Below, piece after piece: positions 1 through 64,000 of a stretch of DNA of 64,000 nt. This stretch comes from Marinoscillum sp. MHG1-6 (GTDB lineage: Bacteria; Bacteroidota; Bacteroidia; Cytophagales; Cyclobacteriaceae): positions 310,001 through 374,000 of the forward strand of contig NZ_JAMZMI010000004.1 of NCBI RefSeq assembly GCF_024714475.1. The letters are read 5' to 3'. A model generated the notes under the pieces. It was not told the DNA's origin. It was given only the letters and a program-made list of their open reading frames with translations, and searched no databases. How positions within the stretch are numbered: position 1 is the first letter of the stretch; each line of letters begins with the position of its first letter. The position numbers and the translations under genes are program-made.

Positions 1-1
1 G

Positions 2-574
2 TTCGAATTGGAAGGTCAGGCCAATGACTACTGTGGAAAAGGTCTTTCAGGAGGAACGCTTGTTATCAAAGTTCCTGAGAAGACTTCATTCGTACCTAGC
101 GAAAACATCATTATTGGTAACGTAGCGTTTTATGGCGCTACTTCTGGTAAAGCTTACATCAATGGAATGGCCGGGGAACGTTTCTGTGTAAGAAACTCTG
201 GAGTTGAGGCTGTTGTTGAAGGTATTGGAGACCATGGCTGCGAATACATGACTGGCGGAAAAGTGATCATTCTTGGTGAAACAGGAAACAACTTTGCTGC
301 TGGTATGAGTGGTGGTATCGCATACGTAATTGATGAATTTGATGCATTCAATGACAGGTTGAATGGTGAAATGGTCTCTCTTGAAAAACTGCAGGCTGAG
401 GATCTTATCTATGTGAAAGAGGAAATCGAGAAGCACATTGAGCTTACTGACAGCGGACGTGCTAAAGAAATTCTTGAAAACTGGGATAAGTACCAGTCGA
501 AGTTTGTGAAGGTTATGCCAAATGACCTGAAGAGAGTACTTGAAGAAAAAAGATTAAAAGAAAAAGTAGCATAA
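2..574 (+). CDS. gltB: Glutamate synthase large subunit, C-terminal part (cut by window edge)
   Basis: This is the last 190 residues of the large (alpha) subunit of NADPH-dependent glutamate synthase; the frame is open from the first bases, so the 5' part lies outside the window. The visible part is the right-handed beta-helix (GXGXG) domain, with glycine-rich turns such as [28 protein letters not shown] and [22 protein letters not shown], ending in a helical tail typical of the family ([13 protein letters not shown]). The subunit makes two glutamates from glutamine and 2-oxoglutarate, using electrons passed from GltD. Its TAA stop is followed at once by the gltD ATG, so the two are co-transcribed and probably translationally coupled. 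Confidence 0.95.
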
Positions 575-2053
575 ATGGGAGCAGTAGACGGTTTTTTAAA
601 ATACGATAGAGAGTTACCTTCATCAAGAGATCCGAAACAGCGAATTGGAGATTATAAAGAAATCTACGAACCATTTGCTGAGGAAAAAACAAATAATCAG
701 GCTGCACGATGCATGGATTGCGGAATCCCATTTTGTCACAATGGATGTCCGCTGGGAAATCAGATTCCTGACTTCAATGATGCGGTTTATAAGCAGGATT
801 GGGAAGCGGCGTACGATATTCTGACGTCTACCAATAACTTCCCTGAATTTACGGGAAGAATTTGCCCTGCTCCTTGTGAAGCTTCTTGTGTACTAGGTAT
901 CCACAAACCACCTGTTGCAATAGAACATATCGAAAAGTCAATCATTGAAATGGCTTTCGAAAAGGGTTATGTTAAAGCAAACCCTCCTAAAACCCGTACA
1001 GGTAAGTCTGTTGCCGTTGTAGGATCAGGACCGGCGGGCCTGGCTGCAGCTCAGCAGTTAAATAAGGCTGGACACAATGTAACAGTTTTTGAAAGAGCTG
1101 AAAGAATTGGTGGACTTCTCCGATTAGGTATTCCTGATTTCAAACTTGAAAAGTGGACCATCGACCGCAGGTTGAAGGTAATGGAGGAAGAAGGTATCAA
1201 CTTCAAGACTAATGCGAACGTTGGTGAAAATATATCAGTAGAAAGTCTTAAGTCCGACTTTGATGCAATCATGTTAGCCGGAGGATCTACTGTACCAAGA
1301 GGCCTACCGCTTCCCGGTAAGGATCTTGAAGGCATACATTTCGCGATGGACTTTTTAAGTCAGCAAAATAACCGTGTCTCTGAAGCAAAAAATGAACTTG
1401 TAAATCACAAGGGAGAAACTTTGGAAGCACCGATCATGGCTACTGGGAAAAATGTGGTTGTAATCGGTGGTGGTGACACAGGTTCTGACTGTGTTGGGAC
1501 ATCTAACCGTCATGGAGCTAAATCTGTGACTCAAATCGAGTTACTTTCTAAGCCCCCTGATAGCAGGGCTGTACATAACCCGTGGCCAGAATGGCCTATG
1601 ACCTTGAAAACCTCCACTTCTCATGAAGAGGGATGTTCGAGAGATTGGGCGGTTCTAACCAAAGAGTTTATCGGTAATGACAAAGGTGAACTGGCGGGAA
1701 TGAAGATCGTTAGAATCGAGTGGGGTGAAAAAGGCTTTAAAGAGGTAGAAGGAACAGAAGAAGTGATACCATGCGAGCTTGCCTTGATTGCTGCTGGTTT
1801 CGTTCATCCTCAACAAGAAGGAATGATCGAGCAGTTGGAGCTAGACCTTGATGAAAGAGGAAATGTAAAAGCTGATAACTACCAGACCAGTGATAAAGAT
1901 GTCTTTGCTGCTGGTGATATGCGAAGAGGGCAATCTTTGGTGGTTTGGGCCATTTCAGAAGGACGAGAGGCTGCAAGAGCTCTTGATATCCATTTGATGG
2001 GATCGTCACTCCTACCATCCAAACAAGAATCATTCTTCAAATTACAATCTTGA
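575..2053 (+). CDS. gltD: Glutamate synthase small subunit (NADPH, Fe-S, FAD)
   Basis: Beta subunit of glutamate synthase, 492 residues, the usual length. It takes electrons from NADPH through FAD and iron-sulfur clusters to the large subunit in ammonia assimilation. The N-terminal ferredoxin-like domain has cysteines at 46, 49, 54 and 58 (CMDCGIPFCHNGCPLG) and at 97, 101 and 105. An FAD-binding dinucleotide fold follows near residue 145 (VAVVGSGPAGLAAA), with an NADPH-binding fold near 291 (VVVIGGGDTGSDCVG). The C-terminal FAD motif is DVFAAGDMRRGQSLVVWAI. The gene starts directly after the gltB stop, as in most GltBD operons. Cofactor preference (NADPH against NADH) is assumed from the family. 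Confidence 0.96.
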   Translation: MGAVDGFLKYDRELPSSRDPKQRIGDYKEIYEPFAEEKTNNQAARCMDCGIPFCHNGCPLGNQIPDFNDAVYKQDWEAAYDILTSTNNFPEFTGRICPAPCEASCVLGIHKPPVAIEHIEKSIIEMAFEKGYVKANPPKTRTGKSVAVVGSGPAGLAAAQQLNKAGHNVTVFERAERIGGLLRLGIPDFKLEKWTIDRRLKVMEEEGINFKTNANVGENISVESLKSDFDAIMLAGGSTVPRGLPLPGKDLEGIHFAMDFLSQQNNRVSEAKNELVNHKGETLEAPIMATGKNVVVIGGGDTGSDCVGTSNRHGAKSVTQIELLSKPPDSRAVHNPWPEWPMTLKTSTSHEEGCSRDWAVLTKEFIGNDKGELAGMKIVRIEWGEKGFKEVEGTEEVIPCELALIAAGFVHPQQEGMIEQLELDLDERGNVKADNYQTSDKDVFAAGDMRRGQSLVVWAISEGREAARALDIHLMGSSLLPSKQESFFKLQS

Positions 2054-2061
2054 TAGAATCG

Positions 2062-2091
2062 TAAGGGAGTTGAGTTATCTCAACTCCCTTA
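2062..2091. terminator. 13-bp hairpin after gltD, overlapping the convergent gene's stop codon
   Basis: A perfect 13-bp stem (TAAGGGAGTTGAG at 2062-2074 with its complement at 2079-2091) and a TTAT loop lie 9 bases after the gltD stop. No strong T-tract follows on either strand. The right arm is also the last codons and stop of the minus-strand gene at 2075-2281, so one sequence serves as coding end and probable transcript-end structure for both convergent genes. Confidence 0.6.
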
Positions 2092-2281
2092 ATTCAAAAT
2101 CCCTTCCCCTCCCATACTTAATCAGTTCTGATAACTGATAATACTCCAGGGTATTTAAATCTTTAAGGTAAAAATCATCTGAACCCAGATATTCTGTGAT
2201 CTGAAACTCATATAGATCTCCAAAATTTCTGAGCCAATACCTATGCCCTACTCTTAAGCTGCTAAAAGCCAGTCCCGCCAT
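2075..2281 (-). CDS. Small conserved-looking protein of unknown function (68 aa)
   Basis: I do not recognise the family. The open frame extends upstream to 2338, but the ATG at 2281 (MAGLAFSSLRVGHRYWLRNF) gives a compact 68-residue protein and is preferred; the extra upstream residues look like translated non-coding sequence. The protein is aromatic and charged (RYWLRNFGDLYEF, YLKDLNTLEYYQL, GRGRDFELRELR) with no signal peptide or membrane segment, so it is probably cytosolic and made of a few beta strands. It is convergent with gltD and shares the hairpin at its 3' end. Nothing in the context points to a role. Confidence 0.6.
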   Translation of the reverse strand: MAGLAFSSLRVGHRYWLRNFGDLYEFQITEYLGSDDFYLKDLNTLEYYQLSELIKYGRGRDFELRELR

Positions 2282-2391
2282 TTTCAGTAAATTGATCCAA
2301 GTATAACTTAGGACGAAAATATTGATTCGAAATTTCAATGCCAGTCAAAAAAACATTAAAATTGAAAATCATAAACTAACTATCTTCTAAA

Positions 2392-3294
2392 ATGAAATTA
2401 AACTCTCGCTCATTGCTCAACTTCATCGCGATTGGATCCCTGTCAGGGGCGCTCCTAAGTTGTGGAGGATCAACAAAAACTGAATCGTCCAGTGAAGTGG
2501 AATTTGATGAAGAGCAACAAATCACGACTGATATCAGTAAAGTAATAGGCGATTTACCCTCACCTTCTGAGGTCCCATACACAATGCAGGCGATCGGAGC
2601 TGATTTCGATAAGTCTCTAATCAACGATCTTACTAAAATTGAGCACTACAGTGCAAAAGAAGATGAGGCTGCTTTAAATCTGGGAGTTTACGCAACTGAC
2701 ATCGGATACCTGTCATCTTATAAGAAAGGTGCGGATGCTATGGAATACATGCAGAAATGTCATGACCTTGCAGAAGCTCTAGGTATTGCAACTGTATTTA
2801 ATGTTGCCACAATGGAAAAATTCCAGGAATCCATGGGTAGTCCGGAAGAATTTAACAAAGTTCTAAACGACGCAATCCTCGAGGCTGAGGAAAGATTAGA
2901 GACTTCAGATAGAGCATCAATCGCTGGTCTTGTTCTAACCGGAAGCTTTGTTGAAGGTCTTTACCTCGCAACTAAAGTAATTGAAACCTATCCAGAAGAT
3001 GTTCTTGATGATCAGACCAGAAACCTTATCCTTGAGCCTCTGGTTCGAGTAGTTCTTGATCAGAAAAAACCATTATTGGACATCATTGGACTTCTTAATG
3101 ACTTACCTCGTACTGAAATCATTACGCACATGATCAGCGAAATGAACATCTTAAAAATCTTATATAATGATGACCTTGCAGTCATTGAAGAAAAGATCAA
3201 AGCAAATACAGGCAACTTCGTCATTACTCAGGATATGCTTTACGATGTGACTGAAGAGGTAAAAAGAATTAGAAAAGACATTGTAGAGCTTTAA
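2392..3294 (+). CDS. Predicted lipoprotein of unknown function
   Basis: A 300-residue protein with a type II signal peptide: basic start (MKLNSRSLL), hydrophobic core and lipobox LLSC with Cys24 as the lipidated residue. Ser/Thr/Glu-rich residues follow (GGSTKTESSSEVEFDEEQQ). The mature part looks entirely helical, with segments such as TKIEHYSAKEDEAALNLGV and LADALG-type repeats, and no enzyme motif I recognise. Similar acidic helical lipoproteins are common in Bacteroidota, usually without assigned function. It stands alone, with a strong terminator just downstream. Attachment to the outer membrane is likely but cannot be decided from the sequence. Confidence 0.8.
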   Translation: MKLNSRSLLNFIAIGSLSGALLSCGGSTKTESSSEVEFDEEQQITTDISKVIGDLPSPSEVPYTMQAIGADFDKSLINDLTKIEHYSAKEDEAALNLGVYATDIGYLSSYKKGADAMEYMQKCHDLAEALGIATVFNVATMEKFQESMGSPEEFNKVLNDAILEAEERLETSDRASIAGLVLTGSFVEGLYLATKVIETYPEDVLDDQTRNLILEPLVRVVLDQKKPLLDIIGLLNDLPRTEIITHMISEMNILKILYNDDLAVIEEKIKANTGNFVITQDMLYDVTEEVKRIRKDIVEL

Positions 3295-3324
3295 AGATTT
3301 TAACTAACCTACCTAACCTAAACG

Positions 3325-3356
3325 AAAGCATTGAGGAGTATCTTCAATGCTTTTTT
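3325..3356 (+). terminator. Rho-independent terminator after the lipoprotein gene
   Basis: Stem AAAGCATTGA (3325-3334) pairs with TCAATGCTTT (3344-3353), with loop GGAGTATCT, followed by a run of six T. It lies 30 bases after the stop at 3294 and separates the lipoprotein from the ABC transporter gene. Confidence 0.85.
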
Positions 3357-3357
3357 G

Positions 3358-3365
3358 TATTTTAG
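3358..3365 (+). promoter_or_regulatory. Candidate -7 element for the ABC transporter gene
   Basis: TATTTTAG followed by CCC lies 24 bases before the ATG at 3390. It fits the Bacteroidota -7 consensus TAnnTTTG except for A in place of the third T; the same TTAG variant is seen before pdhB, mdh and the GT4 gene at 53265. It directly follows the terminator T-tract, so chance similarity in T-rich sequence is possible. No clear TTTG -33 box is visible. Confidence 0.4.
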
Positions 3366-3389
3366 CCCGACCTCACAAACGCCTAATAC

Positions 3390-6383
3390 ATGAGTGAAGA
3401 AACCCTAAGTGCAATCATACTATTGTTAGCTATCGTCGCTAAAGAGGATGATGTAACACTTGATGAAAAAGCTTCCATCCAGACTTTTTTGGAAGAGAGT
3501 CTCAATGAGACAGATGCTATCAGGTACATGACGCTCTTTATTAAACTCTCTAGTGAGCAGGCTCTCGATAAAGAATCTGAAAAGAAGCGCATAATAAAGG
3601 AATGCAGCAAAATCAACAGGGAACAAACCGTCCAGCAAAAAGTTGCAATCATCCTTCACCTTATCATCCTCATTGCAGCTGATGGGCATGTTTCAGAGCG
3701 TGAGCAAGAATTATTGTATTACATAAGTGAACAACTCAATGTAAGTAAACGGGTAACTGATTTGGTTAAAGCCTTTGTAATTTTCGAAGACAGAAAAAAA
3801 ATTATTTCCCGTAACATCCTGATCATTGACAATGGAAAAGAAGAAGTCCCTGAGAGGTGTCGCCACCTGGCCCATGAAGGCATGCCGGGTTTTCTTTTTG
3901 TGCTGCTCGTTCCTGAAGTCAATATTTACTTAACCAAATATATCGGAGAACATGACCTTGAGTTGAATGGTGCTCCCATGAGGAACGGGAGAATTTACGT
4001 TTTCCCTACAGGAAGCGTTATCAAGTCTACCGACTTCTCTCCTATTTATCACAGTGAAATTGTCAATGAGTTTCAGACCATTGATTCGGATCACCACATC
4101 ACCTTCACCGCCAGAAATATCTCCTTCAAATTTCCAAACGGAGACCTCGGACTTAGGGACGTCAATATTGAAGAAGAATCCGGAAAGCTCATAGCCCTAA
4201 TGGGTGGGTCCGGTGCAGGAAAATCGACTTTGCTGAATGTCCTTAATGGAAACGAGCAACCGTCAAAGGGAAGCGTTAGAATTAATGGGGTTGACATTCA
4301 TACCCAGAAGAGTAAGATTGACGGAGTCATTGGATATGTTCCTCAAGATGATCTACTCATCGAAGAACTGACTGTTTTTGACAACCTCTTCTATGCTGCG
4401 AAGCTGTGTTTCAAATCTCTAAACGATGGCCAGTTAGAATCACTGGTAACAAAGACCCTGCAATCACTAGGGCTTTATGAAACCAGAAACCTGAAGGTTG
4501 GTTCCCCTCTGGAGAAGACCATATCCGGTGGTCAGCGCAAAAGACTTAATATCGGACTGGAACTATTGAGAGAGCCCTCCGTGATGTTTGTGGATGAACC
4601 TACAAGTGGACTTTCATCCAGAGACTCCGAAAACATCATGGACCTGCTAAAAGAGCTTTCCCTTAAGGGCAAGATGATCTTTGTAGTTATCCACCAGCCT
4701 TCGGAAGAAATATTTAAGATGTTTGATAAGCTCATCATTCTTGATGTTGGGGGCTATCAGGTCTATTATGGTAACCCAATTGGGGCCATTGAATATTTTA
4801 AAAGCATCGTGAAAATGGTTGACCCGTCGAAGGCAGTCAACCCGGAACAGATATTTAACATCATTGAGTCCAAGGTCATCAATGAATATGGGAATTTTAC
4901 AAATCAAAGGAAGGTTACCCCTGCCCAGTGGAACCAGCATTTCAAAGAACAAATTACCATAGAGGAGATAACTGAAACAGCTATCGTTCCCCATAAAACA
5001 CTGCATGTTCCAAACAAACTGAAGCAACTGGCCATCTTCACTATACGTGACCTAAAGGCTAAACTCAGTAATAAACAATATCTCTTCATCAACCTGCTTG
5101 AGGCGCCCGTCCTGGCCGTGATTCTTGCATTTATTGTGAAATACATCCCTCATGAAATGACGGATTACGTGTTTAGAGAAAACCTCAATATTCCGGTTTT
5201 CTTTTTCATGAGTGTGATCGTTGCCCTTTTTATGGGCTTAACTGTGAGTGCCGAGGAAATTATCAAGGACCAGAAAATTCTTAAGAGAGAATCGTTTCTA
5301 AACCTGAGTCGGGGGAGTTACCTTTTTTCCAAGTTGTTTATCCTATTCGGACTTTCTGCCGTTCAAACGCTCACATTCGTTCTTATCGGGAGCTTTATAT
5401 TGGAGATCCATGGAATGAATCTCACCTTTTGGATGATCCTTTTCTCTGTCTCTTGTTTCGCCAATGTACTTGGGCTAAATATCTCATCAGCATTCAAATC
5501 TGCGGTAACTGTTTATATCCTGATTCCATTGTTGGTCATACCACAGCTCATCCTGAGTGGTGTCGTAGTAAATTTCGATAAACTTCACCCAAATCTCAGC
5601 ACCAGAGATAAGGTTCCATTCATCGGAGAAATCATGGCCTCACGATGGGCTTTTGAAGCTCTGGCCGTTCATCAATTTGTGTACAATGACTACGAAGCCA
5701 ATTTTTATGGTGAAGATAAAATCATGGCGGAGTCAGAGTATAAAACCATCTATTTTTTCCCCGAACTGGAGTCGGACCTGGAATATATCCATCACAAGAT
5801 CAATGGAAGTACTCCAGAAGATAGTGTTCATATCATTTCAAATCTGGCTATAATCAAAAAAGCTCTTCAAAGAGAACTGCTAAGTATTAAAGGTGCGGAA
5901 TTCCCTGAAATTGATGAGTTAGAAATCCATAATTTCAAGGAACACACCTATGAAAGTACCAGAGCTTTCCTCAAGAAACTGGAATCGTACTATAATAAGA
6001 GGTATAAGAAAGCCAACGAGCTGAAACAAGCATTCCTAAGTAAATACACAAAGGACGAAAATGATCATCAGAAGTTGATTGACTTTAGGAACAAATGTGA
6101 AAATCAAGCCATTGCTGAACTTGTCAAAAACACAGCTGCTGAGCAGAGGTTCATCACCGTGGGGGATGAGATCATTCAGAAAATTTATCCGATATTCTCT
6201 GAGCCAACCTTCCCGGATCATGTCTTTGATTTCAGAGCTCAATTTTATGTGCCCTACAAACATTTTTTTGGAGCATTAATCGATACGTCAATATTCAACG
6301 TCTACATCATTTGGCTTATGACCGTTGTCCTTTTTGTAGCCCTGTACTTTGATTGGTTAAGGAAATTCGTATCCCTGTTCTAG
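3390..6383 (+). CDS. TerB-like / ABCG-type ABC transporter fusion (ATPase plus permease)
   Basis: A 997-residue polypeptide combining three parts. Residues ~1-130 resemble a TerB-like helical domain (LIAADGHVSEREQELLYYIS). Residues ~130-240 are a beta-rich linker of unknown type. Residues ~245-480 are an ABC ATPase with Walker A GGSGAGKST near 271, signature ISGGQRKRLNIGLELL near 379 and Walker B VMFVDEPTSGLSSRD near 397; the signature and PTSGL wording are typical of ABCG/White proteins. The rest is an ABC2-type permease: membrane helices around 575-770, a large charged, coiled-coil-rich extracytoplasmic insertion (~775-950), and a last helix near the C-terminus. It would act as a homodimer in the inner membrane. 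Substrate unknown; lipid or drug export is typical of the class. The next gene starts 1 base after the stop. Confidence 0.85.
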   Translation: MSEETLSAIILLLAIVAKEDDVTLDEKASIQTFLEESLNETDAIRYMTLFIKLSSEQALDKESEKKRIIKECSKINREQTVQQKVAIILHLIILIAADGHVSEREQELLYYISEQLNVSKRVTDLVKAFVIFEDRKKIISRNILIIDNGKEEVPERCRHLAHEGMPGFLFVLLVPEVNIYLTKYIGEHDLELNGAPMRNGRIYVFPTGSVIKSTDFSPIYHSEIVNEFQTIDSDHHITFTARNISFKFPNGDLGLRDVNIEEESGKLIALMGGSGAGKSTLLNVLNGNEQPSKGSVRINGVDIHTQKSKIDGVIGYVPQDDLLIEELTVFDNLFYAAKLCFKSLNDGQLESLVTKTLQSLGLYETRNLKVGSPLEKTISGGQRKRLNIGLELLREPSVMFVDEPTSGLSSRDSENIMDLLKELSLKGKMIFVVIHQPSEEIFKMFDKLIILDVGGYQVYYGNPIGAIEYFKSIVKMVDPSKAVNPEQIFNIIESKVINEYGNFTNQRKVTPAQWNQHFKEQITIEEITETAIVPHKTLHVPNKLKQLAIFTIRDLKAKLSNKQYLFINLLEAPVLAVILAFIVKYIPHEMTDYVFRENLNIPVFFFMSVIVALFMGLTVSAEEIIKDQKILKRESFLNLSRGSYLFSKLFILFGLSAVQTLTFVLIGSFILEIHGMNLTFWMILFSVSCFANVLGLNISSAFKSAVTVYILIPLLVIPQLILSGVVVNFDKLHPNLSTRDKVPFIGEIMASRWAFEALAVHQFVYNDYEANFYGEDKIMAESEYKTIYFFPELESDLEYIHHKINGSTPEDSVHIISNLAIIKKALQRELLSIKGAEFPEIDELEIHNFKEHTYESTRAFLKKLESYYNKRYKKANELKQAFLSKYTKDENDHQKLIDFRNKCENQAIAELVKNTAAEQRFITVGDEIIQKIYPIFSEPTFPDHVFDFRAQFYVPYKHFFGALIDTSIFNVYIIWLMTVVLFVALYFDWLRKFVSLF

Positions 6384-6384
6384 C

Positions 6385-7149
6385 ATGTTTTTCTATTTAT
6401 CGAAGGTACTGGGGATACTAATTGATCCCTTCCTGTGGATTCTTGTGGGGTTGATTTATGGACTCTGGAATAAAAAAACCAACAAACCCAGATTTATACT
6501 TCCTGCCTCTTTGATCCTGCTGGTCCTTTTCAGCAACCCTTTCTTATCTAACTATGCCATGAGGCAATGGGAATTCCCACCGATAAATAAGGCAGACCTC
6601 CCCTATACAGACATAGGAATTGTCCTGACGGGAATGGCGCATCCGGACTTTATCCCGGAGGATCAAATTCACTTTTCTGAAGGAGCCGATAGAATTACAG
6701 AAGCCATTACACTTTACCATGATGGACTGATTGCCCGGGTACTTGTAACAGGGGGCATTTCCGTCATTAAAAAAGAAAGAACTCCGGAAAGCGAGGCATT
6801 GCTTCCCCTACTCCATGCCTCAAAAATTGAACAGAGTGATTTGTTCATTGAGAAGCAGGCGCGAAATAGTTATGAAAATGCCCGCTTTACTAAAGATTTT
6901 TTGGTTCATGAAAATTTGCAAGACCGAAGAGCATTGCTCATTACTTCTGCCTACCATATGAAACGAGCTATGGCCTGTTTTAAAAAACAGGGACTGGATG
7001 TGATCGCCTATCCTGTGGACTATCGCTCCGGACCAGTCGACTTTGATATTCAGTGGATTTTGCCATCAGCAATAGCACTGAATAATTGGAGAATACTCTT
7101 CAAAGAGTGGGTAGGTTACGTCACCTACAAGCTCCTGGGATATGCATAA
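6385..7149 (+). CDS. YdcF/ElyC/SanA-family (DUF218) membrane protein
   Basis: A 254-residue protein with two N-terminal hydrophobic segments (residues ~1-25 and ~37-52) followed by a DUF218 Rossmann-like domain. Family landmarks are GIVLTGMAHP, DRITEAITLYHDGLIARVLVTGG, the acidic ESEALLPLLHAS, ARNSYENARFT and LLITSAYHMKRAMACFKKQG. In Escherichia coli the relatives ElyC and SanA affect peptidoglycan or undecaprenyl-phosphate metabolism and envelope integrity; the biochemical reaction is not settled. The gene begins one base after the ABC transporter stop, so the two are one operon, which hints at an envelope role for the transporter as well. Confidence 0.88.
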   Translation: MFFYLSKVLGILIDPFLWILVGLIYGLWNKKTNKPRFILPASLILLVLFSNPFLSNYAMRQWEFPPINKADLPYTDIGIVLTGMAHPDFIPEDQIHFSEGADRITEAITLYHDGLIARVLVTGGISVIKKERTPESEALLPLLHASKIEQSDLFIEKQARNSYENARFTKDFLVHENLQDRRALLITSAYHMKRAMACFKKQGLDVIAYPVDYRSGPVDFDIQWILPSAIALNNWRILFKEWVGYVTYKLLGYA

Positions 7150-7153
7150 AAAA

Positions 7154-7175
7154 GCCTGACTCAAATGAATCAGGC
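7154..7175. terminator. Bidirectional terminator between the YdcF gene and the 88-aa gene
   Basis: Stem GCCTGA (7154-7159) pairs with TCAGGC (7170-7175). Six A precede the stem, giving a T-tract on the minus strand for the gene ending at 7202; the plus strand has a weaker CTTTGATAATATTTTT tail after the YdcF gene. It therefore probably ends transcription from both sides. Confidence 0.75.
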
Positions 7176-7201
7176 CTTTGATAATATTTTTGAATGGATG
7201 A

Positions 7202-7468
7202 TTACTCCTCTGTTTTCTCAGGAGCCTCAGCTTCAGCAACAGGAGTTTCTTCAACCTTCGCTTCTACTTCTTTTACTTCCTCCTTTTTCTCAGCTTTGCT
7301 TTTGCTAGCTTTTTTAGGAGCAGCTTTTTTCTCGAACTCTGCTTTAATTGCCTCAACGTCAACCATTTTCAATACAGGTGCGCTGTTCAATCTTTTGATT
7401 GTATTTACACGAGCTTTCGCTCTGGCTTTGTTCTTTCTACCTTTTCTTTCTAGTCTAGTAATCGCCAT
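7202..7468 (-). CDS. Charge-split small basic/acidic protein of unknown function (88 aa)
   Basis: An 88-residue protein with two halves of opposite character. Residues 1-30 are strongly basic (MAITRLERKGRKNKARAKAR), like ribosomal or RNA-binding peptides. Residues 47-88 form a low-complexity tail rich in Lys/Ala that becomes Glu/Ala/Pro-rich (KASKSKAEKKEEVKEVE). Codons are biased to a few preferred forms (GCT, GAA, AAA), as in abundant proteins. It has a good promoter with both -33 and -7 boxes and its own terminator, consistent with high expression. I recognise no named family; a ribosome- or nucleic-acid-associated role is an inference from composition only. It is divergent from hisS. Confidence 0.75.
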   Translation of the reverse strand: MAITRLERKGRKNKARAKARVNTIKRLNSAPVLKMVDVEAIKAEFEKKAAPKKASKSKAEKKEEVKEVEAKVEETPVAEAEAPEKTEE

Positions 7469-7496
7469 TTTTAGATCATTTCCGTTAAACGAGGTG

Positions 7497-7528
7497 CAAA
7501 TTTACGGGTTTAGTTAGATTTGTGCAAA
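7497..7528 (-). promoter_or_regulatory. Promoter of the 88-aa gene (-33 TTTG, -7 TAAATTTG)
   Basis: On the minus strand TTTG (7525-7528) is followed after 20 bases by TAAATTTG (7497-7504), an exact match to the Bacteroidota consensus. The ATG at 7468 is 28 bases downstream of the -7 box. The -33 box lies beyond the hisS -7 element, so this promoter overlaps the hisS promoter. Confidence 0.6.
7515..7522 (+). promoter_or_regulatory. Candidate hisS promoter (-7 TAGATTTG)
   Basis: TAGATTTG matches TAnnTTTG exactly and lies 14 bases before the ATG at 7537. It includes the first base of the alternative GTG start at 7522, which argues for the ATG. No TTTG is visible at -33; that position coincides with the -7 box of the divergent gene. 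Confidence 0.5.
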
Positions 7529-7536
7529 ATTTTTAT

Positions 7537-8898
7537 ATGTCAACTCAGAAACCTTCTATTCCTAAAGGAACACGCGATTTTGGCCCTGAAGAATCGTCAA
7601 GACGAAACTACATCATGGACATCATCAAGTCCAACTTTAAACTTTACGGTTTTAGCCAAATCGAAACCCCAGCTATAGAGAACCTTTCGACCCTTACCGG
7701 GAAATATGGTGATGAAGGAGACAAGTTGCTTTTTAAAATTATCAATTCTGGTGATTACCTAAAAAATGTAACCACTGATGACCTTGAAGGTGGAAGTCAG
7801 CAAATGCTAAGCAAAATATCTGAAAAAGGGCTTCGCTATGATTTGACTGTTCCCTTTGCACGATTTGTTGTGCAGCACCGAAATGATATCACATTTCCCT
7901 TTAAAAGATTCCAAATCCAGCCGGTCTGGAGAGCCGACCGACCGCAAAAAGGAAGGTATCGGGAGTTTTATCAGTGCGACGCCGATATTGTAGGTACTGA
8001 TTCGCTATGGAATGAGGTCAACCTGACCATGCTTATCCAGGATGTATTCAGAGACCTGAAATATGAGCAAATCACCATTAAAATCAATCACCGGGACATA
8101 TTATCTAAATTGGCCTCCTTCGTAGGATTACCGGGTCAGGAAATCCCATTTTGTGTAGCCATAGATAAACTTGACAAGATTGGCGATGAGAAGGTAACAG
8201 AAGAACTTATTGGCCTCGGTGCTGACTCTGCTAAAATTGCTGAATTATTTGAGATCTTTGGTAAAGAAGATTCCAGTGCTTCCAAACTAGAAGCAATTGC
8301 ATCGATTTTAGGTTCTTCAAGAGGAATTGATGAGCTAAAGGACTATTTTAAATTCTTAAAATTAGCAGGGGGTTCTGACGCCAATGTGGAACTGGACTTT
8401 AGTCTGGCTCGTGGTCTAACCTACTATACCGGAGTTATCTTTGAAGTAAAAGCAAACGACGTGAAAATTGGAAGCATTTGTGGTGGTGGGCGATATGATA
8501 ACCTTACAGGTGTTTTTGGAATGGAAAATGTTTCAGGTGTTGGAATCTCGTTCGGTTTGGACCGGATCTATGACGTCCTAACCGAGAAGAACCTCTTCCC
8601 TACTTCAGTAAACCAGCCAGTGGATGCTTTGATACTTCACTTCGATCAGGAAAGTTTTGAACATGGTCTGGGACTACTGGCAAAAATGCGATCCGCCGGA
8701 ATTACTTGCGAGATATATCCTGATGTAATAAAAATTAAAAAACAATTTAATTACGCTGATAAAATCGGAATTCCTTACACCATCGTAATTGGTTCCGAGG
8801 AGATCAAAACCGGAAAATACGCTTTTAAGAACATGAAAAGTGGTGAACAACAGACGCTCGATATCAATGAAATAATTCAGTTGATTCAAAACGACTAA
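7537..8898 (+). CDS. hisS: Histidine--tRNA ligase
   Basis: Class II histidyl-tRNA synthetase, 453 residues from the ATG at 7537; a GTG at 7522 would add five residues but falls inside the promoter. It charges tRNA-His. Landmarks in order are the N-terminal KGTRDFGPEE, motif 1 region, motif 2 (GRYREFYQCDADIVG), the family-specific ARGLTYYTGVIFEV and SICGGGRYDNL, motif 3 (GVGISFGLDRI), and a C-terminal anticodon-binding domain (QPVDALILHFDQES onward). A roughly 20-residue insertion after LLFKI (NSGDYLKNVTTDDLEGG) is of the kind found in Bacteroidota HisRS. It is transcribed from its own promoter opposite the 88-residue gene. Confidence 0.97.
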   Translation: MSTQKPSIPKGTRDFGPEESSRRNYIMDIIKSNFKLYGFSQIETPAIENLSTLTGKYGDEGDKLLFKIINSGDYLKNVTTDDLEGGSQQMLSKISEKGLRYDLTVPFARFVVQHRNDITFPFKRFQIQPVWRADRPQKGRYREFYQCDADIVGTDSLWNEVNLTMLIQDVFRDLKYEQITIKINHRDILSKLASFVGLPGQEIPFCVAIDKLDKIGDEKVTEELIGLGADSAKIAELFEIFGKEDSSASKLEAIASILGSSRGIDELKDYFKFLKLAGGSDANVELDFSLARGLTYYTGVIFEVKANDVKIGSICGGGRYDNLTGVFGMENVSGVGISFGLDRIYDVLTEKNLFPTSVNQPVDALILHFDQESFEHGLGLLAKMRSAGITCEIYPDVIKIKKQFNYADKIGIPYTIVIGSEEIKTGKYAFKNMKSGEQQTLDINEIIQLIQND

Positions 8899-8917
8899 AC
8901 TCGCTACTTTTTTCGTT

Positions 8918-10561
8918 GTGATAAAAAACATCACTATTTTGAAGAAAGGCCTATTCCTTTTAATGCTACTACCCATTTGCCTGAAAGCACAACATTTCAG
9001 CAAGCTGAATAGGTTTTCCATTGAATTTCCCCAGGGATGTGCACCTGCAACCGTACGAGTCACAGAATACACCCCTCCAAGTCAGCCTACTTCTTTTTTT
9101 TATGAGGAAGGCCAACCTGACATAGCTGACACTTCCTATACATTTACTGAACCCGGAACTTATCAGATCATCCAACTTTTGGGCGAAGATGTAACTCCAA
9201 AAACAGATACACTTACGTTTACGGTCATTGATCCACCGGCTCCTGAATTTGTTGTTTACTTCTGCTCATCTAATGAGGTGGAGGTGGAAATAACAGACAC
9301 CTTCTATGACAGCTACAGGGTCTATTTTGGTTCACTGGATTCAATTGATGTACAAGGTTCAGACCCAAACCCCGGATATTCGTTTCCGGACGCTAACGCC
9401 AACATCACGGTCAAAGGGTTTCTGAATAACTCATTTAATGGCAATTGTGGCACTACGGAAAAATCATTTACCATCCCCAATAGCCTCTTCACACCACAGA
9501 TAACAGGAACTTCTCTTTACAGAAGTTGTGATGATAGCTACACGCTCAATATTGGATTTTCGAACACATCCAATTTCTTTTACTCAATAGGGTTTGAAGC
9601 AAATCCCTCGAGTGGCATCTGGTTATATGAGGGTACTTTATCAGACATTACCAGTATTAGTGGTGTAGAATTAAATGGCGATACACAAAAGTGCCTTTAT
9701 GTAAAAGTCACAGACATTTGTAATGGAAATTCAGTTACAAGTGATCCCTACTGCTTTTTCATCGATTACCAAATGTTGCCCAGGTTACAGGGAGCCTATG
9801 CCACGTATTCCGGTGCAAATATTCTGCTCCATTTCGGACTTAATGATTCCTATCCGCTAGATATCGAGCGATCTGCTAACAATCAAAATTTCACCTACTT
9901 GAGTCAGGCAACCGGGGCAAATTTTATTGATAATGTTTCTGGCTCGCCTACTTACTCCTACCGGGTAAGCTTCACAGATGATTCATGTGACAGTACAAGT
10001 CAAACAATTCTTGCGCCGCCTAAAATCAGTTTCAGGGCTTTTGACCGTGAGACCAATCAGGTGACTTTAAATGCGACAGCTCCTGTCAATGTTTTGAATG
10101 ATGATCAACCCAGTAAATATGTTGTGCTTTACAGCCAGGACAGTTCCCAACTCCTTGAAAGTACTTATACAAATCCATTTACGTTAAATCCGGTCCTTGG
10201 CGAATACCAATACATTCGCTTGAAATACTCTTATGAAGACCATGTCGATATTTATTCCAATGCATTACTTGCTCATCAATATTACTCCGTCTATGTTCCG
10301 AAGGCCTTCACTCCCTATAATGGTGATGGCCTCAACGATCGCCTAGAGTTCTTTGGTCTACCCTCAGAAGAAGGCTCCTTTGATATTTATAACCGGTGGG
10401 GAGAAATGATTTATTCCTCAGACCAACTCACTCTTGGATGGGATGGATATACAAAACAGGGAAAGGTTCCGCAGGGAACTTACCGTTATAAAATTCGTTT
10501 TAAAACTCCCGGTGGGGATATGAAATCTCAAGTTGGTACTTTTGTTCTTTTAAGAGATTAA
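8918..10561 (+). CDS. Secreted protein with T9SS type B sorting domain
   Basis: A 547-residue secreted protein with a GTG start. It has a signal peptide (KGLFLLMLLPICLKAQ), a PKD-like beta-sandwich near residues 28-105 (SYTFTEPGTYQIIQLL), several further beta-rich stretches, and at the end a gliding-motility-associated C-terminal domain: VPKAFTPYNGDGLNDRLEFF, FDIYNRWGEMIYSS, GWDGYTKQGKVPQGTYRYKI, GTFVLLRD. That domain directs cargo through the type IX secretion system to the cell surface. Surface adhesin or matrix protein is the likely role, but the cargo part has no enzyme motif I recognise. A TACTTTTT box at 8905-8912 with TTG 21 bases upstream could be its promoter. Confidence 0.85.
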   Translation: MIKNITILKKGLFLLMLLPICLKAQHFSKLNRFSIEFPQGCAPATVRVTEYTPPSQPTSFFYEEGQPDIADTSYTFTEPGTYQIIQLLGEDVTPKTDTLTFTVIDPPAPEFVVYFCSSNEVEVEITDTFYDSYRVYFGSLDSIDVQGSDPNPGYSFPDANANITVKGFLNNSFNGNCGTTEKSFTIPNSLFTPQITGTSLYRSCDDSYTLNIGFSNTSNFFYSIGFEANPSSGIWLYEGTLSDITSISGVELNGDTQKCLYVKVTDICNGNSVTSDPYCFFIDYQMLPRLQGAYATYSGANILLHFGLNDSYPLDIERSANNQNFTYLSQATGANFIDNVSGSPTYSYRVSFTDDSCDSTSQTILAPPKISFRAFDRETNQVTLNATAPVNVLNDDQPSKYVVLYSQDSSQLLESTYTNPFTLNPVLGEYQYIRLKYSYEDHVDIYSNALLAHQYYSVYVPKAFTPYNGDGLNDRLEFFGLPSEEGSFDIYNRWGEMIYSSDQLTLGWDGYTKQGKVPQGTYRYKIRFKTPGGDMKSQVGTFVLLRD

Positions 10562-10572
10562 ATCATTGCGAT

Positions 10573-10905
10573 ATGTTTGATATGATGAAAATGATGGGCA
10601 AGTTGAAGGAAGTCCAGGAAAAAATGAGGATTGCTCAGGAGGGCTTGAAAGATATTACGGCAGAAGGCGAATCCGGAGCGGGCATGGTTAAGGCTACCGT
10701 AAACGGACAAAAAGAACTTATCGATTTGCAGATAGACCCATCCATTATCAATCAGGACGATAGTGATATGATGAAAGACCTGATCATCGCAGCAACCAAT
10801 AAAGCAATTCAGACGGCAGAAATCAAAGCCAAAGAACATCTTAGGTCAGCTACCGATGGCATGATGCCGAACATTCCAGGGTTCGACCTCAACAATATGA
10901 TGTAA
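10573..10905 (+). CDS. YbaB/EbfC-family nucleoid-associated protein
   Basis: A 110-residue protein of the YbaB/EbfC family, small dimeric DNA-binding proteins of the nucleoid. It shows the family pattern: Met-rich start (MFDMMKMMGKLKEVQEKM), a long helix, the strand GAGMVKATVNGQKELIDLQI, DPSII, and a second helix DLIIAATNKAIQTAEIKAKE. The C-terminal tail MPNIPGFDLNNMM is common in bacterial members. The gene lies 11 bases after the T9SS cargo gene. The GT2 gene starts directly at its stop codon, so it is in one transcription unit with the glycosyltransferase. It is not next to dnaX or recR here. Confidence 0.92.
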   Translation: MFDMMKMMGKLKEVQEKMRIAQEGLKDITAEGESGAGMVKATVNGQKELIDLQIDPSIINQDDSDMMKDLIIAATNKAIQTAEIKAKEHLRSATDGMMPNIPGFDLNNMM

Positions 10906-11904
10906 ATGTCAAAAGTTGCGGTTGTAATACTCAATTATAATGGAACAGACTATTTAAAGGAATTCCTCCCCTCAGTCATCCAGCATACTCCCGAGGCAGA
11001 AATCATTGTTGCAGATAATTGCTCAACAGACCATTCTCTCGATGTACTGAAAAACCAATTCCCAGGAGTACGTATCATTATACTCCCTGAAAATTATGGG
11101 TATGCAGGAGGATATAATGAATGTCTGAAACAGGTTGAGGCAGAATATTACCTTCTTCTTAACTCAGATGTTGAGGTAACACCGAATTGGCTGGAACCAC
11201 TCGTCGAATACCTGGATGACCATCCTGACTATGCTGCTGTCCAACCCAAGTTACTCGACTACAACAACAAGGAATATTTTGAATACGCCGGGGCTGCTGG
11301 TGGCTTTATAGACCAGTGGGGTTACCCCTATTGTCGGGGTAGAGTTTTTGATGTTATTGAACATGACAGTGGTCAGTACGATTCCTTTCTGGATATTCAT
11401 TGGTGTTCGGGCGCATGCTTTTTGATTCGCTCAAAGGTATTTCACGAATTAGGCGGTTTTGATACCGACTTCTTTGCCCACATGGAAGAAATTGATCTCT
11501 GCTGGCGAATGATGAATCGTGGATTTCTTTCAGGGTATCTTCCACAATCCAAAGTATTCCATGTTGGTGGTGGGACACTCAATAAGACAAGCCCTAATAA
11601 GACCTATCTTAATTTCAGAAATAATATGGCCATGCTTATTAAGAACTTACCCTGGCCAACACTGCTGTGGATTTATCCGTTGAGAGTCATTTTAGATTTT
11701 TTGGCTGCCCTTAAAATGTGGTCTGATCAGGGATCAAAGCACTTTATGGCAGTGATTCGATCTCATGCCTACGTGATAAAAAACAGTCGAAGAATTTTAA
11801 GAAAAAGGTCAGTTACGAAAAGAATCCCATCTCAAATCCGGCTTCTGGAAGAATTTTATATAAGAAAAAGAAAAACTTTTTCAAGCTTCAGTAGTACCAA
11901 ATAG
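10906..11904 (+). CDS. GT2-family glycosyltransferase
   Basis: A 332-residue GT-A fold glycosyltransferase of family 2, close to rhamnosyltransferase-like proteins. The N-terminus has the nucleotide-sugar binding strand VAVVILNYNGTDYLKEFLPS, then IIVADNCSTDHS, ENYGYAGGYNECLK and the metal-binding LLLNSDVEVTP. The acceptor part has FDTDFFAHMEEIDLCWRM, with the catalytic-base region typical of WbbL-like enzymes. It is cytosolic or peripheral at the inner membrane and probably adds a sugar to a cell-surface glycan lipid. It follows ybaB with no gap. Its last 17 bases overlap the convergent PspC-like gene. Confidence 0.92.
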   Translation: MSKVAVVILNYNGTDYLKEFLPSVIQHTPEAEIIVADNCSTDHSLDVLKNQFPGVRIIILPENYGYAGGYNECLKQVEAEYYLLLNSDVEVTPNWLEPLVEYLDDHPDYAAVQPKLLDYNNKEYFEYAGAAGGFIDQWGYPYCRGRVFDVIEHDSGQYDSFLDIHWCSGACFLIRSKVFHELGGFDTDFFAHMEEIDLCWRMMNRGFLSGYLPQSKVFHVGGGTLNKTSPNKTYLNFRNNMAMLIKNLPWPTLLWIYPLRVILDFLAALKMWSDQGSKHFMAVIRSHAYVIKNSRRILRKRSVTKRIPSQIRLLEEFYIRKRKTFSSFSSTK

Positions 11905-12097
11905 CATTGTTTCTTCTTCTCAGCAGTTTCCTGAAATTCATGATAAATGCCAGCCCCAGATAGATGATAACGGGGGACCCAAAGGTCAAAAAAGAGCCGT
12001 AAATGAACAATAAACGGATATTTGAGGTAGGTATTCTAAACTTTTCACCTAACCGAGTACAGACCCCAAAAGCATATTTTTCTAAAAAATCCTGCAT
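11888..12097 (-). CDS. PspC-domain small membrane protein
   Basis: A 69-residue protein with a single PspC domain: LEKYAFGVCTRLGEKFRIPTS and NIRLLFIYGSFLTFGSP resemble the family core (GVCGGLAEYFGIDPTLVRLLFV), followed by a hydrophobic segment and a basic end (NFRKLLRRRN). In enterobacteria PspC takes part in the envelope stress response; short PspC-only proteins in Bacteroidota have no defined role. It is probably an inner-membrane protein with one or two helices. It is convergent with the GT2 gene, and the two coding regions overlap by 17 bases. Confidence 0.8.
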   Translation of the reverse strand: MQDFLEKYAFGVCTRLGEKFRIPTSNIRLLFIYGSFLTFGSPVIIYLGLAFIMNFRKLLRRRNNAIWYY

Positions 12098-12269
12098 CTT
12101 TTATGAATTTATACAGAATCTATTGATTTTCGATGGAACAAATATAATAAAACCACATCCAGTTTGTTTTGGATGCATTTAGTATAAAGTTTATTTTTCC
12201 GTATTATTGCGATTAAATAATAGGAATTACACCATTATTATTAACAAAGAAAATTTAAAAATGATCCAC

Positions 12270-14051
12270 ATGAGAAAACTTAACCTGGCGACGGCTATAC
12301 TTGCGGGAGCAGTTGTATTTTCCGGCTGTACTTTGAGCAAGATGATCAAGCTAGCAAAAGATCAGGACTTACAGGTAAGTCCTAATCCGCTTGAGCTTCA
12401 CGGAGGCGAGATTCCGTACGAGATGTCTGTGGTTTTACCTCCTAAAATGTTGCCTACTGGCAAAACCTATACCGTCAACACCTATTACGTCTATGGTGAT
12501 CAAGAAGTAGCAGGCGGGTCTATCGAGTTCAAAGCCGAAGACTTCCCTAACAGCAGTTCATCTACTTCTAGAAAAAGTGCAAGTTTCTCAATACCTTATC
12601 AATCGGGAATGAACCCGGGCGAACTTTTTGTAGAAGGTATTGCTTCCGATCCGGAGAGCGGAAAATCTAAAACTTCTCCAAGAATGCAAGTAGCAACTGG
12701 TCTTGTTATGACTGCGACCTTTGCTAAACCTGTTATTTACTCGTCTTATGCAGATCATGGCTATAATGAGCAGGAAGAGCTAATTCCTACTAAAGTTGAT
12801 TTCTACTTCGAACAAGGTATTTCAAGATTGAATCCTTACTTCAAGGTAGATGGTGAAAACAACAAAACTAAGAGTAGCAACCTTTCAGCTTTTATCGCAG
12901 AAAAGAACGTAACCAGAACTGTTACTATTACTGGTACTCACTCACCTGAAGGTCCTGAAACTATCAACAGCAACCTTGCTGAAGATAGAGCTCAGACTAT
13001 CGAAGATTTCTACAGAAAGCAGATGAGAAAGTATGACTACAAAGGAATGTCTGATTCTATCAAGTTCATCCTGAAGCCTGTAGTTCAAAACTGGAACTCA
13101 TTCAAAGCAGCTCTAGCTGATTTCGAAGGTCTTGATGAAGAGCAAAAGGGTAAAGTAACCAACATCATAAATGGTACTGGTTCTTTCGAAGACAAAGCGA
13201 AAGCAATTGGTGAACTTTCTTATTACAGCACTATTCTTGATGAAATCTACCCAGGCTTAAGAACAGCTCAGACTGAAATCTTAACTGTAAAAGAGAAAAA
13301 ATCAAATGCTGAAATCGCTGTATTAGCGAAACAAATTGTTGAAGGAAAAGCTGAGGCAGACGTGCTTAGCGATGAAGAGCTACTATTCTCTGCTACTTTG
13401 ACTCCTTCTCTTGATGAGAAAGAAGCGATCTACAAAGCTGCTACTAAGAAATCTGGTTCTTGGGCTGCTCACAACAATCTTGCTGCAGTTTACCTTGAGA
13501 AAGCTAAAGCTGGTGACAAGGCAATGATCGAATCTGCTCTTACTCAACTTGAGATTGCTAAAAACAAAAATGGTAACGCTGCTGAAGTTCACGCGAACAT
13601 GGCTGCTGCTTACATGCTTCAAGGTGCCTATGATCAGTCTCTAGAGTCTGCTATCGCTGCTGAAGGTGCCTCTCCTTCCAACACCACAAAAGGTAATGTT
13701 AAAGGAATGAAAGGTTCAGTTCAGTTAATGCAAGGTGACTATGAAGAAGCAAAAGCTTCTTTCGCTTCGGCTACACCAAGTGATGTTGTAAGCTTTGACT
13801 ACGGTTTAGCTTCTCTTCTTAACGGTGATGCTGAAGAAGCAAAAGGTCAGCTTAGCAAAGTTACTGGTGACGAATTGATGGCTGAGGCTGCTTATCTAAG
13901 AGCTATAACTGCTGCTAGATTGAACAACACTAATGATGTGGTTAGCAACCTTAAAGCTGCTGTTGAAGCTGATCCTTCTTTGAAAGACAAAGCTTTAAAC
14001 GATTTGGAATTCAACAAATATGCTAACGCTGTGGCGGAAGCATTGAAATAA
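12270..14051 (+). CDS. Lipoprotein with OmpA-like region and TPR-type repeats
   Basis: A 593-residue lipoprotein; the open frame runs upstream to a TTG at 12207, but the ATG at 12270 gives a standard lipoprotein signal (MRKLNLATAILAGAVVFSGC, lipidated Cys20). An ATG at 12261 is also possible. Residues ~60-180 are beta-rich. Around 195-255 is an OmpA-like peptidoglycan-binding pattern (VDFYFEQGISRLNP, ITGTHSPEGPETINSNLAEDRAQTIEDF). The second half is Ala-rich helical repeats of TPR type (AHNNLAAVYLEKAKAGD, AEVHANMAAAYMLQGAYDQS). From about 12700 on, codon choice is strongly biased (GCT, TCT, CTT, GGT), as in highly expressed genes. Likely an abundant outer-membrane lipoprotein anchored to the wall; the exact role is unknown. 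Confidence 0.85.
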   Translation: MRKLNLATAILAGAVVFSGCTLSKMIKLAKDQDLQVSPNPLELHGGEIPYEMSVVLPPKMLPTGKTYTVNTYYVYGDQEVAGGSIEFKAEDFPNSSSSTSRKSASFSIPYQSGMNPGELFVEGIASDPESGKSKTSPRMQVATGLVMTATFAKPVIYSSYADHGYNEQEELIPTKVDFYFEQGISRLNPYFKVDGENNKTKSSNLSAFIAEKNVTRTVTITGTHSPEGPETINSNLAEDRAQTIEDFYRKQMRKYDYKGMSDSIKFILKPVVQNWNSFKAALADFEGLDEEQKGKVTNIINGTGSFEDKAKAIGELSYYSTILDEIYPGLRTAQTEILTVKEKKSNAEIAVLAKQIVEGKAEADVLSDEELLFSATLTPSLDEKEAIYKAATKKSGSWAAHNNLAAVYLEKAKAGDKAMIESALTQLEIAKNKNGNAAEVHANMAAAYMLQGAYDQSLESAIAAEGASPSNTTKGNVKGMKGSVQLMQGDYEEAKASFASATPSDVVSFDYGLASLLNGDAEEAKGQLSKVTGDELMAEAAYLRAITAARLNNTNDVVSNLKAAVEADPSLKDKALNDLEFNKYANAVAEALK

Positions 14052-14068
14052 TTGAAATAACATTAATG

Positions 14069-14099
14069 AAAAGCCTTCCAATTATGGGAGGCTTTTTTC
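14069..14099 (+). terminator. Terminator after the OmpA/TPR lipoprotein gene
   Basis: AAGCCTTCC pairs with GGGAGGCTT (one G-T wobble) around an AATTAT loop, followed by a T run. It ends the transcript of the lipoprotein gene 18 bases after its stop. Confidence 0.85.
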
Positions 14100-14119
14100 A
14101 TTTATAGCCCTTTATGAAT

Positions 14120-14127
14120 TAATTTAG
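14120..14127 (+). promoter_or_regulatory. Candidate pdhB promoter (-7 TAATTTAG)
   Basis: TAATTTAGCGC lies 24 bases before the pdhB ATG, right after the upstream terminator. The same TAATTTAGCG string occurs upstream of mdh (minus strand, 30505-30512) and of the GT4 gene at 53265, supporting a TTAG variant of the -7 element. No clear -33 box. Confidence 0.45.
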
Positions 14128-14151
14128 CGCAGCTAAAAATCAAAATAAGAA

Positions 14152-15129
14152 ATGCGAGAAATACAATTTAGAGAAGCACTCAGAGAAGCGATGAATGAAG
14201 AAATGCGCAGAGATGAAAAAGTGTTTCTTATGGGAGAAGAAGTAGCAGAATATAATGGTGCTTACAAAGTGAGCCAGGGCATGCTTGAAGAATTCGGTGC
14301 TAAACGAGTTATTGATACTCCAATTGCTGAGTTAGGGTTTGCCGGACTTGGTGTTGGTGCGGCAATGAACGGTCTAAGACCAATCATTGAGTTCATGACT
14401 TTCAACTTTTCTTTGGTTGCTATTGATCAGGTAATCAACAGTGCCGCTAAGATGATGTCCATGTCAGGTGGACAAATTCAGGTTCCTATTGTATTCAGAG
14501 GTCCTACAGGTAACGCAGGACAGCTTAGCTCGCAGCACTCTCAAAACTTTGAAAATTGGTTCGCAAACACTCCCGGACTTAAGGTAGTTGTCCCTTCCAA
14601 TCCATATGATGCGAAAGGATTGCTTAAATCTTCCATCAGGGATAATGATCCTGTGATCTTCATGGAATCTGAATTGATGTATGGAGATAAAGGTGCTGTT
14701 CCTGAAGAAGAATACCTGATCCCGATCGGGCAAGCCGAGGTTGTTAAGGAAGGAAATGATGCCACACTGGTTTCTTTTGGTAAAATGATGAAGGTTGCCA
14801 ACGAAGCTGCAGAGGAAATGGCTAAAGAAGGTGTAAACGTTGAAGTGATAGACCTAAAAACAGTAAGACCTATTGATTACGCTACCATTGTTAATTCTGT
14901 TAAGAAAACAAACAGGCTGGTAATCGTGGAAGAGGCATGGCCATTAGCCTCTATCTCAAGTGAACTTAGCCATCATATCCAACGCAATGCGTTCGATTAT
15001 CTTGATGCCCCTGTTCACAGGATCACAAGTAAGGACCTTCCTTTACCATACGCTCCTACACTTATTGAAGAAATCCTTCCAAGCGTTAAAAGAACTATTG
15101 AAGCAATCAACGCCGTTTGCTATAGGTAA
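14152..15129 (+). CDS. pdhB: Pyruvate dehydrogenase E1 component, beta subunit
   Basis: A 325-residue transketolase-like E1 beta subunit of a 2-oxoacid dehydrogenase complex. It begins MREIQFREALREAMNEEMRRD and carries family landmarks VFLMGEEVAEYNGAYKVSQG, IDTPIAELGFAGLGVGAAM, PIEFMTFNF-type sequence and the region FRGPTGNAGQLSSQHSQ. With the alpha subunit it decarboxylates pyruvate using thiamine diphosphate and passes the acetyl group to the E2 lipoyl domain. The sequence fits pyruvate rather than branched-chain substrates, but that is a family judgement. The alpha subunit is not adjacent, so the complex is encoded at separate loci. The gene is monocistronic between two terminators. Confidence 0.93.
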   Translation: MREIQFREALREAMNEEMRRDEKVFLMGEEVAEYNGAYKVSQGMLEEFGAKRVIDTPIAELGFAGLGVGAAMNGLRPIIEFMTFNFSLVAIDQVINSAAKMMSMSGGQIQVPIVFRGPTGNAGQLSSQHSQNFENWFANTPGLKVVVPSNPYDAKGLLKSSIRDNDPVIFMESELMYGDKGAVPEEEYLIPIGQAEVVKEGNDATLVSFGKMMKVANEAAEEMAKEGVNVEVIDLKTVRPIDYATIVNSVKKTNRLVIVEEAWPLASISSELSHHIQRNAFDYLDAPVHRITSKDLPLPYAPTLIEEILPSVKRTIEAINAVCYR

Positions 15130-15151
15130 TTAAGGCTCGGAATACAACATA

Positions 15152-15187
15152 AAAAAAGCCTCGATTCTTTAGAATCGAGGCTTTTTT
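15152..15187. terminator. Bidirectional terminator between pdhB and ffh
   Basis: A perfect inverted repeat: six A, GCCTCGATTCT, a TT loop, AGAATCGAGGC, six T. It is symmetrical and serves both the plus-strand pdhB and the minus-strand ffh. Confidence 0.93.
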
Positions 15188-15210
15188 CTTGCCCCGGAAA
15201 GCAAAAGTTA

Positions 15211-16530
15211 TTATTTCAACAATCCGGAAAGCGCCTTCGCTCCTCCCATTTTGTTCATCGTTTTCATCATTTTACGCATCTGCTGGAATTGCTTTAACAG
15301 CTGATTCACCTGATTGACAGAAGTACCACTACCCTTTGCGATCCTTTGTCTTCTGGAACCATTAATGAGATCCGGGTTTTCCCTTTCAGTCGGTGTCATA
15401 GATTTAATAATAGCCTCTATTGGTTTCAATGAGTCATCATCTATATCTACATCCTTAATGGCCTTACCTACTCCGGGAATCATACCTAAAAGATCCTTCA
15501 TGTTTCCCATCTTCTTGATCTGCTCCATCTGAGATAAGAAGTCATCAAAACCAAACTGATTTTTCTTAATCTTCTTATTGATCCTTCTAGCCTCTTCCTC
15601 ATCAAAAGTTTGTTGCGCCTTTTCTACCAGGGAAACAACGTCACCCATGCCAAGGATTCGATTAGCCATCCTATCCGGATGAAAAAGATCAATGGCATCC
15701 ATCTTTTCACCGGTACTGATGAATTTGATCGGTTTTTGTACTTCATTCCTAATCGAAAGCGCCGCTCCACCACGAGTATCACCATCTAGCTTGGTAAGGA
15801 CCACCCCGTCGAAGTTCAGACGTTCGTTGAAGGTCTTCGCAGTATTTACCGCATCCTGACCAGTCATTGAGTCAACTACGAACAAGGTCTCTGAAGGCTT
15901 AACCTCCCTCTTTATCGCCTCTATCTCATTCATCATCGCCTCGTCAACGGCAAGACGACCGGCGGTATCTATGATAAGTGACTTCTTTCCATTTTCTTTC
16001 GCATACTTAACTGCATTTTTGGCAATTTTGATAGGATCCTTCTCATCCACTTCCGTATAAACCTCCACTCCTATCTGCTCACCCAATACCTTAAGCTGAT
16101 CAATCGCAGCAGGTCGGTAAACATCACATGCAGCCAAAAGAACAGTTTTCCCCTGTTTCTTAAGAAGACTGGCAAGTTTCCCGGAGAAAGTTGTCTTACC
16201 AGAACCTTGTAGACCAGATATTAGAATCGTATTCGGAGAACCTTCCAGATTAATCGGAACGTTCCTTTCTCCCATTAAAACAGTTAACTCCTCTGCTACA
16301 ATTTTTGTAAGCAATTGACCAGGAGAAACAGCAATTAAAACATCTCTACCGAGTGCTTCAGCTTTAATCTTATCTGTTACATCCTTGGCTACTTTATAGT
16401 TAACATCGGCATCGATCAACGCCCTACGAATCTCCTTAACAGTAGTTGCTACGTTGATTTCAGATATTCGTCCTTGTCCCTTGAGTGTCTTAAAAGCCTG
16501 ATCAAGCTTTACACTTAAACTGTCAAACAT
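15211..16530 (-). CDS. ffh: Signal recognition particle protein (Ffh)
   Basis: SRP54 homologue, 439 residues. The open frame extends to 16581, but the ATG at 16530 (MFDSLSVKLDQAFKTLKGQG) matches the normal Ffh start. It binds signal sequences of nascent membrane proteins with 4.5S RNA and delivers ribosomes to FtsY. Order of parts: N domain helices (1-90), GTPase G domain with P-loop GLQGSGKTTFSGKLA, DTAGRLAVDE and TKLDGDTRGGAA, then a methionine-rich M domain ending QFQQMRKMMKTMNKMGG. The gene is alone between the terminator and the divergent gene at 16645. Confidence 0.96.
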   Translation of the reverse strand: MFDSLSVKLDQAFKTLKGQGRISEINVATTVKEIRRALIDADVNYKVAKDVTDKIKAEALGRDVLIAVSPGQLLTKIVAEELTVLMGERNVPINLEGSPNTILISGLQGSGKTTFSGKLASLLKKQGKTVLLAACDVYRPAAIDQLKVLGEQIGVEVYTEVDEKDPIKIAKNAVKYAKENGKKSLIIDTAGRLAVDEAMMNEIEAIKREVKPSETLFVVDSMTGQDAVNTAKTFNERLNFDGVVLTKLDGDTRGGAALSIRNEVQKPIKFISTGEKMDAIDLFHPDRMANRILGMGDVVSLVEKAQQTFDEEEARRINKKIKKNQFGFDDFLSQMEQIKKMGNMKDLLGMIPGVGKAIKDVDIDDDSLKPIEAIIKSMTPTERENPDLINGSRRQRIAKGSGTSVNQVNQLLKQFQQMRKMMKTMNKMGGAKALSGLLK

Positions 16531-16644
16531 ATTCTTTCCTCTTTTCCAGTTGCAAAAATAAATAATTGATCGGTTTCGCAACCTGCAAATGAATATTTCA
16601 GTATTATGATATACGAAGTACCTTGTATTACATAATAATAAAAT

Positions 16645-17109
16645 ATGAAACGCCTTTTTATTCTTTCCACACTGGCCCTATTGCTTTCCCACTTCAACTA
16701 CGCCCAGGAAAAAGTCAAACCAGGTCAATTAGCAGGGGATTGGAAACTGATTATTGACATTGATGAGGCCTTTGATGAAGCAAAGGAGGAACTGAAAGAC
16801 GATGAGCAGCTGGTTGGATCACTCTTACTTTCTTCTATTTCCGGTCTGGTGGGAGGACTACTCGACAACGTCAATGTATTTTTTGAATTTGAAAAAGGAG
16901 GAGATTTAACAGTAACCGTGGAGGCATTTGGGGAAACGGAAAAAGAGTCATCCAATTGGAAAATTGATAATCGCGGGAGGTTATATCTCGATTATGAAGA
17001 TTCTTTTTCAATCAATGAGGAATCCTACTGGATGCTCCAGAACAATATTCTGGTCAATTATGACGAAAACGACGAACCGAACAATATTTACCTTGTGAAG
17101 ATTCTATAA
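16645..17109 (+). CDS. Secreted lipocalin-like protein of unknown function
   Basis: A 154-residue protein with a signal peptide (MKRLFILSTLALLLSHFNYA, cleavage after NYA). The mature start PGQLAGDWKLIIDIDEAF resembles the opening strand of lipocalin-like domains (GxWxL). It is followed by strongly acidic helices (DEAKEELKDDEQ) and beta strands FFEFEKGGDLTVTVEAFG, NWKIDNRGRLYLD and YWMLQNNILVNYDEND, the usual pattern of Bacteroidota lipocalin-like proteins. Probably periplasmic or surface-exposed. It has no operon partner; ffh is divergent upstream. Confidence 0.7.
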   Translation: MKRLFILSTLALLLSHFNYAQEKVKPGQLAGDWKLIIDIDEAFDEAKEELKDDEQLVGSLLLSSISGLVGGLLDNVNVFFEFEKGGDLTVTVEAFGETEKESSNWKIDNRGRLYLDYEDSFSINEESYWMLQNNILVNYDENDEPNNIYLVKIL

Positions 17110-17218
17110 TAAATACCATATTTAAGGTATTTCATAACAATATTTACTCGTTTCATTGAATAGATGGTAACAATTAGTTTATTTTGTTCAAAATCTAATA
17201 CAAACACCGTCTACCGTA

Positions 17219-17371
17219 ATGAATCGAAACAAAATCACCCGCACAATTCTGTTAAGTTTCATATATGCACTACTCCTCACCTTTTTTGGTTGGCCTGAAG
17301 AAACAGCCACTCCGGATTTAGTTGAATGGAGCGCGAACTCAATCCAGAGCTTAGCTTTCTTACTGAAATAA
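17219..17371 (+). CDS. Short hydrophobic peptide, possible small membrane protein (50 aa)
   Basis: An ATG at 17219 opens a 50-codon frame to TAA at 17369-17371. The peptide has a basic start (MNRNKITRTILLSF), one hydrophobic stretch (IYALLLTFFGW) and a short polar and amphipathic tail (EWSANSIQSLAFLL). This looks like an uncleaved signal anchor. It is below common length cut-offs for gene calling. A frame on the opposite strand covers the same bases but reads like random sequence. Function unknown; the case rests on composition and on filling an otherwise empty gap. Confidence 0.45.
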   Translation: MNRNKITRTILLSFIYALLLTFFGWPEETATPDLVEWSANSIQSLAFLLK

Positions 17372-17377
17372 GGGTAA

Positions 17378-17848
17378 TTACTTATCAAGAATCCCTTTTA
17401 TATCTGCTGGTGAATAATTCACCGATTTGAGTGTTTTATGATCTCCCTTCCGGTAAACCAGGAATTTACCATCCTCTTTTTTATAGTAGGCATCCGTTTC
17501 TTTATTCGAAACATAATGAGCCACTGTATTCTTTGCTTCTTCTTCGGTATCACATGCCTTACTCATGTTTGAACGCTGTACTTCATTGAACAGCTCAACA
17601 AACTTCTCTCCCAAACCAAATTCCAGGACAGCTCCTGACAAGACGTATTGAATATCGCATAGTGCATCTGCAATCTCTACAAGGTCCTTATCCTTAATCG
17701 CTTGTTCCAGTTCCTTCAACTCCTCCCTGATTAATGACACACGTAAATCGCACCTGCTTTCAGATGGTATACTAGGCGATTCCAGAATTGGGTGTTTGAA
17801 AGTTTTGTGAAATTCAGCTACCTGATTGAGTGCGTCTATTTTGTCCAT
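17378..17848 (-). CDS. MazG-like nucleoside triphosphate pyrophosphohydrolase
   Basis: A 156-residue all-alpha NTP pyrophosphohydrolase (MazG/PRA-PH superfamily). The metal-binding motif is visible as RVSLIREELKELEQAI, with IADALCDIQYVLSG following: the EExxE pair and the ExxD pair that bind magnesium. The C-terminal part (AYYKKEDGKFLVYRKGDHKT) is typical of the Bacteroidota family annotated as phosphoribosyl-ATP pyrophosphohydrolase-like. It would hydrolyse a nucleoside triphosphate to the monophosphate and pyrophosphate, perhaps a house-cleaning role. The ATG at 17848 is chosen over an upstream one at 17920 because the upstream part overlaps metS. It is the last gene of the OPT-NSS-MetS operon. 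Confidence 0.8.
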   Translation of the reverse strand: MDKIDALNQVAEFHKTFKHPILESPSIPSESRCDLRVSLIREELKELEQAIKDKDLVEIADALCDIQYVLSGAVLEFGLGEKFVELFNEVQRSNMSKACDTEEEAKNTVAHYVSNKETDAYYKKEDGKFLVYRKGDHKTLKSVNYSPADIKGILDK

Positions 17849-17849
17849 A

Positions 17850-17963
17850 TTACTTTGAAGAATTTTGTTTTTCTTTTCTGATCGCCAAAAATAAAAAGTA
17901 TAAAAATCCCCCAACAACAAGTCCGAGAATAAATATCATACTGAGCACAGTTACCGTTGTCAT
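17850..17963 (-). CDS. metS: MetS-like small subunit of the NSS transporter (37 aa)
   Basis: A 37-residue single-span membrane peptide: MTTVTVLSMIFILGLVVGGF then LYFLFLAIRKEKQNSSK. A hydrophobic helix followed by a short basic tail, 5 bases downstream of an NSS-family transporter, is the known arrangement of MetP/MetS methionine-alanine transporters of Corynebacterium, where MetS is needed for full transport. The stop (TAA) is one base before the ATG of the next gene. It is too short for usual gene-calling cut-offs. The assignment combines position and composition; sequence identity to MetS is not strong by eye. Confidence 0.75.
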   Translation of the reverse strand: MTTVTVLSMIFILGLVVGGFLYFLFLAIRKEKQNSSK

Positions 17964-17968
17964 AGCAA

Positions 17969-19468
17969 TTATTTACAAAATGTTCTGAATAGGTATCTAT
18001 TGAGTATCAAACCCACCAATATCACAGCTCCCCACTGCGTAACGATCGAAGCATTGCTATAGACATCCCTCCAATTCCAGTTCCCGCTTGCATCAAACCA
18101 CGGGAAAGCGCTGTATCCCTGCGACATCCACCAATAAATCAAGAACACCCCAATAAATAGATTAAATATCAGGGAATAACGAAAATAGGCATTCGGAACC
18201 CGCATATCAGAGTCCAGATCGATAAGTTCCTTTTTGAATTTATTAGCACCGTATCTTACCGTCGCAAAGCCAATAAACAAACCACTCAAGATAAGACCAA
18301 CTCCCCAGACCCAATCCTGATTGGAAAAGAAGTCTAATGAAAAAGCGGATGGGAAACCAATAGCCACGAACGCTACAAAAAGAATCCACTTATTGGCTTC
18401 TTGAGGTACTCCTGCACGTTCAAGGTTCGACTTAAAAAGCTCAATCATGGGGAGAAACGAACTGAATGCGGCCAATGACAATGCAAGGAAGAAAAACACA
18501 GACATGAAATAGCCTCCAGGAACATTCGCAAAGAGCTTTGGAATAATCGTGAAAGTCAAAGCCTGGCTTCCTGACTGAAGATGCGCAATAGCTTCTGATT
18601 CACTTGCTGCAAGTGCAAATACAGCAGGCAAAATGGCTATTCCTGAAATCAAAGAAGCAGTATTATTTCCAAACGCCCCAATGAACGTATTAAGAGTGAC
18701 GTCCTCCTTATCTCTTGAGTGAGACGATATAGTCATCATTAAGCCCCAACCCGCCCCGGTGGACCATGCGGACTGCGACAGTGCCTCAATCCACACAGTA
18801 GGATTGCTAAAATGGTCTACATTGATAGAAAACATATATTCCAGGCCACTAACACCATTGTCCATTAACAAGGCCGAAAACCCTATAATGATCAAAAGCA
18901 CAAAAAGCCCGGGAATAAGTACCCTGTTAGCCTTTTCTAAACCATTCTTTATCCCTTTCCCAATTACAAAAAGACCAATAATTATAACCACAATGTAGGT
19001 ACCCACAGTAAGCCAATTGCCATTGGAAATTTGATCCCACTGGTCTTGTAGGTAGACAGGGTTGCTTTCCAGTTTTTCACTCAGGGTAAAACCATGAATA
19101 ACACTATCATATAAATTGATAAGAGAAATGCCGAGGTATTCGAGGGACCACGCGGTAACAACGGAGTAATAGAATGCAATACCCAAAGTGCAGACCGTAA
19201 TAAAGAAACCCATCCAGGTTAACTTACTTCCTGCTAATTGGCCATAAGATCCAATTACTCCACTCTTATATTTCTTCCCAATAGAGAACTCGGCCAGTAA
19301 CAATGGAATGGACCAGACAAGTAAGAACAATATCCACAATAAGATAAATGTCCCTCCATATTGACCGGCTAGTCTTGGAAAACGCCATAAGTTACCCGCA
19401 CCGATGGCCATCCCCAACGAAGCCAGAATGATCCCCCATCTGCTACTAAATTCCTGCCTTTCCGACAT
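17969..19468 (-). CDS. Sodium-dependent amino-acid transporter (NSS/SNF family)
   Basis: A 499-residue inner-membrane symporter with about 12 hydrophobic segments. The start SRWGIILASLGMAIGAGNLW continuing RFPRLAGQYGGTFILLW is the sodium and substrate site of TM1 in the LeuT fold. Other family marks are WSLEYLG in TM3 and SAWSTGAGWGLMMTISSHS in TM6. It takes up an amino acid with sodium; methionine or alanine is suggested by the MetS-like subunit downstream, an inference. The gene starts one base after the OPT transporter stop and is followed 5 bases later by metS. Confidence 0.93.
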   Translation of the reverse strand: MSERQEFSSRWGIILASLGMAIGAGNLWRFPRLAGQYGGTFILLWILFLLVWSIPLLLAEFSIGKKYKSGVIGSYGQLAGSKLTWMGFFITVCTLGIAFYYSVVTAWSLEYLGISLINLYDSVIHGFTLSEKLESNPVYLQDQWDQISNGNWLTVGTYIVVIIIGLFVIGKGIKNGLEKANRVLIPGLFVLLIIIGFSALLMDNGVSGLEYMFSINVDHFSNPTVWIEALSQSAWSTGAGWGLMMTISSHSRDKEDVTLNTFIGAFGNNTASLISGIAILPAVFALAASESEAIAHLQSGSQALTFTIIPKLFANVPGGYFMSVFFFLALSLAAFSSFLPMIELFKSNLERAGVPQEANKWILFVAFVAIGFPSAFSLDFFSNQDWVWGVGLILSGLFIGFATVRYGANKFKKELIDLDSDMRVPNAYFRYSLIFNLFIGVFLIYWWMSQGYSAFPWFDASGNWNWRDVYSNASIVTQWGAVILVGLILNRYLFRTFCK

Positions 19469-19469
19469 A

Positions 19470-21446
19470 TCAACCTTTCTTTTTACTTACTGATATGATG
19501 GTAGTATACAGGTATATCAAAATAAGTGCAAGTAAGAATAGCCCCAAAAAGCTTCCTCCCATTCCAATATGTCCAACATGAAGATCTAAACCTAAAGTAA
19601 CCAGCAATGCAATGAGTATCCCCATTAAAGCTTCACCTGTGATCAGACCGGAAGCTACAAGAAGCCCAGCGTTTTGCGCCTTGTCTTTCACAGCATCAGA
19701 CACTTGATTGCTTTTGAAACTTCTATCCACCAGGTAGGCAATCACCCCTCCAATAAATATTGATGAATCCAATTCAAATGGAAGATATAGTCCAACTGCC
19801 ACAGCCAAAACCGGCATTCGGAAATCAGAATTGATCTTCTTTAAATACAGGTCAGATATAATTATCAACACCCCAATGCATCCGCCGATGATAATAATAG
19901 TCCAGGGAAGTTCCCCACCGAAAATACCAGTGGCCACACTCATCATTAATGTCGCCTGAGGCGCGGTCAAAGGATTAGGAAATTCCGGCGTTGGGCTTCC
20001 TATCCCTTTAGAGTGCAGCAATAGATTCAAAACTGGAGCGATCAACAACGCTCCTGCAACCACTCCGATCATCTGCATGATTTGCTGGTTTCTCGGAGTT
20101 GCACCCAACACGTGTCCTGCCTTGAGGTCCTGCATGTTATCCCCGGCAATTGCCGCTGCACAACAAACCACACCTCCGACGAGAATAGCTCCAGCCGCAC
20201 CTTTTGCAGGATCTGACGACCCCATCAAAAGCAATAAAAGAATTGCGGTGGTGAGAATGGTTGCGATCGTCACTCCTGAGATAGGGTTGTTTGAACTGCC
20301 TACCAGTCCTGCCATGTATCCGGCCACAGCCGAAAACAGGAAGCCTGCAACGACCATCATCAGAGCCATAAACAGCGTAATAGGAATGTCCTTAATAATA
20401 GTGATATAAATAAAGAAGACGGGAACGATCATCACACCTATACCTATAAATACCCATGACATAGGGGTATCCAGTTCAGTTCGTAAAATTTCTTCTGTCC
20501 TTGCAGCCCCTTTCTTGAAGGCCTCTACTCCGGATTTGAACGCCGCACCTAATGCGGACCTCAAATTAACTAATGCCCACAGCCCCCCTACAACCATAGA
20601 ACCCACTCCTAAAAATCGCATCTTAGCACTCCAAAGAGCTCCTCCCAAAGCTTCAGGAGAAACCTGACTTACATCATCAAATTTTCCAAGTGCGACCAAT
20701 TCAGCTGCTACATTTCCAAACCCATTCATACCAACATAAGTTGGTATGGCAATCCACCAGGTGATCACTCCTCCCATAAAGACAAGGGTCGCTATATTAA
20801 GACCAACAATATAGCCTACTGCCACCAGAGCCGGAGACAGGTTTAAACTGAAGTACAAATAGGCCTTGTCCCTTATGACAGTCGCCCTTTCAAATATACC
20901 ATGCCACAATCCCATTGCTTCCGCTCCAAACTTGAATATGGCTCCAATCAAACTACCGTAGATTAAGAACTTCACGGATTTACCCCCCTTCTCTCCTGAC
21001 TTCAGTACCTCGGCGGTTGCAACCCCTTCCGGAAACATTAATTTCTCCTTGACAATCAAAGCACTTCGCAATGGAACAGTAAATAAAACTCCAAGGACTC
21101 CTCCACAAATGGATATTATGGTCGTTTCGAAATAATTAAACTCCTGCCAATACCCCATGATCACCAGTGCCGGTATCGTAAAGATCACGCCGGCAGCAAG
21201 AGACTCACCGGCAGACGCTGCAGTTTGAACAAGATTGTTTTCAAGAATATTCGAGTTCTTGAAAAGTTTAAGAATAGCCATTGAAATAACCGCTGCAGGA
21301 ATTGATGCAGAGACAGTTAATCCGGAAAATAAACCAAAGTATGCATTAGCCGCTCCCAGAATTATTGAGAGCGAGGCACCAATGAGAATAGATTTAAAAG
21401 TAAGTTCTGTAAGACGCGTTTCGGGAGAGATGTGGGGTTGGGACAT
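19470..21446 (-). CDS. OPT-family oligopeptide transporter
   Basis: A 658-residue inner-membrane protein of the OPT family with about 15 hydrophobic segments. Family-typical pieces are TFKSILIGASLSIILGAANA, YFGLFSGLTVSASIPAAVIS, FPEGVATAEVLKSGE and SSNNPISGVTIATILTTAIL. OPT proteins of this prokaryotic branch are thought to import oligopeptides with protons or sodium; some relatives carry metal chelates. It is the first gene of a minus-strand operon with an NSS amino-acid transporter, its small subunit and a MazG-like hydrolase, which fits a role in peptide and amino-acid uptake. A TAGATTTT box at 21470-21477 may be its promoter. Confidence 0.93.
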   Translation of the reverse strand: MSQPHISPETRLTELTFKSILIGASLSIILGAANAYFGLFSGLTVSASIPAAVISMAILKLFKNSNILENNLVQTAASAGESLAAGVIFTIPALVIMGYWQEFNYFETTIISICGGVLGVLFTVPLRSALIVKEKLMFPEGVATAEVLKSGEKGGKSVKFLIYGSLIGAIFKFGAEAMGLWHGIFERATVIRDKAYLYFSLNLSPALVAVGYIVGLNIATLVFMGGVITWWIAIPTYVGMNGFGNVAAELVALGKFDDVSQVSPEALGGALWSAKMRFLGVGSMVVGGLWALVNLRSALGAAFKSGVEAFKKGAARTEEILRTELDTPMSWVFIGIGVMIVPVFFIYITIIKDIPITLFMALMMVVAGFLFSAVAGYMAGLVGSSNNPISGVTIATILTTAILLLLLMGSSDPAKGAAGAILVGGVVCCAAAIAGDNMQDLKAGHVLGATPRNQQIMQMIGVVAGALLIAPVLNLLLHSKGIGSPTPEFPNPLTAPQATLMMSVATGIFGGELPWTIIIIGGCIGVLIIISDLYLKKINSDFRMPVLAVAVGLYLPFELDSSIFIGGVIAYLVDRSFKSNQVSDAVKDKAQNAGLLVASGLITGEALMGILIALLVTLGLDLHVGHIGMGGSFLGLFLLALILIYLYTTIISVSKKKG

Positions 21447-21469
21447 AACAATACCAGGTTAATGAAATT

Positions 21470-21477
21470 AAAATCTA
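21470..21477 (-). promoter_or_regulatory. Possible -7 element of the OPT operon (TAGATTTT)
   Basis: On the minus strand TAGATTTT differs from TAnnTTTG only in the last base and lies 23 bases before the ATG at 21446. It sits between the upstream terminator and the gene, the expected place for a promoter. No good -33 box. Confidence 0.3.
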
Positions 21478-21502
21478 GTAAAAATTAGTTCTTCTTGAAA
21501 CA

Positions 21503-21528
21503 AAAAAGGTGACCTTAAGTCACCTTTT
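21503..21528 (-). terminator. Terminator of the tail-specific protease gene
   Basis: AAAAGGTGAC and GTCACCTTTT enclose a five-base loop; on the minus strand the stem is followed by a T-rich tail. It is about 90 bases after the stop of the protease gene (21620) and upstream of the OPT operon. Confidence 0.75.
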
Positions 21529-21619
21529 AAAACCTTGAAGATAAAGACAAATACCACTTTGTTCTATTGATTTACTGCATATTATATTGATGGCAGCATA
21601 GACTCTCAAGCGGTATGGT

Positions 21620-23722
21620 TTAAATCTTTCTTGATAATTCTGCTAGTAGCCTTAATCCTTCCTTCAAATACGGATCATCCGAGAGCTTTTCCTCCGTTTC
21701 ATCTTCTGTAACGACTTCATCCGCATCAATTGAAGTCGCCAAATCATCTGTACCGTCCTGATTCTTGCGAGTATCGAAATTTAGCGATATCTGGTTGTCC
21801 GCATTCATCCTTTTTATCTTGTTAACCTCATTGAGGAGATCAATAAGGTCCTTATCATCCGACAAATGCTTCTGATAGATTTTACTAAGCTTCTCGATCA
21901 TCTCATCAGTCACTTTATTTGTGCTGTAAAATCTTGATGTCTTAATCTCATCCCATGGCAAGGCGTTCGGTCTACTACCCTCTCCAAACTCTTCCCCATC
22001 ATAAGGTGAAGGAAACGCTATATCAGGAGCCACTCCAAGTCTCTGTGTGCTGCTACCAGTCACTCGATAAAATTTAGCCAGCGTCAACTTTAGCTGTCCT
22101 ACCGGCAAATCACCTGAGAGCACCTCCGACCTCATTCTTACCAGCTCATCCACTTCATCTTTTGAAAAATTCTTGCTCAGGACTTCCCTTTTCAGCTCAT
22201 TAGCTACTGAACGCTCTAATCCTATCAGGTTCTGAACCGTACCTTTCCCAAAGGAGTTTTCCCCGAGAACGATTCCTCGTTTATAGTCCTGGATAGCACC
22301 TGAAAAAATCTCGGAGGCTGATGCACTGTAGCGGTTAATCAATACGGCCAACGGACCATCATAAAACACCCCATCGTCCTCATCCTCATGTACATCAACC
22401 ATTTCAAGTGGGTTCTTAACCTGAACAACCGGACCATCAGGAATAAACAACCCTGTTAAAGTAATTGCTTCATCAAGTGACCCTCCTCCATTATATCTAA
22501 GATCTATCATCAGGCCATCAATGCCATCCGCCTGCAGGTCAGTGATCAACTTCTTTACATCTCTGGTGGTACTCTTGTAGTCCGGAACACCTTTACTCCT
22601 TTCATCAAAATCGATGTAAAAACTGGGGACGGTTATAACTCCCAATTTGTAAACTTTATTACCTTCTGTTATTGGAATAATTTCAGCTTTGGCTGAAGAT
22701 TCCTCCAACTTAATCTTGTCTCTCACCAACCTTAAGGTATCCGGAAGAGTACCCATTTCCTGGTTTGCTTTCAAAATTTGCAATCTCACCACAGTTCCTT
22801 TCGGACCTCTGATCTTTTGAACCACATCATCCAGTCGCCAGCCTATTACATCTTCATATTCCCCGTCATCTCCCTGAGCCACACCCACGATCTTATCATC
22901 CTTCTGTAGAAACTTGCTTTTGTATGCAGGCCCTCCTGGTATCACATCAGCTATCACCGTATAATCCAACTGCTGCGTTAATCGCGCCCCAATACCCTCC
23001 AGTGATTTGGACATTTCAATCTTAAAATTATCCCGATCTATAGGCGAGAAGAAATCTGTATGGGGATCATATGCACTTGTAAACGCATTCATATAGGCCT
23101 GATACACATCCTCACTGTTATATTGTATCAACGCCTTTTCAATTCGATTGTACCGTTTGGTTAGGGACGTACATATATCATCCCATTCTTTACCTGCCAG
23201 CTTATAACTAAGCGCCTGATTCTTTATGATCTTCCTCCATATCTCATTGAGCTCTTCGGTGGTTTCAGGCCACGGCATTTTTGATCGGTCCGCTACCAAA
23301 TATTCATCCTCAGAGTAATCGAACTCATTTTCAAGTAAGGTATACACATGAGCTATGCGCTGTAAGGCCCGCTCACGATATAAAGTGAATACCTGAAAGC
23401 CAAATTCCACATCCCCATCCAGAATCGCATCATCTAGGTCATCTTTGTATTTCTCAAAATAGGCCACATCATTAGCAAGAAAGTATGACTTATTAGGATC
23501 AAGGGATGAAAAGTAGTTATTGAATATGGTGTTTGACAACGAGTCATCAATAAACACCTTGTTGTAATGATAGTTATTCAATAGCCCTACGATCACCTTC
23601 GTTTCTATGGCGTGCTCCGGCTTAGGCGCTAATTCCTGAAGGGAATCTACCTGCGCAAATGAACTTGTTACAAGACCAAGAAATAAAACTATCCCTAATA
23701 TATATCTCCTCACATCTCTCAT
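21620..23722 (-). CDS. prc: Tail-specific (C-terminal processing) protease, S41 family
   Basis: A 700-residue periplasmic serine protease of the Prc/Tsp type. It has a signal peptide (RRYILGIVLFLGLVTSSFAQ), an N-terminal helical domain (HYNKVFIDDSLSNTIFNNYF, SLDPNKSYFL), a PDZ domain (LEGIGARLTQQLDYTVIADV), and the S41 core with the nucleophile region NRYSASASEIFSGAI and general-base lysine in SFGKGTVQNL. A C-terminal extension carries KLTLAKFYRVTGSSTQRLGV, PDIAFPSPYDGEEFGE and an acidic tail. Length is near that of E. coli Prc. It degrades or trims proteins from their C-termini in the periplasm. It is a single-gene unit. Confidence 0.94.
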   Translation of the reverse strand: MRDVRRYILGIVLFLGLVTSSFAQVDSLQELAPKPEHAIETKVIVGLLNNYHYNKVFIDDSLSNTIFNNYFSSLDPNKSYFLANDVAYFEKYKDDLDDAILDGDVEFGFQVFTLYRERALQRIAHVYTLLENEFDYSEDEYLVADRSKMPWPETTEELNEIWRKIIKNQALSYKLAGKEWDDICTSLTKRYNRIEKALIQYNSEDVYQAYMNAFTSAYDPHTDFFSPIDRDNFKIEMSKSLEGIGARLTQQLDYTVIADVIPGGPAYKSKFLQKDDKIVGVAQGDDGEYEDVIGWRLDDVVQKIRGPKGTVVRLQILKANQEMGTLPDTLRLVRDKIKLEESSAKAEIIPITEGNKVYKLGVITVPSFYIDFDERSKGVPDYKSTTRDVKKLITDLQADGIDGLMIDLRYNGGGSLDEAITLTGLFIPDGPVVQVKNPLEMVDVHEDEDDGVFYDGPLAVLINRYSASASEIFSGAIQDYKRGIVLGENSFGKGTVQNLIGLERSVANELKREVLSKNFSKDEVDELVRMRSEVLSGDLPVGQLKLTLAKFYRVTGSSTQRLGVAPDIAFPSPYDGEEFGEGSRPNALPWDEIKTSRFYSTNKVTDEMIEKLSKIYQKHLSDDKDLIDLLNEVNKIKRMNADNQISLNFDTRKNQDGTDDLATSIDADEVVTEDETEEKLSDDPYLKEGLRLLAELSRKI

Positions 23723-23849
23723 AATGTTGACCTTTTAATTCTTCACTGGTATAAACTTGCAAGTAACATGCCGTCTTTTAATTAACACAGCTTATTGCCA
23801 GATTATCACGGCAATGAGATGTTAAAAGTTATTAAAAACCGGAATAAAA

Positions 23850-24806
23850 TCATTCATGATCCCATACCAAAGCAGCAGCACCAAGTATGGCAGCGTTCTT
23901 TTTAAGCATTCCGGAAGGCAGTAATTTTACTTTTCCTTTATAAAATGGAAGAAGGTTTCCCTCAAGATGTCGTCTTGTAGGCTCAAAAATCCATTCACCT
24001 GCCTTAGCCAATCCTCCGAGAAGGAAAAAAGCTTCAGGGTGCGAAAATGTTGTGAAGTTTGCCAGTTGCTCTCCAAGAATTCTCCCCGTCATCTCGAAAG
24101 CTTTGATAGCAATAGGATCACCGTCTTCAGCTGCTTTGGTGATAGTTTCTCCGTGCAGATTGTTATATGAATAGTTTCTCAAAACACTATCTTCCAATGA
24201 ATCAGACAAGAGGTGAAAAACTGTTCTTTTGATTCCCGTTGATGACACATAGGCTTCCAGTCCGCCTCTACGGCCCAGTCCTGTCATTCGTCCATTTGGA
24301 TCAATAACCACATGCCCCAACTCCCCGGCTTGAGAATCAAAACCATATACGAGTTTACCATTACAGACTATACCACTACCAAGTCCGGTACCCAGGGTAA
24401 TGACCATGAAATCTTTCATGTTCTGAGCGTTACCGTAGATCATCTCTCCAATGGCCGCAGCACTTGCGTCATTAGTGATATAAACGGGGTGATCAAATCG
24501 CTTCCCGAACTCCTCAGAAAATGGCACTACTCCTTTCCACTTCAAGTTGGCGGCGTACTCAATTGTACCTCTGTAATAGTTGGCATTAGGAGCTCCTACT
24601 CCATACCCAACAATTTCATGTTCAAAATCAAGTTTTCCTCTAAGTTCCTGAACCAATTTCTGGAGGTGATCGAGGTACTCTCCAAAATCTTCATACTTTA
24701 CGGTGCTAAAATCTTCATGGACAAACAGCTCTCCCTCCCTGTCTACTAACCCTACTTTGGTGAGAGTGCCTCCAATGTCAATTCCAACAGCTAATTTCTT
24801 ACTCAT
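23850..24806 (-). CDS. ROK-family sugar kinase (glucokinase-like) without zinc cysteines
   Basis: A 318-residue ROK protein: ATP site VGIDIGGTLTKVGLVDREG, catalytic ITNDASAAAIGEMIYG, and VITLGTGLGSGIVCNGKLVY. It most likely phosphorylates glucose or a related sugar with ATP. Normal ROK kinases bind a structural zinc with a His and three Cys in the motif GHxxxxxxGxxCxCGxxGCxE. Here GELGHVVIDPNGRM is followed by TGLGRRGGLEAYVSS, so the His is kept but all three Cys positions (residues ~174-181) are Thr, Leu or Gly. The substrate-binding ELGH is intact. There is no DNA-binding domain, so it is a kinase rather than a repressor. It has a full promoter (24828-24857). Confidence 0.87.
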   Translation of the reverse strand: MSKKLAVGIDIGGTLTKVGLVDREGELFVHEDFSTVKYEDFGEYLDHLQKLVQELRGKLDFEHEIVGYGVGAPNANYYRGTIEYAANLKWKGVVPFSEEFGKRFDHPVYITNDASAAAIGEMIYGNAQNMKDFMVITLGTGLGSGIVCNGKLVYGFDSQAGELGHVVIDPNGRMTGLGRRGGLEAYVSSTGIKRTVFHLLSDSLEDSVLRNYSYNNLHGETITKAAEDGDPIAIKAFEMTGRILGEQLANFTTFSHPEAFFLLGGLAKAGEWIFEPTRRHLEGNLLPFYKGKVKLLPSGMLKKNAAILGAAALVWDHE

Positions 24807-25131
24807 AAATCAATCTTTTCAATTCGCCAAAGATATGAAAGTGCGGTTTCTTACAAACAAGAAAAAGGGAATACATATCATTTACATACCGCACCGCACG
24901 AATTGATATTTTGGTAAGCAAAAAATGCTGGCTCCATAAAACTATAATTATCTCCCCCAGTAGTAAATAACAGTCATAACTTACAATCCAGTTATTCTTT
25001 CTTAATTTTCAATATGGGATTGCTATGGTTTAACTATTAGGCATTTTGAGGGGTTAAAGTATAATTTACAAGGAATTCGGCTCCATTTGGCGACACCTAA
25101 ATCGCGGTCATAATCTTATTGATTACAGTAT
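24807..25131. other. 325-base divergent intergenic region
   Basis: This gap lies between the ROK kinase (minus) and the GGCT-like gene (plus). It holds the ROK promoter at 24828-24857. The rest is AT-rich; a TATAATTTAC string near 25059 might serve the plus-strand gene. I see no hairpin of note, small gene or RNA. Confidence 0.5.
24828..24857 (-). promoter_or_regulatory. Promoter of the ROK kinase gene (-33 TTTG, -7 TATCTTTG)
   Basis: On the minus strand TTTG (24854-24857), an 18-base spacer and TATCTTTG (24828-24835) match the Bacteroidota consensus exactly. The ATG at 24806 is 21 bases further on. Confidence 0.65.
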
Positions 25132-25515
25132 ATGAAGGAATACTTATTCGCTTACGGTTTACTGAAACGAAAGTATAGTTCGAACCCAATTTACGGAGTT
25201 CCGCCCATGCCCATAAAGTACGTTGGAGTAGGTATTTACCAGGGAAAGCTCTATCGGGTTGCTCATTATCCCGGGGTCAAGTATGACCCAAAATCCTCTA
25301 ACAAAGTAATAGGAGATGTTTATGAGGTGAATAATCCCTTTTTCCTTAATCGTATGGATGCTTATGAAATGGCCTGGCCTTTGATCAAAAAATTTCCGGA
25401 ATACAGGAGGGTAAAGCGGCCCGTAATAGTAAAGGGAAAAACTATTCAATGCTGGGTATATGAATATGAAAAGCCCCTATCGCCTTTAAAGCGGATTTTT
25501 TCAGGAGATTTCTGA
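25132..25515 (+). CDS. Gamma-glutamylcyclotransferase-like (AIG2-like) protein
   Basis: A 127-residue protein of the GGCT/AIG2 superfamily. The N-terminal LFAYGLLKRKY corresponds to the family substrate loop (VFVYGTL), and GDVYEVNNPFFLNRMDAYEM to GEVYEV...LDxYE, where the glutamate of the YE pair is conserved. The C-terminal strand is TIQCWVYEYEKP. Family enzymes cyclise gamma-glutamyl groups to 5-oxoproline, but many bacterial members have no tested activity. Small soluble protein, first in a loose plus-strand series with a C2-like protein, thioredoxin and pyrophosphatase. Confidence 0.82.
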   Translation: MKEYLFAYGLLKRKYSSNPIYGVPPMPIKYVGVGIYQGKLYRVAHYPGVKYDPKSSNKVIGDVYEVNNPFFLNRMDAYEMAWPLIKKFPEYRRVKRPVIVKGKTIQCWVYEYEKPLSPLKRIFSGDF

Positions 25516-25589
25516 TAACCTGTACGTTTAATTTCAATCATTTTTAGGTATATTACTTATCACGGTACTGAACCTGAGACATCACCCCT

Positions 25590-25937
25590 ATGAGCAATGT
25601 TAAACTTCATACGCTTCATTGTCACCTAAACGATGAAACGGATTCTGATGAGATCTATTTAAAGTATAACGAGAATAAAATTTGGCCCATGGGCTTCTTC
25701 AAATTGGTCAATTCCGGAGATATTAAAAAGCTGGAGATTACACTGAAACACGAAGACCCCAAAAAGCCACTAATCATTGAAGTATGGAACTATGATTTCT
25801 TATCAAAAAACGATCTCATAGGAACCTTTGAGCTAATTATTGGAAGTGAAACATCCGGCAGGTTTCAGGCCAACATGAAACCTGCAGAAAAAAGAGGAAC
25901 CGCTTCTTATCTTTTAGATTGGGAAATACTCAACTAG
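25590..25937 (+). CDS. Small C2-like domain protein
   Basis: A 115-residue protein whose second half, KKPLIIEVWNYDFLSKNDLI and GTFELII, resembles the core of C2 domains, where VxDxDxxSxDDxIG carries calcium-binding aspartates; here the matching residues are Asn-Tyr-Asp and Lys-Asn-Asp, so calcium binding may be weak or lost. The first half, VKLHTLHCHLNDETDSDEIY, is compatible with further beta strands. There is no signal peptide. It lies 74 bases after the GGCT-like gene and 45 before thioredoxin. The family is inferred by eye; function unknown. Confidence 0.6.
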   Translation: MSNVKLHTLHCHLNDETDSDEIYLKYNENKIWPMGFFKLVNSGDIKKLEITLKHEDPKKPLIIEVWNYDFLSKNDLIGTFELIIGSETSGRFQANMKPAEKRGTASYLLDWEILN

Positions 25938-25982
25938 ATAAATTGATTCATCGTTTAATAAAACAACATAAGCCCTTAGTAA

Positions 25983-26297
25983 ATGTCTAATTTTAATGAA
26001 CTGATTAACCAGAACAAGCCCACACTGGTAGACTTTTCAGCCGATTGGTGTGGACCATGCAAGATGATGCCTCCCATCCTGAATCAGGTTAAATCTAAAA
26101 TGGGAGAAAAAATACATATCCTAAAAGTGGATGTGGATAAAAACCAGAAAGCCGCGCTTAAGTATGGTGTTAGAAGTATCCCTACCATAATTCTATTCAA
26201 AAACGGCAAGGTGTTATGGAGAAAAACCGGTGTTGCGCAATCACCAGAAATCACCTCCGCAGTAAAAAAGGCGATCGGTAAAGAAATTTTGCAATAA
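25983..26297 (+). CDS. trxA: Thioredoxin
   Basis: A 104-residue classical thioredoxin with active site WCGPCKMM in strand-helix context VDFSADWCGPCKMMPP, the cis-proline loop RSIPTIILFKNG, and no signal peptide, so cytosolic. It reduces protein disulfides with thioredoxin reductase. Residues ILKVDVDKNQKAALKYGV are typical of the family. It probably shares transcripts with the upstream C2-like gene (45-base gap). Whether it is the main TrxA of the organism cannot be told here. Confidence 0.93.
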   Translation: MSNFNELINQNKPTLVDFSADWCGPCKMMPPILNQVKSKMGEKIHILKVDVDKNQKAALKYGVRSIPTIILFKNGKVLWRKTGVAQSPEITSAVKKAIGKEILQ

Positions 26298-26366
26298 TAT
26301 CATTTGATCAAACGATTTCGTTCACTCTGATTTGTTTAGTTTGCAGTAGTATTTAACAACTCGCAA

Positions 26367-26900
26367 ATGATGAATCCATGGCATGATCTTAGGATCGGAG
26401 ACAATGCACCTGAAGAGGTCAATGGTATTATTGAAATCCCAAAAAACACCAGGGCTAAGTACGAGCTGGATAAAGAATCTGGTATGCTTATTTTGGATCG
26501 AGTGATCTACTCTTCCATGCACTACCCTGCTAACTATGGATTCATCCCGCGTACTTATTGTGATGATGGTGACCCATTGGACATTCTCATCCTTACTCAG
26601 ATTGAAGTTCAGCCTCTTTGTATAGTTCCAGCCAAGGTTATCGGCGTAATGCAAATGTTGGATCAGGGTGAAAAAGATGATAAAATCATCGCTGTTGCCA
26701 CTGGCGATATGAGTGTAAATCACCTAAATGACACGTCTGACCTTGCACAACATTTTGTAAAGGAGCTCCAGAACTTCTTTGAAGACTATAAAAAGCTTGA
26801 AAACAAAACGGTTGTTATCGAGGATTTTCAGGATCGAAACACAGCTGTGGCTATTGTTGAAAAAGCCATGGCCGACTATCAAAAGAAGTTTTCAAAATAA
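26367..26900 (+). CDS. ppa: Inorganic pyrophosphatase (type I)
   Basis: A 177-residue soluble family I pyrophosphatase, hydrolysing pyrophosphate to phosphate with magnesium. The signature [12 protein letters not shown] carries the catalytic aspartates; upstream are [20 protein letters not shown] and [14 protein letters not shown], and downstream [10 protein letters not shown]. The start may be at either of two adjacent ATG codons (26367 or 26370). A TAGTTTGC box at 26337-26344, close to TAnnTTTG, could be its promoter. It ends 4 bases before the convergent zinc-ribbon gene. Confidence 0.95.
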
Positions 26901-26904
26901 CTTT

Positions 26905-27219
26905 TCAGGACACCCTTCTCTGTTTGCCACAATACGTACAGGTGATAATTCCTTCGGGCACTTCATGATTACACGCCTCGCAGTTGTAGAATTCTGAAGT
27001 TAAGAGGTTTCCACTCTCATCCCGGTAAACATTGAGTTCTTTGCATTTCATGCAGTGAAAGTTTTGTATCTGGGGAAGTCGGTTGATAAAGCCACATTTT
27101 TGACAAACAGCCTTAACAGAGTCCCTTCGTTTATGGAGATACTTTACTCTGATCCAAAAAAAAGCTGGAAGAACCACAAAGGCCACAAAGAGCAACACAT
27201 ACAGATGATCATATTCCAT
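26905..27219 (-). CDS. Membrane-anchored protein with four CxxC knuckles
   Basis: A 104-residue protein with one N-terminal transmembrane helix (HLYVLLFVAFVVLPAFFWI), a basic stretch (RVKYLHKRRDS), then two zinc-ribbon pairs: CQKC with CMKC, and CEAC with CTYC, eight cysteines in all. The zinc ribbons would be in the cytosol by the positive-inside rule. I know no function for this architecture. It lies between pyrophosphatase (convergent, 4 bases apart) and ppk1 upstream on its own strand? In fact ppk1 lies downstream-independent at higher coordinates, transcribed the same way with a 42-base gap, so it may be co-transcribed after ppk1. Confidence 0.75.
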   Translation of the reverse strand: MEYDHLYVLLFVAFVVLPAFFWIRVKYLHKRRDSVKAVCQKCGFINRLPQIQNFHCMKCKELNVYRDESGNLLTSEFYNCEACNHEVPEGIITCTYCGKQRRVS

Positions 27220-27261
27220 GACGCCTTAATTAGATTAATGAAGCCTATTTCAGGTTTATGA

Positions 27262-29364
27262 TCAGAAAAGTTTGGCGTTCATTACAATCTCACGCTTAAC
27301 CTTATAGAATTCTTTGTGAATATTAAACCTTTTTTGATCCTCTGGCTGGTATGGAGTAAAAGAGCCATCCTCGTTCAGCACATAGGTATTTACATTGTCT
27401 TTAAGGTTATAAGCCAAAATATTGATTGCTTGCTGCTTCAATAATTGATCATTGATCAAAAACAATGACTCAAGTCTCCGCTCAAAACTACGCACCATCA
27501 TATCCGCACTTCCTGAGTAAACCAGGGGTTTCCCATTGTTGTGGAAATAGTAGATCCTCGAGTGCTCAAGATAATCTCCTACGATAGACCTTACCTCAAT
27601 ATTTTCACTTAGCCCAGCCCTTCCTGGTCTAATAGAACATATTCCCCTAACAATAAGCTTGATCGGAACACCTGCCTGAGAAGCAGAATACATCGCCATA
27701 ATCGTATCCTTATCCTGAAGGGAATTCATCTTAATAACTACACCCGAAGGTAAACCTTGCTTCGCATTTTCTTCCTCATTTTTTATGAGATCAATTAGTT
27801 TGTCCCGCATATCTCTCGGTGCGGTAAGCAGGTAAGTATATTTATCGGGAACCGAGTGCCCGGTAATTACATTGAAGAACTCCTGTACATCATTGGCATA
27901 ACCTTCATCAGAGCTGAGTAAACTTATGTCAGTATAAAGCTTCGAGGTGTCCTCATTGTAGTTTCCACTTGACATATGAACAAACCTGGTCACCTTATCC
28001 CGCTCTCTCCTCACAATCAGCAATAATTTCGTGTGCGTCTTAAGTGAACCAACCCCATAAATAACAAAGCATCCAGCTTTTTGAAGCTTTTGAGCTTCCT
28101 TTAGGTTATTCTCTTCGTCAAAGCGTGCTTTTACTTCAAACAAAACTGACACGTGCTTTCCGTTTTCAGCAGCATTGAGCAGGGCATTGACCACGCGGGA
28201 ATTTTTCGCCAGTCGATAGATGGTCAGCTTGATTGACAAAACATTTGGGTCCTCAGCTGCCTGATCCAAAAGGTCCAGCAATGGATCGATGGTATTGTAC
28301 GGATGATGTAACAGTATGTCCCGATCCTTCAGGATTTTGAACATATTCTGATCCTCGTACTCCGACATACTAATTGGAGGAACCGGAGCCTGTCTGTCAG
28401 GTAAAAGATGCCTTAGATCTTCGTGACCAACCATTTGCCAAAGCCCAGTATAGTCCATCAACGCTTCCATTGGTATTTTGATCACATTCTCAGGACTGAT
28501 GTCATATTTGCTCATCAGCTGGCGTAAGAGCCATTTGTCATGATCCGATTCAATTTCCAAACGTACAACCCTTCCGGTCTTACGCGTTTTAAGTTTCTTC
28601 TTTACCTCCTCGATAAAATTAGCCTCATCATCCTCAGACTCTTCGAGCGTAAAATCCCCATTTCTTGTCACTCTGAACAGTGTAGACGAAACAATCTTTA
28701 CATTCTTGAACAGATCCCCTAAATGCTCCCTGATTATTTCTTCAATGGGAACGAATATGGTTTTCCCCTTACGGTCAAGCTCATAAAAGCGAGGCAGGTT
28801 CTGTGGTATCTGGATAAAAGACATCTTCTTTTTATCCTTGTTGTCCAGGCTCTTCGTTACCACTCCGAAAATCAGAACATTGTTAACCAGAATCGGAAAG
28901 GTATGGTAACTGTCATATACCATTGGAGTGAGCATCGGGAAAACGATCTTCTCGAAATAGTGAGTCACCTTATCTTTCTCCCTTTTTTCCAACTCCTCCA
29001 ATCCCTGAACCAGGAACCCGTTTTGAGCAAATTCCGGCTTAAGTTTTTCAGTGAAAATTTTATTTTGAAGTGCCGCAAATGCCTGGTAATCTCCAAGCAG
29101 CTTCATCTTGAAGGGAATAGATCTTAAACCGCAATAGTCAATGCGCTCCTTACCATAATCAAGGTAATTGTAAAGACTTCCTACCCGAATCATAAAGAAC
29201 TCATCCGCATTAGATGAGGTGATCGCCAAAAATTTCAGCTTATCAACGATACTCCTACCCTCCTTTTCGCTCTGATCCAGCACTCGGTGGTTAAAGTGCA
29301 ACCAACTTAAATCCCTGCTGATCAGTTCACTTTGAAATATCTGCTGATTATATTTTTCGATCAT
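27262..29364 (-). CDS. ppk1: Polyphosphate kinase 1
   Basis: PPK1, 700 residues from the ATG at 29364; a further ATG at 29385 would add seven residues (MIFKSRK). It makes polyphosphate from ATP reversibly through a phosphohistidine. Landmarks: the N-terminal ISRDLSWLHFNHRVLDQS, the core ILLHHPYNTIDPLLDLLDQA, KLTIYRLAKNSRVVNAL and VSVLFEVKARFDEENN, the catalytic histidine region FVHMSSGNYNEDTSKLYTD, and IVRGICSIRPGRAG, with EHSRIYYFHNNGKPLVYSGS near the end. It may be co-transcribed with the downstream zinc-ribbon gene. A terminator separates it from mdh upstream, so it has its own promoter. Confidence 0.96.
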   Translation of the reverse strand: MIEKYNQQIFQSELISRDLSWLHFNHRVLDQSEKEGRSIVDKLKFLAITSSNADEFFMIRVGSLYNYLDYGKERIDYCGLRSIPFKMKLLGDYQAFAALQNKIFTEKLKPEFAQNGFLVQGLEELEKREKDKVTHYFEKIVFPMLTPMVYDSYHTFPILVNNVLIFGVVTKSLDNKDKKKMSFIQIPQNLPRFYELDRKGKTIFVPIEEIIREHLGDLFKNVKIVSSTLFRVTRNGDFTLEESEDDEANFIEEVKKKLKTRKTGRVVRLEIESDHDKWLLRQLMSKYDISPENVIKIPMEALMDYTGLWQMVGHEDLRHLLPDRQAPVPPISMSEYEDQNMFKILKDRDILLHHPYNTIDPLLDLLDQAAEDPNVLSIKLTIYRLAKNSRVVNALLNAAENGKHVSVLFEVKARFDEENNLKEAQKLQKAGCFVIYGVGSLKTHTKLLLIVRRERDKVTRFVHMSSGNYNEDTSKLYTDISLLSSDEGYANDVQEFFNVITGHSVPDKYTYLLTAPRDMRDKLIDLIKNEEENAKQGLPSGVVIKMNSLQDKDTIMAMYSASQAGVPIKLIVRGICSIRPGRAGLSENIEVRSIVGDYLEHSRIYYFHNNGKPLVYSGSADMMVRSFERRLESLFLINDQLLKQQAINILAYNLKDNVNTYVLNEDGSFTPYQPEDQKRFNIHKEFYKVKREIVMNAKLF

Positions 29365-29410
29365 CTTACGGCTCTTAAATATCAAGGAGCAATATATAAA
29401 ATGAAAAAAA

Positions 29411-29431
29411 AAGCCGCTCGATGAGCGGCTT
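29411..29431 (-). terminator. Terminator after mdh
   Basis: AAGCCGCTC, a three-base loop, GAGCGGCTT, and then on the minus strand a run of nine T. It ends the mdh transcript 25 bases after the stop and shields ppk1. Confidence 0.92.
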
Positions 29432-29455
29432 AATCTTTTATATAAAAAAGTGAAT

Positions 29456-30394
29456 TTAGATCACACTCATCTCAGTAAGTACATCATTCATCTTACGAAC
29501 AGCATCCGCGCTCGTTTTGAAGTTCTCTTGCTCAGCGCTATCAAGTTCGATCTCAACAATCTGCTCAATACCACCTTTACCTATAATCACAGGAACACCT
29601 AAAGCAATGTCACTCTGCCCGTACTCACCACTCAAGAATGCGGAGCATGGGAACATCTTCTTAGTATCACAAGCGATTGCCTGAACCATTGCAGATACGG
29701 CAGCTCCCGGAGCGTACCATGCAGAAGTACCTAACAACTTAGTCAAAGTTGCACCTCCAACTTTAGTTTCTTCCTTGACATAAGTAAGCTTGTCATCACT
29801 CAAGAACTTAGAAACAGGAACACTGTTTCTGGTTGCAAGACGAGTCAATGGAATCATGCCTGTATCGCTGTGCGCTCCGATAACCATGCCATCTACATCC
29901 GACTGAGGGCACTCCAAAGCTTCCGCTAATCTGTATTTGAAACGAGCAGAATCCAACGCTCCACCCATTCCAATGATTCTGTTTTTAGGAAGACCAGTTG
30001 CTTTGTGAGCCAAATAAGTCATAGTATCCATTGGATTGGAAACCACAATGATGATCACATCAGGAGAATGCTTGATCAGGTTTTCTGATACACTTTTAAC
30101 GATACCCGCATTCGTAGAGATCAATTCTTCTCTAGTCATACCTGGCTTTCTTGGAATACCCGAAGTAATCACCGCAATATCACTTCCCGCCGTTTTCGAG
30201 TAGTCATTAGTTGTACCAGTGATCTTCGTATCGAAGCTGTTCAAAGATGCAGTTTGCATCAAATCCATAGCCTTACCTTCCGCAAAGCCTTCTTTAATGT
30301 CGATAAGTACAACTTCCGAAGCAAAGTCTTTGATAGCAATGTATTCTGCACAACTGGCGCCCACTGCTCCCGCGCCTACTACAGTAACTTTCAT
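29456..30394 (-). CDS. mdh: Malate dehydrogenase (NAD)
   Basis: A 312-residue LDH-like malate dehydrogenase of the TCA cycle. The NAD-binding fold begins VTVVGAGAVGASCAEYIAIK with the adenine-binding Asp in EVVLIDIKEG. The substrate loop SGIPRKPGMTREEL carries Arg residues for malate rather than lactate specificity. The catalytic pair is Asp in ALDSARFKYRL and His in MVIGAHSDTGMIPLTR. Length and motifs are normal. The gene is alone, with a strong terminator and a probable promoter about 110 bases upstream (30505-30512). Confidence 0.97.
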   Translation of the reverse strand: MKVTVVGAGAVGASCAEYIAIKDFASEVVLIDIKEGFAEGKAMDLMQTASLNSFDTKITGTTNDYSKTAGSDIAVITSGIPRKPGMTREELISTNAGIVKSVSENLIKHSPDVIIIVVSNPMDTMTYLAHKATGLPKNRIIGMGGALDSARFKYRLAEALECPQSDVDGMVIGAHSDTGMIPLTRLATRNSVPVSKFLSDDKLTYVKEETKVGGATLTKLLGTSAWYAPGAAVSAMVQAIACDTKKMFPCSAFLSGEYGQSDIALGVPVIIGKGGIEQIVEIELDSAEQENFKTSADAVRKMNDVLTEMSVI

Positions 30395-30504
30395 TATTAT
30401 GTTTGTTTAGGGTTATTCCTGATAAAACAAGAGAATGACCACCTAAATAAGAATGGACACGTTCAACCTATTTATCTATGGAGTATAATTTCTATTTCGG
30501 GCCG

Positions 30505-30512
30505 CTAAATTA
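30505..30512 (-). promoter_or_regulatory. Candidate mdh promoter (-7 TAATTTAG)
   Basis: On the minus strand GCTAATTTAGCGG repeats the string found before pdhB and the GT4 gene at 53265. It would give an mdh leader of about 105 bases. No clear -33 box was found. Confidence 0.4.
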
Positions 30513-30555
30513 GCACCCAAATAAGGAATAGCAAAGTCAAAATAGCTGAAGTATG

Positions 30556-31071
30556 TCAGCTATACACGGTATTTAATTCAAAGAAGCCTCGATTACTCTT
30601 GTAGGCATCAAATAGTTTGGCGGTAAACTCATCGCAAAGCTGGGCGTAACCGGTCATCATCTTTGCCTGAATAGATGGATGGTGCTCCATGACCTCAAAT
30701 ATATTTGACGAGGGTATCACATAAAGCTCAGTGCCCTCCCCCAGAACAATGGCAGAATTTCTTCTTTTGGCTTTGGACAAAATAGCATTCTCTCCAAAAA
30801 CACTTCCATTTCTCAAAATCAGCAGCTTTTCAAATTCACCTCCAATTTCAAGATTCAGCGAGACAACGCCCTTTTTAACGATATAAAGTGCGTGACTGGG
30901 GTCATTGGAAAAGTAAACCACTTCATTCTCATTGTAGCTGCGAACGTAGATATAGGGCTGAAGCTTAGCCAGTTCCTCATTGGACAATTCAGACATCAAA
31001 CGATTCTTTCTTAAAAACCGATAGAGCCTTTTGTCTTCATCCGAGTAGGTTTTCTTAAAATACTTCAGCAT
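30556..31071 (-). CDS. Cyclic-nucleotide-binding domain protein without DNA-binding domain
   Basis: A 171-residue protein with a cNMP-binding (CAP-type) beta-roll at residues ~25-140: LQPYIYVRSYNENEVVYFSN, HALYIVKKGVVSLNLEI, the phosphate-binding-cassette region GSVFGENAILSKAKRRNSAI, and TELYVIPSSNIFEVMEHH. A C-terminal helix follows (IQAKMMTGYAQLCDEFTAKL) but no helix-turn-helix, so it is not a CRP/FNR regulator by itself. The GENAILSKAKRR stretch keeps the Gly-Glu and an Arg of the cassette, so nucleotide binding is possible. Its start lies inside the end of tilS (17-base overlap), which suggests translational coupling. Its partner is unknown. Confidence 0.82.
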   Translation of the reverse strand: MLKYFKKTYSDEDKRLYRFLRKNRLMSELSNEELAKLQPYIYVRSYNENEVVYFSNDPSHALYIVKKGVVSLNLEIGGEFEKLLILRNGSVFGENAILSKAKRRNSAIVLGEGTELYVIPSSNIFEVMEHHPSIQAKMMTGYAQLCDEFTAKLFDAYKSNRGFFELNTVYS

Positions 31072-32389
31072 CAGTAGAGATAATTTTCAAAACGCTTTTG
31101 GTGGCTTCCCCAACTTTGAAACGATCATCAATTCTATGACCAACCAGCCAAACAATCGCGCCATTAGACTCAACAACCAAAACGTCCTTTTTCAATGATA
31201 CGGGAATTTTACTGTCAATCATATAATCACTTACCATTTTTTTACCCTTCATTCCCAATGGAACAAATTTGTCCCCTTTTTTCCAATTGCGAAGTTTCAA
31301 AGGCCATTCTATCTTATTCGCATCCAACAAGGCAACACCACTCCCCTGATCCAACTTTTCCACCATTTCAACATTCCTAAATTGCAATACCGCATTTGCA
31401 AAACGAACTATGCTTTCCCCTTCATACACCAAAACTTCCACATCACTCAACTCACTTGCCAAAGGCTTGATTATCAGTTTTTCTCTATCTACGTTGAGTG
31501 AATGGGTCTGAGAGGAAAACATCTTCCCCGATTGACCATCGAGTACACAACTATATAAATCCTGTATTTGCCTGAAATTCATCTGGTAATCAGAAAGAAT
31601 TTCAGAAAGAATTAAAAGTGATTTTTTATCATTACTTACCCAATTGGTTCCGAGCTCTTCATAACCATTATCCATTTTCATATGAGAAGCCCTTATATCC
31701 ATGGCAGTTGATTCTAACAACTCAATTGCTCCTTCCATTCTGACAAGCGTATCCTGAAAAGTCTCGAGTATTGAAGGGTTGATTTCTTTGAGAACAGGGC
31801 TCACATTATGGCGAATATGATTTCGCTGATAGTCTACCTTTGAATTGGAGGAGTCTTCGCGCCACTCCACATTATACTGCTCGGCGTACTTCTTAATTTG
31901 GTCACGATTGGCAAACATAAGCGGACGAATGATGTAACCATTCTTAACAGGAATACCTCGAAACCCTTTTGGACCAGTCCCTTTTATTAAGTTGAGCAAG
32001 ACCGTCTCAATGGAGTCATTAAGATGGTGAGCAGTTGCCAGCCTGGTATATCCGTGATCGGCCATTAGAGATTCGAAAAATTCATAACGAATCTTCCTGG
32101 CGACCATTTGGATAGATTCATTTGTGTCATAAGCATCGGCATCTACCTCTTTTACATAGACCATGACATCATGGGCTTTCGCCCAGTCAACTACAAAGTC
32201 ACGATCTCTGACCGAATCATCGCCTCGAAGATTGTAATTCACATGGGCAATCGAAAATGGAATCCCCGCGTTTAAGAATAGTTGAGCCATAACCATAGAG
32301 TCAATGCCACCACTAACCGCAAGCAGTAGTTCATCTTCCTGACTAAAAAGATTCTCTTTGGTAATAAATTTTAACAATGACTCAACCAT
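31055..32389 (-). CDS. tilS: tRNA(Ile)-lysidine synthase
   Basis: A 444-residue TilS. The N-terminal PP-loop ATPase motif is LLLAVSGGIDSMVMAQLF, followed by IAHVNYNLRGDDSVRDRDFV, and TAHHLNDSIETVLLNLIKGT with GFRGIP, all family-specific. A helical linker and a C-terminal substrate-binding domain (LKLRNWKKGDKFVPLGMKGK) complete the long form. It converts cytidine 34 of the CAU-anticodon tRNA-Ile to lysidine so that AUA is read as isoleucine; it is essential. The downstream cNMP-binding gene overlaps its 3' end. It is divergent from ostA with only 44 bases between starts. Confidence 0.95.
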   Translation of the reverse strand: MVESLLKFITKENLFSQEDELLLAVSGGIDSMVMAQLFLNAGIPFSIAHVNYNLRGDDSVRDRDFVVDWAKAHDVMVYVKEVDADAYDTNESIQMVARKIRYEFFESLMADHGYTRLATAHHLNDSIETVLLNLIKGTGPKGFRGIPVKNGYIIRPLMFANRDQIKKYAEQYNVEWREDSSNSKVDYQRNHIRHNVSPVLKEINPSILETFQDTLVRMEGAIELLESTAMDIRASHMKMDNGYEELGTNWVSNDKKSLLILSEILSDYQMNFRQIQDLYSCVLDGQSGKMFSSQTHSLNVDREKLIIKPLASELSDVEVLVYEGESIVRFANAVLQFRNVEMVEKLDQGSGVALLDANKIEWPLKLRNWKKGDKFVPLGMKGKKMVSDYMIDSKIPVSLKKDVLVVESNGAIVWLVGHRIDDRFKVGEATKSVLKIISTDAEVF

Positions 32390-32418
32390 AACTAAGTAAT
32401 GACTATCGTCTGAATGAT

Positions 32419-32426
32419 TAGCTTTG
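32419..32426 (+). promoter_or_regulatory. Promoter of the OstA-like gene (-7 TAGCTTTG), nearly leaderless
   Basis: TAGCTTTGCG matches TAnnTTTG exactly and ends only 7 bases before the ATG at 32434. With the usual start point 5-7 bases past the -7 box, the mRNA would begin at or a few bases before the initiation codon. Confidence 0.5.
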
Positions 32427-32433
32427 CGAACCC

Positions 32434-34149
32434 ATGTTCAAGTTACAATATTACATTATTCCGCTCATCGTTTTCGCCACAACGTCCATCGGCTATTCTC
32501 AGAAGAAAAACGACAAGATCAGGTATAAAGCCGATGAGCTTGAACTTATAAAAATTGATAATGAAAAGGTAAGAAAGCTCAATCGAAATGTGATCTTTAC
32601 TCAAGAAAACACGACCGTGTATTGTGACAGTTCCTATTATTATAAGGACACCAATATCATGGAGGCCTACGGTCACATACGAATTGTAGATAAAGAAACA
32701 ACCATCACCTCCGAGCGACTTACCTATAATGGAGACACGAGGATTGCCTATCTCAGGAAAAATGTGATCTATCGCAATGAAGAACACACTTTATATACAG
32801 ATTTCCTGGATTATGATATGGATAATGAAATAGCTCATTATTTCAATAAAGGAAAGCTGATTGATTCAACAAATACCTTAACCAGTAAAATCGGCTACTT
32901 CTACTCCATTCAGGATTATGCCATTTTCTGGAAAAACGTCTTTTTGGATGCTCCTGATTACGATCTATACACAGACACTTTAAGATATCAGACTCAATCC
33001 AAAATCGCCTACACCTTTGGGCCAACCAAAATTGTCAAGCCGGACAGCAGTGTACTAAACGCTCAAAAGGGAGAGTTTCGAACAAAAACAGATGAATCTG
33101 AATTCAAACAAGGAGCCATTGAAACACCTGAATATTATATGGAAGGCGACCAGCTCTATTTTGATGAGGCCAATAAATACTACAAGGCGATTGGACATGT
33201 CGTACTCACCTCAAAGGAAGACAGCGTGATCATCATTGGTGATGAAGGGTACTATGATAAGGAGGCAGGGATAAGCAAGGTCTATGGGAACCCTTTGATG
33301 AAAAAGCCAATCGATAATGATACCCTTTTTCTTGCGGCTGACACTTTGATGGCGCTGGAAAGTGAATTCGATTCATTGAAGCGGATCCTCGCATTTCATG
33401 ATGTAAGACTTTACAAAAAGGGCCTTTCAGGAATATCTGACTCCATGGCCTATTTCAAAAAGGATTCTCTTCTGGTTTTTTATCATGAACCTGTCATGTG
33501 GAATAATAAGAATCAAAGTGAGGGAGATACTATTAAGCTGCTGATCAAAAACGAAAACCTGGATCAAATGCTTATTAATACCAATGCCTTTTTGATATCA
33601 GAAGATACGCTCAAGAACTACAATCAAATCAAGGGGCGAAATCAGATAGCCTATTTCGTCAAGAGTAAGATTGAGAAAATGAAGGTCAATGGGAATGGCG
33701 AAATGCTCTATTACAGTCTGGAGGAAGGAGACTCTGTTCTAAGAGGGATGAACAAGGTCTTTTGTAGTCATATGGAATTAAATTTCAGAGATGAGAAATT
33801 GGTCATGTTTAAAGTATATGTAAATCCTGAAGCCAATTTCATTCCGCCTCATGAACTCACTCCTCAAATCCAGCGTCTCGAAGGCTTTCAATGGCGCATT
33901 GAAGAAAAACCGGAGATATATGATGTCGTCTTCTATTATGACAGTACTTATGTCGAACCAAAAACAACTCCTGAAATCATTGAAGCAACTATAGAAGAGG
34001 TGATCGCACCTGAAGAGAATGCCCCTGTAGAGAACACTCCAATCAATGAAGAACCGGCCATACAGCCTTTTGAAAAGCCCAAGCAAGTTCCCAGACTAAA
34101 AGAACAGACAGAAGGAGATGTTAAAAATTACAAAAGCGGCATACAATGA
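32434..34149 (+). CDS. OstA/LptA-like periplasmic protein
   Basis: A 571-residue protein with a signal peptide (YYIIPLIVFATTSIGYSQ) and a long series of OstA/LptA-like beta strands: VIFTQENTTVYCDSSYYYKD, MEAYGHIRIVDKETTITSER, LTYNGDTRIAYLRKNVIYRN and so on to about residue 480. In Proteobacteria LptA bridges lipopolysaccharide from the inner to the outer membrane; Bacteroidota carry this larger OstA-like form, presumably with the same role. The C-terminal ~70 residues are Pro/Glu-rich and low in complexity (IEEVIAPEENAPVENTPINE). It heads a run of envelope and housekeeping genes and lies 61 bases before bamD. Confidence 0.88.
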   Translation: MFKLQYYIIPLIVFATTSIGYSQKKNDKIRYKADELELIKIDNEKVRKLNRNVIFTQENTTVYCDSSYYYKDTNIMEAYGHIRIVDKETTITSERLTYNGDTRIAYLRKNVIYRNEEHTLYTDFLDYDMDNEIAHYFNKGKLIDSTNTLTSKIGYFYSIQDYAIFWKNVFLDAPDYDLYTDTLRYQTQSKIAYTFGPTKIVKPDSSVLNAQKGEFRTKTDESEFKQGAIETPEYYMEGDQLYFDEANKYYKAIGHVVLTSKEDSVIIIGDEGYYDKEAGISKVYGNPLMKKPIDNDTLFLAADTLMALESEFDSLKRILAFHDVRLYKKGLSGISDSMAYFKKDSLLVFYHEPVMWNNKNQSEGDTIKLLIKNENLDQMLINTNAFLISEDTLKNYNQIKGRNQIAYFVKSKIEKMKVNGNGEMLYYSLEEGDSVLRGMNKVFCSHMELNFRDEKLVMFKVYVNPEANFIPPHELTPQIQRLEGFQWRIEEKPEIYDVVFYYDSTYVEPKTTPEIIEATIEEVIAPEENAPVENTPINEEPAIQPFEKPKQVPRLKEQTEGDVKNYKSGIQ

Positions 34150-34184
34150 TTTTGGGGCTTTTCGGTTTAAGAAATCAAAAGGGT

Positions 34185-34192
34185 TAAGTTTG
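34185..34192 (+). promoter_or_regulatory. Candidate bamD promoter (-7 TAAGTTTG)
   Basis: TAAGTTTGCGG fits the consensus exactly and lies 18 bases before the ATG at 34211. A TTTTCGG at 34159-34165 is a poor -33 box. The match also supports the 34211 start, since an upstream in-frame ATG at 34118 would lie before the promoter and inside the ostA gene. Confidence 0.45.
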
Positions 34193-34210
34193 CGGACAAT
34201 TACCGATTCA

Positions 34211-35026
34211 ATGCACAAGAAGATAATCAGATTATTTCCACTGCTTTTGTTAATGATACTTATTGCCTCGTGTTCTAAGTTCAGGAAAATTCAAAAAAGC
34301 GGTGATTGGAAATTGAAGTACGAGGCTGCTTTGAAATACTACGAAGAGGAGGATTATTATCGAGCCGGGATTCTTTTCGAAGAAATCCTCCCTATCATCC
34401 GAGGTACTGAAGAAGCAGAAAAGGCCAATTTCCTTTTCGCCTATACCTATTTTTATCAGCGTCAATATATTTTGAGTGCTCACCAGTTCAAACAATTCAC
34501 CAGGGTTTATGGTCGAAGCGAATATGTAATGGAGGCAGCCTATATGTATGCCAACTCATTATACCTTCAATCCCCTGCCCCGAGCCTTGATCAGACCAGT
34601 ACTTATGAGGCTTTAGCAGCTTTACAGGGATTTTTGAATAAATACCCTTACTCTGAATATTCGGAACAAGCGGATGCGCAGGTTCAGGACTTGCAGATAA
34701 AACTGGAAAAAAAGGCCTACGACAATGCTAAGCTTTATCATAAGCTCAGAAATTACAAATCCGCCATTGTAGCCTTTGATAACTTCCGTTTGGACTATCC
34801 TGATTCGAAATACCAGGAGGAAATATCCTTTTTAGCAATTGAAAGTATATATGAACTTGCGAAGGTCAGTATTCGTTCTAAGCAAGAAGAAAGATTCCAG
34901 GATACGATCAATAAGTACGAAAACTTCGTGGATAGGTATCCAAATAGCAAATACCTGCAAGATGCCGAGAAATATTATGAGGATAGCATCAAAGAATTGC
35001 GTAGATTTGCAGATCAAAATTCATAA
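34211..35026 (+). CDS. bamD: Outer membrane protein assembly factor BamD
   Basis: A 271-residue lipoprotein of the BAM complex. The ATG at 34211 gives the signal MHKKIIRLFPLLLLMILIAS with Cys21 in the lipobox; the open frame extends upstream to 34118 but that part lies in the ostA 3' end. TPR helices follow: LKYEAALKYYEEEDYYRAGI, FLFAYTYFYQRQYILSAHQF, YEALAALQGFLNKYPYSEY, AYDNAKLYHKLRNYKSAIVA and FVDRYPNSKYLQDAEKYYED, the usual five-repeat BamD arrangement. It helps fold beta-barrel proteins into the outer membrane. The next gene, rpoZ, starts 17 bases later, as in many Bacteroidota. Confidence 0.92.
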   Translation: MHKKIIRLFPLLLLMILIASCSKFRKIQKSGDWKLKYEAALKYYEEEDYYRAGILFEEILPIIRGTEEAEKANFLFAYTYFYQRQYILSAHQFKQFTRVYGRSEYVMEAAYMYANSLYLQSPAPSLDQTSTYEALAALQGFLNKYPYSEYSEQADAQVQDLQIKLEKKAYDNAKLYHKLRNYKSAIVAFDNFRLDYPDSKYQEEISFLAIESIYELAKVSIRSKQEERFQDTINKYENFVDRYPNSKYLQDAEKYYEDSIKELRRFADQNS

Positions 35027-35043
35027 GATAACCAAAAAGATAA

Positions 35044-35361
35044 ATGGCTAGTAACGCATCTATCATCACAAGGGATAATCAAAAAATAGCTGATCCATCA
35101 GGCAACGTATATGAATCTATCGTTGTTATTGGAAAAAGAGCAAGACAAATCAGCGCACAACAAAAGGAAGAATTGAATAGCAAGCTTGCTGAGTTCGCAT
35201 CTTCTGTTGATAACCTTGAGGAAATTTTTGAAAATAGAGAGCAGATCGAGATCTCTAAGTTCTATGAAAGAATGCCTAAACCATCTACTGTAGCAATTGA
35301 TGAGTTTCTTGATGGCAAGCTTTCATTCAGAAGACCAGACCTGGAAGAGCTGGAATCATAA
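35044..35361 (+). CDS. rpoZ: DNA-directed RNA polymerase subunit omega (Bacteroidota type)
   Basis: A 105-residue omega/Rpb6-like subunit. Family features are NVYESIVVIGKRARQISAQQ, the helical ELNSKLAEFASSVDNLEEIF, and a C-terminal acidic and aromatic part ending FRRPDLEELES. It stabilises the beta-prime subunit of RNA polymerase. The position between bamD and coaBC is the usual one in the phylum and supports the call, since the sequence is well diverged from proteobacterial RpoZ. CoaBC starts 9 bases after its stop. Confidence 0.88.
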   Translation: MASNASIITRDNQKIADPSGNVYESIVVIGKRARQISAQQKEELNSKLAEFASSVDNLEEIFENREQIEISKFYERMPKPSTVAIDEFLDGKLSFRRPDLEELES

Positions 35362-35370
35362 TCATCCGCC

Positions 35371-36573
35371 ATGTTGGCTGGAAAGAAAATCTTATTAGCG
35401 GTTTGTGGCTCAATTGCAGCGTACAAAGCCGCTTTTTTTGTGCGCTTACTTATCAAGGAAGGCGCTGAAGTACAGGTCGTCATGACCGAAAGCTCGAAGG
35501 GCTTCATTACTCCCCTCACGTTATCCACCCTATCTAAAAAGCCAGCACTCAGCGAGTTTGTAAAGAACAATGCCGGAGAATGGAACAATCATGTGGATTT
35601 AGCTTTATGGGCTGACCTCATGGTCGTTGCTCCCCTAAGCGCCAACACTTTGGGCAAGATGGCTACTGGTCGATGCGACAACCTTGTGTTGGCTACGTAC
35701 CTTTCGGCCAAGTGTCCCGTTATGGTATGTCCGGCTATGGACCTGGACATGTACCTACATGACTCCACTAAACAAAACCTTGAGATACTTCGCGGTTTCG
35801 GAAATATTGTCATCGAAGCGCAGAGCGGAGAGCTTGCAAGTGGCTTGCACGGTGAAGGACGCCTGACTGAACCTGAAGATATCCTTGAGTCGATAAAAGA
35901 TCATTTTAAGAAAGCTCACAGTTTTGAAGGAAAAACTGTCCTTATCACCTCCGGACCTACCCAGGAAGCCATCGATCCCGTAAGGTTTATTGGCAACCAT
36001 TCCACAGGAAAAATGGGAAAAGCTATTGCTATTGAGATGGCGTCACGCGGTGCACAGGTTACCTTCGTTTCGGGTCCGGTAACTCTCTACCCTATTCACC
36101 CAAACATCCAGGTAAAAAAGGTGTCGTCAGCTGTGGAAATGTTCACTGCGGCTAATGCAGCCTATTCAACTTCAGATATTGCCATTTTTACTGCTGCGGT
36201 GGCTGATTTTAGACCGGAAGTTGTCGCTGATAGCAAAATCAAAAAACAAAAAGAGGAAGGAATTACCATTAACCTGATTCAAAACCCTGATATTGCCAGG
36301 GAACTTGGGCAGCAAAAAACCAGGCAATTCAATGTAGGGTTTGCATTGGAAACAGACAATGAAGCGGTTAATGCTCAGAACAAGTTAAAGAGTAAAAATT
36401 TCGATTTGATTGTCCTTAATTCACTCAGACAAGAAGGTGCCGGCTTTGCTCATGACACCAACAAGGTCACTATCTTTGATAAGGATAATAAAGAATACCA
36501 TTTTGAGTTAAAAAGAAAAGAAGAAGTTGCCAGTGATCTGGCAGAGATCATTTACTCAAAAACAAATGCATAG
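35371..36573 (+). CDS. coaBC: Bifunctional phosphopantothenoylcysteine decarboxylase / phosphopantothenate-cysteine ligase
   Basis: A 400-residue CoaBC (Dfp) protein for two steps of coenzyme A synthesis. The N-terminal flavin-dependent decarboxylase has GKKILLAVCGSIAAYKAAFF, NHVDLALWADLMVVAPLSAN, PAMDLDMYLH and the conserved Cys in the ANTLGKMATGRCDNLVL region. The C-terminal ligase has KTVLITSGPTQEAIDPVRFI, GNHSTGKMGKAIAIEMASRG and AAVADFRP, with KSKNFDLIVLN at the dimer interface region. Length is normal. Its end overlaps the DUF4835 start by 8 bases. Confidence 0.96.
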   Translation: MLAGKKILLAVCGSIAAYKAAFFVRLLIKEGAEVQVVMTESSKGFITPLTLSTLSKKPALSEFVKNNAGEWNNHVDLALWADLMVVAPLSANTLGKMATGRCDNLVLATYLSAKCPVMVCPAMDLDMYLHDSTKQNLEILRGFGNIVIEAQSGELASGLHGEGRLTEPEDILESIKDHFKKAHSFEGKTVLITSGPTQEAIDPVRFIGNHSTGKMGKAIAIEMASRGAQVTFVSGPVTLYPIHPNIQVKKVSSAVEMFTAANAAYSTSDIAIFTAAVADFRPEVVADSKIKKQKEEGITINLIQNPDIARELGQQKTRQFNVGFALETDNEAVNAQNKLKSKNFDLIVLNSLRQEGAGFAHDTNKVTIFDKDNKEYHFELKRKEEVASDLAEIIYSKTNA

Positions 36574-37468
36574 ATACCTCACTTCAACATTATTGATTGG
36601 CCTTTCCTTTTTGAGCTTCGCTCAAGAGCTTAACTGTAAGGTCATAATCAATGCTCAACAAATCCAGTACCAGGAACGACAGATTTTCGAAGAAATGGAA
36701 ATCGCATTTACCCAGTTTGTAAATGATCGCAAATGGACTGATGATGAGTTTTCCGTTGAAGAAAGGATTAACTGCAATATTATTTTAACTCTGGACCCAA
36801 AAGAAACGCAACCGGCAGCAGGACTATTCGCTGCTTCTGTTCAGGTGCTATCATCACGTCCGGTTTATGGTACTGATTATCAAACCGTGGTTTTCAATTT
36901 TGCGGATCGAGACTGGCTTTTTGAATATCAGCCCAATCAGCCCCTTCAGTTCAACGAAAACACTTTTAGTAACAATATCACCTCTCTCCTGGCCTACTAT
37001 GCTTATACCATCATCGCCTATGACTATGATACTTTTAGTGAACTGGGCGGAACGAGGTTTCACCAAATCGCTAATCAGATCGTCAACAATGCTCAGAGCA
37101 GCAATTATATCGGCTGGAATCAATTTAACAGCGTGAGAAACAGGTACTGGTTAAATGAAAACCTACTCAATTCAACCTTCGAACCACTGAGAAGAGGTTT
37201 GTATTTATATCACTTAAAGGGACTCGACCTCTTTGGAACTGAACCTGAACAATCAAGAACAAACATTCTCCAGGCCTTGACCCTGCTTCAGACTAGTAAC
37301 AGGAGTCGCCCAAGGGCTATTGCAACGATTACTTTTCTAGATTCAAAAGCAGAGGAATTAACGGAAATCTTTAAGGAAGGCACACCAACCGAAAAGAAAC
37401 AGGCCTATGACATTCTTCGAGGAATTGACCCTGCGCGTACCGAGGTATTCAAGAAAATGCTGGACTAA
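36566..37468 (+). CDS. DUF4835-family secreted protein
   Basis: A 300-residue protein of the Bacteroidota-specific DUF4835 family. The ATG at 36566 gives a signal peptide (MHRYLTSTLLIGLSFLSFAQ) and is preferred to an upstream frame start at 36527 inside coaBC. The mature protein begins ELNCKVIINAQQIQ, a family hallmark, and continues with PVYGTDYQTVVFNFADRDW, LLAYYAYTIIAYDYDTFSEL and GWNQFNSVRNRYWLNENLL. Function is not established; it is probably periplasmic. Location between coaBC and recN is conserved in the phylum. The next gene starts with an overlap of one base (TAATG). Confidence 0.9.
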   Translation: MHRYLTSTLLIGLSFLSFAQELNCKVIINAQQIQYQERQIFEEMEIAFTQFVNDRKWTDDEFSVEERINCNIILTLDPKETQPAAGLFAASVQVLSSRPVYGTDYQTVVFNFADRDWLFEYQPNQPLQFNENTFSNNITSLLAYYAYTIIAYDYDTFSELGGTRFHQIANQIVNNAQSSNYIGWNQFNSVRNRYWLNENLLNSTFEPLRRGLYLYHLKGLDLFGTEPEQSRTNILQALTLLQTSNRSRPRAIATITFLDSKAEELTEIFKEGTPTEKKQAYDILRGIDPARTEVFKKMLD

Positions 37469-37689
37469 TGAGCAAAAAGCAAATCAGGATTAAGACAAGT
37501 CAGGTCATTCAGTTTGTTGGGTCAGGGCAGCTGTTAAATTTCATTTTAAAAACTGGTAGTGTCGTTCTGGCCGTACCTTTAGAATTCAAAGACAAGAATT
37601 TAAAAGTCAAAAATACCAGAGGTCATAAGTTGCAATTACCTTTGAGCCAAATCGAAGAAATTTGGGCCGATGAAAAGGTAGTTTCCTGA
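37468..37689 (+). CDS. Small basic beta-rich protein, possibly Sm-like (73 aa)
   Basis: A 73-residue protein that I do not firmly recognise. An N-terminal helix-like stretch (KKQIRIKTSQVIQFVGSGQL) is followed by what reads as five short strands: LLNFILKTGSVVLAVPLEF, KDKNLKVKNTRG and HKLQLPLSQIEEI. Helix followed by strands with a GxVV turn and a terminal short strand is the layout of Sm/Hfq-like folds, but the Hfq Sm2 motif (YKH) is absent. It is translationally coupled to DUF4835 (TAATG) and is followed 1 base after its stop by recN, so it is certainly part of this operon. Confidence 0.7.
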   Translation: MSKKQIRIKTSQVIQFVGSGQLLNFILKTGSVVLAVPLEFKDKNLKVKNTRGHKLQLPLSQIEEIWADEKVVS

Positions 37690-37690
37690 T

Positions 37691-39346
37691 ATGATCCAAT
37701 CCCTTTCTATCAACAATTACGCATTAATTCAACAGTTGGAGATGTCCCCATCTTCTAAACTGAATATTATCACCGGTGAAACTGGTGCCGGTAAATCCAT
37801 TATGCTGGGAGCTATCGGGTTGCTTCTGGGAAATAGAGCAGATACCAAGGCCCTGTTCTCTGAGGATGACAAATGTGTGGTTGAAGGAATCTTTGATATT
37901 TCAAGTTATTCCCTACAAAGCTTCTTTGATGAGAATGATCTGGACTACGAAAAAGAATGCATCATCAGAAGAGAAATTTCTCCTGCAGGAAAATCCAGGG
38001 GCTTCATCAATGACACCCCAGTGACACTGGACATCATGAAATCACTTGGTGTTTATCTGATTGACATCCATTCTCAGCACGATTCACTGCACCTTGCCAA
38101 TAACTCCTATCAAAGAGATATTCTTGACCTTTTTGCCGGGAATCATGAAATTAAGGAAGGGTATCATCAGGCGTTCCAACAGTTTAAGGAGGCACAAAGA
38201 CATTATGAAGATCTGAAATTCAGGGCAGAGAAAAGTGCAACAGATCAGGACTACCAACAGTTCCTCTTTAATGAATTAGAAGAAGCCCAATTAACTGAGG
38301 ATGAACAAGAGCAATTAGAGCAAGAACTAGAGCTACTGGAACATGCCGAAGATATTAAGCTCAATCTGTCACAGTTGACACAACTTCTCGACGAAGCAGA
38401 CTTCTCTGTTCTTAATCAGCTCAAAGAGGCCACTTCTGCCCTCTCTTCTATCAAAAAGTATTCTCACTCCCTTGAAGCACTTTTCGAGAGGTTAGAGAGC
38501 TGTAGCATAGAACTAAAGGATCTTGCCAGTGAAGTATCACGGGAACAAGACGCGATTGAGTTCGACCCTGAAAGAATACAAATTGTTAAGGAAAGACTGG
38601 ACTTAATTTTCCGGTTACAGCAAAAGCATCAGGTAAGAACGATCTCCGAGCTTATCGAAATCAGAGACCGTATAGGTGCTGAGCTCGAATCTGTCCTAAA
38701 CCTTGATGCGGATATTTCCAAAGCAAAGTCAGCTCTTGACGGGGCAGAGCAGGTCTTACTAGAAATAGGAGAAAACCTCTCAAAGTCACGAGACACTCAT
38801 GCACCAGTCTTTGCGTCAGAAATTGAAAGTATCGTACATCAATTAGGAATAGAAAACGCTCAAATTAGCTTTCAAATTGGGCGCGTTCAGGCATCATCCC
38901 ATGGGCTGGATCTGGTAGAAATGCTCTTCTCAGCCAATAAGGGTGTCACTCCAAAAGGATTGAAAAGTGTAGCTTCAGGCGGTGAATTTTCCAGACTGAT
39001 CTTCGCGGTGAAGTATTTGATTGCCAATAAAACCTCTCTCCCAACCATCATATTTGATGAAATTGACACTGGCGTTTCAGGTGAAGTGGCCCTCCAGATG
39101 ATCAATATGATGAAGGAAATGGCTCAAAGCCATCAGGTTATTTCTATTAGCCATTTACCTCAATTTGCAGCCGGAGGCGATGCACATTATTTTGTTTATA
39201 AGGATCACTCAGCCGATAAATCTGTAAGTAAGATCAAAAGGCTGCAGAACAGCGAACGTGTTCTTGAAATAGCTAAAATGATTGGTGGAAATCAACCGGG
39301 AGACCACGCCCTGCAAAGCGCAAAAGAGCTACTCGGGGTAAAGTAG
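37691..39346 (+). CDS. recN: DNA repair protein RecN
   Basis: A 551-residue SMC-like ATPase for recombinational repair of double-strand breaks. N-terminal Walker A: MIQSLSINNYALIQQLEMSP and IITGETGAGKSIMLGAIGLL; then IDIHSQHDSLHLAN, two coiled-coil arms (residues ~155-360, rich in Gln/Glu/Leu, e.g. EDEQEQLEQELELLEHAEDI), and C-terminal signature SVASGGEFSRLIFAVKYLIA, Walker B PTIIFDEIDTGVSGEVALQM and switch SHLPQFAA. Length is normal. It is the last gene of the coaBC-DUF4835 operon. Confidence 0.96.
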   Translation: MIQSLSINNYALIQQLEMSPSSKLNIITGETGAGKSIMLGAIGLLLGNRADTKALFSEDDKCVVEGIFDISSYSLQSFFDENDLDYEKECIIRREISPAGKSRGFINDTPVTLDIMKSLGVYLIDIHSQHDSLHLANNSYQRDILDLFAGNHEIKEGYHQAFQQFKEAQRHYEDLKFRAEKSATDQDYQQFLFNELEEAQLTEDEQEQLEQELELLEHAEDIKLNLSQLTQLLDEADFSVLNQLKEATSALSSIKKYSHSLEALFERLESCSIELKDLASEVSREQDAIEFDPERIQIVKERLDLIFRLQQKHQVRTISELIEIRDRIGAELESVLNLDADISKAKSALDGAEQVLLEIGENLSKSRDTHAPVFASEIESIVHQLGIENAQISFQIGRVQASSHGLDLVEMLFSANKGVTPKGLKSVASGGEFSRLIFAVKYLIANKTSLPTIIFDEIDTGVSGEVALQMINMMKEMAQSHQVISISHLPQFAAGGDAHYFVYKDHSADKSVSKIKRLQNSERVLEIAKMIGGNQPGDHALQSAKELLGVK

Positions 39347-39428
39347 CCCTTTCCCATAGGATAAATCGTCCTTCAATTTACATCCGCGATGTTTAAACGA
39401 TTTCTTTGTTTGCTAATAAAAAAATCGG

Positions 39429-39460
39429 TTGGAGCGTTTACGCGAATTGACCTATTTTTG
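39429..39460 (+). promoter_or_regulatory. fabI promoter (-33 TTGG, -7 TATTTTTG)
   Basis: TATTTTTG (39453-39460) matches the consensus exactly; TTGG (39429-39432) lies 20 bases upstream as a fair -33 box. The ATG at 39484 is 23 bases downstream, after an A-rich leader with no Shine-Dalgarno sequence. Confidence 0.6.
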
Positions 39461-39483
39461 GGCCGTAAAAAATAAAACATAAA

Positions 39484-40296
39484 ATGTCCAATAACTTACT
39501 TAAAGGAAAAAGAGGAATCATATCTGGAGCTTTGGATAAAAACTCTATCGCTTGGCACGTAGCAGAAAGAGCACATGAAGAAGGTGCGACTTTCACCTTA
39601 ACTAATGCGCCAATCGCGATGAGAATGGGAGCGATCAATGAGCTGGCGGAAAAAACCGGCAGTGAAATCATCCCGGCTGATGCTACTTCGGTTGAAGAAT
39701 TGGAAAATTTATTCTCTAAATCCACAGAGGTACTTGGAGGCAAAATTGATTTCGTTCTTCACTCTATTGGTATGTCACCAAACATTCGTAAAGGAAAATC
39801 ATATGGTGAACTCAACTACGATTGGTACCAAAAATCCATAGATGTTTCTGCACTTTCATTTCATAAAATGATGGCTGTTGCCGAAAAACAAGATGCCTTG
39901 AGTGAGTGGGGTTCAGTTGTTGGACTTTCTTATATTGCGGCTCAAAGAACCTATCCATTCTACACAGATATGGCTGATGCCAAAGCGGTATTGGAGTCTA
40001 TCGCCAGAGGTTTTGGTTACAGACTAGGAAAAGCTAAAAACGTTCGTGTAAACACAATTTCTCAATCTCCTACAAAGACGACCGCAGGATCAGGTATCGG
40101 TGGTTTTGATTCATTCTTTGATTTTGCAGATAAAATGTCCCCACTTGGAAATGCTTCTGCAGCGGATTGTGCCAACTACTGCATTTTCTTATTCTCAGAC
40201 TTAAGCAAAATGGTCACTATGCAGAACTTGTTTCACGATGGTGGCTACTCAATGACCGGTATCTCGGAGGAGATCATCGAGCAGATGGGTAAATAA
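39484..40296 (+). CDS. fabI: Enoyl-[acyl-carrier-protein] reductase (NADH)
   Basis: A 270-residue FabI, the last reductive step of each fatty-acid elongation cycle. It has the altered SDR glycine motif GKRGIISGALDKNSIAWHVA, the adenine-side ADATSVEEL and LHSIGMSPNIRKGKSYGELN, and the catalytic Tyr-x6-Lys: LSYIAAQRTYPFYTDMADA followed by KAVLESIARGFG. The substrate-binding loop is SPTKTTAGSGIGGFDSFFDF. It is a single-gene unit with its own promoter and terminator. Confidence 0.96.
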   Translation: MSNNLLKGKRGIISGALDKNSIAWHVAERAHEEGATFTLTNAPIAMRMGAINELAEKTGSEIIPADATSVEELENLFSKSTEVLGGKIDFVLHSIGMSPNIRKGKSYGELNYDWYQKSIDVSALSFHKMMAVAEKQDALSEWGSVVGLSYIAAQRTYPFYTDMADAKAVLESIARGFGYRLGKAKNVRVNTISQSPTKTTAGSGIGGFDSFFDFADKMSPLGNASAADCANYCIFLFSDLSKMVTMQNLFHDGGYSMTGISEEIIEQMGK

Positions 40297-40352
40297 TTCT
40301 ATTGATTCGATCAAGGTTGTTTAAATAAGACGACTTGAAATTATAAGCTTAC

Positions 40353-40380
40353 AAGTCCGTGGTTATTATCACGGACTTTT
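40353..40380 (+). terminator. Terminator after fabI
   Basis: AAGTCCGTG and CACGGACTT enclose an eight-base loop and are followed by a T run. It lies about 55 bases after the fabI stop. Confidence 0.9.
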
Positions 40381-40413
40381 TCATTTTTATGGACAGATAA
40401 AAACCTCAATAAA

Positions 40414-41208
40414 GTGATTTGTTTCCCAAATGCAAAAATCAACCTTGGACTGAATGTTGTATCCAAAAGAACAGACGGATATCACAATATTGAGACCTGC
40501 TTTTATCCTGTTCCATGGACCGACGTATTGGAGATTATTCCATCGGACCAACTAACCTTCAATCCTTCCGGATTAAGTATACCCGGAAATGCAGATAGCA
40601 ACCTTTGCCTGAAGGCCTATTACTTACTCAAGGAGGAATTCGATCTGCCACCGGTAAGCATCTATTTACATAAAGTAATCCCTATGGGTGCCGGTCTGGG
40701 TGGTGGTTCTTCAGACGGTGCTTATACATTGAAACTACTTAATGAACTTTTTGCCCTAAAGCTTTCAACTCAAAAACTTGAAACCCTCTCAGGGAAATTG
40801 GGCAGTGACTGCCCATTTTTTATCCAGAACCAGCCAGCTTTTGCTACTGGCACCGGTACTGACTTCTCCCCTGTTAATGTCAGTTTAAAAGGAATGTTCA
40901 TAGCTCTAACACATCCACGAATTCATGTCTCTACTTGGGAAGCTTATGCCGGCATAAACCCGCAAAAACCGGCTCAACCCATTACTGAAATCATCAACCA
41001 ACCCCTTTCTTACTGGAGGGAGAATTTGATCAATGATTTTGAGTCATCCATTTTCTCCAATCATCCGGCAATTAAACAAATCAAAGAGGATTTCTACACT
41101 CACGGGGCGGTTTACTCCGCTATGAGTGGTTCTGGGTCATGCGTGTTTGGAATATTTGAAAATGAAGCTCCTCAACTTCAATGTGATGCCTATTTTCCTT
41201 TAGACTGA
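40414..41208 (+). CDS. ispE: 4-diphosphocytidyl-2-C-methyl-D-erythritol kinase
   Basis: A 264-residue GHMP kinase for the fourth step of the MEP isoprenoid pathway. It starts with GTG (MICFPNAKINLGLNVVSKRT), and no ATG is available near. Motif 1 is PNAKINLGLNV with DGYHNIET; the ATP-binding GHMP motif is PMGAGLGGGSSDGAYTLKLL; motif 3 is VYSAMSGSGSCVFGIF. It phosphorylates CDP-methylerythritol at the 2-hydroxyl. It begins about 30 bases after the fabI terminator and is followed by a 177-base gap without a visible terminator. Confidence 0.95.
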   Translation: MICFPNAKINLGLNVVSKRTDGYHNIETCFYPVPWTDVLEIIPSDQLTFNPSGLSIPGNADSNLCLKAYYLLKEEFDLPPVSIYLHKVIPMGAGLGGGSSDGAYTLKLLNELFALKLSTQKLETLSGKLGSDCPFFIQNQPAFATGTGTDFSPVNVSLKGMFIALTHPRIHVSTWEAYAGINPQKPAQPITEIINQPLSYWRENLINDFESSIFSNHPAIKQIKEDFYTHGAVYSAMSGSGSCVFGIFENEAPQLQCDAYFPLD

Positions 41209-41385
41209 TTGATCACTATAAAATAACCTCAACGTTGTCTAAAAAAATTCATATTTTACCCGGCAATATAAATAACCGAATTTTTCACCGTTAACTGGAG
41301 CTCACTTCTAAATTCCAACGACCGCGACAAACTAATTTCCTCAACCCTATTAGTTTCAAAACCTTTAATCCAATTTACTAACATT

Positions 41386-42984
41386 ATGAACAAATCATTC
41401 CTAGTCTTAATTGCGCTACTCCTTACATTCAGGACCTTTAGCCAAACAACAGACATTGAATGGGGTAACCCCATGAAAGTATCCAAGCGATCTACCTTAA
41501 GTGATATTGTAGCTTATGACCAGACTGGGTTTTATGCCATTAAAACTGAAACAAGAACATTCGGAATTGGCCTCCTCTCAGTTACAAGAAGAATTATCAC
41601 CCTCGAACATTACAACACTAAAATGAACCTGGATCGGTCTTCAGAGCTTGTACTGGAATATGAGGGTGATAAAACAGATTATGAACACATCATCCAGTTA
41701 AATGGACAGCTTTTCCTGTTTACCTCCTACAAGGATCAAAGCGATAAAATGAACACCTTGATGGTACAAAGTATCAACAAAAACACCCTTACCCCTAATA
41801 AGGATTTTAAGAAAATTGGTGAGGTGAGCTACGAAGGGAATTTCAAATCTAATGCAGGCAATTTCAGGTTAAGGCTATCCAGAGACAGTTCCAAAGTTTT
41901 AGCTTACTACAACTTGCCGTACGAAAAGACCGAGAATGAAAAATTTGGATTTCATGTTCTCGATCAACAAATGAACGAACTGTGGAAGAAGGAAATCACC
42001 CTCCCTTATGAAGAGGGTCTATATGAGATTGAGGACTACAAAATAGATAATAAGGGGAATGTGCATATTCTCGGTGTGGTATACAAAGAAAAAAGAAAAG
42101 CAAAGCGTAAAGGAGAGCCTAACTACAACTATGAGATTCTAAGCTATTATATGAAGGATGGTGGCTTCGACTCCTACCCAATCAAGCTTGAGGGCAAATT
42201 CCTCACAGACATGCAAATCTCCATCGATGATAATCGTGACATCATTTGTGCTGGATTCTATTCTAATGAAGGCACCTACAGCATTAAAGGCACCTATTTT
42301 ATCAAGGTCAATAGCAAATCAAAACTCATTACGACTTCCAGTTTCAAGGAGTTTGATATGGATTTTATTACCCAAAATATGACAGAACGTCAAGAGGAAA
42401 AAGTTGAGAAAAAGGCAAAAAAGGGTAAAGAGGTTGAGCTATATCAATATGACCTTGATGACATTATTATTCGTGAGGATGGAGGCGCTGTTTTGGTTGG
42501 AGAGCAATACTATATTACCGTTGTTACCACGCCAATTAGTACAGGAACCGGCGGGGTAACTTATGTGACCACCTATTATTATAATTACAATGATATTATC
42601 GTCATTAATGTCTCTCCGAAAGGAGAAATTGAATGGGCACAAAAAATCGCCAAATCTCAATCTACTGCGAATGACGGAGGACACTTTTCATCTTATACCT
42701 CGGCCATCGTAAAGGACAAAATGTATTTCATTTTCAACGATCACCCTAAGAACATTACTGACCCGGGAGATCGGACTTTTAACTACACAGGAGGAAAGAA
42801 TTCTATGGTAGTTCTGGTAGAGGTGGACTCAAACGGGAATGTAAACAAGAGCTCACTCTTCAGCACCAAAGATGCTGAAGTAATCACAAGACCAAAGGTT
42901 TGTGAGCAGGTGTCCGGAGATGAACTGGTGCTCTTCGGACAAAAAAGGAAGAACCATCAGTTCGCAAAAATCGTATTCAAGTAA
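41386..42984 (+). CDS. Secreted protein of unknown function, beta-propeller-like
   Basis: A 532-residue protein with a signal peptide (MNKSFLVLIALLLTFRTFSQ). I recognise no family. The mature part is a long series of beta strands with repeated patterns such as GNVHILGVVYKEKR, DIICAGFYSNEGTYSIKGTY and GGAVLVGEQYYITVV, as in propeller folds built of four-stranded blades. A lysine/glutamate-rich stretch (EEKVEKKAKKGKEVELYQ, ~332-350) interrupts it, probably as a loop. No sorting signal of type IX or lipobox is seen, so periplasmic or released. Monocistronic with a terminator at 42995-43026. The wording resembles Bacteroidota proteins left as hypothetical. Confidence 0.72.
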   Translation: MNKSFLVLIALLLTFRTFSQTTDIEWGNPMKVSKRSTLSDIVAYDQTGFYAIKTETRTFGIGLLSVTRRIITLEHYNTKMNLDRSSELVLEYEGDKTDYEHIIQLNGQLFLFTSYKDQSDKMNTLMVQSINKNTLTPNKDFKKIGEVSYEGNFKSNAGNFRLRLSRDSSKVLAYYNLPYEKTENEKFGFHVLDQQMNELWKKEITLPYEEGLYEIEDYKIDNKGNVHILGVVYKEKRKAKRKGEPNYNYEILSYYMKDGGFDSYPIKLEGKFLTDMQISIDDNRDIICAGFYSNEGTYSIKGTYFIKVNSKSKLITTSSFKEFDMDFITQNMTERQEEKVEKKAKKGKEVELYQYDLDDIIIREDGGAVLVGEQYYITVVTTPISTGTGGVTYVTTYYYNYNDIIVINVSPKGEIEWAQKIAKSQSTANDGGHFSSYTSAIVKDKMYFIFNDHPKNITDPGDRTFNYTGGKNSMVVLVEVDSNGNVNKSSLFSTKDAEVITRPKVCEQVSGDELVLFGQKRKNHQFAKIVFK

Positions 42985-42994
42985 ACCCAATACA

Positions 42995-43026
42995 AAAGGC
43001 ATTCATTCAAAAGTGGATGCCTTTTT
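42995..43026 (+). terminator. Terminator after the secreted propeller-like gene
   Basis: AAAGGCATTCA (42995-43005) pairs with TGGATGCCTTT (43014-43024), with one wobble pair, followed by TTTAA. It lies just before the DUF4260 gene and decides against an upstream start of that gene, because a frame from 42902 would run through it. Confidence 0.85.
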
Positions 43027-43045
43027 AATGTTCAAAACTTGTAAC

Positions 43046-43399
43046 ATGAAAAGAATACTCCAACTAGAAGAAGCCGCCTTATTTGGGCTCTCGATTTATT
43101 TCTTTAATCAAACCCATTTTGACTGGTGGTGGTATATTGCTTTGATTCTCACGCCGGATGTTGGAATGATTGGGTATGCTTTTAACACTACTATAGGTGC
43201 CTATACTTACAACCTGTTTCATCATAAAGGTCTGGGTATTGTACTGCTAATCCTTGGGTGGAGTTTGGCCATTCCCTGGGTGGAGCTTACCGGGATCATT
43301 ATTATAGGGCATGCTGCCCTGGATCGTGTATTGGGATACGGCCTTAAATACACCGACAGCTTCAAACATACACACCTTGGCCAGATCGGAAAGAACTAA
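43046..43399 (+). CDS. DUF4260-family membrane protein
   Basis: A 117-residue membrane protein of the DUF4260 family, with four hydrophobic segments: LEEAALFGLSIYFFNQTHFD, WWWYIALILTPDVGMIGYAF, GLGIVLLILGWSL and LTGIIIIGHAALDRVLGYGL. Conserved features of the family are DVGMIGY, NLFHHKG and GHAALDRVLGYGLKY with the His/Asp pairs. Function is unknown. The ATG at 43046 (MKRILQLEEAAL) is chosen; another in-frame ATG at 43028 would follow the terminator directly. It ends 2 bases before the convergent alr gene. Confidence 0.85.
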   Translation: MKRILQLEEAALFGLSIYFFNQTHFDWWWYIALILTPDVGMIGYAFNTTIGAYTYNLFHHKGLGIVLLILGWSLAIPWVELTGIIIIGHAALDRVLGYGLKYTDSFKHTHLGQIGKN

Positions 43400-43401
43400 A
43401 T

Positions 43402-44559
43402 CTATTTAACGATCTTTCTGGGAATTGCAGCGGGCAACCGACTCAGCATCTCATTATTGAGTAGCTGTGTAACCTGAGTGAATGAGCTAATATTGATCGT
43501 GTTGTTCTTCTGTCTTCCGACCAAAACAACCTCATCTCCTACTTCTACCTCATCAATATGAGAGATATCCACCATAAACAGGTTCATGTTTATCAATCCT
43601 ACAATGGGAGCTTTCTTGCCCTTAATTAAGACAAATCCTCTGTTGGATTGTGCACGTGGATAACCGTTTGAGTACCCAAGCGGCATTACAGCCACTCTCA
43701 TATCTTGAGTAGCCTGATAAGCGGTACCATACCCAATGAACTCACCGGCATCCACATTGCGAATATCCATGACATCGGTCTTCCATGTAAATATGCGCTT
43801 CAATGCACCATCAGAACGACTACCCGTCTCCTGAAGGTGGGTATAATAGATATCCGGACTTGGCCAAAAACCATATTGAGCAACCCCAATTCGCACCATA
43901 TCATATACGGTATCCTTATAGGCAAGAGCAGCGGCAGAACAGGCGATGTGCCTAATCTCAGGCTGCACCTTTTTCTGTTTGCATTGCTTTAAAAACTCTT
44001 TGTATCGGTTATGCTGCGATTCAATTTTAAATAGGTTGGCGAAACTTTCCGCTCCTCCAAAATGAGTACAGAGTCCAATAAATTTCACTGAACCTGAGTT
44101 CTTTTTAAGAAAGGATAATGTTTTGCTGAACTCTTTAGCCGGTAACCCTGTACGATTTGCACCGGTTTCCACTTCTATATGTACTTTGGCCTGTTTTTCA
44201 AGCCTTTTTGCTTTTTCAAGCACTAAGGGTAAACGATCATAATTGAACACATAAAATTCAATTCCATGTTCAATGGCCCATTCAATATCCTCATCATACA
44301 GAATACCCATTATCATGACGTCAGAATCCGGTGACTTCACTTGAAGCACTTCTTCCGCCTCAAATGCAGATGCAGTAGCAAAATGATCCACTCCCGCCTT
44401 CTCAGCCATTTTAACAAATTGGTCAATGCCATGCCCATAGGCGTTAGCCTTTACGACCGAGGATATCCTGACCCCCTGCCCAACCTTTTTTCGAATAAAA
44501 TTGATGTTTTTTGACAGGGAGGATTGACTTAGTTCAATTCTGGAGGAGTGCCTTACCAT
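43402..44559 (-). CDS. alr: Alanine racemase
   Basis: A 385-residue PLP-dependent alanine racemase that makes D-alanine for the cell wall. The PLP lysine is in VVKANAYGHGIDQF near residue 38; the second catalytic base is the Tyr in GYGTAYQATQ; further marks are LCTHFGGAE, VRIGVAQYGFWPS, MPLGYSNGYPRA and INMNLFMVDI. The ATG at 44559 is chosen, giving a 7-base overlap with the end of the upstream gene (ATGGTAA). It is the last gene of an operon with a 662-residue papain-like protein and an ATP-grasp ligase. It may be the only alr gene, so the link with those genes is suggestive only. Confidence 0.93.
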   Translation of the reverse strand: MVRHSSRIELSQSSLSKNINFIRKKVGQGVRISSVVKANAYGHGIDQFVKMAEKAGVDHFATASAFEAEEVLQVKSPDSDVMIMGILYDEDIEWAIEHGIEFYVFNYDRLPLVLEKAKRLEKQAKVHIEVETGANRTGLPAKEFSKTLSFLKKNSGSVKFIGLCTHFGGAESFANLFKIESQHNRYKEFLKQCKQKKVQPEIRHIACSAAALAYKDTVYDMVRIGVAQYGFWPSPDIYYTHLQETGSRSDGALKRIFTWKTDVMDIRNVDAGEFIGYGTAYQATQDMRVAVMPLGYSNGYPRAQSNRGFVLIKGKKAPIVGLINMNLFMVDISHIDEVEVGDEVVLVGRQKNNTINISSFTQVTQLLNNEMLSRLPAAIPRKIVK

Positions 44560-46541
44560 AATTTGGTTTGTTGGTTCCAAACATATGACTTACCCCACGA
44601 TGAGTGGGCCAGGTCTTCTACTTTTTTTAACAGTTCTAGGGGTACTATGTTTAGCCTGTCTTTTATTTCCAGGCAATTGTAATGAAAGGCATAAACTCTT
44701 GCTGCAAATTGGTGAAATGGAAGTGATGACTCACCGGGCTTTTCCCCACTACCATGAACAGAGGGCCTTATCTCCTGACCCCAGTCTTGTCTCCCTTCAT
44801 TGTTCGGATTTAAAAAATAAGCTCGCATAACTCCCTCATCATCTTTATTGACACGTAGCAATGAAACGGCATGAAAACCCACCATATCCCCTTTGTTACT
44901 CGTGATGAAGATGCCCACAGGATTTGGATATACCATCTCATGATGTCCATTATAATCGAGATGAAAAGCAGCGTAAAAGATTCTTAAGAATCCTTCAAAA
45001 TCCAGAATTGAGTTACTGAGATAGTCGTAACAAGAAGCAAATCCTATTTGAATCCACTGTCCATACATTGCTGGGTTGACCCATTTATGTGGATCATCTG
45101 CCCTTCCATAAGACCGTTTCATCATCTCGTTATAGATTTTATCCAGGTGAGGCACCAGCAGCACGGACACCACATCCAGATTATAATCCAGCTTATCTAC
45201 CAGACCTTTCCCAAGATGATTGGATACCAGGTCCTGGTTTTCAAACCGCATCATTAGGTTGTTCTGAGTAGCTACAGTAATGATCATGTCGATCAGCTTG
45301 GCAGGTGAATGCTGGCTCCACATGCTAATACCTCGTGCAGATTGGCAGGTTGGATTATTTCCTTGCCCAACCCCCAAGGGCTGCCCCAATACCTTAATGG
45401 TACCTCCAATCAAGTATTGTAAAATGGTTACCTCCGCATCCGGATTAATCAGAGATTTTTCAATCCGTTTTTCGACCTGACTGTTGATCTTTATTTTGCG
45501 AAGATTCTCCAGTCCTACGCGCACCGGACGCCTGGAAAAAAGATTAGCTCCCAACATCCGGGTCAGACCATAAATGCATTGACAATTATCTGTGCTTACC
45601 GTTTCCTGGATAATATTTGAAACAAGTTCGTTGAACTTCTCCCACTCAGCAATACCGCGGTCATTGAGATCAAGACAAAGTGGCACCAGGTCCTTATAGT
45701 CGTTTACGAGCCTTCTTAGAAGAATGGCATGATATCCGCTCACCAAACCCGTCTCATTCATCAGCTCGCCCATTGCATGAGCTTCCTCTGCCAAAGTACG
45801 TTGATCAGACTGATCAACGAATTTCTGATAGGAGGCATAATCAGGGCACTTGACACTTCCCTCTGAAGGTGCATAAATAGCATTAATAAAAGTCCGCATC
45901 TCACGATCCACCTCAGAATTTCCACTTGTATCAAAACGGTGATTTACCAGACTAATCAATTCCCGGGTCTTCCTGGTCAATATTGGGCGCTGAGCACATT
46001 TTAGCCTTATCTCTTCAACCAACTTTCCATAGACTCCACTGAGATCTATTTCCGTCATGATAAAACTGAAAAGGTTGAAGGCCTTCTTCATTTCCCGGTC
46101 TGACATAATAGACCTGGTCTCCTCAGAAGGTTCCCGCAAAGCAAATTCAAGATTATGGACCATCACTTCCTCTAAGAAATCCTGTGCCTCTTCCTGTGAT
46201 ATTTTGGAGCTTGTATTGACACCTGTGGCATATCCCAGTAATCTTAGCTCTGAGAGGATCTCAAAGCTGGAGGAAGGATGCCCTGCCTTTAGGGTTCCTT
46301 TAACAAAAAACGGGATCAATTTATCAGGCTCATCCCAGGCAGTGCCTTTAAAAATACCGGCTTCATCTAGCACAGCACTTTTACTGTAAAGATGAGAAAG
46401 TCCGTTTCTAGTCAAACTAAGCACATCAACCTGACTCGTGAGTTTAGTGGCTTTATCTTGCTTGGTAATTTCCGCAGAGTCGACAAAATCCCTCAGACTC
46501 TGATCAAAGTTATCAAATACCTTATCGGTTATTTCCTGCAT
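44553..46541 (-). CDS. Large orphan protein with papain-like Gln-Cys-His-Asn pattern
   Basis: A 662-residue protein I cannot place by name. An ATG at 46541 (MQEITDKVFDNFDQSL) is preferred to one 5 codons earlier. The first ~380 residues are helical without recognised motifs. Then comes PLGVGQGNNPTCQSARGISM: Gln393 stands six residues before Cys399, exactly the spacing of the oxyanion Gln and nucleophile in papain, followed by a helix. His557 is in MVGFHAVSLLRVN and Asn578 in AYFLNPNNEG, each followed by strands. This gives the Gln-Cys-His-Asn order of papain-fold peptidases and transglutaminase-like enzymes. No signal peptide, so cytosolic. It overlaps alr by 7 bases and follows the ATP-grasp gene by 75 bases. 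Enzyme class is inferred; peptidase, transpeptidase or amidase are all open. Confidence 0.8.
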   Translation of the reverse strand: MQEITDKVFDNFDQSLRDFVDSAEITKQDKATKLTSQVDVLSLTRNGLSHLYSKSAVLDEAGIFKGTAWDEPDKLIPFFVKGTLKAGHPSSSFEILSELRLLGYATGVNTSSKISQEEAQDFLEEVMVHNLEFALREPSEETRSIMSDREMKKAFNLFSFIMTEIDLSGVYGKLVEEIRLKCAQRPILTRKTRELISLVNHRFDTSGNSEVDREMRTFINAIYAPSEGSVKCPDYASYQKFVDQSDQRTLAEEAHAMGELMNETGLVSGYHAILLRRLVNDYKDLVPLCLDLNDRGIAEWEKFNELVSNIIQETVSTDNCQCIYGLTRMLGANLFSRRPVRVGLENLRKIKINSQVEKRIEKSLINPDAEVTILQYLIGGTIKVLGQPLGVGQGNNPTCQSARGISMWSQHSPAKLIDMIITVATQNNLMMRFENQDLVSNHLGKGLVDKLDYNLDVVSVLLVPHLDKIYNEMMKRSYGRADDPHKWVNPAMYGQWIQIGFASCYDYLSNSILDFEGFLRIFYAAFHLDYNGHHEMVYPNPVGIFITSNKGDMVGFHAVSLLRVNKDDEGVMRAYFLNPNNEGRQDWGQEIRPSVHGSGEKPGESSLPFHQFAARVYAFHYNCLEIKDRLNIVPLELLKKVEDLAHSSWGKSYVWNQQTKLW

Positions 46542-46575
46542 GAAGTAGGTTATCAATTATTGATTAAGCTAAAAT

Positions 46576-46599
46576 GGGGATTTCCGATCGGAAATCCCC
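46576..46599 (-). promoter_or_regulatory. Perfect 24-bp palindrome between the ATP-grasp and papain-like genes
   Basis: GGGGATTTCCGA followed at once by its reverse complement, with no loop. On the minus strand the sequence continues CATTTTAGC, so there is no proper T-tract for a terminator. It lies 17 bases after the ATP-grasp stop and 34 before the next ATG. As RNA it would form a stable hairpin, possibly controlling how much of the downstream genes is made; as DNA it could bind a dimeric regulator. Confidence 0.5.
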
Positions 46600-46616
46600 T
46601 CGAAACATGATTTCAA

Positions 46617-47840
46617 TTAGACATAGAAATCCACTGTTTGATAATGCTTCAGTAGCTCCGTCATGCGATCAGGATCTTCCCCTTTGAAATTGATGGTTCC
46701 AAAGTGATTTCCAAATCCGTCCCTATCCGCATCCAATTTTTGACCTTCCAATGGCGGTACCAGGGTATGCTCCACAAAATATGGCTCATTATTCAGTTCT
46801 TCCGGAATTTCCAGTTTGGAAAACCTTCGTTTGTGTGGATATATCATCACATTTCCATGATAATTTCTTGGTTTGAAACTGTCGTCAGGGAAAATAGCAT
46901 TGAGTTCTTCCTCAGTGGCATTTGGGTCATGGCTTACGACAAAAGCAGCCAGCGCGTCAAACTCGTATGATTTAGAGCACAATTCCAGAATATGTCCTCC
47001 CGGGATCCTACAAGCAGTTTCACCGAAATTCAATTCATCATTTTCCGTAAGAAACCACTCCGGGTGAACCATTCCGTATTCAATGCCGAATATATCAACC
47101 AACTTCTGAACATGCTTATGGATAAGATCCCTCTTGCTTTCCAGGTATCGACCTTCAGGAATGAAGTTCGAGAAACCGAGTTTGACATACTCAGTGATAT
47201 TCAAAAACCTGATCTTTCCCTTATGAATAAAAGCCTCACATGAAAATTCTCGTCCCGGAAGGTGGCTTTCTGCCAAGCATGGAAAATCTCCATCTTCACA
47301 TTTGTCATCTATATCGGACATAGATTTAAGTAGCCTATGCCCTACTGTTCCTGCGGAAGCAAATGGCTTAATGTGCACCCAGCTATCCTCTTCTCCTTCC
47401 AACTGGAGATTGGCCTGATTCAATCGCTTCATGAAAGCCTTTACACCCTCTTTATTGTAGACTTCCTCAAAAAGGCCAACACGAAGGCCTCCAATCAGAG
47501 CCTTTCTTTTCATCATGGCTTTATTTCTAAAAAGGAATGCACGATTTAAAACACGTGGATCTCCACGATATATCGAGTTTAAGGCCCCAGCCCACTCTAC
47601 AGTCTCCTCATAAAGGGGTACAGCAACATCCACATCAAATGGCTTTAGCTGTTCTAAAAGGTCCAATGAATTAGAGGTATCACTCCACTCATCAAGCTGA
47701 TATGGTACAAAAGGAATATCATTTTCATTAGCATAAGGCTCAAAGTCAGGTAATGAAACCACTACATATGGTTTTCCAAGCTTTTGCATACTTTCAATTA
47801 CGGGCAAACTCCACCCTATCAATGCGAAACATTTAGCCAT
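46617..47840 (-). CDS. ATP-grasp domain ligase
   Basis: A 407-residue protein of the ATP-grasp superfamily, forming a bond between a carboxylate and an amine or thiol at the cost of ATP. It starts MAKCFALIGWSLPVIESMQK with a Rossmann-like preATP-grasp part; the ATP-binding lysine region is DSWVHIKPFASAGTVGHRLL, the hinge is LAESHLPGREFSCEAFIHKG, and the magnesium-binding end is MVHPEWFLTENDELNFGETA followed by CRIPGGH. This resembles L-amino-acid or peptide ligases and carbamoyl-phosphate-synthetase-like proteins more than DdlB. It is the first gene of an operon with a papain-like protein and alanine racemase, so the product may be a peptide or amide. Substrates unknown. Confidence 0.85.
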   Translation of the reverse strand: MAKCFALIGWSLPVIESMQKLGKPYVVVSLPDFEPYANENDIPFVPYQLDEWSDTSNSLDLLEQLKPFDVDVAVPLYEETVEWAGALNSIYRGDPRVLNRAFLFRNKAMMKRKALIGGLRVGLFEEVYNKEGVKAFMKRLNQANLQLEGEEDSWVHIKPFASAGTVGHRLLKSMSDIDDKCEDGDFPCLAESHLPGREFSCEAFIHKGKIRFLNITEYVKLGFSNFIPEGRYLESKRDLIHKHVQKLVDIFGIEYGMVHPEWFLTENDELNFGETACRIPGGHILELCSKSYEFDALAAFVVSHDPNATEEELNAIFPDDSFKPRNYHGNVMIYPHKRRFSKLEIPEELNNEPYFVEHTLVPPLEGQKLDADRDGFGNHFGTINFKGEDPDRMTELLKHYQTVDFYV

Positions 47841-48214
47841 GATTAATCAAGATTTTAGGTTTTGAAATCGGTTTAAGAAGACAGACAATCCCATCGACAC
47901 CATATGTATGGATAATAGCGATGGACATACTTTGCCTGTATCAGATGCAAACATCTATTAGTTATAAGGCAGGGGCACCAACAATGTTTCATAAAATGTC
48001 AATCCATTAGCTGAGTACAGTGATTTCTTAGAATAATGAAATCGTCACACCTTTATTTATAAAATAACAGTGTGAATGTTTAAGCTTACTCGTTCATAAA
48101 TATTTCAATTCGCTGTTTCCTTCTTGATTGATTCATTAAGAAAAACTTTGTAATTCAAGTAGCATCAGAGAACAACTTGCCATATTTGATTGTTGCCCAT
48201 TAAACGCTATAAAA
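47841..48214. promoter_or_regulatory. 374-base divergent region with a 31-base inverted repeat
   Basis: The gap separates the ATP-grasp operon (minus) from the pirin gene (plus). Within it, TCACACCTTTATTT (48045-48058) and AAATAACAGTGTGA (48062-48075) form an inverted repeat of 14 bases with two mismatches around a three-base centre; TCACAC/GTGTGA ends resemble arms of a dimeric-regulator site. It is 205 bases before the ATP-grasp ATG and 140 before pirin. No clear TAnnTTTG box and no small gene is seen in the rest. Confidence 0.4.
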
Positions 48215-49231
48215 ATGAGTAAGTACGCCATTAAGTCAATCAAGCCGCTAAGTTTCCCCTGGAGCACTCAGGACCCATTTCTTTTTTGTGCCTACCACGA
48301 GGACAATTACCCAGAAGGCAATGAAAACATGGGGCCAAAACCTTCACTGGCTGGTCGGAACATAGGTCAGGATTTTCAGGGCATCGATGGATGGAATATG
48401 TATCATGGTTCTACAGTTCCCGGCTTTCCTTCCCACCCTCATTGTGGATTTGAAACAGTCACGATCGTTCAAATGGGTTTGGTTGATCATGCGGATTCTC
48501 TTGGGGCGGCCGGACGTTTTGGCAATGGTGATGTGCAATGGATGACTGCTGGAAAAGGCGTGCAACATTCGGAAATGTTCCCTCTTCTCAAAAGTGAGCA
48601 ACCGAATCCGTTCTTACTTTTTCAGATATGGTTAAACCTGCCTCGATCCAAAAAGAAAACTGATCCACATTTTGCAATGCTTTGGAGTGAAACCATTCCA
48701 AAACTCAGCTTTACAGATGACCAAAACTTAAAGACTGAAGTCACACTGGTAGCCGGGAAAATAGAAGCCACTCCTGCCCCGAGTCCTGCTCCGGACTCCT
48801 GGGCTGCGAATCCGGATAATGATGTAAATATCTGGGTTATAAAAATGGACCCTGGCGCCACCTGGGAGCTTCCAACAGGAAAAGCTGGTTCTAACCGGTC
48901 CCTTTATTTTTTCAAAGGAGATGAAGCCAGCTTTGATGATGAAGTAGTTAAAGTCAATCATATGATTGAACACCATCCTGAGGAGCCCTTAATGATAAAA
49001 AATGGTCAGCAAGAGGCACATATCTTGTTACTTCAGGGCCAGCCCATATCAGAACCGGTGTTTACCTACGGCCCGTTCGTTACCAATTCGCGGGATGAGA
49101 TTCAGCAGGTCTTTAATGACTATCAAAAAACTGAGTTTGGTGGGTGGCCATGGCCACGACGTGATCAGGTTCATGACCCGAAAAAAGGTCGGTTTGCGAT
49201 CCATGCGGATGGTAGAGTCGAAGAAAAATAA
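48215..49231 (+). CDS. Pirin-family protein (cupin)
   Basis: A 338-residue pirin with two cupin barrels. The N-terminal barrel carries the metal-binding [12 protein letters not shown] and the partner [10 protein letters not shown], with [10 protein letters not shown] before. A second barrel covers residues ~195-300 ([16 protein letters not shown]). Pirins of bacteria bind iron and some are quercetin dioxygenases; the natural role is unknown. There is no signal peptide. The start ATG at 48215 is preceded by an A-rich leader. It is divergent from the ATP-grasp operon and has no operon partner downstream for 150 bases. Confidence 0.93.
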
Positions 49232-49385
49232 TGTCGTAGGACCGACTACATGAATAAAAATTGTAATAAATTAAAGAAATGATTTCCTCAAGGGAAACAT
49301 TCTTTATCCCACAATGTTACAATTTAAGACCGGTATAATCTGCGCTGGCTCTAACACCCTTGTCAATTAAGAAACCATACCGTTT

Positions 49386-50183
49386 ATGAGCCTGAAGGGT
49401 AACATGCTTTCCAGACGACATTCGTCTTTTGTCATCTCCCTCCCAGCCTTGAGGAGGTGTATTGGAATTATGAGCATATTCTTCCCTGTTGTTCTTGTTT
49501 TCGGCTCTATCCTTAAAGGTGGTTGTGCGGAAATTCAAAACGCCATTAGCAGCTACTATTACACCAATATGAGAGATCTATTCGTAGGTTGGATATGCCT
49601 GGTGAGCATGTTGCTTATGAGCTATAAAGGATACGGCCGAATAGACCAGGTGCTCAGTATAACTGCTGGAGTTTTTGCTTTGGGGGTAGCCTTTTTCCCA
49701 ACCTCTATTAGACCACCCTTTACTGCTTGTGTTTCGGAAGGGATCAATCAAGGAGTTCGCGGTGTAATTCATTTAGTTTCAGCGGCCGGGTTCCTGATCA
49801 CGCTTGCCTACCTGTCCTATTTTCAATTTACCAAATCGAGGCGGTGGACTACCCCCAGAAAAAGGATACGAAATCTAATTTATCAAGTTTGTGCCATCAT
49901 AATGGTTGCTTCTACCATCTTGATTGCCTTTTACATGATCACCTGGAAGTTTACATTCCCTGCATTGCAAGGTTTGAAACCTATCTTTTGGTTGGAGACT
50001 ATTGCCCTTTTCGCTTTTGGCTTTTCCTGGTTGGTAAAAGGTGAAATCATTCTGAAGGACCGCAAGCGACCTACCTTCGATTTGATGAAAGGGATTTTAC
50101 AAACCTTGATAAGACCCTTTAAGAAAGCAAAAAAACTTAGCGTTTTCAGAGAGACTATTAAGAAACCAATCAGAGCCAAGTAA
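49386..50183 (+). CDS. Multi-pass membrane protein of unknown function
   Basis: A 265-residue inner-membrane protein with about six hydrophobic segments: CIGIMSIFFPVVLVFGSIL, FVGWICLVSMLLMSYKG, VLSITAGVFALGVAFFPTS, HLVSAAGFLITLAYLSYFQF, VCAIIMVASTILIAFYM and IFWLETIALFAFGFSWLV, with a basic C-terminal tail. The SSYYYTNMRDLFVGWICLVS and AGVFALGVAFFPT stretches resemble DUF998-like proteins that carry a YY-R-F motif. Function unknown. The first ATG is at 49386 and one at 49404 is also plausible. It is at the left end of the glycan region and does not share a strand with the convergent GT gene. Confidence 0.72.
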   Translation: MSLKGNMLSRRHSSFVISLPALRRCIGIMSIFFPVVLVFGSILKGGCAEIQNAISSYYYTNMRDLFVGWICLVSMLLMSYKGYGRIDQVLSITAGVFALGVAFFPTSIRPPFTACVSEGINQGVRGVIHLVSAAGFLITLAYLSYFQFTKSRRWTTPRKRIRNLIYQVCAIIMVASTILIAFYMITWKFTFPALQGLKPIFWLETIALFAFGFSWLVKGEIILKDRKRPTFDLMKGILQTLIRPFKKAKKLSVFRETIKKPIRAK

Positions 50184-50216
50184 GATTTTATCTTCTCTTC
50201 CCACCTACTCCTGAAA

Positions 50217-51890
50217 TTACTTAGGCCAATCAAAATCCTTTTCCATAGTCCAGCATTCCGGACATTCCTTTTTCCATCCGAAGGCAAAAAACTTGGTCGG
50301 TTGAATATTGCAGGTAAGTGGTAATCCTTCCTTCGGGAATAGTCTGAATTTAGTATTGGTTCGCTGAATGAAATCATCCATTGATGAGCCTAATGCAATG
50401 AATGTGGTGTTCGGGTTATTCTCGAACCAAACCGGTATGATGATCTTAGCCAGCATGCCACAAATAAGAATAACGATCCCTCCGTCAGGAAACTCCATCT
50501 CCTTTAGTTCATCATATTGGAGGTACGAATTTTTAAATGGAACAATTACCTGATTTTCCTTTTTGATGTTCACTCCCAGCTTCTCAAATATGGTCAAATC
50601 CTGATACTCATTTTTGATAAAGAAGCATTCCCTATCCTTCATGTAGTTGATGATATTCGGGAAGAAGCGTGGATTATGGTGCAATGACATTGCAGGTACA
50701 ATATTCTTCTGACCTTCGACAAGCGAATCTGCCAACTGTCTCAATTTAGGATGGCTTGTCCCGCAGGGCACCCCAACATAATGCCTTGGCTGATCCAGTT
50801 TTAAGGCTTCGGTAAGTCGCTGACCAAGCAGCTTATTGTATTTCTGCTGGCGTCTTCCAAACCATGTCTCTGCATGGTCTCCGGATAAATATTTTTTAAT
50901 AAAAGTAAGCTCTCCGTCATTGAAATGAGCAAAAGTGAAACCCTCCCTCTTCTGAAGATGCCCCAGGAAAAGCGCCATAACTCGTTTCCATTCAGGGTTG
51001 GCATTGGCTGCATACCTAAATATCCGATAAGGACTGGTCGTACCTCTATTGATCACCCAGGCAAACAGGAATAACCAAAATGATTTTACATAGGCCTCGA
51101 ATGATCCCAACCATACCCTCAGTGTTTTACTATTTTTCTTTCCTTTTAGATAATCTAAAACCGACGCCTGATGTTTACTATCACTGGGAACAATCCAAAT
51201 TGATGGGCTGGTCTTTAATTTCTTGATGGTCGGATTACCTCCCTTTACTGTGCGAACACCAAATGGCTTATTTCTTAGAAATTCATTTCCTTCAAATTGT
51301 TTGCTCTCAAATCGAACAAATAAGTCTCTTTGAATCCATGATAACATCGGCCATTTGTACGCACAAAGTTGGCCAGAGGCATCTCCTACGAGCTGTTGAG
51401 TTCTATCGATTTCAACATGGTAGTCAAAGGAAGTTGCCTTAAGCAAATAATCAACATAGAACCGGGTAAGGAGATCGTGCCAGGAGTACTCTTCCGGGTA
51501 TTCAGCTTTGATAAGCTTAAACATGGCTACTAAAGCTCCTGCCTTACCCGCGATGAATGAGGCATTCAGGTAATGATATGGCGTTTCCCCCCTGGGGTAG
51601 AACTTCCAGAAATAGTACCTCAGCGCCTCATCATCATAATGAAATGCCGAGGATGCCGCGAACGTGATGTCACTTTTATAGGCATCTTGATCAGGCCAGC
51701 TAACTTTAGACAACCACAATTGATCAGACATCACAATAGTAGCAGTCTCTTGTGCCGCTAACCCATCTAGAAAACTTATTGCATCATCAATATTCGGATC
51801 AGTTCCTAAAAATGACATTTTAATTGAGTCTATAGGACCTGAAACCTCCAATTGCTCATTAGAACCAAATATTCCGATATGATTCATCAT
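50217..51890 (-). CDS. Fusion of a PLOD-type glycosyltransferase domain and a GT-D (DUF1792) domain
   Basis: A 557-residue cytosolic protein with two parts. Residues ~20-210 resemble the glycosyltransferase domain of PLOD/procollagen galactosyltransferases: FLGTDPNIDDAISFLDGLAA, TIVMSDQLWLSKVSWP, PYHYLNASFIAGKAGALVAM and DYHVEIDRTQQLVGD. Residues ~310-545 resemble GT-D enzymes (DUF1792): TFAHFNDGELTFIKKYLSG, YVGVPCGTSHPKLRQLADSL, GGIVILICGMLAKIIIPVWF and FIALGSSMDDFI. A linker with a hydrophobic patch (SFWLFLFAWVINRG, ~270-283) lies between. If both are active it would add two sugars in turn to a glycan or protein. It starts by a 4-base overlap (ATGA) with the GT4 gene upstream, so both are translated together. 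Confidence 0.7.
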   Translation of the reverse strand: MMNHIGIFGSNEQLEVSGPIDSIKMSFLGTDPNIDDAISFLDGLAAQETATIVMSDQLWLSKVSWPDQDAYKSDITFAASSAFHYDDEALRYYFWKFYPRGETPYHYLNASFIAGKAGALVAMFKLIKAEYPEEYSWHDLLTRFYVDYLLKATSFDYHVEIDRTQQLVGDASGQLCAYKWPMLSWIQRDLFVRFESKQFEGNEFLRNKPFGVRTVKGGNPTIKKLKTSPSIWIVPSDSKHQASVLDYLKGKKNSKTLRVWLGSFEAYVKSFWLFLFAWVINRGTTSPYRIFRYAANANPEWKRVMALFLGHLQKREGFTFAHFNDGELTFIKKYLSGDHAETWFGRRQQKYNKLLGQRLTEALKLDQPRHYVGVPCGTSHPKLRQLADSLVEGQKNIVPAMSLHHNPRFFPNIINYMKDRECFFIKNEYQDLTIFEKLGVNIKKENQVIVPFKNSYLQYDELKEMEFPDGGIVILICGMLAKIIIPVWFENNPNTTFIALGSSMDDFIQRTNTKFRLFPKEGLPLTCNIQPTKFFAFGWKKECPECWTMEKDFDWPK

Positions 51891-53104
51891 TTTACCGTTC
51901 TTCCTTTTTGAGCCACCTGTTTAAAGATATCATAATACTCCTCCACCATCTGACCCCACGAATAGCTTTGTTTCAAGGTGTTTTGTTGAAAGGTCATCGA
52001 CATTTCATTGAGTTTGTCTTCGTCATCGAGTAATCCCTCCAGTCGCTTTACCCAAAGCTCATCATCTCCTGACGGAAGTAATATGCCATTCACTCCGTCC
52101 TCAATTGCTGTGGTAATACCCTCTATTCCTGCAGCAACACACATGGTGGCATTCGATGCGGCTTCCAATGCGACTAATCCAAAACCTTCAAAATCACCTT
52201 CCACCTTCACATTTGGCATCACAGAAATATCCGCTAGTTGTATCAACTGGGTCAATTCTTCATTGGATAAATGACTGACTCTCCTAACACGATCAGAGAG
52301 CTTAAATTCTTTGATGGCATCAACGATTTCGACCTCATCAACAGCCAAACCAGCAAAAAGCACGAGAAAATCGAACAACCTTTTTGGAAGGATGAATCTC
52401 AACGTCTTAATCAAACCCGTATTGGCTGGCGGCCCTACAATCAGGTAGCAAACATCATCAGGCAATTGAGTCAATACATTTCTAACAAACCAGGAAAAGC
52501 CCTTTCTTCGAACGCCCCTTCCAATAGACACAATAATGCGCTTATTTTCAGGGTCAAAGTCATAGTCGGACTTCAGCTTGGCAATAATGGTATCATGAGA
52601 GACCTTATCCCCAGATGGTAACTCAAAACCATTTTTGACCATGTGCACCCTTTCAGAGTTTAGTCCACGAATCAAACATTCCTTTTGCGTGGCATCGCTG
52701 ACTGCAACTACGGCATCATATTTTGATAGCTTTGACTTAACCCAACGCTGATAAAACTGCATTGGAAAAACAATATCCAGTCCGTGTATCGTGACAACAA
52801 TTGGAACTTGCAGACCTCTCAGGAGCTTTGTAAGTACAAAGGCCATCAACCCATCATTGACATAGATCAGAGAAATCTCCGGATTCGCCTTGAGTATTTT
52901 CCTGGCTTTTGAAACCGCCGTAAGAAAGAATAACAGTTTGGAGACACCTTCAGTTTGTATTAACCGGTGTACTTTGGTTTTTTTTGACAAGCCCTCCACC
53001 AACTCATAACATTGCTTCTGCATACCACCAATTGACGGCGGGTATTTATGTGAAATAACTAAAATCTCCAGCGATTTTTCCAAAACATTTATTCCTTTTC
53101 CCAT
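51887..53104 (-). CDS. GT4-family glycosyltransferase
   Basis: A 405-residue GT-B glycosyltransferase of family 4. The N-terminal acceptor domain begins LEILVISHKYPPSIGGMQKQ and includes VVTIHGLDIVFP and VVAVSDATQKECLIRG; the C-terminal donor domain has IIVSIGRGVRRKGFSWFV, VMPNVKVEGDFEGFGLVALE (the EX7E motif that binds the nucleotide) and EDGVNGILLPSGDDE. An Arg/Lys pair at RGVRRKG binds the donor phosphate. It transfers a sugar from an NDP- or GDP-sugar to a glycan lipid. The next gene is coupled by ATGA. First gene of a two-gene minus-strand unit. Confidence 0.92.
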   Translation of the reverse strand: MGKGINVLEKSLEILVISHKYPPSIGGMQKQCYELVEGLSKKTKVHRLIQTEGVSKLLFFLTAVSKARKILKANPEISLIYVNDGLMAFVLTKLLRGLQVPIVVTIHGLDIVFPMQFYQRWVKSKLSKYDAVVAVSDATQKECLIRGLNSERVHMVKNGFELPSGDKVSHDTIIAKLKSDYDFDPENKRIIVSIGRGVRRKGFSWFVRNVLTQLPDDVCYLIVGPPANTGLIKTLRFILPKRLFDFLVLFAGLAVDEVEIVDAIKEFKLSDRVRRVSHLSNEELTQLIQLADISVMPNVKVEGDFEGFGLVALEAASNATMCVAAGIEGITTAIEDGVNGILLPSGDDELWVKRLEGLLDDEDKLNEMSMTFQQNTLKQSYSWGQMVEEYYDIFKQVAQKGRTVK

Positions 53105-53209
53105 ACAACCATTTCCACTTTTTATCCGTCAATGATTGCATGGTATTTGCAATTTGAGTGCGCAAATATCAGGGAATATAAACGTATAGGCAACTTAACT
53201 TAATAGTGT

Positions 53210-53217
53210 TAATTTAG
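53210..53217 (+). promoter_or_regulatory. Promoter of the GT4 gene (-7 TAATTTAG)
   Basis: TAATTTAGCGG is the same string as before pdhB and mdh. It ends 2 bases before the frame opens with GTG at 53220, so that GTG cannot be reached by an mRNA starting 5-7 bases past the box. This argues for the GTG at 53265 as start and gives a leader of about 40 bases. Confidence 0.45.
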
Positions 53218-53264
53218 CGGTGCTTTACAGGGGTTATGACATAAGGCAAACCAACAGCAATCAG

Positions 53265-54449
53265 GTGAGTGTAGAAAACAAGAAAATTCGTATCGCATTT
53301 TTTGCGGACATCTTAGAAGAAAACTTTGATGGTGTAACACACACTCTCTATCATATCGTGAGACATGCACCGAGAGATCGCTTCGACTTTGTTTTCGTCA
53401 CCCCTCACCCTCCAAAAAAGGAAACAAATTTCCCCTTTTCAGTAATTATCAGTCCCGGCATAAAACTCCCTCTTTATAAGGAGTACATGTTTGCTCTTCC
53501 TTTTCTCAGGAAGTCTATTGAACGCAAACTGGACCGCTTCGATCCACACATCATTCACTTCACAACACCATCATTGCTAGGGGTATATGCATTGAGGTAT
53601 GGGAAGAAAAAGAATATTCCGGTTATCACTACTTACCACTCACATTTTCCATCCTACATAGAATATTATTTCAGGTATATACCATTTGCCTATAACATCA
53701 TCTTTCCGCTAATCAAGAAGCCTTTGTGGTTGTACCCTCAGTGCGACCTTACGCTTGCCCCATCAATGGAAATGAAGGAATTCTTAATGGAAAATGATGT
53801 GGAGGAATCAAAAATCCGATTTTGGAAAAGAGGTGTGGACCGAAATAAATTCCATCAGCGTTTCCGACGGGAAGAATGGAAAAAAGAGCATGGGATTACG
53901 GAGGAAAAAACTGTCTTATTTGTAAGTAGGCTGGTTAAGGAAAAGGAGGTCTTTACACTGGCTAAAGTTTATCGGCTATTTCAGGAGCGTAATTTAAAAG
54001 TTCGCTTCGTAGTAGTCGGACAAGGCCCTGCAGGACAAAAACTTAAGGAAAAAATGCCTAATGCTGTTTTCCTTGGCAAACAGACCGGGCAAAACCTTTC
54101 TGAAGCATTTGCTTCATGCGACATCTTCATGTTCCCTTCTATTACGGAGACTTTCGGAAATGTGGTTTTGGAAGCCCTGTCATCAGGATTACCAGTCGTA
54201 ACCGCTCAAGCCGGGGGACCAAAGGATATTGTTCAGGACGGCATTACCGGATACCATGTGACCCCGAAGAGTGTAGAAGAATTTTACGAAAAGATCAGCT
54301 TTCTCCTACGCGATGGGGAGGAGTATAAGAAGTTCAGAGCGCATGCGATCTCCTATGCAGAAACCCAAACCTGGGCCAATGTATGTGAGGAGTTATATAA
54401 AATCTATGAGGAGTATGGAAGTGTCAGAGAGGCTAAACAATTGTCCTGA
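53265..54449 (+). CDS. GT4-family glycosyltransferase (mannosyltransferase-like)
   Basis: A 394-residue GT-B enzyme close to the MgtA/PimB-like alpha-mannosyltransferases. The start is the GTG at 53265 (MSVENKKIRIAFFADILEEN); upstream in-frame codons lie in the promoter. Donor and acceptor marks: FDGVTHTLYHIVRHA with HFTTPSLLGVYALRYGKK, TTYHSHFPSYIEYYFRY, VLFVSRLVKEKEVFTLAKVY and FMFPSITETFGNVVLEALSS (EX7E), then GLPVVTAQAGGPKDIVQDG. It adds a sugar, probably mannose or glucose, to a lipid-linked acceptor. Its last 17 bases overlap the convergent gene. Confidence 0.9.
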   Translation: MSVENKKIRIAFFADILEENFDGVTHTLYHIVRHAPRDRFDFVFVTPHPPKKETNFPFSVIISPGIKLPLYKEYMFALPFLRKSIERKLDRFDPHIIHFTTPSLLGVYALRYGKKKNIPVITTYHSHFPSYIEYYFRYIPFAYNIIFPLIKKPLWLYPQCDLTLAPSMEMKEFLMENDVEESKIRFWKRGVDRNKFHQRFRREEWKKEHGITEEKTVLFVSRLVKEKEVFTLAKVYRLFQERNLKVRFVVVGQGPAGQKLKEKMPNAVFLGKQTGQNLSEAFASCDIFMFPSITETFGNVVLEALSSGLPVVTAQAGGPKDIVQDGITGYHVTPKSVEEFYEKISFLLRDGEEYKKFRAHAISYAETQTWANVCEELYKIYEEYGSVREAKQLS

Positions 54450-55245
54450 CAATACCCAAAAGCACCAACTTCCTCCTGATGCTTAACCAACTACTCCAAT
54501 GCCTCCTGAGGTACTTTCTATGATAAAAGTGATGTTTTTGTTGTACCCATTCTTTAGGGTCTTTTTCAGGTGCTTCAAAAACTGTATTAGCATCAATTCT
54601 CCATTCTGAGTTTTCCATACAAGTAAGCGCCATATTTCGTTCAAGAATTTTACGACTAAGCTTTACTTCTCCATTTACAATCAACTCGATGCGATCCGTA
54701 CATTCAGTTCCTGGGAAATTTTCTAAAAGGAAGTCGAACTTCTTCATTTGAGTAAGGAAGGCATAGGTCTGTACATGAGGAGAAAAAACAGCACCCTGGC
54801 TCTTATGTGTCATTAAATTAATAGTAGCACCACATAAACCCACATCAGGGTATTTGGTATACTGATCTATATAGGCGCTATACCAATTTTTATAAAACGG
54901 TCCGTACGCGCTCCTATTTAAAAAAAACAAGTAATCATTGTCTGTAGCATGATTAGACACTGCTTTATGGAGCTCTTCGTAAGAGCTAAAATCTCTACCC
55001 TTGTTGTCTTTGCGCAATATTCTAACCAGCTCAATAAAGGGGTGATCACGAAACAGTTTTCTTACCCATTTTTCGAACAACTGCTCTGACTTGGTATTTT
55101 TATTTACTTCGCTAATTGCCAGGAAGAGCTTTATTTTGTTAACACCAGGAGCATGGTGAGAAATCATCAACATGTTCCTGAAGTCTGACCACATCTTTGA
55201 TTCGTTGGCAGTGGCATAGCATAAATAATAAGCTTCCTGATTCAT
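54433..55245 (-). CDS. Glycan-synthesis protein, RgpF-like
   Basis: A 270-residue cytosolic protein I recognise only loosely. NKGRDFSSYEELHKAVSNHA and YLFFLNRSAYGPFYKNWYSA resemble the NxGRDxxxY and FLNDSVYGPF motifs of RgpF-type rhamnan-synthesis proteins. VGLCGATINLMTHKSQGAVF and HVQTYAFLTQMKKFDFLLEN fit the same family, and the C-terminus is basic (HRKYLRRHWSSWLSIRRKL). It probably modifies or extends a surface glycan. It stands between two GT4 genes on opposite strands, and its 3' end overlaps the upstream GT4 gene by 17 bases. Confidence 0.65.
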   Translation of the reverse strand: MNQEAYYLCYATANESKMWSDFRNMLMISHHAPGVNKIKLFLAISEVNKNTKSEQLFEKWVRKLFRDHPFIELVRILRKDNKGRDFSSYEELHKAVSNHATDNDYLFFLNRSAYGPFYKNWYSAYIDQYTKYPDVGLCGATINLMTHKSQGAVFSPHVQTYAFLTQMKKFDFLLENFPGTECTDRIELIVNGEVKLSRKILERNMALTCMENSEWRIDANTVFEAPEKDPKEWVQQKHHFYHRKYLRRHWSSWLSIRRKLVLLGIVRTIV

Positions 55246-55622
55246 TTGTTTTCATCTAAAGCAACAAGAAAATACATATTGCCCGTGATTCGATTTTACC
55301 TTCTCAAGTTTACGTATTTGAAGGTTCAATATTAGTGGACATTTTTATAACCGATTTCATAAACAATGAAATAGTAGAATTTACTTAATCACAAAAAATT
55401 CAATACAAATGATCTGACCCATAAAACAATCACAAGGTTGAAAGGATACTTTTCATAGAATTCATACAAACCACGTTTGTGCAGGCATGAGAGTCCAAAT
55501 TTTATATTAGAATTGCCTGTAAAATGTTTGTTTCAAACCCAACATCTGCATACACCTTTCCCCTCAAGGAGAATTGAAAACACCTAACCACCATCAATTA
55601 GAGATAGCGACCAAAGCCTAAA
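55246..55622. other. 377-base divergent intergenic region
   Basis: The gap separates the RgpF-like gene (minus) from the methyltransferase gene (plus). It is AT-rich with no strong TAnnTTTG box; TAGAATTG at 55507-55514 is the nearest. A small hairpin, ACAAAC-CAC-GTTTGT (55466-55480), is present. I see no small gene, RNA or attachment site. Confidence 0.5.
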
Positions 55623-56576
55623 ATGACCATCAACCTAAAATGCCAAATATGCGGCAATGACAACGATAACAAGCAACTTATCGCCAATGAAATGATGTTT
55701 GGCACGAGAGATGAATTTCAATACCTTGAATGTGGTCAGTGTGGTTGTCTTCAGTTAATTGATGTTCCGGAAAACCTCTCTACCTACTACCCTCCTGATT
55801 ATTATTCTTTTCAGGAAGAACCCGGGGATATTAGAAGCAAGGTAGATTCCTGGATCAAAAAGAAGGTAGCGATCCATAGGTGGAAGGGGTCATTCATAGG
55901 CAAATTATTACTACCCCTTCATAAACGTCACCTTCGGTGGCTGGGACCGGATTGCGGAATCAACAAAAATTCCAGAATACTTGATGTGGGTTGCGGAGGC
56001 GGAAAGCTGCTTAAAGAAATGAAGCATATCGGCTTCAGGAACCTGACAGGAATTGACCCATATATAGAATCTGATATAGACTTGGGTGACCTGCCAATTC
56101 TAAAAAGGGAACTGCACGAGCTCGATGGAGAATATGATTTTATTATGTTCCACCACTCTTTTGAACACATGATTGATCCGAAAGTCGCCTTAAATAACGC
56201 GGTTAAGCTTCTGGCAAAAGATGGTTCCATTCTGATACGTGTTCCTGTGGCCGATTCTTATGCCTATAAAACCTATGGAGTCAATTGGGTTGAATTAGAT
56301 GCACCCAGACATATTTTTCTTCATACGGTAAAAAGCATGGAATCATTGGTGAGCGCATGTGATATGGAAATTCATGCCATAAGATACGACTCAAGCAGGT
56401 TTGAAATCGTCGGAAGTGAAAAGCATAAAAGAGGTATTCCTTCCAGCGATGACACTAAAATTTTCTCAAAAGAAGAACTCACAGAAATTGACGAGCAGGT
56501 TGACAAACTCAATGAAAATGGTGAGGGGGGTCGTGCTTGTTTCTATATTAAACCAGTTGGGCAATTACCTGCTTAA
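55623..56576 (+). CDS. Class I SAM-dependent methyltransferase with N-terminal zinc finger
   Basis: A 317-residue methyltransferase of the type common in glycan clusters. The N-terminal zinc site has CQIC (Cys7, Cys10) and CGQC (Cys37, Cys40). The Rossmann domain has motif I ILDVGCGGGKLLKEMKHI near residue 119, LTGIDPYIE, YDFIMFHHSFEHMIDPKVAL and GSILIRVPVADSYAYKTYGV, then FLHTVKSMESLVSACDM. It transfers a methyl group from S-adenosylmethionine to a sugar or lipid-linked intermediate; the substrate cannot be told. The last 12 bases overlap the convergent GT4 gene. Confidence 0.9.
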   Translation: MTINLKCQICGNDNDNKQLIANEMMFGTRDEFQYLECGQCGCLQLIDVPENLSTYYPPDYYSFQEEPGDIRSKVDSWIKKKVAIHRWKGSFIGKLLLPLHKRHLRWLGPDCGINKNSRILDVGCGGGKLLKEMKHIGFRNLTGIDPYIESDIDLGDLPILKRELHELDGEYDFIMFHHSFEHMIDPKVALNNAVKLLAKDGSILIRVPVADSYAYKTYGVNWVELDAPRHIFLHTVKSMESLVSACDMEIHAIRYDSSRFEIVGSEKHKRGIPSSDDTKIFSKEELTEIDEQVDKLNENGEGGRACFYIKPVGQLPA

Positions 56577-57602
56577 TGCAGATGAAACACGTTCAACGAA
56601 GAGTTCTGCAACTTTTTGATGAGAATAATCCGAGGTGATCAAGTCGTAGGCGTTCTCGGCTATTGACATCCTAAAGCTTCTATCTTCTTTCCCTTTAAGA
56701 ATCGCATCAGCAATAGCTTCGGGCTTGTTTTCCGTAAGCACAATATTATCATCACCTTGAAAAACCTCTTTGATTCCTATCGTATCCTTGGTTATAGTAC
56801 ACTTCTTCAAAGCAGAATAATGAAAAACCTTATTGGGGACCACCACATCCGCCTTTAGTGAGTCCCCAAAAACTCCCAGACAAATGTCAAATGCATTGAT
56901 TTTATCATTTAGCTCCTCATAAGGCACCCATCCTAAAAACTTGAGATTATTCAAGTTCAATTTCCCGGCCTGCTCCTGAACTTGCTTAAACCTGGGGCCT
57001 TTTCCAATTAACTGAAATTCAATAGATTGGTCCTTACTTAGTAGGCCTGCACATTCTACAATCTTATCTACCCCCTGTAATGGGATCATTCCACCATAAA
57101 ACCCCACCACAAACTTGTCATGCTCCTCTGCCTCTCGCTCTACAGGTTTGAAAAGCTCGGTATTGACTCCAACTGGCACTACAATCACCTTATCGAGCTC
57201 CAGACCATAGCGGTTAACAACATAATCCTTATGAGCCTGAGTATCCATGACTAACAAGTCACAATGATGGAAAGCCGCACGATCTCTCCAAGACTTTTCC
57301 CAGGCAGTCCACCATTTTCCATGATCAACGGTCCTCGTCAGATACTTTGATATCAGAGCGTCAAAAACTACAGGTGCTTTGCTCAGCTTCTTAATAAACT
57401 TTACATCGCTGTGGCGAAAGGGCGGTATATATACAATATTAGATTCCTTACTTAGCTCGGTGAACTCTTGCCTATTGAATGACTTACGGTCCTTGATAGG
57501 ATAATAGGTGACTTCTACTCCAGGAAGGCTCTCCAATCCACTCAACAGGACCTGCGTCCTATTGTAAGTGAACTTATCCTTTCCGGTCGCAAGAATTTTC
57601 AT
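56565..57602 (-). CDS. GT4-family glycosyltransferase
   Basis: A 345-residue GT-B glycosyltransferase. The N-terminal half begins MKILATGKDKFTYNRTQVLL with SNIVYIPPFRHSDVKFIKKL, DLLVMDTQAHKDYVVNRYG and VIVVPVGVNTELFKP. The donor half has VGFYGGMIPLQGVDKIVECA, IEFQLIGKGPRFKQ, KVFHYSALKKCTITKDTIGI and EAIADAILKG; the usual EX7E glutamates are not clear (residues around NKVFHYSALKK). It is the last gene of the minus-strand operon of ABC transporter, two sulfotransferases and itself, so it probably glycosylates the product that is exported. Confidence 0.85.
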   Translation of the reverse strand: MKILATGKDKFTYNRTQVLLSGLESLPGVEVTYYPIKDRKSFNRQEFTELSKESNIVYIPPFRHSDVKFIKKLSKAPVVFDALISKYLTRTVDHGKWWTAWEKSWRDRAAFHHCDLLVMDTQAHKDYVVNRYGLELDKVIVVPVGVNTELFKPVEREAEEHDKFVVGFYGGMIPLQGVDKIVECAGLLSKDQSIEFQLIGKGPRFKQVQEQAGKLNLNNLKFLGWVPYEELNDKINAFDICLGVFGDSLKADVVVPNKVFHYSALKKCTITKDTIGIKEVFQGDDNIVLTENKPEAIADAILKGKEDRSFRMSIAENAYDLITSDYSHQKVAELFVERVSSALSR

Positions 57603-57619
57603 TTGGATCGATTCCTAAT

Positions 57620-58258
57620 TTAGTCCTGGGAAGATGGTTCAAAGTGATAACCAAACATCTCGATCAGATCCGAATAGGCCTCGGCAACATAACCACGCGT
57701 GTGCTCATCATAAAATTCCTGGTACCCTTTTTTCTTTCTTACTCCGGTTTTTTCCTTCGGCAATTTGGACTCGTCATAGGGTATGTACAGTTTCTCACAA
57801 AGTCTTTTCAGATCTTCATGCAAATGTTCATATCGGATGAAGAAGTAATCCGGCCATTCGCCATCCACCAAAGCGACCTTGTGATCAAGATTCATTCGGT
57901 TGGTCTCATGCAACCAGGTAATGAATTCTTTGAAATTCATTCGGTAAGCCTCGTTCTCAGGATGTCTGCCCTGAAGAATTCTCTTAAGCTTTACAAAGAT
58001 TGACCTTTTGCGACTCCTCCAGAAATACCATGAAACCATTTTATCCCACGGATTACGAACGGGACATATTTTCAGGTAGGAATTCCAAATTTCATCCCCC
58101 ACCTTCTCTTTGGTAGATTGTGCAGGACGATGACCACCCGGAATGTATTTCTCCACAATTCCGTCCTTGCAATATTTGGCCAAATAGTCCTGGATGCTGG
58201 ACCCTGCAGTTTTTTTTGTCTTGATGAAGATGAACTTATGACTATGAGATACGAGCAT
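57620..58258 (-). CDS. Sulfotransferase family protein (first of two tandem copies)
   Basis: A 212-residue cytosolic sulfotransferase of the family-2/carbohydrate type. The PAPS 5'-phosphosulfate loop is FIFIKTKKTAGSSIQDYLAK at the N-terminus and the 3'-phosphate site is VRNPWDKMVSWYFWRS. The middle NFKEFITWLHETN and YFFIRYEHLHEDLKRLC are typical. It transfers sulfate from PAPS to a sugar hydroxyl or other acceptor. It is related to the gene immediately upstream (58264-58884) by tandem duplication: both share MLxSHxHKFIFIK, AGSSIQ, VRNPWDK and YFFIR...LH. The gap to that gene is 5 bases. Confidence 0.9.
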   Translation of the reverse strand: MLVSHSHKFIFIKTKKTAGSSIQDYLAKYCKDGIVEKYIPGGHRPAQSTKEKVGDEIWNSYLKICPVRNPWDKMVSWYFWRSRKRSIFVKLKRILQGRHPENEAYRMNFKEFITWLHETNRMNLDHKVALVDGEWPDYFFIRYEHLHEDLKRLCEKLYIPYDESKLPKEKTGVRKKKGYQEFYDEHTRGYVAEAYSDLIEMFGYHFEPSSQD

Positions 58259-58263
58259 TCAGA

Positions 58264-58884
58264 TTAAAATTCGTATCCAAATCTGGCTATCTCATCTTCG
58301 TGTGCCTTTCTAACAAGCTCCTTTGTTTCCTCATCAAAATGCTGACGATAACCAGGCTCTTTTCTATGACCTGTCTTTTTCTTAGGAAGATCATCCGGGT
58401 TGTAATCCACACCTAGTTTCTTACAAAGCTCATCCATGTCATCATGCAGGTTTTCAAACCTGATGAAAAAATAATCAGGCAGCTCACCTCCTATCCTCAC
58501 TATATTCTTGTCCGCGTTGAGGTCATTCAACTCAAAGAGATATTTGACATAACTCTTAAAATCGTGTCTCATTGCAGGTGAATGCCATGGCCAGCCACGT
58601 AGCACTCTTCTAAGGTGGATGTACAATGGACGTTTTCTACGTCGCCAATGATAGAGTGAAACAGTCTTATCCCATGGGTTTCTGACCACCGTCACCTTCA
58701 GGTATGAGTTCCACACTTCTTCACCCACCATCTTCTTTACATCAGCTGCTTTCATGTGACTTTTGGGATCACGATGATAGTTGATCCCGTTTTTACAAAA
58801 CTGTGCTAAGTAGGCCTGAATACTGGATCCGGCTACTTTTTTAGGTTTAATAAAGATGAATTTGTGATCGTGGGAAATGAGCAT
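58264..58884 (-). CDS. Sulfotransferase family protein (second of two tandem copies)
   Basis: A 206-residue sulfotransferase closely resembling the next gene. PAPS-binding regions are FIFIKPKKVAGSSIQAYLAQ and VVRNPWDKTVSLYHWRRRKR; it also has PDYFFIRFENLHDDMDELCK. It differs mainly in the acceptor part (residues ~75-110), with more basic and aromatic residues (VLRGWPWHSPAMRHDFKSYV), so the two copies may sulfate different positions. It is 32 bases downstream of the ABC transporter and 5 bases upstream of its paralogue, in one transcription unit. Neither copy has a signal peptide. Confidence 0.9.
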   Translation of the reverse strand: MLISHDHKFIFIKPKKVAGSSIQAYLAQFCKNGINYHRDPKSHMKAADVKKMVGEEVWNSYLKVTVVRNPWDKTVSLYHWRRRKRPLYIHLRRVLRGWPWHSPAMRHDFKSYVKYLFELNDLNADKNIVRIGGELPDYFFIRFENLHDDMDELCKKLGVDYNPDDLPKKKTGHRKEPGYRQHFDEETKELVRKAHEDEIARFGYEF

Positions 58885-58916
58885 TCTCTAATACTTATCG
58901 TTCCTTAAAAGGCAGG

Positions 58917-60578
58917 TCAATTAACTTTCTCGCGAATATAGAAGGATATGATATCCTTTGGAAGATTTTCTTTTACCAATTTACCTTCCTGAAGCAATAG
59001 GATGCGGTCTGCACAATCGAAGTATTGTTCATCATGAGTAATCACAAAAATGGTTTTACCCATCGCCTTCATGTCTGGAAGAATGGTCTTATAAAAAACA
59101 TTTTTATAGTAAGGATCCTGGCTAGCCGCCCACTCATCAAACAAATACATTGGCTTGTCCTCAAGAAGTGACAGAAGAAGCACCAACCTTTTTCTTTGGC
59201 CAGTAGACAAGGAGGTGGTAGAAAGTTTATCATCCTCGATCTTTACTTTCCTATCAAGCTCTAGTAACTCAAGGTATTTCTGAGCCTTTTCCCTCCAAAA
59301 GTCACTCTTAACGTGGTGGAGATGCTCGAATAGATAGAAGTCAAAAAAGATGGCACTATAATGCTCACGATACTCATCGATATTGGTGCTATCGATCTCG
59401 TTCCCTCCGTAATACCTTTGTCCCGTTTCCGGTTCATAAAGTCCACACAACACTTTGGCTAGCGTACTTTTACCACTACCATTTCCACCAATCAGGTATA
59501 CAATTTCCCCACGGTTAATATCTAATGAAATAGGGCCAAGCTGGAAGAATTTCTTTTCATCAGCATGAAAATAAGAAAAGGTAACTTCCCGCAGGCTAAC
59601 CAATGGCTCTCCCTCCTTTTCGACAAATACTATGTCCTCATGCTCTGGTTCAGAGTATTGATCCAGGGTGAATCCCACTTCCTCTATCTGCTCCAGAGCA
59701 ACATTTACTTTCCCCAGTTGAGGTAGAAAGTTGCTAAACCGCTGAAGTGCTGGGATAAGAAATAGTGCTACAGTTAAAAATTCCCCAAAACTTTCAAAGG
59801 AACTAACACCCAAACTAAATACGACGAAAAGCATGGCTCCCAAGCCAAGTAGCAATAACATCTCACCCCACTTTGAAATGAAGGTAAGTCGTATCCTGGC
59901 ATTCATATTATAATCTCGCTGATCTTCACAGGCCGGAAATAATACATCCTCCTTGAAGGATTTTCTCAGGTTTTTACTCAGTGCAAGCTCTTTTAGTCCG
60001 TAGATCAATGCTTCGAAATACCCGAACAACTGGTTTTGAATACCCCTGGATTCTCTAATTCTCCATCTGTAGGCATTCATCGGCATCTTATAAAAGAAGA
60101 AGGCAATAACCAGCAATACAGCGAACATCCCGAACAACTCGATAGAAATAAAGCCCATGTAAACCACACACCCCAGGATCATAGATATAGCGGTTATTAC
60201 GTTTGGCAGCCTGTTCACGCCATTTGAAATCGTAGTGATATCATTGGTGAGAATGGTGAAAAGCTTATTCCTTTCCATCTCCATAGATTGAAAAGAAACC
60301 TTGAGGATTTTCTCACTTACCATCTTACGAAGATCCAAGACGGCTTCTTCGCTGAGCCTTGTAATGATTTTGACAGACAAAAAGCTGGTAACGCCATAGC
60401 CTACCCAAACGAACAGAAACTTAACTACCAACATTTCTGGTTCGGCCATATTTGTTCTAAGTGCCTCTTGAATTGTCTTAATGATATAGGTCATTGTCAC
60501 TCCGGAAAGAACTCCGGTGATGATAGCGGCAATGAAAGTAATGGGAGATGATTTTAAGAAAAGGGAAAATATTTTCAT
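58917..60578 (-). CDS. ABC transporter of the cyclic-peptide-exporter (SyrD/PvdE) type
   Basis: A 553-residue half-transporter. Six membrane helices (residues ~10-290; for example FIAAIITGVLSGVTMTYI) precede an ABC ATPase: Walker A IGGNGSGKSTLAKVLCG near 360, Q-loop region YSAIFFDFYLFEHLHHV, signature LSTGQRKRLVLLLSLLEDKP near 456, and Walker B MYLFDEWAASQDPYYKNVFY. The LSTGQ signature with FDEWAAxQDPxxK is the mark of the cyclic peptide export family (SyrD, PvdE, MchF), whose known members export peptides or handle siderophore precursors. It would work as an inner-membrane homodimer. First gene of an operon with two sulfotransferases and a GT4. No NRPS or RiPP precursor is in the window, so the cargo is unknown. 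Confidence 0.9.
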   Translation of the reverse strand: MKIFSLFLKSSPITFIAAIITGVLSGVTMTYIIKTIQEALRTNMAEPEMLVVKFLFVWVGYGVTSFLSVKIITRLSEEAVLDLRKMVSEKILKVSFQSMEMERNKLFTILTNDITTISNGVNRLPNVITAISMILGCVVYMGFISIELFGMFAVLLVIAFFFYKMPMNAYRWRIRESRGIQNQLFGYFEALIYGLKELALSKNLRKSFKEDVLFPACEDQRDYNMNARIRLTFISKWGEMLLLLGLGAMLFVVFSLGVSSFESFGEFLTVALFLIPALQRFSNFLPQLGKVNVALEQIEEVGFTLDQYSEPEHEDIVFVEKEGEPLVSLREVTFSYFHADEKKFFQLGPISLDINRGEIVYLIGGNGSGKSTLAKVLCGLYEPETGQRYYGGNEIDSTNIDEYREHYSAIFFDFYLFEHLHHVKSDFWREKAQKYLELLELDRKVKIEDDKLSTTSLSTGQRKRLVLLLSLLEDKPMYLFDEWAASQDPYYKNVFYKTILPDMKAMGKTIFVITHDEQYFDCADRILLLQEGKLVKENLPKDIISFYIREKVN

Positions 60579-60704
60579 CCTATCAAAAGGCCCTACCGAC
60601 CAAGTAAATTTTATTGAGATGCAAAGTAAATCTAAACTAATTTAACAACCTAAGAGGAGCGTCAATCTGACTCTCAGATCTTTACAAAACCAAGAGCTCA
60701 AAAC

Positions 60705-62198
60705 ATGATCTACATATATGTCACCCTTGTATACGTCTTGATTCTGGTTGCCATCATTGTTTATAAAAGCCGACAGGTCAAAACGGAAGAAGACTTTATT
60801 GTTGCGGGAAGAGGAGTTCCCGTTTATCTTTTAGTTGGAACGCTCATTACCACATGGATCGGCAGTGGTAGCCTCTTCGGAACTGCCGGACTCACTTTTC
60901 GAACGGGGTTTTCAGAACTTTGGTTCTCTATGGGTGCATGGATCGGGATATTGATTGTGTACTTTATCGCTGCCCGCGTAAGAAAGATTTCTCAATACAC
61001 GCTAACAGATATTCTCGAAAAAAGATACTCTCCCATTGCCCGATTACTGGGTACTATCACTATTATTTTAGCTTATGTCATGATTGCCGGCTACCAATTT
61101 AAAGGTGGAGGGAGGCTATTTTCGATCCTGACTGAGGGGGCCATCGATACCCAAACAGGAACCCTGATTACTTTCCTCGTGATTATCCTTTTTACCGCCC
61201 TGGCCGGCATGATTTCCATTGTTTCGATAGATATATTCAATGGTATAATCATGCTATTGGCTATTATTATCACTTTACCAGTACTATTAATCCAACAGGG
61301 AGGATGGGCAAATATTGCAGCCAAAATAGCCGAAACACATCCAGATCATCTTTCGCTAACTGAGGGACATCCCATCTATTGGTACCTTGGGATATTGTTA
61401 CCCACCCTCCTTTTGTTATTAAGCGAAAGCAGCATGTATCAGAAGTTTTCCTCTGCCAAAGATGAAAAATCTGCTAAAAGAGCTGTTTTCGGAATGTTCA
61501 CCGGAGTGGTTCTAATAGAGTTCCTCATGTGCGCCATAGCCGTTATCGGCTTCTCAATATACATGAATGATCCGCGATTCATCAATCCGGATGGATCCAT
61601 CAATGCCGGTATGTCAGAAGAGATCATCCTTCGTATTGGATTTGAGCAGGTTTCTCCTATCATTGGATCTCTGCTCTTTGCCGGAGGAGTAGCCATCATC
61701 CTAAGTACAGGTAACACTTTTTTAATGGTTGCCTCAACGAACATTTCACGAGATATTTTCGAGAAATACTTTTTTAAAGACCTCGATTCTAAAAAGAAGA
61801 TACTACTGCAGCGCATATCCATTGTGTTTTTAGGGTTAATGGCTTATCTGATTATTACCCAATTCACCACCATACTTGAAATGGCCTTCATTAGTTACAC
61901 CATGATCGGCGCATCCCTGGCACCAGCCCTATTAGCCTCCTTCTTTTGGAAAAGGGTTACCAGACAAGGAGGAATTGCCTCCATAGCCTCGGGAATGATT
62001 ACAGTTTTTGTCATTTCACTTCTCAATCAGGTTTATGAAACAAGCCCTGTGGATTGGGGTTTCTTACAATTTCCTTTTGATACAGACTTAATTGCTATTC
62101 CATCTTTGATAGTATCATTGACATTTTTAATACTGGTCAGTTTGATGACTCCTCCGTCCAAAAAAGAAGTTATTGATCCCTTTTTTGATTCGGAGTGA
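60705..62198 (+). CDS. Sodium:solute symporter family protein
   Basis: A 497-residue SSS-family symporter with about 13 hydrophobic segments. The start MIYIYVTLVYVLILVAIIVY and KTEEDFIVAGRGVPVYLLVG are typical, as are TWIGSGSLFGTAGLTFRTGF, ISQYTLTDILEKRYSPIARL and FKGGGRLFSILTEG. The sodium-site region in TM8 is SSMYQKFSSAKDEKSAKRAV to ISTGNTFLMVASTNISRDIF. The substrate is not clear; similar proteins take up sugars, amino acids or organic acids. It is monocistronic. A TAATTTAA box at 60637-60644 is a weak promoter candidate. Confidence 0.92.
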   Translation: MIYIYVTLVYVLILVAIIVYKSRQVKTEEDFIVAGRGVPVYLLVGTLITTWIGSGSLFGTAGLTFRTGFSELWFSMGAWIGILIVYFIAARVRKISQYTLTDILEKRYSPIARLLGTITIILAYVMIAGYQFKGGGRLFSILTEGAIDTQTGTLITFLVIILFTALAGMISIVSIDIFNGIIMLLAIIITLPVLLIQQGGWANIAAKIAETHPDHLSLTEGHPIYWYLGILLPTLLLLLSESSMYQKFSSAKDEKSAKRAVFGMFTGVVLIEFLMCAIAVIGFSIYMNDPRFINPDGSINAGMSEEIILRIGFEQVSPIIGSLLFAGGVAIILSTGNTFLMVASTNISRDIFEKYFFKDLDSKKKILLQRISIVFLGLMAYLIITQFTTILEMAFISYTMIGASLAPALLASFFWKRVTRQGGIASIASGMITVFVISLLNQVYETSPVDWGFLQFPFDTDLIAIPSLIVSLTFLILVSLMTPPSKKEVIDPFFDSE

Positions 62199-62329
62199 AT
62201 CATTAGCTTACCTGCAATCGTTTGCAAATAAACCCTAAATCATCATCCATATTGATGGTTGTCATATGTTCATGAAGAAGATTAAACCATCTTCACATTA
62301 AACCAAATTTGAATCCAACATCAACAATC

Positions 62330-63961
62330 ATGAAAGAGTACGGATTAAAATCTCAAAAAAGCGGACTTGAAACAGTAGGCATCAAAAAAGTGAAAGAGGC
62401 CCACTGGAACCTGACTGCTGCAGAGTTGACCGAAGATGCTGTAAGGCTCGGTGAGGGCCACCTAACAGATACAGGAGCATTGATGTGTGATACAGGAAAA
62501 TTCACAGGACGATCTCCAAAAGACAGGTTCATTGTAAAAGATGATCTGACGAAAGATAAAGTTTGGTGGGGAGACATTAACATCCCAATGGAGCCAGATC
62601 ACTTTGAGCGCATCTATAATAAAATGATCGGCTATTTAGAAGATAAGACGGTATATGTAAGAGATGCCTATGCAGGCGCAGACAAAACCCATAGATTAAA
62701 ACTAAGGGTAGTCAATACGATGGCCTGGCACAACCTGTTTTGTTATAATATGTTTATCACCCCTCCTGACTATAAGTTGCAGGACTTTATACCCAATTTC
62801 ACCATCATCAATTGTCCTGATTTTGAAGCTGACCCCGAGACTGATGGCGTTCGTCAGGAAAACTTTGCGATCATCAATTTCACAAAAAGGATCATTCTAA
62901 TTGGTGGGACTGCCTATTCAGGAGAAATGAAAAAGGGAATTTTTTCCGTCCTTAACTTCCTACTTCCCACGCAAGAAAATGTTCTACCTATGCATTGTTC
63001 TGCGAACATGGGCATTGAGAGACATGATACGGCCATCTTTTTTGGCCTTTCAGGTACAGGTAAAACCACCTTATCTGCTGACCCCGAAAGACTTCTCATT
63101 GGTGATGATGAACATGGCTGGACTGAAAAAAATGTGTTCAATTTCGAAGGTGGTTGCTACGCTAAGGTGATTGACCTGAGCGAAGAGAAAGAACCAGACA
63201 TCTACAAAGCGATAAAATATGGGGCCATTTTGGAAAACACCCGCTTTATTCCTCATACCAGAACTGTCGACTACAATAACAGTGATGTGACGGAAAATAC
63301 AAGGGTCTCCTATCCCATTGAGCATATCCAGAATATCGCCAAGCCATCCATTGGTGGTATACCTAAAAACATCTTCTTCCTAACCTGTGACGCCTACGGA
63401 GTCATCCCTCCAATTCAAAGATTATCCAAAGGTCAGGCTATGTACCATTTCATCTCAGGATACACGTCAAAAGTCGCAGGAACCGAAGCTGGAATTACTG
63501 AGCCCAAACCGGTATTCTCTGCATGTTTTGGTGCACCGTTTATGCCTTTACATCCCACCTCTTATGCGGAAATGCTCGGTAAGAAAATGGAAGAACATCA
63601 GGTGAATGTTTGGCTGATTAACACCGGATGGAGCGGAGGAGTCTACGGAGTAGGTTCCAGAATCAAGCTAAAATATACCCGTGCCATGATCAGTGCTGCC
63701 CTTTCCGGCGTACTTGAAAATGTTGGATACAGAACGCATTCCATTTTTGGAGCCGAAATACCTTTGACGGTTCCGGGAGTACCCAATGAAATCCTTAGCC
63801 CAAGGGAAACCTGGAAAAATGACGAGGCATTTTATAAAAAGGCTAACGAACTGGCGTTTAAATTTCAAAAAAACTTCGATCAGTTCAGAGAGTTTGCCAG
63901 CAAGGATATCCTGGCAGGTGAACCTCAACAAAACCCTAAATATCAATCTGCAACAGCTTAA
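62330..63961 (+). CDS. pckA: Phosphoenolpyruvate carboxykinase (ATP)
   Basis: A 543-residue ATP-dependent PEPCK that converts oxaloacetate and ATP to phosphoenolpyruvate, CO2 and ADP, the first step of gluconeogenesis. The ATG at 62330 (MKEYGLKSQKSGLETVGIKK) is preferred to a TTG at 62309. Landmarks: GRSPKDRFIVKDD (substrate arginine), the P-loop GLSGTGKTTLSADPERLLIG, metal-binding DDEHGWTEKNVFNFEGGCYA, and the nucleotide-binding LINTGWSGGVYGVGSRI. The protein is of usual length. It ends 39 bases before the end of the window, where no terminator is visible. Confidence 0.97.
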   Translation: MKEYGLKSQKSGLETVGIKKVKEAHWNLTAAELTEDAVRLGEGHLTDTGALMCDTGKFTGRSPKDRFIVKDDLTKDKVWWGDINIPMEPDHFERIYNKMIGYLEDKTVYVRDAYAGADKTHRLKLRVVNTMAWHNLFCYNMFITPPDYKLQDFIPNFTIINCPDFEADPETDGVRQENFAIINFTKRIILIGGTAYSGEMKKGIFSVLNFLLPTQENVLPMHCSANMGIERHDTAIFFGLSGTGKTTLSADPERLLIGDDEHGWTEKNVFNFEGGCYAKVIDLSEEKEPDIYKAIKYGAILENTRFIPHTRTVDYNNSDVTENTRVSYPIEHIQNIAKPSIGGIPKNIFFLTCDAYGVIPPIQRLSKGQAMYHFISGYTSKVAGTEAGITEPKPVFSACFGAPFMPLHPTSYAEMLGKKMEEHQVNVWLINTGWSGGVYGVGSRIKLKYTRAMISAALSGVLENVGYRTHSIFGAEIPLTVPGVPNEILSPRETWKNDEAFYKKANELAFKFQKNFDQFREFASKDILAGEPQQNPKYQSATA

Positions 63962-64000
63962 TTTAAATGCACATTTTCAAAAGGGAGGCAGCAGATTTGC

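Follow-up and report, generated by a model that had tools for sequence, protein, structure and literature searches.

A rare gene pair of an ATP-grasp ligase and a papain-like orphan, associated with ornithine-synthesis genes in several bacterial lineages

What could be made by three adjacent genes of Marinoscillum sp. MHG1-6, which encode an ATP-grasp ligase, a long orphan protein and an alanine racemase homologue, and do the three belong together at all? The window, that is, the whole stretch of DNA analysed (64,000 nucleotides of contig NZ_JAMZMI010000004.1), contains them as follows.

46617..47840, minus strand: ATP-grasp ligase, 407 aa, with a predicted L-amino-acid ligase fold of the RizA/BacD kind
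46576..46599, minus strand: perfect palindrome of 24 bases, GGGGATTTCCGATCGGAAATCCCC, inside the 75-base gap between ligase and orphan, resembling a terminator or attenuator hairpin
44553..46541, minus strand: orphan, 662 aa, with a helical N-terminal part (about residues 1-365) and a putatively papain-like C-terminal part
43402..44559, minus strand: alr-type PLP racemase, 385 aa from the ATG or 392 aa from an upstream TTG

The genes are read in the order ligase, orphan, alr; 75 bases separate the ligase stop from the orphan start, and the ATG of alr overlaps the orphan stop by 7 bases. The preliminary description had presented them as a minus-strand operon with this gap, the palindrome and this overlap, and every one of these features was found as claimed. 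The unit is real, and its three genes form an operon. The arrangement is not due to chance, since 46 of the 48 Bacteroidota-side loci have alr after the orphan; as to the two exceptions, the contig ends at this point in L041, and the downstream sequence is present and alr is absent in L058, which is labelled Gemmatimonadota. We found no description of the unit in the open-licence literature searched. When the gap between ligase and orphan reaches at least about 50 bases in Bacteroidota, a hairpin is often present, frequently followed by T, and the hairpins of different lineages are unrelated in sequence. The hairpin suggests partial termination, which would yield more ligase than downstream enzyme.

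When one genome per species was scanned for the orphan, 90 relatives were obtained and 80 of them kept; in the kept loci with sufficient upstream sequence the ligase lies directly before the orphan. Both genes occur in the identical genomes in each of three samples that overlap in part and all contain the window genome: 13 among 59 relatives (13/13), 4 among 296 genomes of the phylum (4/4) and 3 among 194 genomes of the order (3/3). The presence call for the ligase is clean, with more than 600 bits for true orthologues against less than 70 bits for the ATP-grasp proteins that come next. In genome G716 both genes are present and unlinked; the pairing is thus not mere hitch-hiking, as both were kept there though the operon is broken. 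The distance matrices of the ligase, orphan and alr proteins correlate with r of 0.85-0.89, part of which is explained by shared descent. Strict pairing of ligase and orphan, as expected at the outset, was therefore observed in all three samples; the two genes are not found apart in most relatives, and neither matches an unrelated known family.

Although found in several phyla, the unit is uncommon: it is present in about 1% of the sampled genomes of the phylum and absent from 46 of the 59 relatives. The ligase-orphan pair occurs without alr in 31 Bacillota loci and, on a large replicon, in Halomonas sp. PA16-9 (L135). Two observations concern the Bacillota loci. A GNAT acetyltransferase gene lies upstream of the ligase on the opposite strand in 25 of the 31 (e.g., L067:5866-6438); it may possibly provide an acetylation step or self-protection. 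As a universal partner it was rejected, with no homologue in the unit-bearing Bacteroidota relatives. Several Bacillota (L074, L075, L083, L084, L088, L089, L091 and others) also have a second, more diverged orphan copy of about 610 aa downstream of the first, which retains the Cys/His/Asn set.

The ligase itself is strikingly conserved across phyla, with about 50% identity between Bacteroidota and Bacillota. Its match to Pfam ATP-grasp_4 is weak and below the cut-off; its family profile compared with PDB sequences gives RizA as the best match (E 3.5e-11). The AlphaFold model (pLDDT 90.9) has the three-domain ATP-grasp fold of the RizA/BacD group, and Foldseek places RizA, BL00235 and BacD among its best matches with a probability of 1.00. 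In an alignment of 63 homologues E261, E274, R278, K107 and K158 are invariant; aligned to RizA, the first three correspond to the Mg/ATP acidic residues and the arginine of the C-terminal motif. The protein thus shares with RizA, BL00235 and BacD/YwfE the fold, the acidic and arginine positions of the C-terminal motif and the length, although the identity is just 14-20%; unlike them, it is partnered by a putative cysteine enzyme of unassigned family and often by an ornithine-supply operon. It resembles the ligases forming dipeptides from L-amino acids, and we predict a peptide- or amide-type ATP-grasp ligase. The initial idea that it joins amino acids or peptides is thereby supported by both the profile and the fold matches. 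A RiPP (graspetide) cluster was set aside on the class of the ligase, whose type is that acting on free amino acids.

The orphan presents more difficulties. Neither singly nor as a family does it have a convincing match in the libraries to which this statement applies, namely, Pfam, NCBIfam, PADLOC and PDB sequences. A Gln-Cys-His-Asn pattern of papain type had been noticed in it earlier, and it is indeed there: none of Q393, C399, H557 and N578 varies across 76 aligned homologues, and the Halomonas copy retains the three motifs. In the AlphaFold model (pLDDT 91.0) C399 opens a helix six residues past Q393 (Q-x5-C, the papain spacing), H557 is in a strand, and N578 is right behind the next strand, which is the papain order. 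The likeness to papain-like enzymes of the C1, staphopain (C47) and BtrH types thus includes the order of the four residues, the Gln-Cys spacing and, in the model, the secondary-structure context; the differences are the helical N-terminal part of about 365 residues, the pairing with an ATP-grasp ligase, and the lack of detected similarity to the Peptidase_C1 profile. Specifically, HH-suite (hhalign) gave no match between the C-terminal half and a Peptidase_C1 profile built from 11 proteins of relatives, so that a link by this route was rejected; there is no match to a papain family in Pfam; and Foldseek in two structure libraries returned nothing with E < 0.001. Papain-family proteins nevertheless feature among the top-ranked, weak matches of both searches (E 0.2-0.9, low probability); these are staphopains and Amb a 11 for the PDB and, for the other library, papain-like proteins from giant viruses. 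Since the profile comparison was negative and no Foldseek match was significant, we call the orphan papain-like by motif and topology and not as a proven family member; the assignment is otherwise weak.

The conserved Cys, His and Asn might instead belong to another fold with another function, which could be combined with any reading of the unit. The empty profile comparison and the lack of a significant structural match agree with this; however, the spacing and the placement of the residues in the model, and the recurrence of papain-family chains at the top of two independent libraries, speak against it, and we judge it distinctly unlikely. A defence system was also considered and rejected, the orphan having no PADLOC match and no phage copy.

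The features of both proteins bear on the possibility of a protein-tagging cycle, in which the ligase would attach an amino acid to a protein for later removal by the cysteine enzyme, as tubulin tyrosine ligase and vasohibin do with tyrosine. The large helical N-terminal part of the orphan could bind a protein, and some of its weak Foldseek matches are helical-repeat scaffolds. But the ligase groups with the small-molecule amino-acid ligases and not with the RimK or TTL types, and the association with ornithine synthesis described below would be left unexplained; we consider such a cycle very improbable.

Pairs of an ATP-grasp ligase and a cysteine-dependent acyl enzyme are found in BtrJ/BtrH of butirosin biosynthesis and in glutathionylspermidine synthetase/amidase. 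The unit may share this pairing by analogy, and the comparison with glutathionylspermidine is meant as an analogy only; in contrast to both systems, no carrier-protein or spermidine genes adjoin the unit.

The chief finding concerns the flanks of the unit, where argB, argD, argC and argJ were identified. In L020 and L083 the NCBIfam equivalogs TIGR00761 (ArgB), TIGR01850 (ArgC) and TIGR00120 (ArgJ) and the ArgD family TIGR00707 were all over the cut-off. The argB-D-C-J genes are in the gene run of the unit in Marinoscillum, a Rickettsiales-labelled MAG, Saprospirales (upstream), Phaeodactylibacter and the relatives G045, G007 and G282, and they are divergent beside the unit in L033 and L059. 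In Bacillota L083 has the order ligase-orphan-argC-argJ-argB-argD-second orphan, and L087 and L088 have part of this arrangement, with argJ or argC-J-B(-D) in the same gene run. No arg genes were seen near the unit in most Bacillota loci or in the Halomonas locus. Among the 59 relatives ArgJ is present in 13 genomes, 12 of the 13 with the unit and 1 of the 46 others (Fisher p = 1.5e-10, a value that overstates independence because the genomes are related); the exceptions are G013, with the unit and without ArgJ, and G018, with ArgJ and without the unit. This co-occurrence is informative only in Bacteroidota, since ArgJ is common outside them. The physical linkage is observed in several lineages and two phyla and is independent of the Fisher p. 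The tie to ornithine synthesis could not be seen in the initial reading of the sequence: in this genome the arg genes lie outside the window.

Several observations were made on the same clusters. The unit and argBDCJ are on separate contigs of the window genome. The run with argBDCJ (L202, G000:C22:208000-223713) also contains genes for a sodium-solute symporter, a GNAT and an M20 amidohydrolase, together with the third alr of the genome and a gene resembling an ornithine racemase, whose 323 bits fall short of the cut-off of 480; the run is possibly a D-ornithine locus. In Marinoscillum and a relative (L020:6947-7774, L022:11143-11961 and L201 of G007) alr is separated from argB by the gene of an orphan of about 275 aa, whose L020 copy has no match in Pfam or NCBIfam. 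TrkA/TrkH-like potassium uptake genes, recognised by eye, and a PhzF-like gene adjoin argBDCJ in three relatives (L204, L206 and L207), one of them without the unit.

The linked acetyl-cycle clusters that were seen whole lack argF, argG and argH; therefore, their product should be ornithine, and ornithine or N-acetylornithine is the likeliest substrate of the unit. As the unit is kept together in several phyla and is usually paired with ornithine-making genes, it probably builds an undescribed small molecule containing ornithine. We presume that the unit forms the dedicated last part of an undescribed pathway that joins ornithine or its derivative to a partner, and we give this a probability of roughly one half (about 0.52). 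ArgJ, ArgB, ArgC and ArgD would convert glutamate to ornithine or N-acetylornithine. The ligase would then activate a carboxylate as an acyl phosphate and join it to an amine, ornithine being one of the partners; both the activation and the formation of an amide are expected because the class of the ligase implies them. The orphan, a putative cysteine enzyme, may work as a transacylase or amidase on the amide or on an acyl intermediate. Acyl transfer, acyl hydrolysis and the release of ammonia for amidation are all conceivable for it. In the Bacteroidota-side lineages the racemase would set the configuration of one amino acid.

The same neighbours could mean that the unit assists arginine biosynthesis by storing, protecting or recycling ornithine or arginine, without a special end product, e.g., through a dipeptide that is split again by the cysteine enzyme. 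In Cyclobacterium (L043, 364-6214, and L044) a canonical Bacteroidota arginine operon with N-acetylornithine carbamoyltransferase lies next to the unit in divergent orientation, so that arginine instead of ornithine is possible, and a hydrolytic papain-like enzyme would fit recycling. Against this account are the composition of the linked clusters seen whole, argBDCJ without argF, argG or argH, and the absence of the unit from most relatives; we think it unlikely. As to a separate arginine pathway in the window genome, argG and argF' were not found within the 1.76 Mb sampled, where only an argD-proA-proB-like group was found.

For the pathway ending in an ornithine derivative, it is tempting to consider a neutral derivative accumulated as a compatible solute. 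Such a role is suggested by the dedicated-looking ornithine operon, by the TrkA/TrkH-like genes beside argBDCJ and by the hosts, many of which are marine, halotolerant or from soda lakes; this last impression may reflect sampling bias. In Salinicoccus a clustered amino-acid pathway is proposed to feed the osmolyte N-acetyl-lysine (PMC4685198). There, likewise, a full amino-acid pathway is clustered and proposed to supply a derivative; the putative osmolyte pathway considered here differs in having ornithine in place of lysine and a ligase with a cysteine enzyme. In the most specific version, marine, halotolerant and soda-lake bacteria belonging to several phyla would use the unit to produce a compatible solute or storage amide that derives from ornithine and is as yet undescribed, and the orphan would found a new family of papain-fold transacylases working with an ATP-grasp ligase; this is speculative, and we regard it as rather unlikely in this full form. 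A pathway of the proposed kind would extend bacterial chemistry by one metabolite and one enzyme family, both new and found in several phyla. Ornithine is a clear and testable substrate prediction, and a pair of ligase and cysteine enzyme without a carrier protein would also interest enzymologists.

It remains to place the racemase. Its assignment to the Alr family stands (TIGR00492, 290 bits with a cut-off of 168; the PLP lysine in VVKANAYGHG and the catalytic tyrosine in GYG are conserved), and it carries an insert relative to the aligned Bacillota Alr. The preliminary description proposed that the unit could make, modify or recycle a small D-Ala- or amide-containing peptide, and allowed that alr may be just a housekeeping neighbour. 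In the reading built on D-alanine, alr would be its defining supplier. In favour of D-alanine, every untruncated Bacteroidota locus has alr after the pair, often overlapping the orphan gene, and the alr of the unit is additional to a MurF-Alr fusion encoded in the same genome. However, the Bacillota, Halomonas and Gemmatimonadota-labelled loci have the pair without alr, and the enzyme could be specific for another amino acid. Since the window genome also encodes the MurF-Alr fusion and a third alr, that of the unit is not the sole cell-wall alr; the fusion serves cell-wall D-Ala. A D-Ala peptide at the core of the unit is therefore not upheld, and we find this reading quite improbable; the preliminary interpretation as a whole is supported in part. 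The racemase is a lineage-specific addition to the ligase-orphan pair, and the D-alanine idea is secondary. Reading the specificity of the Alr from the Tyr354 position was tried and dropped, as the Bacillota Alr in the alignment share that residue.

Elsewhere in the window (50217-51890, minus strand) a protein of 557 aa, unassigned in other respects, has a weak, sub-threshold match to GT-D glycosyltransferases in its C-terminal half.
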